In this document: positions 1-33,494 of the stretch, piece by piece
How positions within the stretch are numbered: position 1 is the first letter of the stretch
Layout of the letters: the number at the start of each line of letters is the position of its first letter
From: an uncultured Spirochaetota bacterium
GTDB taxonomy: Bacteria > Spirochaetota > Spirochaetia > Treponematales > UBA12059
DNA length: 33,494 nucleotides
Reading direction: 5' to 3'
Assembly: GCA_937873275.1 (NCBI GenBank)
Contig: CALMRC010000163.1
Location: 1-33,494, forward strand
Program-made: the position numbers and the translations under genes
Notes under the pieces: model-generated
The model's input: only the letters and a program-made list of their open reading frames with translations
What the model was told of the DNA's origin: nothing
The model's database searches: none

Positions 1-12
1 GGAGACCGCCCC

Positions 13-666
13 GTGAGGGAGGCGGGGGGGCACATCGTCCGGCTCCTGGCCCGGCGGCCCGAACTCGCGGGGGCCGAGTCCTCGATCCGGTCCTTGGCCG
101 GACTGCTGGCCGGGTGCCTCCGGGACGGGGGCACAATCCTGGCCTGCGGCAACGGGGGATCCGCGGCGGACGCGGACCATATGGTCTGCGAGCTCGCCAA
201 GGGCTTCCTGCTTCCCCGGCCCCTTCAAAACCCGCTCCGGGACACCCTGGTTCGAACCCTGGAGCGGACTCTCGGCCCGGCCGGCCTAGGCCTGGCCGGG
301 CGCCTCCAGGTCGGCTATCGGGCCGTGTCCCTCTGCTCGAACTCCGCCCTGCTCACGGCGATCGCCAACGACCAGGGCCCCGACGCGGTGTTCGCCCAGC
401 AGGTCCTCGGTCTGGGCCGGAAAGGGGATCTCCTGGTCTGCCTGAGCACCTCCGGAAAATCGATGTCCGTGCTGGCCGCCGCGGCCACGGCAAAGTCCCT
501 CGGACTCTCCACCGCCCTCCTCACCGGCCCGGGCGCCGCCCTCCCCGCCGGCCTCTTCGACGTGGTGGTCTCCGTGCCCGGCACGAACGCCGGGGAGATC
601 CAGGACCTCCACCGCCCGGTCTACCACGCGGTCTGCGCCTTCGCGGAGGCGGTCCGGGCGGGCTGA
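13..666 (+). CDS. gmhA: GmhA-like SIS-domain phosphoheptose isomerase
   Basis: Probable sugar-phosphate isomerase of the SIS fold; the closest named family is sedoheptulose-7-phosphate isomerase, which makes the heptose precursor for lipopolysaccharide or glycans in the cytosol. Seen: the phosphate-binding loop CGNGGSAADADHM at about residues 45-57, a following Glu in CELAKGF, the second phosphate loop CLSTSGKS, the AIAND motif, and a late EIQDLH...H segment matching the family's catalytic His region. About 25 extra residues (rich in R and L) lie between the first loop and AIAND compared with compact GmhA proteins. The GTG start has GGAG at bases 1-4. A TGA at 14-16 in another frame may end an upstream overlapping gene. 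Isomerase activity is well supported; the exact sugar is not. Confidence 0.8.
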   Translation: MREAGGHIVRLLARRPELAGAESSIRSLAGLLAGCLRDGGTILACGNGGSAADADHMVCELAKGFLLPRPLQNPLRDTLVRTLERTLGPAGLGLAGRLQVGYRAVSLCSNSALLTAIANDQGPDAVFAQQVLGLGRKGDLLVCLSTSGKSMSVLAAAATAKSLGLSTALLTGPGAALPAGLFDVVVSVPGTNAGEIQDLHRPVYHAVCAFAEAVRAG

Positions 667-1003
667 GAACCGGGGCGCTCCGGCGTCGGGGCCGAGCGAG
701 CTCCGCGGCCGGCCCGGCTCATCCCGAAAAAAATCGCACCCTCCGGGCATCCGGGGCTCCGATCCACTATAGTTGTTTTATGCGTCCGCCCGCCGATCCC
801 GCCCGGGACCCTCGGCCGCCGGCAGGGGGCGTAGCCGAACGCCCCTGCGGACCGCCGCCCGTCATCCCATATCTCCCCTCCCGCCGAATTTCCGGAGAAA
901 TTATATACCAATATCTATATTTTGCTTTACATATATTGAACACCTCATATATCATGTCCAAAACCGCCCCGGTCCCGGGGACGGCCGGCACGGAGGGTCT
1001 TCC
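667..1003. other. 337-base spacer with AT-rich island
   Basis: No convincing gene. The first half is G+C rich with an A7 run near 728. A small palindrome, ACTATAGT, lies at 766-773. Bases about 895-958 form an AT-rich island, the most A+T-rich stretch in this part of the window, and hold the likely promoter of the following operon. Confidence 0.6.
926..953 (+). promoter_or_regulatory. Candidate sigma-70-type promoter of the Mbx-like operon
   Basis: TTTACA at 926-931, a 16-base spacer, and TATATC at 948-953, inside an AT-rich island. The predicted start near 960 leaves a leader of about 44 bases before the first ATG at 1004. The match to consensus is moderate, and other A/T hexamers (TATATT at 916-921) could serve instead. 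Confidence 0.4.
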
Positions 1004-1501
1004 ATGCGAACAGTGAAACAGCGGATCCTGTCCTTCCTGGGGCTCTGGGGGGTTTGGCTCCTCCTGACGGCCCCCTGGAACTCCGAAGAGGCCGCGGCCG
1101 GGGCCGTCGTCGCCCTCCTGGTCGCGGCGCTACCCTTCTCCCGGGCATCCCCCCTCGGGGACCTGAAGCTGGGCCCCCGGGCACTGGCGACCCTGGTCGC
1201 CTACTTCTTCGTCTTCACGAAAGCCCTCGTCCTCTCGAACCTGGACGTCGCGTTCCGGGTCCTCCACCCCCGGCTTCCCATCGCCCCGGGGATCGTGAAG
1301 GTGAAGACCCGTCTCAAAACCCCCCTAGGCCGACTTCTCCTGGCGAACTCCATCACCCTGACCCCCGGCACGATCACCGTGGAGATGCGGGGCGAGGACG
1401 TCTTCGTCCACTGGATCAAGGTGGCGGACGCGGATCCGGAGGGCGCCACCGCCGCCATCGTGGGGGGATTCGAGAAATACCTGGAGGTGATCTGTGGCTG
1501 A
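1004..1501 (+). CDS. Mrp/Mbx complex subunit E-like (MnhE family)
   Basis: First gene of the operon: a 165-residue membrane protein of the MnhE/MrpE family (subunit A of Mbh/Mbx complexes), part of the cation-translocating module. Seen: two N-terminal hydrophobic segments (FLGLWGVWLLL and the AAAGAVVALLVAALPF stretch), a third around LVAYFFVFTKALVL, then the family-typical soluble tail with TPLGRLLLANSITLTPGTITVE and VHWI. The ATG at 1004 is preferred over earlier in-frame starts because it begins the conserved region and has GGAGGG at 992-997. The end overlaps the next gene by 8 bases. Confidence 0.9.
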   Translation: MRTVKQRILSFLGLWGVWLLLTAPWNSEEAAAGAVVALLVAALPFSRASPLGDLKLGPRALATLVAYFFVFTKALVLSNLDVAFRVLHPRLPIAPGIVKVKTRLKTPLGRLLLANSITLTPGTITVEMRGEDVFVHWIKVADADPEGATAAIVGGFEKYLEVICG

Positions 1502-1754
1502 AATCGTTTTCGCGGCCGCCGCCGGGCTCGCCGTCCTGGGCCTCCTGCTCTCCGCCGTCCGGTTCGCCCGGGGTCCCTGGGCGATCGACCGGACCGTGGC
1601 CCTGGACGTGATGACCATCATCGCCACGTCCCTGATCGTGGCCTTCGCCGTGTTCTCCGGCAGGCGGATCTACGTGGACGTGGGCATGGTCTACGGGCTC
1701 GTGGGATTCGCGGGGGTCGTGGCAATAGCCCGGTACCTGGAAGGGGGGCTGTAG
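1494..1754 (+). CDS. Mrp/Mbx complex subunit F-like (MnhF family)
   Basis: An 86-residue, three-helix membrane protein of the MrpF/MnhF family (subunit B of Mbh/Mbx). Seen: RFARGPWAIDRTVALDVM, the family hallmark (GP..DR..A.D), then helices around TSLIVAFAVFS and MVYGLVGFAGVVAIARYL. It starts at GTG, preceded by an excellent ribosome site GGAGGTGATC at 1483-1492 that lies inside the end of the previous gene, so the two are translationally coupled. It is a structural part of the ion-translocating module and has no enzymatic role of its own. Confidence 0.9.
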   Translation: MAEIVFAAAAGLAVLGLLLSAVRFARGPWAIDRTVALDVMTIIATSLIVAFAVFSGRRIYVDVGMVYGLVGFAGVVAIARYLEGGL

Positions 1755-1755
1755 G

Positions 1756-2100
1756 ATGAACGAGATCGTCGGAGCCTTCGTGAGCCTGGCCGGCTCCCTC
1801 TTCTTCCTCCTTTCGGCCGTCGGTCTTTTGCGCATGCCGGACGCCTTCAACCGGATGCAGGCGGGCACCAAGGCGACCACCCTGGGATCCATCCTTTTCC
1901 TCCTGGGCATCGGCATCATGAAGCCGGACTGGCTGGGAAGGATGGTCATCCTGATCGTGTTCATCGTCCTCACGAACCCGGTCAGTTCCAACGCCCTGGC
2001 CCGGGCGGCCCACGCCCACCGGAAGCGGATCGGGGCCCGGTTGGAGCCGGACGCCCTGGCGGCCGAGGACGGAGGGAAGGAGGCCGGTCATGCTGGTTGA
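1756..2100 (+). CDS. Mrp/Mbx complex subunit G-like (MnhG family)
   Basis: A 114-residue MrpG/MnhG-family membrane protein (subunit C of Mbh/Mbx). Seen: three hydrophobic helices, the conserved GLLRMPDAFNRMQAGTKATTLG segment (RMPD..R..A.TK..T.G is the family signature), and a long charged tail from about residue 80. The ATG follows the previous TAG by one base, with AAGGGGGG at 1741-1748 as ribosome site. The 3' end overlaps the next gene by 11 bases. Confidence 0.9.
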   Translation: MNEIVGAFVSLAGSLFFLLSAVGLLRMPDAFNRMQAGTKATTLGSILFLLGIGIMKPDWLGRMVILIVFIVLTNPVSSNALARAAHAHRKRIGARLEPDALAAEDGGKEAGHAG

Positions 2101-2377
2101 CGTCGCTCTCCTGGTTTCCGGGATCGTCATGATCGCCGCGGGGATCGGGGCCGTCCTGGCCCGGAGCCTCCTGGTCTCCATCCTCCTGTCCGGAGGCGTG
2201 AGCCTGGCGGCCAGCCTGGTGTTCCTGCTCATGGGGGCGCCGGACGTGGCCATGACCGAGGCCGCCATCGGGTCCGGGCTGACCACCGTGGTCTACCTGT
2301 ACGCCCTGGCCCGGGCCCGCCAGCCCGATGAGGAGGACTCGGATCCTCTCGGAAATTCCGTGAAGGGAGGCCGCTGA
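2090..2377 (+). CDS. MbxD-like subunit (DUF4040, MrpA C-terminal-like)
   Basis: A 95-residue, three-helix protein equivalent to the DUF4040 part of the MrpA C-terminus and to MbhD/MbxD. Seen: LLVSILLSGGVSLAASLVFLLMGAPDVAMTEA in outline, with the invariant APDVAMTEAAIGSG core at about residues 50-63. This Glu-bearing helix is thought to be part of the cation path in Mrp and Mbh complexes (family knowledge). Its presence as a separate small gene is typical of Mbh/Mbx operons and unlike stand-alone Mrp antiporters, where it is fused to MrpA. Confidence 0.88.
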   Translation: MLVDVALLVSGIVMIAAGIGAVLARSLLVSILLSGGVSLAASLVFLLMGAPDVAMTEAAIGSGLTTVVYLYALARARQPDEEDSDPLGNSVKGGR

Positions 2378-3078
2378 TGATGCGCAGGGTACTCGTATTC
2401 CTGGCCGTGGCGGGCCTGGCCTGGGCCCTCCTTCCCCTGGCCCTGGGTTCGGGGGTTCCCGAGGCCCCCGGCGCCCTGGCGACCGCGTACCTCACGGACG
2501 CGCCCGCGGACTTCGGGGCCGCCAACATCGTGACGGCCATCGTGGTGAGCTACCGGGGCTTCGACACCCTGGGCGAGGTGGCGGTCCTCTTCGCGGCCAC
2601 CGCGGGCGTGGGAGCCCTCCTCACCCGGAAACGCCTGGGACTCGGGGACGCGGAACCCGAGGCCAAGCCCGCGGCCACGGAGATCCTGGTCACCGCCACG
2701 GGGCTCCTCACGGGCCTTCTGGTGATGTTCGGGGTCTACATCTTCCTGCACGGCCACCTGACCCCCGGGGGAGGATTCCAGGGCGGCGTGGTGATCGCCA
2801 CGGCCCTCCTCCTGGGCCTCCTGGCCCGGCCGGAATCGCATCTGTCCCACGGTATCCTGGCGGCGGTGGAATCCCTGTCCGGAGCCGCCTACGTGGGTAT
2901 GGGGCTTTTGGGCGCCTTCCTGGCCTGGGGCTTCCTGGATCCCCGGGCCCTGCCCCTGGGACGGATCGGGTCCCTGGTCAGCGCCGGATCCATCCCGGTC
3001 ATCTATTCCCTGATCGGCCTCAAGGTCGGCGCCGAACTCTCCGGAATCCTCGACGCCCTGAAAGGAGACCGCGAATGA
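2377..3078 (+). CDS. MbxE/F-like fusion (MrpA-tail plus MnhB)
   Basis: A 233-residue membrane protein made of two modules that are separate MbhE and MbhF genes in Pyrococcus Mbh. Residues 1-85 carry an MbhE/MrpA-tail module with NIVTAIVVSYRGFDTLGEVAVLF. Residues 105-233 carry the MnhB module with the hallmark HGHLTPGGGFQGGVV. Several hydrophobic helices follow, including LAAVESLSGAAYVGMGLLGAF. The start overlaps the previous stop by one base and the end overlaps the next gene by four (ATGA). It is part of the Na+/H+-handling half of the complex. Confidence 0.88.
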   Translation: MMRRVLVFLAVAGLAWALLPLALGSGVPEAPGALATAYLTDAPADFGAANIVTAIVVSYRGFDTLGEVAVLFAATAGVGALLTRKRLGLGDAEPEAKPAATEILVTATGLLTGLLVMFGVYIFLHGHLTPGGGFQGGVVIATALLLGLLARPESHLSHGILAAVESLSGAAYVGMGLLGAFLAWGFLDPRALPLGRIGSLVSAGSIPVIYSLIGLKVGAELSGILDALKGDRE

Positions 3079-3470
3079 GCCTCCTGGAATTCGTCTCCCG
3101 GATCAATCCCGTGGCGGCCTCCGGGGCCGTCCTGGTGCTGGTGGGCGTCTGGGGCGTCCTGGCCCGGCCCAACCTCTTCAAGATCGCCATCGCGACCTCC
3201 GTGATGGAGACCGGCGTGAACCTGGTCATCCTCTCCACCGGCTACATCCGGGGCCGCACGGCGCCCATCCTGGACTCCGCGGTCGCCGGCACGGCGACGG
3301 ACGCGGCCGGAGCCGCCGCCCGGATGACGGACCCGGTGCCCCAAGCCCTGGTCCTCACGGCGATCGTCATCGGCCTGGCGGTCACGGCCCTCCAACTCTC
3401 CTACGCCGTGCGGCTCCGGGCCGCCGGGGGAGGCTCCTCCATCGAATCCTACGGAGACGAGAAATGGTGA
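3075..3470 (+). CDS. Mrp/Mbx complex subunit C-like (NuoK/MnhC family)
   Basis: A 131-residue MrpC/MbhG-type subunit, homologous to NuoK of complex I. Seen: three hydrophobic helices, a Glu inside the second (SVMETGVNLVILS), and the highly conserved DPVPQALVLTAIVIGLAVTA around residues 86-105. In NuoK-type proteins the membrane Glu belongs to the proton path; assigning the same role here is inference. It overlaps the neighbours on both sides (ATGA at its start, 7 bases at its end), so it is translationally coupled. Confidence 0.9.
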   Translation: MSLLEFVSRINPVAASGAVLVLVGVWGVLARPNLFKIAIATSVMETGVNLVILSTGYIRGRTAPILDSAVAGTATDAAGAAARMTDPVPQALVLTAIVIGLAVTALQLSYAVRLRAAGGGSSIESYGDEKW

Positions 3471-6400
3471 ACCCCCTCTGGCTCTTCGCCCTGTCCCTCG
3501 GGGCGGCCTTCCTCCTGCCCCTGGTGGACCGGTTGGGTCGCCGGATCGCCCTGGTCCTGGTCCACGGCGTGACCGCGGCCTGGCTGGCCGCCGGGCTCTC
3601 CTGGCTCGCGGTCCTTCTGTCCGGCGGGGAGGCCGCCGAGTTCGGGACCGCGGGCTTCCGGGCCCCCCTGGCCATCGTGCTCCGGGTGGGCCTGGCCGAG
3701 GCGGCCGGCGTCACGGCGATCGCCCTGACGGGACTCCTGGCCGCCTTCTCCCTTACCCGGTCCCTCCGGGAAGCACCCCTGGGCGGGGCCATGGCCCTGC
3801 TCATGGCCCTCATGGGGCTCTCCGGGATCGTGCTGACCCGGGACCTCTTCAACCTCTTCGTCTTCCTGGAGATCTCCGCGATCGGGACCTACGGGCTCCT
3901 GGGGTTCGACGACCGGAAGCCCGCCCTCCGTTCGGCCTTCAAGTACATGATCGCCGGGGGATTGGCGAGTTCCCTGTACCTGATCGGGGTGATCTACGTG
4001 TACCGCCTGGCGGATACCCTGAACCTGGACATCGCCGCCGCGGGCACCGCCCTCTCGGGGCCCGCCGGAACCGCGGCGGTATTCTTCCTCCTGGCCGCTC
4101 TCCTGGTGGAACTCAAGCCCTTCCCGGCCAACGGCTGGGCGGTGGACGCCTACGAGACCGCCCATCCCGGGATCTCCGCGATACTGTCCGGTGCTTCCGC
4201 CACGGCCCTCCTCCTGGCCCTCTGGAAGATCCTGCCCCTCCTGGGTCCCGCCCACCTGTCCCTGGTGGCGGGAAGCGGACTGGCCACCTTCGCGGCGGGC
4301 AACCTGGTGGGAGCCCGGCAGGACCGGCCCCTGCGGATGCTCGGGTATTCCTCCGTGGCCCAGGTGGGCCTGGTGGCCGCGGTGGCGGCCCTCGCCCGCC
4401 TCGGCGGCCTGGGGGACGGCGGGGCGGACTTCGCCGCGGCGGTGGCGGGCGGCCTCCTTCTGAACCACCTCCTGGCCAAGACGGGCCTCTTCCTACTGGC
4501 CGGAGCCGTGGAGGACGACGACGCCCGGGGCCGCCTGGCTCCCCTGTCCCTGGCCGCCGCGGGCGTCCTTTCGGCGGCCCTGGTGGGACTGCCGCCCTTC
4601 CCGGGCTTCTGGGCCAAGTGGCGCCTGGTCCGGGCCCTGGCGGACTCGGGGCTGTGGTGGATCCTGGCCATAGTCCTGGGGGGAAGCCTCCTGGAGGCCT
4701 TCTACGTCTTCCGCTGGCTCGGGCTCCGGGCCAAGGGCGAGGCCGGCGAGGCCCCCGTCCGGCTCGGGATCCGGAGCGCCGGTCCCGTCCTGGCGGCCCT
4801 GCTCCTGGCCGCCGCGGGCGCGCTGGCCGGGATCCGGGGACCCGTCCCGGACCTCCTGCTCTGGGCCCCCTGGGCCGCCGCGGCGATCCTCTTCCTCCTG
4901 GACGGGACCCCCGGATGGCTCAAGGGCCTTCTATCCGTGGCCGCCGCGGCCGCCTTCGGCGCCGCCGCCTGGGACCGGCTGGACGGCTTCCGCCAGTTCT
5001 TCGCGGTCATGCTCCTGGGCGGCGGGGCCCTCTTCTCGATCGCGGCCCTCCGGAAGGGCGGCCCCCGTCGGGGCCTCCACCCCCTCCTGGCCGCCGCGAC
5101 CCTGGCCCTCGGGGCGATCCTGGTCGCCCGGACCCCCCTGGAGTTCTTCTTCGCCTGGGAAACCATGACGGCGGCCAGCTGGCTCCTGGTCCTGCGGGGC
5201 CGGGGCGGGGAAAAGCCCGCCCTCTCCTACATCGTCTTCGGCCTCGGCGGGGCCTTCCTCCTCATGGCCGGCCTCGCCGCGGGGGGCTGGGACGGAGGGA
5301 TCGCGGCCGCGGGCTGGCCGGGCCTCCTGGTCCTGGTCGGCCTCCTGGTGAAGGCCGGCGCTCTGGGGGTTCACGTCTGGCTGCCGGGCTCCTACGCGGA
5401 GTCGGACGACGAATCCTCGGGATTCCTGTCCTCGGCCCTGTCCAAGGCCCCGATCTTCGCCCTCTTCGCCCTGGCCCTGTCCCTGGGAGCCGCCCTGCCC
5501 GGCGGACCGTGGACTAGCCGGGCCCTGGGCTGGCTGGGCCTGGCCACCGCCCTGGGCGGCGCCCTGTACGCGGTCTACCAGGAGGACATCAAGCGAACCC
5601 TCGCCTATTCCTCCCTGGGGCAGATCGGGTACATCCTCCTGGCCTTCGCCGCGATGGACCAGGCGGGCTGGACGACCTCCCTGTATTTGGCCCTGAACCA
5701 CTTCCTGTACAAGTCGATGCTCTTCCTGGCCGTCGCGGGGGTGATCCAGCGCACGGGGACCCGGAACATGTACGAGATGGGAGGGCTCATCAAGAAGATG
5801 CCCGTGAGCTTCCTGTCCGTGCTCATGGCCATCATCGCCCTGTCCGGGGTGCCTCCCCTGTCGGGCTTCGGCGGGAAGTGGCTCCTCTACTCGACCCTGA
5901 TCGGAAAGGGCTGGTACCTGGAGACCGCGGTCGCCTTCTTCGCCAGCGCCGTGGCCTTCCTCTACCTCTACCGCCTGATCCACTCCATCTTCCTGGGCCA
6001 GCCCAAGCCCTCCCAGGCGAACGTGCGAGAGGCCCCGGTGGCCCTGGTCCTGCCCCAGCTGGTCCTGATGGCGGTCCTGATGGCGGTCTCGGTCTTCCCC
6101 CGGCTGATGCTGGATCCCATCCTGGCCCTGGTGGGGGACCGGTTCCCCGCCGCCTTCGTCTTCGAGGGAACCCGCCTGCGCTCGGCCCTGGGGTACTGGG
6201 ACGGGACCCTGACCATGATCGTCACGGGGGGAGTCTTCGCCCTCTGCCTGGTCTGGATGCTGGCCAACCTGCACAACCCGCAGTCCGTGAAGCAGTTCAA
6301 CATCGTCTTCGCGGCGGAGCGGCCGTTGCGGCCCGAGACCACCCACTACGCCTGGCGCTTCTTCGAACCCTACCGGAAGGCCCTGGGCTTCCTGACCCGG

Positions 6401-6553
6401 GAACGGGCCGAGCGCTTCTGGGACGCCTTCGGCACCGGGGCCGCCTCCGTCGGGGGCGCCCTGCGGCGACTCTATACCGGGAACGGCCAGACCTACGCCC
6501 TCCACGTCGTGCTGTACGTGGCGGTCCTCTATCTCCTCCTGGGGGTCCTGTGA
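3464..6553 (+). CDS. Double antiporter-like subunit (MbxH-H' fusion, two MrpD/NuoN modules)
   Basis: A 1029-residue, very hydrophobic protein that holds two complete proton-transporter-like modules (NuoL/M/N, MrpD, MbhH family) in one chain. Module 1 (about 1-450) has the helix-5 Glu136 in FNLFVFLEISA, Lys218 in VELKPFP, and Lys339 in LLLNHLLAKTG. Module 2 (about 465-1029) has Glu566 in FFFAWETMTA, Lys630 in GLLVKAG, and Lys750 in LNHFLYKSM. These are the residues known to be central to ion pumping in the family, so both modules look competent. Pyrococcus Mbx has two separate subunits, H and H', at this place in the operon. The start overlaps mrpC; the end overlaps the next gene by one base. 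Confidence 0.92.
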   Translation: MVNPLWLFALSLGAAFLLPLVDRLGRRIALVLVHGVTAAWLAAGLSWLAVLLSGGEAAEFGTAGFRAPLAIVLRVGLAEAAGVTAIALTGLLAAFSLTRSLREAPLGGAMALLMALMGLSGIVLTRDLFNLFVFLEISAIGTYGLLGFDDRKPALRSAFKYMIAGGLASSLYLIGVIYVYRLADTLNLDIAAAGTALSGPAGTAAVFFLLAALLVELKPFPANGWAVDAYETAHPGISAILSGASATALLLALWKILPLLGPAHLSLVAGSGLATFAAGNLVGARQDRPLRMLGYSSVAQVGLVAAVAALARLGGLGDGGADFAAAVAGGLLLNHLLAKTGLFLLAGAVEDDDARGRLAPLSLAAAGVLSAALVGLPPFPGFWAKWRLVRALADSGLWWILAIVLGGSLLEAFYVFRWLGLRAKGEAGEAPVRLGIRSAGPVLAALLLAAAGALAGIRGPVPDLLLWAPWAAAAILFLLDGTPGWLKGLLSVAAAAAFGAAAWDRLDGFRQFFAVMLLGGGALFSIAALRKGGPRRGLHPLLAAATLALGAILVARTPLEFFFAWETMTAASWLLVLRGRGGEKPALSYIVFGLGGAFLLMAGLAAGGWDGGIAAAGWPGLLVLVGLLVKAGALGVHVWLPGSYAESDDESSGFLSSALSKAPIFALFALALSLGAALPGGPWTSRALGWLGLATALGGALYAVYQEDIKRTLAYSSLGQIGYILLAFAAMDQAGWTTSLYLALNHFLYKSMLFLAVAGVIQRTGTRNMYEMGGLIKKMPVSFLSVLMAIIALSGVPPLSGFGGKWLLYSTLIGKGWYLETAVAFFASAVAFLYLYRLIHSIFLGQPKPSQANVREAPVALVLPQLVLMAVLMAVSVFPRLMLDPILALVGDRFPAAFVFEGTRLRSALGYWDGTLTMIVTGGVFALCLVWMLANLHNPQSVKQFNIVFAAERPLRPETTHYAWRFFEPYRKALGFLTRERAERFWDAFGTGAASVGGALRRLYTGNGQTYALHVVLYVAVLYLLLGVL

Positions 6554-7467
6554 TGGAAACCGGAATCCTGACCCGCATCGGGTACGCCCTGGTATCCCTG
6601 TTCGTGATCACGAACTACGGCCTTTTGCTGATCGGGTCGATGGCCCGGATCAGCGCCAAGGTCCAGGGACGCGTGGGCCAGCCCGTGTGGCAGCCCTACA
6701 TCGACATCGTGAAAAGCACGGCGAAGCGTAACTCCATCGGCCACGGGATCATGTTCTACCTGGGTCCCGTCTTCCGCCTGGCCGGAGGGGTGGGCACCTA
6801 CATGTTCATCCCCGCGGTCTACGGATCGGTCCTCTTCCGGAACTTCTCGGACTCCGGGGACCTCCTCCTGGTGATGTACTTCATCTTCTTCGGCCAGCTC
6901 GGCATGGCCCTGGGGGCCAGCGAAGGGGGCCACCCCTACTCCGCCATCGGCGTGAGCCGGGGGCTCTCCCAGATGACCGCCTTCGAGGTGCCCTTCGCCC
7001 TCTCCGTGATCGCCGTCGCGATCCAGTACCGGACCCTGGACATCACGGCCATCGTGGCCGCCCAGCAAGGCGGCTTCTGGAACTGGACGGTCGCGACGAA
7101 TCCCCTGGCGGTGGTCGCCGCCCTGATCGCCTTCCTGGGCATGTCCATGCACAATCCCTTCAGCATCGTCATCGCCCCCCAGGAGATCCCCATCGGCCCG
7201 CCCACGGAGTACCAGAGCAACCTCCTGGGCATGCTCCAGACGAACCGGGCGATCTTCAACGGGGCCAAGCTCGTCCTATACATGAACCTGTACTTCGGCG
7301 GCGCGACGGACATCGTGACCATGGTGGTGAAGACCTTCCTCATCTACTTCATCAACGTGTTCGTCGGACAGGCCTTCCCCCGGTTCCGGGTCGACCAGTC
7401 GATCCGGTTCTTCCTGGGCGTGCCCACCCTGATCGGCATCGCCTCGGTCATCATCGCGGCGATATAG
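6553..7467 (+). CDS. ND1/NuoH-like membrane subunit (MbxM type)
   Basis: A 304-residue membrane anchor homologous to NuoH, MbhM and MbxM, linking the hydrophilic arm to the antiporter-like subunits. Seen: GRVGQPVWQPYIDIVK at about 36-51 (the NuoH-type RxGPxxxQPxxDxxK motif), LGASEGGHPYSAIGVSRGLSQM, FEVPFALSV, and PIGPPTEYQSNLLG with its acidic loop. About eight hydrophobic segments are visible. Its position, before the NuoB-like gene, matches the Mbx gene order; in Pyrococcus Mbh operons this gene comes near the end. The ATG overlaps the previous TGA by one base. Confidence 0.9.
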   Translation: METGILTRIGYALVSLFVITNYGLLLIGSMARISAKVQGRVGQPVWQPYIDIVKSTAKRNSIGHGIMFYLGPVFRLAGGVGTYMFIPAVYGSVLFRNFSDSGDLLLVMYFIFFGQLGMALGASEGGHPYSAIGVSRGLSQMTAFEVPFALSVIAVAIQYRTLDITAIVAAQQGGFWNWTVATNPLAVVAALIAFLGMSMHNPFSIVIAPQEIPIGPPTEYQSNLLGMLQTNRAIFNGAKLVLYMNLYFGGATDIVTMVVKTFLIYFINVFVGQAFPRFRVDQSIRFFLGVPTLIGIASVIIAAI

Positions 7468-7477
7468 GAGGCCGACC

Positions 7478-8107
7478 GTGTCCGACAAGAAAGGCAAGCC
7501 GGTGCCCCTGGCCAACGAGGGGCTTCCTGCCGGGGAGCGGGGACTCTTCTGCGACGCCCCCCCGAGGGAATACGCCCCGGCCGCGAAGATCGTGGAGGAT
7601 TTCTGGAACTGGGCCCGGTCCCAGAGCCTGTGGATCCTGGGCTTCGGCACGGGCTGCGGGGCCATCGAGCTCCGGCCCCTCATGACCAGCCGCTACGACA
7701 TGTACCGCTTCGGCATCCAGCCCCGGCCGACCCCCCGGCAGTCCTCGGTCTTCGTGATCGGGGGTTACGCCTCCGTGAAGACCCTGAAGCGCATCGTGCG
7801 GAGCTACGAGCAGATGATGGGCCCGAAGTTCGTCGTGGCCCTGGGTTCCTGCACCATCAACGGCGGCATGTACTGGGACAGCTACAACACCATCAAGCGG
7901 ATCGACCAGTACATCCCGGTGGACGTGTACATCGCGGGCTGCATGCCCCGTCCCGAGGCCCTGCTGGCGGGCTTCCAGGAGCTCAAGCGGATCATCCGCG
8001 CGGGCAAGGCGGAGGGCCAGAACGAGTACGCCCGCAACTTCGAGTGGTACAAGGCCAACCAGAAGCGGGTCATCAAGGACTGGAACATGCCGGACTACAA
8101 CTGGTAG
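7478..8107 (+). CDS. NuoB/PSST-like iron-sulfur subunit (MbxJ type)
   Basis: A 209-residue soluble subunit that would hold the last [4Fe-4S] cluster (N2-like, proximal) next to the membrane. Seen: SLWILGFGTGCGAIE with Cys60, YDMYRFGIQPRPTPRQS, ALGSC with Cys125, and YIAGCMPRPEALL with Cys155. Complex I has CCxxE here with two adjacent Cys; this protein has CGxxE, so one of the four usual ligands is missing. Another Cys (Cys25) lies in the N-terminal region. The GTG start has a perfect AGGAGG at 7466-7471 that overlaps the previous stop. The tail after about 175 is charged and family-specific. Confidence 0.9.
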   Translation: MSDKKGKPVPLANEGLPAGERGLFCDAPPREYAPAAKIVEDFWNWARSQSLWILGFGTGCGAIELRPLMTSRYDMYRFGIQPRPTPRQSSVFVIGGYASVKTLKRIVRSYEQMMGPKFVVALGSCTINGGMYWDSYNTIKRIDQYIPVDVYIAGCMPRPEALLAGFQELKRIIRAGKAEGQNEYARNFEWYKANQKRVIKDWNMPDYNW

Positions 8108-8116
8108 GGGGGAAGG

Positions 8117-8650
8117 ATGCGAGAACTGGCGGAAAAGCTCGCCGGACGCTACGGCGCCCGGGAATGGCGCGACCAGAGGCGGGACCTCTCCTCCGTGACC
8201 GTGGACGCCCAACGAATGCGGGATGTCCTGACCTGGCTCCGGGACGAGGAAGGATACGTCCACCTGGCCTTCGCGACCGCGGTGGACGAGATCGAGCGGA
8301 AGGCCTTCCGGCTGACCTACGCGGTACACAACCACGGCACGGGCCATGGACTGTTGGTCCACTGCGAGATCGACCGGGAACGGCCGGTCATGGAGTCCAT
8401 CCACCGGCTCTGGGGCCAGGCCTGGACTTACCAGCGGGAGATGAAGGAGTGGTACGGGATCGACTTCCCGGGCAGCCCCCGGGTGGACGAGGAGTTCGTC
8501 CTGGAGGGCTGGGAGGGGCCGCCCATGATGCGGAGGGACTTCGACTCCCTGGCTTACAGCGACGCCACCTATGCCGAGCGGCCCGGCCGCGAGACCCGGG
8601 ACCCGGCGGCGTACATGAAGGAAAAACTCTACCCGGAGGCCGACGCATGA
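8117..8650 (+). CDS. NuoC/30-kDa-like subunit (MbxK type)
   Basis: A 177-residue soluble subunit homologous to NuoC, MbhK and EchD. It has no cofactor and scaffolds the NuoD-like subunit. Seen: a weakly conserved N-terminal domain, then the family signature around residues 98-118 (SIHRLWGQAWTYQREMKEWYGIDFPG; the usual form is A.W.ERE..D.FGI.F.G), and a late PPMMRRDF matching the PLRKDF motif. The gene follows the NuoB-like gene by 9 bases and overlaps the next by four (ATGA), so expression is coupled. Confidence 0.88.
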   Translation: MRELAEKLAGRYGAREWRDQRRDLSSVTVDAQRMRDVLTWLRDEEGYVHLAFATAVDEIERKAFRLTYAVHNHGTGHGLLVHCEIDRERPVMESIHRLWGQAWTYQREMKEWYGIDFPGSPRVDEEFVLEGWEGPPMMRRDFDSLAYSDATYAERPGRETRDPAAYMKEKLYPEADA

Positions 8651-9810
8651 GCCGTGCCAAGATCCCCTACGTGCCCCCCGAGGAGCGGGCCTTCCCGGAC
8701 CTGGATTCCGGAAAGTACCTGGTGATGTGGCAGGGGCCGAACCATCCGGGCATAACGGGGAACATGTCGTTGCGCCTGGTGATCGAGGGCGACTCGGTGG
8801 TGGACTGCGAGACCCACGTGGGCTACCTCCACCGGGGCTTCGAGAAGCTCATGGAGCGGCGGCTGTGGATGCAGAACTTCCCCCTGGTCTGCCGCATCGC
8901 CGTGCCGGAGCCGGACTTCAACGAGTACTGCTACGCCGCCGCCCTGGAGGAACTCGCGGGGATCGAGATCCCCGAAAAGGCGGTCTGGCTCCGGACCCTT
9001 TCCCTGGAGATGATCCGCCTGGCCAGCTTCCTCATGTGGATCGGCGGCCAGGCGGGAGCCTTCGGCCACGGGACCATCGCCCAGTGGAGCGTCACGATGC
9101 GGGACTACGTCCTGGACCTCTTCGAGGAGCTCTCGGGCGGCCGCATCTACCACATGTACATCATCCCCGGCGGAGTCCGCGCCGACGTCCCTCCGGGCTT
9201 CCTGCGGCACGTCCTGGAGACCATGACCGTCGTCGAGCAGAACCTGAAGGACATCGAGCTCGTGATGTTCCACAACGCGGTCATGAAAATGCGCGCGGTC
9301 GGGCTCGGGTACATCCCCCGGGACTGGGTGGAGCGCTACGGCATCACGGGCCCCAACGCGCGCGCCGCGGGGGTCCGGCGGGACCTCCGCAAGGACCGCG
9401 GCTACCTGGCCTATCCCCGCCTCTCCTTCGAGCCCGTGGTCGGGACGGAGTCGGACGCCTTCGAGCGCGCGCGGCTCCGGCTGGCGGAGATGTTCCAGGC
9501 CATCGACCTGATCCGCCAGATCGTGGACGCCCTGCCCGCGGAGGGGGCGTTCCGGGAGCGCCTGCCGAACCCCCTGCACTGGAGGATCCCCGCCGGGGAG
9601 ACCTACGTGTCCGCGGAGTGTACCCGCGGCGAGTACGGCTTCTACGTCGTGTCGGACGGCGGCGACAAGCCCCGCCGGGTGGCCGTGCGGGGACCGAGCT
9701 ACACCCACGCCGTGTCCGTCATGGAGCGCCTGGTCCGGGGCGTGAACATCGCGGACGTGGCGGGACTCATGGTGAGCCTCCACACCTATCCGCCCGAGAT
9801 CGAGAGGTGA
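8647..9810 (+). CDS. NuoD/49-kDa-like large subunit (MbxL type), no NiFe site
   Basis: A 387-residue homologue of NuoD and of the large subunit of group 4 hydrogenases. Seen: GPNHPGITGNMSLRL near the N-terminus, VGYLHRGFEKLME, then FPLVCRIAVPEPDFNEYCY, and a C-terminus VAGLMVSLHTYPPEIER. The paired CxxC motifs that bind NiFe in hydrogenases are absent at both ends, so this is not a hydrogenase. Complex I proteins have HPxxHG near the start; here the second His of that motif, part of the quinone site, is replaced. Both changes fit the Mbx/Mbs branch. Lone Cys residues are at 54, 82, 95 and 325. The start at 8647 is fixed by the ATGA overlap. Confidence 0.9.
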   Translation: MSRAKIPYVPPEERAFPDLDSGKYLVMWQGPNHPGITGNMSLRLVIEGDSVVDCETHVGYLHRGFEKLMERRLWMQNFPLVCRIAVPEPDFNEYCYAAALEELAGIEIPEKAVWLRTLSLEMIRLASFLMWIGGQAGAFGHGTIAQWSVTMRDYVLDLFEELSGGRIYHMYIIPGGVRADVPPGFLRHVLETMTVVEQNLKDIELVMFHNAVMKMRAVGLGYIPRDWVERYGITGPNARAAGVRRDLRKDRGYLAYPRLSFEPVVGTESDAFERARLRLAEMFQAIDLIRQIVDALPAEGAFRERLPNPLHWRIPAGETYVSAECTRGEYGFYVVSDGGDKPRRVAVRGPSYTHAVSVMERLVRGVNIADVAGLMVSLHTYPPEIER

Positions 9811-9814
9811 TCGC

Positions 9815-11590
9815 ATGGATATCAAGGACATCGTAGCCCCCTTCGCCGTCTGGAAGCGCGCCTTCGAGAAGCCCTTCACGGTCCGCAAGCCCATCGACGA
9901 GCGCCCCGGCGCCCCGCGCTACCGCGGCTTCCACATCAACGACGCGGATACGTGCGTAGGCTGCGGGACCTGCGAGAGCATCTGCATGAACAAGGCCATC
10001 GACCTCGTGCCCGTGGAGGGCCGGGAGCCTTCCGCCGGGGACTCCGGCCTCCGGCCCCGGGTGGACTACGGCCGCTGCTGCTGGTGCGCCCTCTGCGTGG
10101 ACGTCTGCCCCTCGGGCTCCCTGGGGATGAGCAACGAGTACCTCTGGATCGACTCGGACCCGGACGTCTTCCGCTACGTGCCCGGGGTGGACGCCAAGCC
10201 CTGGGACGGCGCCGAGCTCGGGTACCGCCGGGCCGAGGGCTACCGCCTCCTGGACATGGAGCGGGTCCCCATGCCGGAGACGGGCCACGCCGAGGGGGTG
10301 AAGTCCTTCCTCGAGCTCGTGAAAGGGTATTCCCGGGACCAGGCGGAGCGGGAGGCGGACCGCTGCGTGGCCTGCGGGGTCTGCGTGGCCTCCTGCCCCG
10401 CCCACATGGACATCCCCGGCTACATAAAGGCGGTCCGGGACGGAGACCTGGAGACGGGACTGCGCCTCCTGTACGAGACCAACCCCTTCCCCGAGGCCTG
10501 CGGCCGGATCTGCACCCGGGCCTGCGAGTCCGCCTGCGCCATCGGTTCCGGGGGCGACCCCGTGGCCATCCGCTGGCTCAAGCGCTACATCGCGGACCAG
10601 GTGGAGCTTGCCGACTACGGAAAGTCCCTCCCCCGGGCGGAGCCGGCCACGGGCCGCAAGGTCGCCGTGGTCGGGGCCGGCCCCGGCGGCCTGGCCGCGG
10701 CCTACTACCTGGCCCTCCTGGGCCACAAGGTCACGGTCTTCGAGAAGGACGAGGCGGCGGGCGGCATGCTCCGGTACGGGATCCCCGAGTACCGCCTGCC
10801 CTACCCCGCCCTGGACAAGGACGTGGACTACATCCGGAGCCTGGGCGTGGAGATCCGCTACGGCGCGGCGGTCGGGAAGGATCCGGCCTTGGCGAAGCTC
10901 CGGAAGGATTTCGACGCGGTGTACCTCTCCACGGGCCTTCCCGCCGCGTACCGCCTGGACGTGCCGGGGGACGACCATCCCCGGGTCCTGGACGGGGTGG
11001 CCATCCTGGCCGCGGCCACCCGGGGCGAGGAGCTCGGCCTGGGCCGGCGGGTCGCCGTGGTCGGGGGCGGCAACGTGGCCATGGACGCCGCCCGGACCGC
11101 CCTGCGCCACGGCTGCGAGGTGGACATCGTCTACCGCCGCCGGGAGGTCGACATGCCCGCGGACCCCGAGGAGATCCGGGAAGCCAAGGCCGAGGGGGCT
11201 CGCCTGATCGAGCGGGCCATCCCCGTCCGGGTGGAGGATTCCGGGGACGGCGGGGCCCGCTTCGTGTGGAACGAGGCCGAGATGGTGCAGAAGGAGCCGG
11301 GCAAGCGCCCCGTCCCCGAGCCCATCCCCGGGGCGGTCGTGACCGAGCGGTACGACTCCGTCATCGCGGCCATCGGCCAGGGGCCGGACCTGGCCTACCT
11401 GACCGAGGCGGACGGGGTGGAGGTCCGGCGCATGAAGCCCGTCACGGACCGCGCGGGGCGAACCAGCGTCCCGACGGTCTTCGCGGGCGGCGACCTGGTG
11501 AACGAGAAGAAGGACGCCATCTCCGCCATCGCGGACGGTCACCGCGCGGCCCGGGCCATCGACCGCCTCCTGGGCGGGAAGGGGGACTGA
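9815..11590 (+). CDS. Ferredoxin-like NuoI/MbxN domain fused to GltD/NfnL-type FAD-NAD(P)H oxidoreductase
   Basis: A 591-residue fusion. Residues 1-110 are a NuoI/MbhN-like double [4Fe-4S] domain: Cys47/50/53/57 and Cys88/91/94/98. Residues 165-591 are a GltD-type module as in the small subunit of NADPH glutamate synthase and in NfnL. It adds Cys184/187/190/194 and Cys229/233/237/241, an FAD loop GAGPGG at 287-292, a nucleotide loop GGGNVAMD at 417-424, YRRREVDMP after it, and a C-terminal FAD contact VFAGGD. Up to four [4Fe-4S] clusters plus FAD and NAD(P) binding are expected. No glutamate synthase large subunit is nearby, so electron exchange between NAD(P)H, ferredoxin and the membrane complex is the likely role (inference). 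GAGAGG at 9802-9807 is the ribosome site. Confidence 0.9.
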   Translation: MDIKDIVAPFAVWKRAFEKPFTVRKPIDERPGAPRYRGFHINDADTCVGCGTCESICMNKAIDLVPVEGREPSAGDSGLRPRVDYGRCCWCALCVDVCPSGSLGMSNEYLWIDSDPDVFRYVPGVDAKPWDGAELGYRRAEGYRLLDMERVPMPETGHAEGVKSFLELVKGYSRDQAEREADRCVACGVCVASCPAHMDIPGYIKAVRDGDLETGLRLLYETNPFPEACGRICTRACESACAIGSGGDPVAIRWLKRYIADQVELADYGKSLPRAEPATGRKVAVVGAGPGGLAAAYYLALLGHKVTVFEKDEAAGGMLRYGIPEYRLPYPALDKDVDYIRSLGVEIRYGAAVGKDPALAKLRKDFDAVYLSTGLPAAYRLDVPGDDHPRVLDGVAILAAATRGEELGLGRRVAVVGGGNVAMDAARTALRHGCEVDIVYRRREVDMPADPEEIREAKAEGARLIERAIPVRVEDSGDGGARFVWNEAEMVQKEPGKRPVPEPIPGAVVTERYDSVIAAIGQGPDLAYLTEADGVEVRRMKPVTDRAGRTSVPTVFAGGDLVNEKKDAISAIADGHRAARAIDRLLGGKGD

Positions 11591-11591
11591 C

Positions 11592-12047
11592 ATGGGATAC
11601 GCCACATTCGGGGAGGTCCTGGAGTTCGCCGTCGGCCGGGAGGAGGCCGCCGTCGCCTTCTACGAGGAACTGTCCGGCATCGCGGCCTTCGCGGCCCAGA
11701 AGTCCACCCTGGCGGAGTTCATCGCCATGGAGAAGGGTCACGCGGCCATGCTCCGGTCCATGAGATCCCGGGGAACGGTCAACCTCTCCGCCTCCACGGC
11801 CGTGGACCTCGGCGCGGCCCGGCGGGTCGAGGCGACGGACCGCCCCCCCGCGGGCATGACCTTCCAGGACATCCTCACCGCGGCGGCCTCGAAGGAGACC
11901 CGGAGCTTCGAACTGTACGATCGGCTGGCCCGGGAAGCCGGGGATCCCGGCATCCGGGAGACCTTCGAGCGCCTGGCCGGGGAGGAATCCCGGCACCGGG
12001 CCTACTTCCAGGACCTGTACGAGCGGGAGGTCGCCCGGGACAACTGA
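11592..12047 (+). CDS. Rubrerythrin-like ferritin-fold di-iron protein
   Basis: A 151-residue four-helix protein of the rubrerythrin/ferritin-like family. Seen: EEAAVAFYEEL in helix 1, AMEKGHAAML (ExxH) in helix 2, SKETRSFELYDRLA in helix 3 and GEESRHRAYF (ExxH) in helix 4, a full set of di-iron ligands. There is no rubredoxin domain (no CxxC pairs), so it is a short, erythrin-type form. It starts one base after the preceding stop, with GGGGGA at 11581-11586, so it is the last gene of the complex operon. Peroxide or oxygen removal to protect the iron-sulfur complex is the likely role. Confidence 0.82.
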   Translation: MGYATFGEVLEFAVGREEAAVAFYEELSGIAAFAAQKSTLAEFIAMEKGHAAMLRSMRSRGTVNLSASTAVDLGAARRVEATDRPPAGMTFQDILTAAASKETRSFELYDRLAREAGDPGIRETFERLAGEESRHRAYFQDLYEREVARDN

Positions 12048-12172
12048 CCGGGCCGGAAACCCGCCGGGCGACGAACGAAGGACAGGGGATTTCCGCTCCA
12101 TTCCGGGCCGTAGCCTGAGATTTCGCCGCGACAGCGCTAGACTCTTCATCGCCCGAGGATCATCCGATCTCG

Positions 12173-12190
12173 GGTTCCCGGGCGGGAACC
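12173..12190. repeat. Small inverted repeat upstream of exported protein gene
   Basis: GGTTCCC at 12173-12179 and GGGAACC at 12184-12190 flank GGGC. It lies in the 202-base spacer between the rubrerythrin-like gene and the exported protein gene. It may be a leader hairpin or a regulator site; no T-run follows, so a terminator is not supported. Confidence 0.35.
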
Positions 12191-12249
12191 GAAACGAATT
12201 CGCCCCGCCCTCGGGAACGTCCGTGAACGTCCTTTCAAAGGAGTGCACT

Positions 12250-12900
12250 ATGAAGAGACTCTGGTTCATCCTGCTGTGCGCGGCCGCCGGTTCGATCGGC
12301 ATCTCCGCCCAGTCCGCCTGTCCGACGGATACCTGGACGGAGGATCGGCCCGGCTTGACCCTATCCGGCCCGTACGCCAAGGAGGAGCTTTCCGCGATCG
12401 AGGCGGAGCTGGGGGACCAGGAATTCGGGAACCTCAGCGTTGCCCGGCTTTCGCCCTATTGGACGCGGCTTGGCGCGGCCCTCAGCAAGGACCGATACCT
12501 CGAAGAAACCTCCCGGATGTCCCTGCTCCTGCCCGGAGCGGGACAATTCAAGAACGGGGACACCTCCGCGGGGATCGGATTCCTGTCCCTGCACCTGGCC
12601 GTCGTGACCGGGACCCTCACGAGCTTCTATTTCCTGCTTCCCTCGGACCTTCGGTTCGACCGGCTCGATTACCTGGACACGTCTTTTAGGGACATCCACG
12701 ACGCGTGGCAGGCCCACAGCTTCCGGGATTACCTTCCCTCGATGGGGGTCCTGTTGGCGGGAAGCCTCATCGACATGGGAGTCCGGTACTGGGCATCCCG
12801 GAACGCGTACTCCGGGGCCCAGGACGCCGTGGAGGCGGGACGGGCGGAATTGAAGCCCGTCCTCGGACCGGGCTACCTGGGATTCGGGATGTCCTTCTAG
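12250..12900 (+). CDS. Exported membrane-associated protein of unknown function
   Basis: A 216-residue protein not assigned to a named family. Residues 1-20 form a signal peptide (KR, hydrophobic core WFILLCAAAGSIG, likely cut near ISAQS-A). Residues about 88-130 contain SLLLPGAGQFKNGD followed by a hydrophobic stretch; PGxGQxxNG next to a membrane helix recurs in small bacterial membrane proteins. A second hydrophobic segment is at about 163-175. The last residues, GYLGFGMSF, end in Phe, as many outer-membrane proteins do, but no clear beta-barrel pattern was seen. The ATG at 12250 is chosen over one nine codons earlier because AAAGGAG sits at 12237-12243 and it begins the signal peptide. 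Confidence 0.75.
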   Translation: MKRLWFILLCAAAGSIGISAQSACPTDTWTEDRPGLTLSGPYAKEELSAIEAELGDQEFGNLSVARLSPYWTRLGAALSKDRYLEETSRMSLLLPGAGQFKNGDTSAGIGFLSLHLAVVTGTLTSFYFLLPSDLRFDRLDYLDTSFRDIHDAWQAHSFRDYLPSMGVLLAGSLIDMGVRYWASRNAYSGAQDAVEAGRAELKPVLGPGYLGFGMSF

Positions 12901-12915
12901 ACGGATCCGGGGCGG

Positions 12916-12948
12916 CCCCCGGGCGGATACCGCAACGCCGCCCGGGGG
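12916..12948. terminator. Bidirectional hairpin between convergent genes
   Basis: CCCCCGGGCGG at 12916-12926 and its exact complement at 12938-12948 form an 11-base-pair, almost pure G/C stem with an 11-base loop. It lies between two convergent genes and touches the stop codon of the minus-strand gene. There is no T-run on either side, so it is a terminator-like hairpin, not a classic intrinsic terminator. Confidence 0.6.
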
Positions 12949-13380
12949 TCAGTCCGTCCGCCTCCGGATCATCGTCCGGTAGCCCTCCAGGGTTTCGAAC
13001 CCGTACTTCCGGTACAGGGCGATCGCGCCCGCGTTCGCCTCGGAGACCTCCAGCTTCATCTGCATCCCGCGCTCCCGGGCCACCGAAACCGCGGCCTCCA
13101 TGAGCCGCTTTCCGAGGCCCCGGCCCTGTAGCTCCGGCCGGACGGCCATGTGGTGCAGATAGAGCCTGCGGCCGTCGTCGGAGATCCACGCGGAGCCGAC
13201 GATCCGCCCCCCCGATTCCAGGACCAGTAGCCGTCCCCCCATGGAGAACGTGCGGCGCACGGACTCGAGGCTGTCCCCCCGGGCCGGGTTGCCGATTCCA
13301 GCTGCCGCCCACAATTCCGAGAGGGACCCGAAGTCCTCCTCCGCGAAATCCCGAAGAAGGTACGATTCCGGATCACCCAC
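12949..13380 (-). CDS. GNAT-family N-acetyltransferase
   Basis: A 143-residue GNAT acetyltransferase. Seen: the acetyl-CoA-binding motif A, VRPELQGRGLGKRLMEAA (Q/R-x-x-G-x-G/A), preceded by the beta-strand LYLHHMAV, and motif B, NAGAIALYRKYGFETLEGYRTM, which resembles RimI-type enzymes. The chosen GTG at 13380 overlaps the end of the upstream agmatinase-like gene by eight bases, so the two are co-transcribed and probably translationally coupled. The acceptor is unknown. A polyamine or other amine from the agmatinase step is a reasonable guess from context only; protein N-terminal or ribosomal acetylation is the alternative. Confidence 0.82.
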   Translation of the reverse strand: MGDPESYLLRDFAEEDFGSLSELWAAAGIGNPARGDSLESVRRTFSMGGRLLVLESGGRIVGSAWISDDGRRLYLHHMAVRPELQGRGLGKRLMEAAVSVARERGMQMKLEVSEANAGAIALYRKYGFETLEGYRTMIRRRTD

Positions 13381-14347
13381 GATCGGCCTCCTTCCCCGCC
13401 CTCCGCTTGGCCGCGAGCACGGCCAGGAATTCCTGGACGACGCATCCCGCCAGGTAGGCGGTGATCTGCGTCGGATCATGGGACGGCAGTACCTCAACCA
13501 CGTCGAAGCCGACGAAGTCGAGGCCGCCCACGCTCCGGAGGAGCTTGAGTCCCTCCCAGCTCGAAAAGCCCCCCACCTCCGGAGTTCCCGTTCCCGGGGC
13601 GAAGGCGGGGTCGAAGAAATCGATGTCGACCGTCAGGTGGACCTTGCGGTCCCCGACGGTCTCGAGGATGCGGCCCGCGGTCCACTCGATCCCGCGCTCG
13701 TGCACGTCCTTGGCCGGGATGACCGTGAATCCGAGCTCCTCGGACTCCCGGATCGCCCCGGTGCCGAACAGTCCCCGGGCGCCGACCTGGATGGAGCGCT
13801 TGGCGTCCAGGAGTCCCTCCTCCACCGCCCGGCGGAAGATCGTCCCGTGGGTAAGGCCGCTCCCGTTCTCGGTGTCGTAGGTGTCCAGGTGGGCGTCGAA
13901 CTGCACGAGGGCCACGGGGCCGTGCCTCCGGGCGACGGCCCGAAGCTGGGGCAGGGTTACCGAGTGGTCGCCTCCCAGCCCGATCGTGAGGACCCCCTGG
14001 CGGACCGCGTCGTCGAAGGCCCGCTCGATGCCCCGGTGGCTGTCCCGCAGGTCGCAGGGATTGACCTCCGCGTCCCCCCGGTCCACGCCGGAGAGGTACC
14101 GGAAGATGTCGACGTCCAGGTTCAGGTTCCCGGACCGGAGCATCACGGACATCTCCCGGATGGCCGACGGACCGAAGGCGGCGCCGGAGCGGAAGGTGGT
14201 CCCCCCGTCGCAGGGGGCGCCGATCACGGCGAAGTCGGCCCCGGTCAGGTCTCCCGTTACCCACGGCAGTTTCATGAACGTCCGGATTCCCGCGAACCGC
14301 GTCGCCACGCGGGCGTCCTCGGGCCGGTATCGGATCGCGTCGGGCAT
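13373..14347 (-). CDS. speB: Agmatinase/ureohydrolase family protein
   Basis: A 324-residue member of the arginase/agmatinase family, which uses two Mn ions to remove urea from guanidino compounds. All metal-binding motifs are present: GGDHS at 125-129, FDAHLDT at 150-156 (Asp151, His153, Asp155), and DIDFFDPAFAPGTGTPE at 241-257 (Asp241, Asp243). His167 in THGT fits the agmatinase-type substrate loop. Agmatinase (agmatine to putrescine and urea) is the most likely reaction; guanidinobutyrase, guanidinopropionase or formimidoylglutamase cannot be excluded. No arginine decarboxylase is in the window. The ATG has GGGGGGAG a few bases before it. Confidence 0.85.
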   Translation of the reverse strand: MPDAIRYRPEDARVATRFAGIRTFMKLPWVTGDLTGADFAVIGAPCDGGTTFRSGAAFGPSAIREMSVMLRSGNLNLDVDIFRYLSGVDRGDAEVNPCDLRDSHRGIERAFDDAVRQGVLTIGLGGDHSVTLPQLRAVARRHGPVALVQFDAHLDTYDTENGSGLTHGTIFRRAVEEGLLDAKRSIQVGARGLFGTGAIRESEELGFTVIPAKDVHERGIEWTAGRILETVGDRKVHLTVDIDFFDPAFAPGTGTPEVGGFSSWEGLKLLRSVGGLDFVGFDVVEVLPSHDPTQITAYLAGCVVQEFLAVLAAKRRAGKEADRG

Positions 14348-14399
14348 GGCTCACTCCCCCCGCGGCGGACCGCCGCACTCCGGAACGACGTGAACGCGC

Positions 14400-14423
14400 G
14401 GGGCCGTCCGGTCGGACGGCCCC
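14400..14423. terminator. Perfect 10-bp hairpin after the CpgS-like gene
   Basis: GGGGCCGTCC at 14400-14409 pairs exactly with GGACGGCCCC at 14414-14423 around a GGTC loop. It lies 39 bases past the stop of the minus-strand GTPase gene and upstream of the agmatinase start. No T-run follows on the minus strand. A terminator or mRNA 3'-end stabiliser separating the two genes is likely. Confidence 0.6.
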
Positions 14424-14461
14424 GCCTTCGCCGGACCGGATTCCCGGCCCGCTCGAACGGT

Positions 14462-15802
14462 CTACTTCTTCTTTCCCAGCTTGTGCTTCTTCACGAACTC
14501 GTCCAGCACTTCCGTGAGGTTGGGGCTGCCGATCTCCTGGAGGTCGTAGCCGACCTTGACGGTGGGCTTCTTGATCTTGACGATGCGGTTGAGGTCGATG
14601 GGGGTGGCGATCACGACGGTGTCGCAGTCGGTCTTGTTGATCGTCGCCTCCAGGTCCTTGACCTGCTGGTCCCCGTAGCCCATGGCGGGCAGGAGGGTGC
14701 CGATGTTCGGGTAGATCTTGAAGGTCTCGGCCAGCTTGCCCACCGCGGCGGACCGGGGATCCACGAGCTCGGCGGCGCCGAACTTGCGGGCGGCCACGAT
14801 GCCGGCGCCGATCTTCATGTGCCCGTGGGTCAGGGTCGGGCCGTCCTCCACGCAGAGGACCCGCTTGCCCTTGATCAGCTCGGGCTTGTCCACGGTGATG
14901 GGACTGGCGCCGTCGATGACGACCGCGTCCGGATTCACCCTCTGGATGTTCTCCCGGACCGTCTGGATGGCCTCGGGGGCCGCGGTGTCGATCTTGTTGA
15001 TTACTATGACGTCCGCCATGCGCAGGGAAACCTCGCCGGGGTAGAAGGACACCTCGTTGCCCGGCCGGTGGGGATCCGCGACGGTGATCAGGAGGTCCGT
15101 CTTGTAGAAGGGGAAGTCGTTGTTCCCGCCGTCCCAGAGGATGACGTCCGCCTCCTTCTCGGCTTCCCGGAGGATGGCCTCGTAGTCGACGCCCGCGTAG
15201 ATCACGTTGCCCCGCACCACGTGGGGCTCGTACTCCTCCATCTCCTCGATGGTGCACTTGTGCTTCTTGAGGTCCGCGACGGTGGCGAAGCGCTGGACCT
15301 TCTGGGCCACCAGGTCGCCGTAGGGCATGGGGTGCCGGATGGCCACGACCTTGAGTCCCTTGGCCATGAGCATCTGGACGATCTTGCGGCTGGTCTGGCT
15401 CTTGCCGGATCCCGTGCGCACGGCGCAGACGGCGATGACGGGCTTGGTGGACTTGACCTGGGTGTCCGCGGGCCCCAGGAGACGGAAGGTGGCCCCCGCG
15501 GCGTTCACGATGGCGCCGATGCCCATGACGTGGGTATAGGGAACGTCGGAGTACGCGAAGACGCACTCGTGGACCTTCAGGTCCTTGATCAGCTTCGGAA
15601 GGTCGGATTCCAGGTGGATGGGGATGCCCTTCGGGTACAGCTTGCCCGCCAGTTCGGCGGGGTACTTCCGGCCGGCGATGTCGGGTATCTGGGCTGCCGT
15701 GAAGGCGACCACGTTGTACTCCGGCTTGTCGCGGAAATAGGTGTTGAAGTTGTGGAAGTCGCGTCCGGCGGCTCCGATGATGATGACGTTCCTCTTCTCC
15801 AT
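14462..15802 (-). CDS. Cyclic 2,3-diphosphoglycerate synthetase-family GTPase
   Basis: A 446-residue protein of the family named after archaeal cyclic 2,3-diphosphoglycerate synthetase, whose bacterial members are often just called GTPases. Seen: an N-terminal Rossmann-like start (NVIIIGAAGRDFHNF at 5-19), a P-loop RTGSGKS at 129-135, a Mg-region aspartate in ILWDGGNNDFP near 224, and a G4-type NKID at 269-272 for guanine recognition. The C-terminus is Lys-rich (KKHKLGKKK). In methanogens the product is an intracellular solute; in bacteria the true reaction is unproven. It is divergent from arginine deiminase and shares its 253-base control region. Confidence 0.8.
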   Translation of the reverse strand: MEKRNVIIIGAAGRDFHNFNTYFRDKPEYNVVAFTAAQIPDIAGRKYPAELAGKLYPKGIPIHLESDLPKLIKDLKVHECVFAYSDVPYTHVMGIGAIVNAAGATFRLLGPADTQVKSTKPVIAVCAVRTGSGKSQTSRKIVQMLMAKGLKVVAIRHPMPYGDLVAQKVQRFATVADLKKHKCTIEEMEEYEPHVVRGNVIYAGVDYEAILREAEKEADVILWDGGNNDFPFYKTDLLITVADPHRPGNEVSFYPGEVSLRMADVIVINKIDTAAPEAIQTVRENIQRVNPDAVVIDGASPITVDKPELIKGKRVLCVEDGPTLTHGHMKIGAGIVAARKFGAAELVDPRSAAVGKLAETFKIYPNIGTLLPAMGYGDQQVKDLEATINKTDCDTVVIATPIDLNRIVKIKKPTVKVGYDLQEIGSPNLTEVLDEFVKKHKLGKKK

Positions 15803-15888
15803 ACAAAGACCTGCCTTTGATGGTCGAGGCGAATCGGCGCCCGGTTCGCACAGGCGGATCGGCTCCTTCGGTTCGTCCCGACGGACTA

Positions 15889-15909
15889 GCGCCGGAGGGG
15901 GTCCGGCGC
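15889..15909 (-). other. Hairpin at predicted 5' end of the CpgS-like mRNA
   Basis: GCGCCGGA at 15889-15896 and TCCGGCGC at 15902-15909 form a perfect 8-base-pair stem with a five-base G (C on the transcript) loop. The predicted transcription start from the promoter at 15916-15944 falls at about 15909, so the transcript would begin with this hairpin, about 100 bases before the start codon. Confidence 0.5.
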
Positions 15910-15915
15910 GGGGAA

Positions 15916-15944
15916 AGTATGCGCCCGGCGAAAAGCACTGTCAA
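15916..15944 (-). promoter_or_regulatory. Sigma-70-type promoter of the CpgS-like gene
   Basis: On the minus strand: a perfect TTGACA -35 box (15944-15939), a 17-base spacer, and CATACT as -10 (15921-15916, four of six matches). It is the best -35 box noticed in the window. It lies about 115 bases upstream of the start codon and points away from the arginine deiminase gene. Confidence 0.65.
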
Positions 15945-15953
15945 GAAAAAAGC

Positions 15954-15985
15954 TTGTAAATATTTATACAGAAAGAAGGTATAAT
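15954..15985 (+). promoter_or_regulatory. Candidate promoter of arginine deiminase
   Basis: A perfect TATAAT -10 box at 15980-15985 in an AT-rich stretch (15941-15990). The only -35-like hexamer is TTGTAA at 15954-15959, with a long 20-base spacer, so an activator may be needed. It is back to back with the divergent CpgS promoter; the two -35 regions are about 10 bases apart. Confidence 0.5.
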
Positions 15986-16055
15986 CATTCTCCGGATCCC
16001 GGGCCCTTCCCATTCCGGGGTTGCCCGGGGTAGAATGTTCCCGAAAGGCGGAGCC

Positions 16056-17300
16056 ATGTCCGGACTCAACATCACCAGCGAGATCGGGACCCTGAAACGG
16101 GTCATCCTGCACACTCCCGGCCCGGAGATCGAGGCCATGACCCCCCGGGAAGCGGAGCAGGACCTCTACAACGACATCATCCCCCTGGAGGCGGTTCGCC
16201 GGGAATACGACAGCCTGAAGTCCTTCCTCTCCACGGTGGCTTCGGTGTACGAGGTGACGGACCTCCTGGCCCAGGCGATCGCCCCGAACGGAAACAAGTT
16301 CGAATTCCTGAAGACCCTGGCCACCCTCTGCCCCATCCGCAACCGGATGGACGAGCTCTCGGCCATGTCCGCCCCCGACCTTGCCCGCATGACCATCGAA
16401 GGCCTGCCCGCCCTGGAGCGGAGCCTCTCGGCCACCCTGGATCCCCACGCCTTCGTGGTCCGTCCCCTGCCGAATACCTACTTCATGCGGGATTCCGCCG
16501 CCGTGTTCCGGAAGTACGTCCTGTCCGGAGCCACGGCCTTCGACGTGCGCCTGATCGAGAGCGTGGTGACCCGGTTCATCTTCCAGCACCACCCGGACTT
16601 CATGGCCAAGGGACTCTTGCTGAACGGCCCCGAGGAGCGCAGCCGGTACATCACCATCGAGGGTGGGGACTTCCTGGTCCTGGGACCCACGGCCCTGGCG
16701 ATCGGGGTTTCCGAGCGGACCACCCCGGACGCGGTGGAGCGCGTGGCGATCAACGCGGCCCGCATGGCCGGGGAGCCCGTCACGGTGGTGGCCGTGCAGA
16801 TCCCCCGGGAACGGGCGACCATCCACCTGGACATGGTCTTCACCTTGATCGACCGGGACGCCTGCCTGGTCTACGCCCCGGTGGTGATGGACCCGTCACG
16901 CTGCCGGGCGGTCCGGATCCAGGCCCAGCCGAACGGCAAGGCCTCCTTCTCGGAAGTCCAGGGCCTCCTGCCGGCCCTGAAGTCCTCGGGCTTCGACCTG
17001 GAGCCCGTGCTCTGCGGGAACGGGCATCGACTCTACCAGGACCGGGAGCAGTGGCTCTCGGGAGCCAACTCCTTCGCCTTCGGCCCCGGCAAGATCCTGG
17101 TGTACAACTGCAACGCCTACACCCTGGAGGCCCTGAACAAGGCGGGCTTCGAGTACCGGAGGGCCGAGGACTTCATCCGGGGCGAAGCCCGGACCGAGGA
17201 CTTCGGGCGCCTGGTGGTCGGCTTCGACGGCATCGAGCTGGCCCGGGGCGGCGGCGGGGCGCGGTGCATGACCTGCCCGGTGGAGCGGGAGGACATCTAG
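16056..17300 (+). CDS. arcA: Arginine deiminase
   Basis: A 414-residue arginine deiminase (arginine to citrulline and ammonia), the first step of the ATP-yielding arginine dihydrolase pathway. Seen: LPNTYFMRD at 138-146, IEGGD at 201-205, HLDMVF at 257-262, and the catalytic cysteine loop GGGGARCMTCP with Cys404. These give the Asp-Glu-His-Cys set of the amidinotransferase fold. The ATG at 16056 is preferred to an in-frame ATG seven codons earlier: AAAGG lies seven bases before it and it begins the family-typical N-terminus. Ornithine carbamoyltransferase and carbamate kinase, needed to finish the pathway, are not in the window. Confidence 0.9.
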   Translation: MSGLNITSEIGTLKRVILHTPGPEIEAMTPREAEQDLYNDIIPLEAVRREYDSLKSFLSTVASVYEVTDLLAQAIAPNGNKFEFLKTLATLCPIRNRMDELSAMSAPDLARMTIEGLPALERSLSATLDPHAFVVRPLPNTYFMRDSAAVFRKYVLSGATAFDVRLIESVVTRFIFQHHPDFMAKGLLLNGPEERSRYITIEGGDFLVLGPTALAIGVSERTTPDAVERVAINAARMAGEPVTVVAVQIPRERATIHLDMVFTLIDRDACLVYAPVVMDPSRCRAVRIQAQPNGKASFSEVQGLLPALKSSGFDLEPVLCGNGHRLYQDREQWLSGANSFAFGPGKILVYNCNAYTLEALNKAGFEYRRAEDFIRGEARTEDFGRLVVGFDGIELARGGGGARCMTCPVEREDI

Positions 17301-17349
17301 CGCCCCCGGGCTCCCGGAACGGACCCTTTCCTCGCCTTCCCGGATTCAC

Positions 17350-17355
17350 TATACT
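17350..17355 (+). promoter_or_regulatory. Candidate -10 box (TATACT) upstream of PAS/HD-GYP gene
   Basis: TATACT in a short A/T patch of the 210-base spacer. No good -35 box was seen 16-18 bases before it. Downstream, CGACCG at 17461-17466 and CGGTCG at 17475-17480 form a small leader hairpin. The leader to the ATG would be about 150 bases. Confidence 0.35.
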
Positions 17356-17510
17356 ATCAACGTACGAATCGGAATCCGGCGGCCCGGCCGCGTCGCACAT
17401 CGAATTCATCCAAGTTTGGGAAAGGAACCCTCCTGTATCGTCGAGGCGGGGGATTCCCGACGACCGCGGTAGGACGGTCGATTCCGGCCTGGAAGGATTG
17501 TATCGAACCT

Positions 17511-18497
17511 ATGAACCGGGAAATCTGGAGATCCGCGACCCTGGACCGCGCCCCCCTGGGATACGCCTGCCATCGGATGATGACCGACGGCGCCGGCCGG
17601 CCCGTCGATTTCGTCTTCCTGGACGCGAACCCCGCCTTCGAACGGATCACCCGTCTCAAGCGCTCCGACATCGTAGGGCGGCGGGCCAGCGAGGTCCTGC
17701 CGGAAATGGCGCGGGACGAGATAGACTGGCTCGGATTCTACGGCTCCGTGGCCCTGGAGGGCAAGGAAGCCGAGATCGAGCGGACCTTCCCGCCCGACGA
17801 CAAGCGCGTGCGGATCCGGGCGGTTCCCCTTTCCGATCCGAACACCTTCGCGACCTTCCTGGAGGATCTCACCGCGGCCCGCGACGGGGCGGCGGCGGCC
17901 GGTCCCTCCGGGCGACGGGATGACGAAGGATCCCGGGATCTCTACTTCCGGGAAGCCCCGGACGGCATCTTCCTGGTGGACGATCAGGGACGATACCGGG
18001 ACGCGAATCCCGCGGCCCTGGAAATGCTCGGATACGAGAAGCGCGAATTGCTCGGCCTCTCGATCCGGGACCTCCTGCCCGCCGATCAAACGGCGACGGG
18101 TATCCAGTCCTTCGAAACCCTGAAAGCCCGGGGCAGGAGCTCCTGCGAGGTGAAGCTCCTCCGGAAGGACGGCGGCTTCATCTGGGTGGCCCTGGACGCG
18201 GTCCGGAACCCCGGGGGCGGGTACCTCGGATATTGCAAGAACATCACCCTCCGAAAGTACGCGGAAGAGAGGAACGACCTTTCCCAGCGGGCCATGGAAT
18301 CCATCGACCAACCGGTCATCATCACGGATTCCGACGGGAGCATCCTGGATGCGAACCGGGCCTTCCTGGACCTCTACGGCTACCGCCGGGAGGAGGTGCT
18401 GGGGCAGAATCCCCGCCTGCTGAATCCAGGCTGGGAGACCTACGTGAACCTGGGTTATTCCTATGAGGACTACGTGACTCTCTTCGACGGGATGTGA
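17511..18497 (+). CDS. PAS-domain N-terminal part of an interrupted HD-GYP signalling protein
   Basis: A 328-residue open frame with two full PAS domains and most of a third. PAS1 (about 8-122) ends in FATFLEDLTAA. PAS2 (about 145-255) shows APDGIFLVDDQGRYRDANPA and ends LGYCKNITLRKYAEE. PAS3 begins near 262 (SIDQPVIITDSDGSILDANRAFLDLYGY) and is cut by TGA at 18495-18497 after LFDGM. The same frame goes on past the TGA without another stop into the rest of PAS3 and an HD-GYP domain. No membrane segment is seen, so sensing is probably cytosolic. The ribosome site GGAAGGA is at 17491-17497. If the TGA is real, this half alone has no output domain. Confidence 0.75.
   Translation: MNREIWRSATLDRAPLGYACHRMMTDGAGRPVDFVFLDANPAFERITRLKRSDIVGRRASEVLPEMARDEIDWLGFYGSVALEGKEAEIERTFPPDDKRVRIRAVPLSDPNTFATFLEDLTAARDGAAAAGPSGRRDDEGSRDLYFREAPDGIFLVDDQGRYRDANPAALEMLGYEKRELLGLSIRDLLPADQTATGIQSFETLKARGRSSCEVKLLRKDGGFIWVALDAVRNPGGGYLGYCKNITLRKYAEERNDLSQRAMESIDQPVIITDSDGSILDANRAFLDLYGYRREEVLGQNPRLLNPGWETYVNLGYSYEDYVTLFDGM
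18495..18497 (+). other. In-frame TGA interrupting the PAS3 domain
   Basis: The codon follows LFDGM and precedes RALKDPAAGTWEG in the same frame. Related PAS domains commonly have Trp here (pattern MW..L..G..W.G), so a single TGG to TGA change explains it. TGA is the normal stop of many genes in this window (for example 1499-1501 and 9808-9810) and TGG is used freely for Trp, so a changed genetic code is unlikely. Confidence 0.8.
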
Positions 18498-19256
18498 AGG
18501 GCCCTTAAAGATCCCGCCGCGGGGACCTGGGAGGGGACCGTCATCAATCGCCGCCGGGACGGGGGCCTGGTCTGGGTCCGCCTGATCGTCAACGCGGTGT
18601 ACGACGAAACGGGCAACCTGAAGAACCTCATCGGCCTTCCCATCGACATATCCGAGAGCCGTACCCGGGAAAAGCTTTCCAAGGTCGAACTCTACTCCAC
18701 CATCGCCGCCATGGCGGAGCTGAGGGACGAGGAGACCTCGAACCACATGCGCCGGGTGGGCATCTTCTCGAGGATCCTCTCGAAAGCCCTGGGCATGCCG
18801 GAGAAGTACACCGAGGACCTGGAGCTCTTCGCTCCGATGCACGACATCGGCAAGGTCGGGGTTCCCGATTCCCTGCTTCTGGCCCGGCGGAAGCTCACTC
18901 CCGAGGAATGGACGGAGATGAAGCGCCACACGGTGTTGGGCCATGACATCGTGAAGGACAAGCAGGACCTCACCCTGGTGGCCGCCATCACCCTGCGGCA
19001 CCACGAGAGGTGGGACGGTACGGGATACCCCGACGGGGTGGCCGGGGAGGAGATTCCCCTGTCCGCCCGGATCACCGCCGTGGCGGACGTCTACGACGCC
19101 CTTCGGAGCGTCCGGCCCTACAAGGAGCCCTGGACCCACGACCGGGCGGCGGCGGAGATCCTCTCCCAGGCGGGCCGACAGTTCGATCCCCGGATCGTGG
19201 AGGTCTTCCGGGATTCCCAGGACCACTTCGCCCGGGTCTTCGAGGACTTGAGGTAG
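18498..19256 (+). CDS. C-terminal part of interrupted gene: end of PAS3 plus HD-GYP phosphodiesterase domain
   Basis: About 252 codons in the same frame as the upstream PAS gene, right after the TGA. It begins inside PAS3 (RRRDGGLVWVRLIVNAV, then IGLPIDISESRTREK) and continues into an HD-GYP domain, which typically degrades cyclic di-GMP. The metal ligands and signature are intact: NHMRR, MHDIGKVGVPD, KRHTVLGHDIV, LRHHERWDGTGYPDG and VADVYDAL. There is no good internal start at its beginning; GTG at 18597 lies inside a PAS strand, and ATG at 18711 would give HD-GYP alone. Read as the second half of one gene broken by a point mutation, or expressed by stop readthrough. Confidence 0.75.
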   Translation, partial: RALKDPAAGTWEGTVINRRRDGGLVWVRLIVNAVYDETGNLKNLIGLPIDISESRTREKLSKVELYSTIAAMAELRDEETSNHMRRVGIFSRILSKALGMPEKYTEDLELFAPMHDIGKVGVPDSLLLARRKLTPEEWTEMKRHTVLGHDIVKDKQDLTLVAAITLRHHERWDGTGYPDGVAGEEIPLSARITAVADVYDALRSVRPYKEPWTHDRAAAEILSQAGRQFDPRIVEVFRDSQDHFARVFEDLR

Positions 19257-19285
19257 CCCGGTCCCCCGGCGCCCGGGATCCCGCC

Positions 19286-19663
19286 CTACCCCGCCGCCGC
19301 GATCGCGTCCAGCTCCACCTTGAAGCCGTGGTGGAGGCCCGGAACGGGAACCACCGTACGCGCGGGTTTGTGCTCCCCGAAGAAGGCGGCGTAGGCGGAG
19401 TTGAACCTCCCCCACAGCTCCAGGTCCGCGATGTAGACCGTGCAGCGCAGGACCCGGTCCCGGGAGCTTCCCGCGGCCGCCAGGATCGCGTCCAGATTGC
19501 GGAAGACCTGGGCCGCCTCCTCCTCGATCTCCCCGAACACCTTGCGGTTCGTTCCGGCCTCGACGGGCAGGAGACCCGCGACGTAGACGACCCCTCCGTG
19601 CTCGACGGCCTGGGAGTAATGGCCGGCGGGGATCGGCGCGGACTCGGTGCGGATGGTTCGCAT
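19286..19663 (-). CDS. ridA: RidA-family enamine/imine deaminase
   Basis: A 125-residue protein of the RidA/YjgF/UK114 family, which hydrolyses reactive 2-aminoacrylate and related enamines made by PLP dehydratases. Seen: GHYSQAVEHGGVVYVAGLLPV, the family start, QVFRNLDAILAAAG, VYIADL, and the catalytic-arginine strand KPARTVVPVPGL near residue 100. A Glu near the C-terminus (VELDAIA) fits the family end. It is divergent, across 57 bases, from a threonine/serine dehydratase that would produce its substrates, a strong functional pairing. Its 3' end faces the HD-GYP gene across 29 G+C-rich bases. Confidence 0.92.
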   Translation of the reverse strand: MRTIRTESAPIPAGHYSQAVEHGGVVYVAGLLPVEAGTNRKVFGEIEEEAAQVFRNLDAILAAAGSSRDRVLRCTVYIADLELWGRFNSAYAAFFGEHKPARTVVPVPGLHHGFKVELDAIAAAG

Positions 19664-19674
19664 GGTTCCGACAC

Positions 19675-19704
19675 TTTACCACCGCCGGGGACGCCGCGTA
19701 TACT
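19675..19704 (+). promoter_or_regulatory. Candidate promoter of threonine/serine dehydratase
   Basis: TTTACC at 19675-19680, an 18-base spacer, and TATACT at 19699-19704. A start near 19711 would put the strong ribosome site (GGAGGAGGT at 19708-19716) at the very 5' end of the mRNA, giving a leader of only about 10 bases before the ATG. Confidence 0.45.
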
Positions 19705-19720
19705 CTCGGAGGAGGTCACC

Positions 19721-20683
19721 ATGCTGCCCGACCGCGCGCCCACCGCCGAGGACATCCGCGCCGCCCGCGAGCGGATCGCCCCCTACGCCCACGTAACCCC
19801 GATCCTTTCGAGCCGGACCCTGGACGAGAGGACGGGCCGCCGGGTCCTCTTGAAGTGCGAGAACCTCCAGCGTGTGGGAGCCTTCAAGTTCCGGGGGGCC
19901 TGCAACGCCGTCCTCTCCCTCTCGGAAGAGGAGGCCCGCAGGGGCGTCGTGACCCACTCTTCGGGGAACCATGCGCAGGCCCTGGCCCTGGCGGCCCGCC
20001 TCCGGGGCATCCCGGCCCGGATCGTCATGCCCCGGACGGCCCCGGCGGTCAAGGTCGCCGCGGTCAAGGGCTACGGAGCCGAGATCACCTTCTGCGAGCC
20101 CACCCTGGAAGCCCGGACCGCAGCGGCGGACGCCATTATCGCCGCCACCGGGGCCGCCCTGGTCCATCCCTACGACGACCCCCGGGTGATCGCCGGCCAG
20201 GCCACCTGCGCCCTGGAGATCCTGGAGTCCGGGGAGAAGCCGGACGTCCTTCTGTGCCCCGTCGGCGGAGGCGGGCTTACCAGCGGTACGGCCCTCTCGG
20301 CCCGCTACTTCGGCGGCGGGGTCCGGGTGGTCGCCGCGGAGCCCGCGGGCGCCGACGACGCCTTCCGATCCTTCACGATCAGGTCGTACGTGCCCCAGAC
20401 GGGGCCCAAGACCATCGCCGACGGCCTGCTCACGAGCCTGGGGAAGCTCACCTTCCCGATTATCCTGGAGACGGTATCCGAAATCGTGACCGTCTCGGAG
20501 CAGTCCATCGTGGAGGCGATGCGCCTTCTGTGGGAGCGGTGCAAGCTGGTGGTGGAGCCCTCCGGAGCGGTCCCCTTGGCCGCCCTCCTCGAGGGCAAGG
20601 GAGCCCCCGAAGGCTCCACGGTGGCCCTCATCCTCTCGGGCGGAAACGTGGACCTGGACCGGCTGCCCTGGTCGGCCGCCTAG
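19721..20683 (+). CDS. Threonine/serine dehydratase (PLP, no ACT domain)
   Basis: A 320-residue fold-type II PLP enzyme. Seen: the Schiff-base lysine in VGAFKFRGA (about Lys52), SSGNHAQALALAA for substrate binding, the phosphate-binding glycine loop PVGGGGLTSG, and the C-terminal EPSGAVPLAALL and LILSGGNVD motifs. Length and lack of a C-terminal ACT domain point to the catabolic TdcB/serine-racemase-like group, not the isoleucine-feedback-inhibited IlvA form. The expected reactions are threonine to 2-oxobutyrate and serine to pyruvate, with ammonia release. The start at 19721 is set by GGAGGAGGT. The stop interlocks with the convergent response regulator stop. Confidence 0.88.
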   Translation: MLPDRAPTAEDIRAARERIAPYAHVTPILSSRTLDERTGRRVLLKCENLQRVGAFKFRGACNAVLSLSEEEARRGVVTHSSGNHAQALALAARLRGIPARIVMPRTAPAVKVAAVKGYGAEITFCEPTLEARTAAADAIIAATGAALVHPYDDPRVIAGQATCALEILESGEKPDVLLCPVGGGGLTSGTALSARYFGGGVRVVAAEPAGADDAFRSFTIRSYVPQTGPKTIADGLLTSLGKLTFPIILETVSEIVTVSEQSIVEAMRLLWERCKLVVEPSGAVPLAALLEGKGAPEGSTVALILSGGNVDLDRLPWSAA

Positions 20684-21072
20684 GAGATCTCCAGGCACTC
20701 CCGCACGGTGTCCGGGAGCCGCCGCTCGTTCCAGGGCTTGCGGAAGACGGCCCGTACCATGTTTTCCCGCTCCAGGGCGGCCAGAACCTCCTCCTCCGCC
20801 TGGCCGGTCAGCAGGATGCAGGGCAGGCCCGGGCGGATCCGCCGCGCCTCCCGGATCAGGTCGTCCCCCTTCCGGCCCGGCATCAGCCAGTCCGTGAGGA
20901 GCAGGCGGATCTCGATCCCCTCCCGTTCCGCGCTCTCCAGGATATCAAGGGCCTCGTCCGCACCGTAGGCGGACTCGATCCGGTACTCGTTGCCGAGGGC
21001 CCCCTTGAGCAGGAACTTCAGGGACAGGAGGATGACCCCCTCGTCGTCCACGCAGAGGATGGTCTTTCGCAT
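20680..21072 (-). CDS. Single-domain response regulator (receiver only)
   Basis: A 130-residue stand-alone CheY-like receiver. Seen: the acidic pair CVDDE (Asp9, Asp10), the phosphorylation site LLLTDWLMPG with Asp61, Thr89 in CILLTGQ, and Lys112 in FRKPW. There is no output domain, so it signals through protein contact or a phosphorelay. Its ATG overlaps the stop of the upstream histidine kinase (TGATG), fixing the start at 21072 and making them a pair. The FRKPW.ERRLPDTV tail is common in receivers of hybrid kinase families. Confidence 0.9.
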   Translation of the reverse strand: MRKTILCVDDEGVILLSLKFLLKGALGNEYRIESAYGADEALDILESAEREGIEIRLLLTDWLMPGRKGDDLIREARRIRPGLPCILLTGQAEEEVLAALERENMVRAVFRKPWNERRLPDTVRECLEIS

Positions 21073-23165
21073 CAACCGGCCCCCGATTTCGGGAGGAATA
21101 CCCGGAAGACCGTCCTCCCCGGGGCGGTCTCGAACTCGATGGTACCGCCGTGGTCCCGGGCGATCTTCCGGGCGATGTCGAGTCCCAGGCCCATGCCCGC
21201 CCCGCCGGACTTGGTCGTGAAGAAGGGCTCGAAGATCCGGTCCCGGATCGCCGGATCTATGCCCGGGCCGGTGTCGGAGATCTCCACCCGGACTCGGTCA
21301 CCCTCCACGGCGGTCCGGATGCCGAGCTCGCCCCGGTACTCCATGGAATCCAGGGCGTTCTTGACCAGGGCGTTCCATACCACGCTGAGGCGCTGTCGGT
21401 CCCCGAAGATCCAGGCCTCCGGATCGTAGTCCCGGCGCACCGAGAGTCCGTCCCGGATCTTGCCCTGGAACTGGATCAGGACCCGTTCGACCTCCTCCGA
21501 GACGGAGAGCCTCTCCGAGGCTCCCTCCTCGCCGGTGAAGATGTAGTTGCGCAGGGTCTCCACGACCTTGACCGCCGTCTGGCTGGCCTGCCCGATGAGG
21601 CGGACCGAGTAGAAATTCTCCAGTACCCGGGAGGCCGCGAGCAGGCGCTCGATCCTCCGGTCCGTGGACAGCCAGGCGTCCAGGATTCCCGGATCCTCCC
21701 CGGCTCCCAAGGCGATCAGGGCGTCCACGATGTCCTCCCGGTCCCGGAGTCCCCGGTCCGCGAGATGGGTCTCCAGGCGCCTCCGGATGGTGCGGTCCAG
21801 GAGGAGGTCCATCCGCGCGGGATCCTCCCGGGCCCGGTCCAGGAGGGCGTAGTAGTCCCGGCGGTCCTCGGGGGAAAGTTCCGCAAGGATGACCTGCTGG
21901 TCCTCCAAGCACCGTCGCATATTGGACTCCATGGACCGGGCGGTCGACCGGATGGCCCCCAGGGGAGAATTGAGTTCGTGGGCGATCCCCGCGGTGAGGC
22001 TTCCCAGGGCGGAGATCTTCTCGTGGAGGGCCCGGATGAAATAGTTCAGGTGGTCCGCCACCTCGTCCAACTCCCGGAGCCCGGCCTTTTCCGCCCGAAC
22101 CGACAGATCCCCGGATGAGGACCGGCGGAGGACCTCGATCAACTGGAGGAGGGGGCGGTCGATGGACCGGGTGATGCTCAACACGGTCAGGGCCAGGACC
22201 AGGGCGGCCGCCAAGGCGATCGCGGCGTTCGCCCCGGCCAGGACGGTCAGGGGCCGGTTCATCTCGTCCACGTACATGGACGTGGCGACCACCCAGCCGA
22301 AATCCTCCAGCTGCTTGTGGTAGACCATCTTGACCCGGGTCCTTCGGCCGTCGGGCTCCTTCCACGGGTAGGTGGTATACCCGGCGTCGGAGGAGAAGAA
22401 CCGGGACATCAGGAGGTCCCCCTCCTCCGGGGAAAAATGGTCCCGGACGTATTCCCCCTGCAGGTAGGGGTGGGCGATCACGAGCCCGTCCCGGTCGACG
22501 ATGTAGGAATACCCGCTCTTGCCGAACACGACGGATTTGACCGCGGACCGAAGGCCTTCCAGGTCGATCATGCGGGTGAACTCCGCCCGGTAGGACGTGG
22601 CGGTCAGGATCCAGTCCAGCTCCGGGAGGTACTCCATGTACAGGGCCTTCCGTCGGGGGGCGTCCTCGTACGTGTTCTTCCACATGTACTCGAGGTACCC
22701 GGTCCTCCGGACCACCTGGGTGTCCACGGGCTCCTTGCCGGACTGGTCGGTCCCCACGATGGCCGCGTCGGGATGGAAGATCACGTTCCCTTCGAGGTCG
22801 AGGGCGTAATAGTAGCCCGTCACTCCCACCTTGTAGGTCAAAAGCTCCTGCTGGACGTGCTCGATCTCGGTCCGCCGGGCCGCCTCGTCGCGGGGATGCT
22901 CCCGCATCGCGGCCCGCAACGCGTCCATGCCCACCTCCACCTTGCTCCGGAGATAGGTCTGGATGTTGGCCTTGAGCAGGGTGTCGATGACGGCGTGCAG
23001 GGTGTACGTGTAGTTCTGGAGCTGGTCCCGCATGAGGTCCCCGGAGGCGCGGGCGGTCCAGAGGGTGGAATACACCGCCGCGGTGACAAAGGGCAGGGAG
23101 GCCAGAAGGAGCAGGAGGGCGAACCGTCCCCGGATCGTCGCCGCTCGACGGGGGAAAGCGATCAT
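21072..23165 (-). CDS. Membrane sensor histidine kinase with tandem cache-like sensor
   Basis: A 697-residue sensor kinase. Residues 15-36 form an N-terminal membrane helix. About 40-300 is an extracytoplasmic sensor with two cache-like units (YYYALDLEGNVIFHPD then GYSYIVDRDGLVIAHPYLQG). A second helix is at about 308-330, with HAMP to about 385. The H-box GIAHELNSP has His396. The ATPase has VVWNALVKNALDSM (N), DTGPGID (G1), EPFFTTK (F) and GAGMGLGL (G2). About 140 helical residues between H-box and ATPase (410-550) are far longer than the usual dimerisation helix pair. Small organic acids or amino acids are typical cache ligands. ATG at 23165 starts the hydrophobic leader; TATACT sits just before it. 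Confidence 0.88.
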   Translation of the reverse strand: MIAFPRRAATIRGRFALLLLLASLPFVTAAVYSTLWTARASGDLMRDQLQNYTYTLHAVIDTLLKANIQTYLRSKVEVGMDALRAAMREHPRDEAARRTEIEHVQQELLTYKVGVTGYYYALDLEGNVIFHPDAAIVGTDQSGKEPVDTQVVRRTGYLEYMWKNTYEDAPRRKALYMEYLPELDWILTATSYRAEFTRMIDLEGLRSAVKSVVFGKSGYSYIVDRDGLVIAHPYLQGEYVRDHFSPEEGDLLMSRFFSSDAGYTTYPWKEPDGRRTRVKMVYHKQLEDFGWVVATSMYVDEMNRPLTVLAGANAAIALAAALVLALTVLSITRSIDRPLLQLIEVLRRSSSGDLSVRAEKAGLRELDEVADHLNYFIRALHEKISALGSLTAGIAHELNSPLGAIRSTARSMESNMRRCLEDQQVILAELSPEDRRDYYALLDRAREDPARMDLLLDRTIRRRLETHLADRGLRDREDIVDALIALGAGEDPGILDAWLSTDRRIERLLAASRVLENFYSVRLIGQASQTAVKVVETLRNYIFTGEEGASERLSVSEEVERVLIQFQGKIRDGLSVRRDYDPEAWIFGDRQRLSVVWNALVKNALDSMEYRGELGIRTAVEGDRVRVEISDTGPGIDPAIRDRIFEPFFTTKSGGAGMGLGLDIARKIARDHGGTIEFETAPGRTVFRVFLPKSGAG

Positions 23166-23171
23166 GGGCAA

Positions 23172-23177
23172 AGTATA
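23172..23177 (-). promoter_or_regulatory. TATACT -10-like box directly before the histidine kinase start
   Basis: On the minus strand, TATACT ends six bases before the ATG, with TTGTTC (23201-23196) 18 bases further up as a weak -35. The predicted start site coincides with the ATG, so the mRNA could be leaderless. No clear Shine-Dalgarno sequence was seen. Confidence 0.4.
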
Positions 23178-23265
23178 TCGAAAAGGACGCCGCGGGAACA
23201 ATCGCGGCGGTCCGCGGCGACGGGATCCGTTCGGAACGCCATCCTCCGATCCTCGCAATCCCGGT

Positions 23266-24450
23266 CTAGGCCCCGGGGTCCGACAGGAAATCCCGGGCTT
23301 TCCGGGCCACCACGATCTCCTCGTTGGTGGCCAGGATGAAGGCTTTGACCCGGGACGTGGCCGACGAGATTTCCGCGTCGCACCGGGCCGTCCGGTTCCG
23401 TTCCCGGTCCAGGTCCAGGCCCAGGAAGCCGAGGCCTTCGGTGGAAAGCTCCCGGACCCGGGCGCTGTTCTCCCCGATCCCTCCCCCGAAGGCGACGGCA
23501 TCCAGCCCGCCCATCGCCGCCGCATAGGCGCCGATCTGCTTGCGGATGTAGTAGGCGTAGGTTTCCACGCACTCCCGGGCGTCCGGGTTCCCCGCCTCCG
23601 CGGCGGCTTCAATGTCCCGGAGGTCGTTGGACACCCCGGACAAGCCCAGGAGGCCGGATTTCTTCGTGAGCAGGGTCTTCACCTCCTCCAGGGTCATTCC
23701 CTCGGTCTCCTGGAGGTAGACGGGAAGGTACGGGTCGATGTCCCCGCAGCGGTTGTTGTGCATGATCCCGCACTGGAGGGAGAAGCCCAGGGTGGTGTCT
23801 ATGGAAACACCCGCGTCCACGGCGGCCAGGGACCCGGACCCGCCCAGGTGGCAGGTGACCAGCTTTAGGTCCCGTCGGCCCGTCAGCTCCGCGACCCGAC
23901 CGGAGAGGTACTCGTGGCTGGCACCGTGGTAGCCGTAGCGCCGCACCCCCCGGCGGGCGTAATCCTTGGGAATCGAGTAGAGGTAGGCCTTGGGCGGAAG
24001 GTTCCGGTGGAACCCCGTCTCGAAGGACCCGATCAGGGGCACCGAGGGGACGATACGCCGGAACTGCCGGACCGCCGCGATATAGGGCGGATTGTGGGCC
24101 GGGGCGATCCCGTTCATCGCCTCCATGGCGGCCAGGACCTCCTCCGTGAGCTCCTGCACCCCCGTGATGTCCTTGGCCAGGACAACCTTGAAACCCACGC
24201 AGTCGACGGAATCCAGGGACGGCACCACGGGACCGATCAGGGCCCGGAGCATCCGCTCGATCCCCTGGCCGTGGTCCCGAAGGGGAAGCTCCTCCCGGAT
24301 CCGGCCGCCCTTCGCGTCCTCATGGGAATACTCGGCCCGGTCCGTCCCGACCCGCTCCATCTTCCCCTTGGCCAGGACGGTCTCGCCCTCCATGGCGATC
24401 AGCTGGTACTTGAGGGAGGTGCTCCCCACGTTGCAGACAAGGATGTTCAT
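23266..24450 (-). CDS. Acetate kinase-family carboxylate kinase, divergent
   Basis: A 394-residue member of the acetate/butyrate kinase family (acyl phosphate plus ADP to acid plus ATP). Seen: NVGSTSLKY at the start, APAHNPP at 117-122, YGYHGASHEYLSGR with His175, HLGGSGSLAAVDAGVSIDTTLGF, NRCGDIDP with Arg234, AFGGGIGENS near 320-329, and ATNEEIVVAR. Two conserved places differ from canonical AckA: GHRVVHGG is replaced by GFKVVLAKD (Arg to Lys88) and FDTAFH is FETGFH (Asp to Glu144). Substrate may therefore differ. The ATG at 24450 has AGGAGA at 24460-24455. No phosphotransacetylase gene is adjacent. Confidence 0.82.
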   Translation of the reverse strand: MNILVCNVGSTSLKYQLIAMEGETVLAKGKMERVGTDRAEYSHEDAKGGRIREELPLRDHGQGIERMLRALIGPVVPSLDSVDCVGFKVVLAKDITGVQELTEEVLAAMEAMNGIAPAHNPPYIAAVRQFRRIVPSVPLIGSFETGFHRNLPPKAYLYSIPKDYARRGVRRYGYHGASHEYLSGRVAELTGRRDLKLVTCHLGGSGSLAAVDAGVSIDTTLGFSLQCGIMHNNRCGDIDPYLPVYLQETEGMTLEEVKTLLTKKSGLLGLSGVSNDLRDIEAAAEAGNPDARECVETYAYYIRKQIGAYAAAMGGLDAVAFGGGIGENSARVRELSTEGLGFLGLDLDRERNRTARCDAEISSATSRVKAFILATNEEIVVARKARDFLSDPGA

Positions 24451-24469
24451 GGCGTCTCCTTGGTCGGGG

Positions 24470-24475
24470 AGTATA
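24470..24475 (-). promoter_or_regulatory. TATACT -10-like box before the acetate kinase-family gene
   Basis: On the minus strand, TATACT lies 19 bases before the ATG and just upstream of the ribosome site, in the 73-base gap after the transporter operon. No good -35 hexamer was seen. It suggests separate transcription from the opp genes. Confidence 0.4.
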
Positions 24476-24523
24476 GCAGATCCGTACGAGGTCCCGCGAG
24501 GAAAACCGGTCCGCCTCCCGCGC

Positions 24524-25453
24524 CTAGGCCCCCCGCGCCCACTCCTCCGCTTCCCCCTCGGTGCCCAGGACGAAGTGACCCGGCAGGGCCTCCCGCCAGG
24601 CGGGGGACTCCCGGGAATAGTCGTGGGCCCGGGCGGGATCGTAGCCGGCCGGGCGCTTGCCCGCCTCGGCATCGGGGTCCGGCACGGGCACCGCGGACAG
24701 GAGGGCCCGGGTGTAGGGGTGGAGGGGCCGGGCGAAAAGGTCCTCCGCCCCGGCCAGCTCCACGATGCGGCCCCGGTGGATGACGGCGATCCGGTCCGAG
24801 ATGAACCGGACCACCGAGAGATCGTGGGCGATGAAGAAGTACGTGAGGTTCTTCTCCCGCTTCAGCCGGTTCATCAGGTTGATGACCTGGGCCCGGATGG
24901 AGACGTCCAGGGCGGAGATGGGCTCGTCCGCGATCAGGAGCTCCGGCTCCATGACCAGGGCCCGGGCGATGCCGATGCGCTGGCGCTGGCCCCCGGAGAA
25001 CTCGTGGGGGAAGCGGGTGGCGAACTCCGGCAGGAGGCCCACGTCCCGGAGGGCCCGCTCCACCTTCTCCTTCCTCTCCTCCTCGTCCCGGAAGAGCTTG
25101 AAGTTGTACAGGCCCTCGGACACGATGTAGTCGATCTTGGCCCGCTCGTTCAGACAGGCCATGGGGTCCTGGAAGATCATCTGGATCTTCTGCCGGAGGA
25201 GCCGCTCCGAGGCCGCGTCGATCCGCCCGGAAACCCGCCGGTCCCGGTACCGGATCTCCCCGGCCGAGGCCGGATGGATCCGCATGATCGCCCGGCCGAT
25301 GGTGGTCTTGCCGGACCCGGACTCCCCCACCAGGGAGAAGGTCTCCCCGCGGTAGACGTCGAAAGATACGTCCCGGACCGCGGTGAAGGTCTTGCGTCCG
25401 ACGGGAAAGTCGACCCGGAGGTCGCGGACGGACAGTAGGACTTCCCGGCTCAT
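24524..25453 (-). CDS. oppF: Oligopeptide/dipeptide ABC transporter ATPase (OppF-like)
   Basis: A 309-residue ATP-binding subunit of a peptide/nickel-class ABC importer. Seen: Walker [10 protein letters not shown] at about 42-50, [14 protein letters not shown] (Q-loop), signature [12 protein letters not shown], Walker [13 protein letters not shown], and the switch His in [11 protein letters not shown] roughly 60-residue tail after [12 protein letters not shown] matches the start of the OppF C-terminal extension and ends in an acidic segment. It is the last gene of the transporter operon and overlaps oppD by four bases. It works as a heterodimer with the preceding ATPase on the cytoplasmic face. 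Confidence 0.92.
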
Positions 25454-26562
25454 TCGGCGCCTCCCTGGACGGAATCCCCGCCGCCCGTCGCGGCGCCGCC
25501 GCCTCCGGCGGTTTCCGGTCCGTCCGTTCCCCGGGCAAGCCGCGCGCGCAGGCGCCGCACGGTCTCGGGGGCCTCGATCCGGGGCGCCCGGGGGTCCAGG
25601 AGCCAGGTCCGGGCCCAGTGGGTGTCCGAGACCGGGAAGACCGGGGGCTCGAACCGGAAGTCCACCTCCAGGGCGCGGGGGTTCCGGGGGGCGAAGGCAT
25701 CCCCGACGACCTCCTTGAACAGGCTGGGCGGTGTGCCCCGGATGGAGTAGAGCTCCTCGCCCTTCACCCCCAACTGGGGCAGGGAGGCCAGGAGGGCCCA
25801 GGTGTAGGGGGCCCGCGGATCGTAGAAGACCTCCCGCACGGTCCCCTCCTCGATCACCTGGCCGGAGTACATGACCGCCACCCGCTGGGCGACGCTGGCC
25901 ACGACCCCCAGGTCGTGGGTTATAAAGAGGACGGTCATTCCCAATTCCCTCTGGAGGGACTTGATCAGGTCCAGGATCTGCGCCTGGACGGTGACGTCCA
26001 GGGCGGTGGTCGGCTCGTCGCAGATCAGGATCTCCGGGCGGCAGGCCACGGCGGCGGCGATCACCGCCCGCTGGCGCATCCCCCCGGAGAACTCGTGGGG
26101 ATACTGTCGGTACCGGAGTTCCGGGTCCGGGATACCCACCCGATCGAGCGTTTCCAGGACCACGGCCCGGGAGGCGGCCCGGTCCAGCCCCCGGTGCAGG
26201 GCGGCGGCTTCCCGGATCTGCTCGCCCACGGTCTTCAGGGGATTCAAGGCCGTCATGGGATCCTGGAAGATCATGGCGATCCGCTTTCCCCGGATGGCCA
26301 GCCAATCCCGCTCCTTCGAGTAGCCCGCGAGGTCCTTCCCGTCGAAGAATATGCTCCCGGAATCCACCCGGCCGTTCCGGTCCAGCATGCCCAGGAAGGT
26401 CTTGGCCAGGACGCTTTTCCCGGACCCGGATTCCCCGACCACCGCCAGGGTCTCCCCCCGGCGCAGGTCCAGGGAGGCGCCCCGGAGAGCCGTGAGCCGG
26501 CGGCCCCGGAGGGAGAAGCTCACGCGGAGGTCCCGGACCTCCAGGATGGTTTCGCCGCTCAT
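25450..26562 (-). CDS. oppD: Oligopeptide/dipeptide ABC transporter ATPase (OppD-like)
   Basis: A 370-residue ATP-binding subunit. Seen: Walker A GESGSGKS at 41-48, [15 protein letters not shown], signature [12 protein letters not shown], Walker [13 protein letters not shown], and FITHDLGVV. The C-terminal region has [12 protein letters not shown] then [16 protein letters not shown]. Many OppD proteins have a cysteine-rich GCxFxPRC stretch here that binds a [4Fe-4S] cluster; the cysteines are missing, a variant also known in the family. A Gly/Ala-rich low-complexity tail of about 25 residues ends the protein. It overlaps both neighbours by four bases. Confidence 0.92.
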
Positions 26563-27491
26563 ACGTGGTTCCTCGGGTCCGAGGCGTCGGAGAACCGGTT
26601 CCCGACGATGTAGAAGGAAACCGTGATGGCCGCCATGATCACGGTCGGCCAGGTGAGCTGGTAGGGGTAGAGCATGAAGTTGTTCTTCCCCTGGTTGACC
26701 AGGTTGCCCAGGGAGATGGTGTCGATGGGGAGCCCCAGGCCGATGAAGCCCAGGAAGACCTCGGACCCGATGGAGTACGGGATGGTCAGGGCCGCCTCCA
26801 TGATCAGGATGGAGACCAGGTAGGGAAGGACGTTCCGGGTGATCATCCGGCGGAGGGGGGTGCCCAGGCAGCGGGAGGCCACGTTGTACTCCGCGTCCCG
26901 GATGGTGATCACCTTGTTCCGCACGAACCGGGCGATCCCGATCCAGCCGGTGGAACAGAGGGCCGTCACGATGGTCCAGAATCCCGGCCGCATGATGTAG
27001 GCCAGGAGGACCAGGAAGACCGTCTGGGGGATGTTGTTGAGGACGTTGTAGAGCTCCGTCATGATCCGGTCGAGCTTCCGGACGTAGCCCCAGAGAGCCC
27101 CGGCGATCATGCCGATGCCCACGTCCAGGATCGCGATCACGAAGCCCAGGAGCAGGGAGGTCCGGGTCCCGTACCAGGTCAGGGCCCAGATGTCCCGACC
27201 CAGGCCGTCGGTGCCGAAGACGTGGTCCCGATTCGGGCTCAGGTTCCAGGTCTCGGTGTCCAGGTTCACGGCCCCGAGGTCCACGTGGGCGAACAAGGGA
27301 TAGACGAAGCTGGCCGTCGTCAGGACCACGATGAGGGCCAGCAGGAAGATCGAGACCGGGCTCTTGAGGAAGGTGCGGAAGGTGCTCCGCCAGTAGGAAT
27401 ACCGGGCGTACCCCGTGCGCTCCGCGGCTTCCGCGTCGAAGGCCGCGGGTCGGAAGAGCTCGGCGGGTACCTCGGGAATCGTTCGGATCAT
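26559..27491 (-). CDS. oppC: Peptide ABC transporter permease (OppC-like)
   Basis: A 310-residue inner-membrane permease. Seen: an N-terminal cytosolic segment of about 45 residues, a first helix [21 protein letters not shown], the OppC-type periplasmic motif [13 protein letters not shown], then five more helices with the ATPase-contact EAA-like loop [25 protein letters not shown]. The C-terminal half has [25 protein letters not shown]. It partners OppB to form the channel. It starts inside the last four bases of oppB. Confidence 0.92.
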
Positions 27492-28444
27492 GCGGCGGCC
27501 CCCTTTCCGGACGACTCGGCCAGCTTGATCCTGGGATCCACCAGGACCATGAGGAGATCCCCCAGGAAGACCCCGACGACCCCGAGGACGGAGTACAGGA
27601 GGACCAGGGCCTGGACCAGGGGATTGTCCTGCTGGCGGATCGCGCTGACCAGGAGCCCGCCCATGCCGGGGATCGAGTAGATGCTCTCGATCAGGAGGGA
27701 TCCCGCGATGGTCAGGAGGATCTGCTGGGGAAAGTACTGGACCAGGGGCACCAGGGCGTTCCGGAGCACGTGGCCCCGCATCACCCGCTTCCAGGGAAGG
27801 CCCTTGGAGACCGCGAACTTGACGTAGTCCCGGTTCTCCTCGTCCACCATGAAGCGCCGTAGCCAGATTGCGTACCAGGCGATCCCCGAGAGGGCCAGGG
27901 AGACGGTGGGGAGGATCCAGGAGACGGGGCGGTCCTCGTAGAAGACCATGGGCCAGCCCAGGAGGGCCGTCACCCACTGCTGGATGAAGAAGAGCCAGAT
28001 GAGGCTGGGGATGGCCCGGACGATGGTGACGTAGACCGTGCCCGCCCCGTCGGCGAACCGGTCTTTATACCGGGCCATCAGGATCCCCAGCCCCAGGCCC
28101 AGGACCATGCTCAGGACCAGGGCCGCAAGACCGAACCACAGGGAGTACGGGGCCTTCTCGCCGATGACGTCCAGCACGGGGCTGCGAGGATAGACGGTGA
28201 TCGACCGGCCCAGGTCGCCCCGGGCCAGGCCGGACAGGAAGCGCCCGAACTGGGTGAAGGGATCGTCCAGGACCCCCAGATTGCGCAGGTACGCCGTCCG
28301 GGCGTCCTTGTCCATGTTCACGTAGTCTTCCCGGGTGAAGTACCCGTTCTTGGGCATGAGCCGCAGGAGCAGGAACACCGTGAGGACCACGATGGCCACG
28401 GTGATCAGGGACTGGCCGAGACGTTTCAGGACATAGGCACCCAT
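27488..28444 (-). CDS. oppB: Peptide ABC transporter permease (OppB-like)
   Basis: A 318-residue inner-membrane permease. Seen: the family N-terminus YVLKRLGQSLITVAIVVLTVFLLLRLMP, a periplasmic loop with LARGDLGRSI, then helices around 100-125, 140-160, 175-195, 240-265 and 285-305. The ATPase-contact loop is REFM-like: DYVKFAVSKGLPWKRVMRGHVLRNALVPLV. The end, DLLMVLVDPRIKLAESS, is characteristic of OppB/DppB. The ATG at 28444 is chosen over upstream frame because it begins the conserved helix, with AAGGAT before it. It is separated from oppA by 215 bases holding a composite repeat. Confidence 0.92.
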   Translation of the reverse strand: MGAYVLKRLGQSLITVAIVVLTVFLLLRLMPKNGYFTREDYVNMDKDARTAYLRNLGVLDDPFTQFGRFLSGLARGDLGRSITVYPRSPVLDVIGEKAPYSLWFGLAALVLSMVLGLGLGILMARYKDRFADGAGTVYVTIVRAIPSLIWLFFIQQWVTALLGWPMVFYEDRPVSWILPTVSLALSGIAWYAIWLRRFMVDEENRDYVKFAVSKGLPWKRVMRGHVLRNALVPLVQYFPQQILLTIAGSLLIESIYSIPGMGGLLVSAIRQQDNPLVQALVLLYSVLGVVGVFLGDLLMVLVDPRIKLAESSGKGAAA

Positions 28445-28463
28445 GGGCGATCCTTCAAGGAAA

Positions 28464-28653
28464 AAGAATTTCTGAACAATGCGCCACAGAGTCACAGAGT
28501 CCGCGTCCGGCCGGCAACGCCGGACGGACGGCGCCGAAGCAAGCTTCGGCGATCCCGACTCCGACAAGCTCGACGAAGACCGAAGGTCTTCGTCGCCGCG
28601 AGGCTGACGTATAGTCAGCCTCGCGCCCTCTGTGCCTCTGTGGTTCAATTCTT
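28464..28653. repeat. Composite repeat: imperfect terminal inverted repeats enclosing four hairpins
   Basis: The ends are AAGAATT...CCACAGAGTCACAGAG (28464-28499, with a roughly 10-base insertion) and CTCTGTGCCTCTGTGGTTC then AATTCTT (28628-28653), inverted copies of each other. Inside are four perfect hairpins: stems 28504-28511/28519-28526, 28532-28540/28543-28551, 28571-28581/28585-28595 (11 bp) and 28597-28608/28614-28625 (12 bp). This is the structure of a small non-coding mobile or REP-like element. It sits in the oppA-oppB spacer, where such hairpins could end part of the transcripts or protect the oppA mRNA 3' end. Confidence 0.75.
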
Positions 28654-28659
28654 AGGAAA

Positions 28660-30549
28660 TCACTTCGCCGCGGCCATCTCCTTGTAGAAGGCGGCCTTCA
28701 GCTGCTCGTACCGCTTGGCTGTGATGGGATCCTTCTCCACCACCATGCCCTTGAACTTGAACCGGGTGATGCCGAAGCCGCCCCGGGGATAGGTGAAGGG
28801 GACCACCTTGGTGATCTGGTAGGCCGTTCCGCCCATGGCCCAGGGCAGGACGTAGCAGCGGTCCAGGTAGAGGGCTTCCGCCTTGGCGAAGATCGCGTAG
28901 CGCTCGGACAGGACGGTCTTGGACATGGCCTCCTGGACCAGCTTGTCGAACTCGGGATCCGAGTACTGGCCGTCGTTGACGCCGCCGCCGGTGACAAGGC
29001 GGCTGAGCTGGGCCGCGGGGTCGGCGTATCCGAAGCGGAAGTTGTCGTGCAGGAGGTCGAAGCGACGGGGCTCCACCACCTCGCCGAAGACGTCGTCGAT
29101 GCACTGGCCCAGGGTCACCTCGATGTTCTCCTTGCCGAAGGCCTCCTCGAGCATCGCCTTGAGCAGGAGGGCCCGCTTGGTCTCCACGGCGTCCGGCAGG
29201 GAGACGTACACCATCTGCAGGGGGAGCTTGCCGTCCACCTTGACCTCGGCGATGGGCTTGTAGTCCACCGTGGTCGGGGAGACGCCCTTGATGGTCCCCT
29301 TGCCGTCCGTGAGCTCCGCCAGGGCCTTCTTGAAGTAGTCCCGGGCCTTGGCCTTGTTGTAGTAGTTCCCGGCGGCCTTGATCTCCTTGACTCCCGGGTA
29401 GTCCGTATAGTCCACGCCCTTCTCGTCGAAGATCTGGAACTCCGGCACCACCGTGTTCCGGATGATCTGGCCGGGCTTGTAGGGATCGTCCAGCTCGTTC
29501 AGCTTCACCCGGTCGATCCCGTAGTACAGGGCCTTCCGGAAGTTGAGATTGTTGACGAAAGCCTTGAACTCGGGGTTCGCGGAGGTGAAGTTCTGGACGA
29601 ACCAATAGGTGACGGAGAAGCGGTCCGCGGAGGGCGGATCCGAGTAGATGTACTGGCCCCACTTGGATTTCGCCAGGGCCTTGACCTGGTCGGCCCCGAG
29701 GTCCGCCCGGGAGAGCTCGCCCCGCTGGAACATCGCGACCTGGGTGGTGGGATCCGGCACGTACTGGAGGGTGATGGTCTTGACGGAGATCTTGCCCGCG
29801 TCCCAGTAGTGGGGATTGGCCTTGAGGACGATCCGCTTGGACCTCTGCCAGTCGGAGATGTAGTAGGCGCCCGAGAAGACGAGCTTTTCCTTGGACACCC
29901 CGAAGTCCAGGCCCACGGTGTCCAGGAATTCCTTCTCCACGGGAAGGAAGAGCTCCATGACCAGGTAGGACAGGAAGAAGGGGGTGGGCTTGGAGAGCCG
30001 ATAGACCACCGTGTACTTGTCGGGGGCCGAGATACCGACGTTGGCGAAGTTCGCCAGGGCCTGGTCCCGGGTCAGGTCCTTCTTCTTGCCCGAGTCCACG
30101 TCCGAGAGGTCCAGGTAGTAGGCGTTGAGGCCGGAGATCAGGTTCCGGACGTCCCGGGAGAAATTCTTGATCCCGTTCTTGGGATCCGAGACGTAGCGGA
30201 GTCCCTCGACGAAGTCGTCCGCCGTGATTTCCCACCGGGTCTTCTGGCCGCTGGAGTCCACGTACATCAGGCCCGGCCGGAGCTTGAAGGTCCAGGTGAG
30301 GCCGTCGGGGCTCACCGTCCAGGACTGGGCCAGGGAGGGCACGAAGCGCCCGAACCGGTCCTGCTCCACCAGGCCGTCCTGGGTGTTCGCGGCCACCCGC
30401 TGGTCCGTGGTCGTGGGGGTGTAGAAGTACCGGAGGGACGAGCCCTCCGACGCGTAGACGGCGTCGTAGCGGTCGACGCCCGCGGCCCAGGCGCTCGCGA
30501 CGGCCGTCAGGGCCATCAGGACCGCGATGATCATCGCTCTCGGTTTCAT
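28660..30549 (-). CDS. oppA: Extracellular peptide-binding protein (OppA-like, SBP family 5)
   Basis: A 629-residue solute-binding protein that delivers peptides to the OppBC channel. Seen: a signal peptide (KPRAMIIAVLMALTAVASAWA, cut about residue 23, no lipobox Cys), then the family 5 motifs: DGLVEQDRFGRFVPSLAQSW, TWTFKLRPGLMY, DFVEGLRYVSDP, FSGAYYISDW, and the C-terminal YSDPEFDKLVQEA. It is about 80 residues longer than typical OppA. AGGAGG at 30560-30555 gives strong translation. The first gene of the transporter operon behind a sigma-54-like promoter. The peptide preference cannot be read from sequence. Confidence 0.92.
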   Translation of the reverse strand: MKPRAMIIAVLMALTAVASAWAAGVDRYDAVYASEGSSLRYFYTPTTTDQRVAANTQDGLVEQDRFGRFVPSLAQSWTVSPDGLTWTFKLRPGLMYVDSSGQKTRWEITADDFVEGLRYVSDPKNGIKNFSRDVRNLISGLNAYYLDLSDVDSGKKKDLTRDQALANFANVGISAPDKYTVVYRLSKPTPFFLSYLVMELFLPVEKEFLDTVGLDFGVSKEKLVFSGAYYISDWQRSKRIVLKANPHYWDAGKISVKTITLQYVPDPTTQVAMFQRGELSRADLGADQVKALAKSKWGQYIYSDPPSADRFSVTYWFVQNFTSANPEFKAFVNNLNFRKALYYGIDRVKLNELDDPYKPGQIIRNTVVPEFQIFDEKGVDYTDYPGVKEIKAAGNYYNKAKARDYFKKALAELTDGKGTIKGVSPTTVDYKPIAEVKVDGKLPLQMVYVSLPDAVETKRALLLKAMLEEAFGKENIEVTLGQCIDDVFGEVVEPRRFDLLHDNFRFGYADPAAQLSRLVTGGGVNDGQYSDPEFDKLVQEAMSKTVLSERYAIFAKAEALYLDRCYVLPWAMGGTAYQITKVVPFTYPRGGFGITRFKFKGMVVEKDPITAKRYEQLKAAFYKEMAAAK

Positions 30550-30603
30550 GCCTGCCTCCTAGAAATTCACCGGAATACGGACGGTGCCGGATCTCGAGCC
30601 TGC

Positions 30604-30621
30604 GCGGGGCAAAGCCCCCGC
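30604..30621. terminator. G/C hairpin between S51 peptidase gene and oppA
   Basis: GCGGGGC at 30604-30610 pairs with GCCCCCGC (30614-30621, one C bulged) around AAA. It lies about 33 bases past the stop of the peptidase gene and overlaps the predicted oppA transcription start. It may end the upstream transcript or form the start of the oppA leader. Confidence 0.4.
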
Positions 30622-30629
30622 TCTGTAAC

Positions 30630-30645
30630 TGCAAGAACCGTACCA
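30630..30645 (-). promoter_or_regulatory. Sigma-54-type promoter upstream of oppA
   Basis: On the minus strand TGGTACGGTTCTTGCA matches the sigma-54 pattern TGGCAC-N5-TTGCA with one change, and has the diagnostic GG-N10-GC spacing. The expected start is near 30619, about 70 bases before the oppA ATG. A sigma-54 activator gene with an intact GAFTGA loop lies about 1.3 kb upstream in the same orientation. Confidence 0.7.
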
Positions 30646-30653
30646 GCGGCGGG

Positions 30654-31847
30654 TCAGGAGGGGAACCGGATTTCGATTTCCGCGGGCAGGATATCCACGA
30701 GGACGTTCTCGAAGCCGAAGCGGTCCCCGGTCCATCCCCGGGTCGACCCCTCCTCCCGCCCCAGACGGACCTCCCAGGCCCGGGGTCTCCCGTCGTCCCC
30801 CTCCTCGACCAGGAAGGACCGGACATACCGGCACCCCCGGTCCGGGTCCCGAAGCAGTCCCTCGGATCGGTTGTCCAAAAGGAGGCGGAAGGCGAAGTCC
30901 GCGAGGGTCCCGTACTCCGAGAGGATTCCGGAAGCCTGGGGCCGGGGGACTTCGAAGGAGGGGTCCCCGGGATCCAGAGGTTCCTTTCCCCGGAATTCCG
31001 CGGCCCGGTCCGAGGGACGATAGGCGTCCGGCTCCGTGAGATACTGGAGCCGGACGCCCCGGATCCGGGTCCGGCCGGAGGGTGCGTCCCGGACCGCGTC
31101 CCGGGCATCGACGACGTACACGCCTCCGGCGCCCAGGACCTCGGCCCGGCCCTCGGCCGCCCTCCAGACAAGGGCGGTGTCCTCGGCGATCCCGAACCCG
31201 GGCCGCCGGCCCCCGTCCTCCACGAGGCAGGCCTCCAGGAGCCGCCCCAGCCGGGCCCGGGTGTCGAAGTGCTGGTCCACGACGCCCCCGGGGAAGAATC
31301 CGAGCCCCCTGCGCACGTACAGGGCCCGGGATATCTCGACGTCCGCCGGCTTGGACGCCCGGGGCAGGCCCAGGGCCCCGAAGCTGGTCCCCCCGGCGAT
31401 CATGGGATCCGACATCACCGCGGCTCCCGCGCTGGATCCCCCCAGGGCGGCGCCCCCCGCGTTCGCCCGTCGCAACGCCGCCGACAGGAGGGTGTCCGAG
31501 CCGTCCGGCTCCCGTAAGATGTCCGCCAGGGCGTTCTGGTCTCCCCCGAGCATCCAGATCCCGGAGGCCGAGGCGGCCCGGTCGGCGACCTCGGGATCCC
31601 GGGCCCCGTCCTCCCAGCCCGGGACCGCGGTTGCGACGGGCAGCAGTTCCACCCGGGCGGGATCGACGCCCAGGGACGCCAGGGACGTCCGGACGGACTC
31701 GTATCCCGATCGAGGGATTTTCGAGGCGGCGCCCAGGACGGCGAAGCGTCCTTCCGGTCCGCCCGCCGCAGCCACGAAGGCCGCGTGCACGTCCCGGGCC
31801 CGGGTACGCAAGTTTCCGCCGGCTATGAAGAGGTCACCCTGGGGCAT
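30654..31847 (-). CDS. Cyanophycinase-like S51-family serine peptidase with C-terminal extension
   Basis: A 397-residue protein. Residues 1-260 match the S51 peptidase fold of cyanophycinase and peptidase E: FIAGGNL, MLGGDQNALAD at 99-109, the nucleophile elbow LGGSSAGAAVMS with Ser139, DQHFDTRARLGRL with His193, and GFGIAEDTALVW. About 135 further residues (from about 262) have no family assignment. There is no signal peptide, so it acts in the cytosol. Cyanophycinase cuts Asp-Arg polymer to beta-Asp-Arg; peptidase E cuts Asp-X dipeptides. Being just upstream of the peptide transporter and in a window with arginine genes, it probably acts on Asp-containing or Arg-containing peptides. The ATG has AAAGGAAA before it. 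Confidence 0.8.
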   Translation of the reverse strand: MPQGDLFIAGGNLRTRARDVHAAFVAAAGGPEGRFAVLGAASKIPRSGYESVRTSLASLGVDPARVELLPVATAVPGWEDGARDPEVADRAASASGIWMLGGDQNALADILREPDGSDTLLSAALRRANAGGAALGGSSAGAAVMSDPMIAGGTSFGALGLPRASKPADVEISRALYVRRGLGFFPGGVVDQHFDTRARLGRLLEACLVEDGGRRPGFGIAEDTALVWRAAEGRAEVLGAGGVYVVDARDAVRDAPSGRTRIRGVRLQYLTEPDAYRPSDRAAEFRGKEPLDPGDPSFEVPRPQASGILSEYGTLADFAFRLLLDNRSEGLLRDPDRGCRYVRSFLVEEGDDGRPRAWEVRLGREEGSTRGWTGDRFGFENVLVDILPAEIEIRFPS

Positions 31848-31886
31848 GATGAAGATTTCCTTTCGGCTGATATTCGGCTATTTGGC

Positions 31887-31917
31887 GCCATTTAAGCCAT
31901 TTTAGAGCCATTTTATA
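31887..31917 (-). promoter_or_regulatory. Tandem GCCATTTTA repeats with sigma-54-like spacing
   Basis: On the plus strand three near-identical units follow each other: GCCATTTAA (31887-31895), GCCATTTTAGA (31896-31906) and GCCATTTTATA (31907-31917). Read on the minus strand, TGGCTCTAAAATGGCT (31910-31895) gives a fair sigma-54 match with GG-N10-GC spacing. The same block gives TATAAA (31917-31912), a possible sigma-70 -10 box. It is the control region of the S51 peptidase gene. Confidence 0.45.
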
Positions 31918-31945
31918 CGTCGAGATACGGCGGCGGGAATTCCGA

Positions 31946-33494
31946 TCACCGCGCCGAGCGGACCGCACGGCGGCCCTCGCTGGTGAGCCGGCTTCCCCGC
32001 CGGCCTCGGCCCATGACCACCAGGCCCAGGGTGGCCAGTCGCTCCAGCCGGGCCCGGGCCGCACCCGTACCCAGGGGAAGGCCCCGGGCCCGGGCCAGGG
32101 CCGCTATGGTGTCCCGGCCCGCCGCCTTTCCCTCGGCCTCCAGCTCCGCCACCGCCCCCAGGACGAAACGGTCCTCCGCCCCCAGCAGAGCCGCCGGTCC
32201 GGCTTCCCCGGAAAGGACCGGACGGTACGCCTCCGGCTCCGACTCCCGGGGCGCGAAGTACTCGGGCTCGGGCAGGTCCGCGGCCGAGATCTCCCGGTCC
32301 TCCCGGACCGCGAGCATGTAGGTCAGGGCGTTCCGGAGTTCCCGGACGTTTCCGGGCCAGTCCCGGGACTCCAGGGCGGCCAGGACCTCGGGGCTTACCG
32401 CCACGTCCCCGGCGCCCTCCTGCTCCAGGAAGCGTCGCACGAGTCGGGGGATGTCCTGCTTCCGCTCCCGGAGGGGTGGGATGCGGAGCCATCCCATCTT
32501 GAGCCGGAAATAGAGGTCCTCCCGGAACTGTCCCTTCCGGGCCTTGTCCAGGAGATCCTCGTTGGTGGCGGCGATCACCCGGACGTCCACCCGCTTCAGG
32601 TCCGCCCCGCCCACGCGCATGACCTCCTTTTCCTGGAGGACCCGGAGGAGCCGGGTCTGGACCTTGGGGGACACGTTCCCGATCTCGTCCAGGAAGAGGG
32701 TGCCCCCGTCGGCCAGTTCGAAGAGTCCCGTCTTGCCGCCCTTCTTGGCCCCCGTAAAGGCTCCCTCCTCGTAGCCGAAGAGTTCGCTCTCCACCAGGTC
32801 GTCCGAGAGGGCCCCCAGGTCCACCGCCAGGAACGGGCCGGCGGACCGGGCGCTGGCCGCGTGGATGGCCGAGGCGAAGAGCTCCTTACCCGTGCCGCTC
32901 TCCCCGTGGATCAGGATGGACAGGTCCGTGGCCGCCAGACGCAGGGCGATCCGTTTGGCCCGCCGGACGGCTTCGCTGTCCCCGACGATGTCCTCCAGGG
33001 TCCACTTGGCCACGTGGCCCCGGCGACGGTACTCCCGCCCGAGCCGGGAAGCCTCGGGCCCCTCCCGGCGGAAGACCGCCACCGTGTGGCCCCCCTCCCC
33101 CAGGTCGAAGCGCCGCACGATCACGGTTCCCTCCGGAAGCTTGAAGGTCCCCTCCTCCTCCCCGCAGCGGCAATCCAGGAAGCCCAGGAGCTCCCGGTTC
33201 CGGATCAGGGATCCCAGGGAGGTCCCGGGACCGCTCCCCGGCCGAAGGTTCAGGAGCTCCCGGAGTTCCTCGTTGCACACCGAGATGCGGCCCTCCTCGT
33301 CGTAGACCAGTACGCCGTGGCGGAGGGAGTCGATCACCGACCCGAGGTGGCCGGAGAGGCGGCGGGCCTCCTCGGTGGAGCGGGCCAGGCGGCGGGCCAG
33401 GTTGACGATCTTGGCCAGGTAGCGCCGGGAATACCCGCCGATGTCCGTTTCCGCCAGGCCCAGGCGCTTCAGGATCTCCGCAAGGCTCCCGAAG
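31946..33494 (-). CDS. Sigma-54-dependent transcriptional activator, 5' end outside window
   Basis: At least 515 residues; the frame stays open to the right edge and reads as protein there (for example [18 protein letters not shown]), so the true start lies outside and the GTG at 33337 is internal. Seen: a helical linker, a PAS-like domain ([23 protein letters not shown]), then an AAA+ domain with Walker A GESGTGKE, the sigma-54 contact loop GAFTGA, Walker B GGTLFLDE, and FREDLYFRL. After WPGNVREL a winged-helix-like C-terminus ([23 protein letters not shown]) replaces the usual Fis-type DNA-binding helix. It probably controls the S51 peptidase and opp genes downstream. Confidence 0.88.

Follow-up and report, generated by a model that had tools for sequence, protein, structure and literature searches.

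The origin of the NADH module of complex I is an open question, and MBH and MBS are taken as models of an ancestor that lacked such a module. Pyrococcus MBS runs on ferredoxin without any NADPH module, and its proximal cluster is held by three cysteine ligands (MbsJ C28, C93, and C123), with C25 lying close by as a nonligand (PMC7684303). In T. maritima, mbxA is induced by S0 (PMC9431562). Among NADPH modules, StnC is a GltD-NuoG fusion that passes NADPH electrons to another module and whose own FAD is nonbifurcating; where NfnB has a Glu ligand to its FAD-proximal cluster, StnC has Lys170 (PMC10482914).

The DNA analyzed here (the window, 33,494 nucleotides) is a whole contig of a 3.6-Mb draft genome from an uncultured Spirochaetota bacterium. 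The genome is 97% complete, and the named relatives closest to it are metagenome assemblies of spirochaetes. A single operon in the window contains the MBS/MBX subunit set, namely, an Mrp-type arm, two antiporter modules, and NuoH-, NuoB-, NuoC-, NuoD-, and NuoI-like subunits, the last of these as part of a fusion protein:

1004..1501, + strand, MnhE/MbsA-like subunit (start codon chosen by us)
1494..1754, + strand, MnhF-like subunit (assigned by position and synteny)
1756..2100, + strand, MnhG-like subunit (assigned by position and synteny)
2090..2377, + strand, DUF4040/MbsD-like small membrane subunit (assigned by position and synteny)
2377..3078, + strand, MnhB/MbsE-like subunit
3075..3470, + strand, MnhC/MbsG-like subunit
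3464..6553, + strand, tandem antiporter-like subunit of 1029 aa with two MnhD/NuoL-M-N-like units (equivalents of MbsH and MbsH')
6553..7467, + strand, NuoH/MbsM-like membrane anchor (start codon chosen by us)
7478..8107, + strand, NuoB/MbsJ-like subunit with a three-Cys proximal cluster (C60, C125, C155)
8117..8650, + strand, NuoC/MbsK-like subunit
8647..9810, + strand, NuoD/MbsL-like large subunit without the NiFe cysteine set
9815..11590, + strand, NuoI-GltD fusion gene, ATG to TGA, 591 aa, without an internal stop
11592..12047, + strand, rubrerythrin-like diiron protein, a probable associated subunit or partner

The fusion gene starts 4 bases after the NuoD stop codon and ends immediately ahead of the rubrerythrin-like gene. 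The features of its product that are needed below are as follows:

aa 1-115, MbsN/NuoI-like di-[4Fe-4S] domain, followed by a linker
aa 184-241, two further [4Fe-4S] motifs, between the linker and the FAD domain
aa 280-590, NfnL/GltD-type FAD and NADP domain
9953..9985, + strand, Cys motif 1, C47/C50/C53/C57 (CxxCxxCxxxC)
10076..10108, + strand, Cys motif 2, C88/C91/C94/C98 (CxxCxxCxxxC); C89 is also invariant
10364..10396, + strand, Cys motif 3, C184/C187/C190/C194 (CxxCxxCxxxC)
10499..10537, + strand, Cys motif 4, C229/C233/C237/C241 (CxxxCxxxCxxxC)
10580..10582, + strand, K256 codon, at the column of StnC K170 and of the NfnB Glu ligand
11132..11143, + strand, YRRR (residues 440-443) after the second glycine loop, NADP type by motif

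A first-pass annotation of the DNA had described sixteen cysteines in four motifs ahead of FAD and NAD(P) loops in one 591-residue chain. The open reading frame is intact, and all of these residues could be mapped: 16 of the 18 cysteines of the protein fall in the four motifs (C89 and C434 are the extra ones), residue 287 opens the FAD loop (GAGPGG), and residue 417 opens the NAD(P) loop (GGGNVA). An antisense open reading frame of 612 aa (9767-11605) was rejected as the coding frame on codon-position G+C, which reaches 96% at the third position of the fusion frame and 71% for the antisense frame. The same annotation had proposed a NuoI-like domain joined to a GltD/NfnL-type flavoenzyme, and both domain matches and fold bear this out. 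Pfam and NCBIfam searches returned an N-terminal NuoI-like dicluster domain, Fer4_20 (DPD domain II) at residues 163-263, and a pyridine-nucleotide oxidoreductase at residues 282-575, while residues 144-588 of an AF2 model superposed on NfnL with a Z score of 41 and 2.0 A over 435 residues. The first AF2 model was poor over the NuoI half; a second was better (pTM 0.79), with pLDDT values of 39-82 over the first 150 residues. The matches listed in the structural comparison were all to residues from about 143 onward; the absence of MbsN/NuoI chains among those listed is no evidence against these.

An architecture of this kind has been cataloged before. The NCBIfam family PRK13984 (NF010590, "putative oxidoreductase") covers the window protein along its whole length (residues 2-587 against 7-607 of 611), and that protein scores 659 bits, under the curated cutoff of 946. 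The family was matched by all 29 members of our first alignment, and a match above the cutoff occurred in 1 of 14 control genomes, which may be that of T. maritima. PRK13984 shares the architecture of the window protein from end to end, but the family itself carries no assigned function, so the architecture has already been seen and not explained. Our literature search found no paper on PRK13984, only unrelated papers on MbxN/MbsN, and none on a NuoI-GltD fusion or on the biochemistry of any member, although the fusion may already have been mentioned in a subscription journal. There was no match among the plasmid sequences compared.

The fused gene is real and widespread. We found 44 homologues from independent assemblies of five phyla, all with the same architecture and the same joint, and full-length homologues occur in assemblies of Spirochaetota, Bacteroidota, Cloacimonadota, Fermentibacterota, and Fibrobacterota. 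The motif cysteines were all invariant in alignments of 29 and 33 sequences; from C47 to C241, 17 of 17 cysteines were invariant in the 33-row alignment, which extends down to 39% identity, and the spacing within the four motifs was identical across every homologue examined. Nothing in the window favors an assembly or annotation frameshift that joined two genes; among relatives, the one relevant observation is a same-genus draft genome (G002, locus L018, contig C55) in which the fusion gene is broken over two frames at about residue 250. Set against it are the shared joint of the 44 homologues and the existence of PRK13984 as a curated full-length family, and the chance of such an artifact is negligible. 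The frameshift that the first-pass annotation had named as grounds for refuting the fusion is excluded by these homologues. The break in G002 is probably a sequencing error; the other full-length copies are intact.

In a sample of 296 Spirochaetota genomes, the fusion was present in 13 (15 matches), and the MBS-like NuoD gave 15 matches in the same 13 genomes. The fusion is therefore a constant subunit of the complex in Spirochaetota and not an occasional variant. In Bacteroidota, just 2 of 296 sampled genomes carried the fusion, and the seed genome is one of these 2. Two Spirochaetota genomes carry two fusion complexes each (G295, loci L119 and L120; G103, loci L124 and L125).

The gene order MnhE-F-G-DUF4040-MnhB-MnhC-antiporters-NuoH-B-C-D, with the fusion last, was found in every locus with enough flanking sequence, in at least four phyla. 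This conserved operon supports the earlier proposal that the GltD module, which normally serves other enzymes, has here become part of the subunit through which electrons enter a membrane complex. The equivalents of MbsH and MbsH' are also fused in the relatives of the window and in the Bacteroidota, Cloacimonadota, and Fermentibacterota loci, while most loci of the other clades encode the two separately. No NuoE/F/G NADH module was found in the operon, and the NuoF-like matches of the genome lie on other contigs, below the family cutoff. The glutamate synthase partner GltB was not found among the window open reading frames, nor were a NuoG-domain fusion and a HydB-type partner, by which StnC/NfnABC systems are recognized, at the locus.

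The best PDB matches of the complex were MBS chains, at 3e-24 for the NuoI part, 1e-66 for NuoB (next match, 2e-39), and 5e-96 for NuoD (next match, 1e-60). C60, C125, and C155 of the window NuoB are the three MbsJ ligands and are kept in relatives, which, like the window protein, have Gly in place of MbsJ C25. MbsL C85 and C385 align with A85 and Y381 of the window NuoD, which lacks the L1/L2 Cys pairs; with both CxxC motifs of the NiFe site missing from the large subunit, a group 4 NiFe hydrogenase was ruled out. A quinone-reducing complex I was ruled out by other NuoD residues: those that contact the quinone headgroup in complex I (Nqo4 H38 and Y87) are absent, and the window protein has GPNHPGITGN and RIAVPEPD where 49-kDa subunits show HPxxHG and RxDY (PMC7684303). 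The three MBS-closest subunits, the three-Cys cluster, and the lack of NiFe and quinone residues therefore place the complex in the MBS/MBX type. The first-pass annotation, which had seen a membrane complex with Nuo-like parts, was right about the membrane complex; what has changed is its class, which is MBS/MBX and not a generic complex I.

The rubrerythrin-like gene is the next gene after the fusion gene in Spirochaetota and Bacteroidota, and the residues that would bind its diiron site (E17, E47/H50, E102, and E132/H135) do not vary among eight relatives. The fusion protein of a separate clade is itself longer by about 150 aa at the C terminus, and this extension gave no match in Pfam; profile comparison showed it to be homologous to the rubrerythrin-like protein (97%, E 7e-11), with decayed ligands. 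Since the extension is fused in another clade, the rubrerythrin-like protein is a probable partner or subunit of the complex. In G295, one of the two fusion copies has the extension and the other does not.

The nucleotide pocket appears to differ between clades. In the window clade, the second glycine loop is followed by YRRR, whereas a sister clade has the acidic (C/S)LE or a similar motif, and the two groups are parted by one branch with 100/100 support in a tree whose columns include the motif itself. We infer from the motifs that the window clade has NADP-type and the sister clade NAD-type pockets.

The genome also encodes RnfC, several NuoF/HydB-like proteins, and Nfn, a set that would be typical of a fermentative anaerobe. 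The Nfn is a separate NfnS/NfnL pair on another contig, with the NfnS-type gene preceding NfnL. A further contig of the genome (C6, locus L082) holds a NuoF/HydB-like and GltD fusion in a 1062-aa frame, which resembles the StnC/NfnABC-type modular NADPH enzymes.

We consider it fairly probable that the fusion protein takes the MbsN position in a bacterial complex of the MBS/MBX type and serves there for electron entry, its NuoI-like part being joined to an NfnL/StnC-type module with an NADP(H) site, FAD, and two [4Fe-4S] clusters, and that it feeds NADPH electrons into a Na+/H+ pump. Electrons would pass from NADPH, the likely donor, to FAD and then one at a time along a presumed linear wire, from the two GltD-type clusters to the two MbsN-type clusters and on to the three-Cys proximal cluster of the MbsJ-like NuoB, which would adjoin the membrane and bring the number of clusters to five. 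From there they would reach a small hydrophobic acceptor in the NuoB/NuoD/NuoH cavity, and the Mrp-type arm with its two antiporter modules would move Na+ or H+. Reduced ferredoxin may enter the same cluster chain, as it does in MBS. The acceptor would most likely be sulfane sulfur or polysulfide, which is the best guess because of the MBS precedent; the induction of T. maritima mbx by sulfur (PMC9431562) also speaks for the explanation. Against it, the source organism is not known to reduce sulfur, little driving force is available between NADPH and polysulfide, and Pyrococcus MBS runs on ferredoxin with no NADPH module at all (PMC7684303). An NADPH-dependent sulfur oxidoreductase is among the closest homologues of StnC, and StnC itself is a precedent, its GltD-type NADPH module being fused to a NuoG domain and serving as a nonbifurcating input (PMC10482914).

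Whether the flavin bifurcates electrons, as the first-pass annotation had suggested it might, turns largely on K256, a column that we located by counting along printed alignments. All 44 homologues have Lys there, as do 9bov and 9n5u; the NfnL proteins of T. maritima, P. furiosus, and the source genome itself have Glu. An NfnL-type FAD that links the membrane arm to NADPH and ferredoxin by bifurcation or confurcation would fit the NfnL fold, the presence of R327 at the column of NfnB R201, and the fact that carriers of two different potentials could meet at such an FAD. Against it, the NfnB Glu ligand is replaced by the Lys that nonbifurcating StnC also has, the Arg does not discriminate because StnC carries one as well (PMC10482914), and there is no NfnS-type partner among the window open reading frames. 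We had also tried two single residues as markers of bifurcation: neither was diagnostic, the R201-column Arg for the reason just given and C229, the first Cys of its motif, because T. maritima NfnL shares it. With Lys in all 44 homologues, no NfnS at the locus, and a separate Nfn in the genome, we regard this reading as very unlikely, and electron bifurcation at the FAD of the fusion protein is not supported. K256 and the lack of NfnS instead make a nonbifurcating NAD(P)H input module the simplest reading, with K256 as a suggestive marker and not a proof. In a related scheme, which we think unlikely, NAD(P)H and ferredoxin would both deliver electrons to the pump by way of a single fused flavin/Fe-S subunit, to be combined (by confurcation or a switchable input) ahead of the membrane arm; this would amount to an independently assembled complex I with NADP- and NAD-type clades.

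The direction of flow could also be reversed. A ferredoxin:NAD(P)+ oxidoreductase, with ferredoxin entering at the NuoI-type clusters, FAD reducing NADP+, and ions being exported, ranks second among the explanations that we considered, though we think it unlikely. For Pyrococcus Mbx, electron transfer from ferredoxin to NADPH coupled to ion translocation was once proposed (PMC2678158, PMC3608648), and the NADP site that is missing in Pyrococcus MBS and Mbx is physically present in the fusion. However, such a flow would bypass the NuoB/NuoD/NuoH cavity, in which complex I and MBS couple redox chemistry to pumping, the proximal cluster retains the MBS ligand set, and Rnf and Nfn are already encoded in the genome. 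Rnf transfers electrons from ferredoxin to NAD+ with ion export.

With NADPH as the input, the whole would work like complex I, with an NAD(P)H module, a cluster wire, and an ion pump, but with a different NAD(P)H module. Since the entry subunit is joined to an NADPH module, the machine looks, from its sequence, like an independent counterpart of respiratory complex I that probably pumps Na+ or H+. Through gene fusion, another kind of NAD(P)H module has come to sit on an MBS-type complex; this is the case in several phyla, with putative NADP-type and NAD-type variants. It would thus be a natural parallel experiment in coupling such a pump to nicotinamide, and it offers a direct route to testing the role of bacterial MBX complexes in fermentative anaerobes.

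Besides the PRK13984 family, three described systems come closest to the complex. P. furiosus MBS (6u8y) and T. maritima MBX have the same subunit set, the same three-Cys cluster, and likewise no NiFe site; unlike them, the window clade has fused antiporter subunits, and whereas MbsN (6u8y_N, 208 aa) has no flavin or NADP module, the window subunit adds a GltD/NfnL module of 440 aa. NfnL/NfnB (4ylf, 5jca) has the same fold, with FAD and NADP sites and two [4Fe-4S] clusters, but the window protein lacks an NfnS partner, has Lys for the Glu ligand, and continues in the same chain as a NuoI domain. StnC of Sporomusa ovata (8oh5) and the large subunit of NfnABC (9bov, 9n5u) combine, as here, a GltD NADPH input with a complex I-type Fe-S module and the Lys; in those enzymes, however, the partner domain is of the NuoG type and the complex is soluble and bifurcating, whereas in the window it is a NuoI/MbsN domain, in what is probably a membrane pump.
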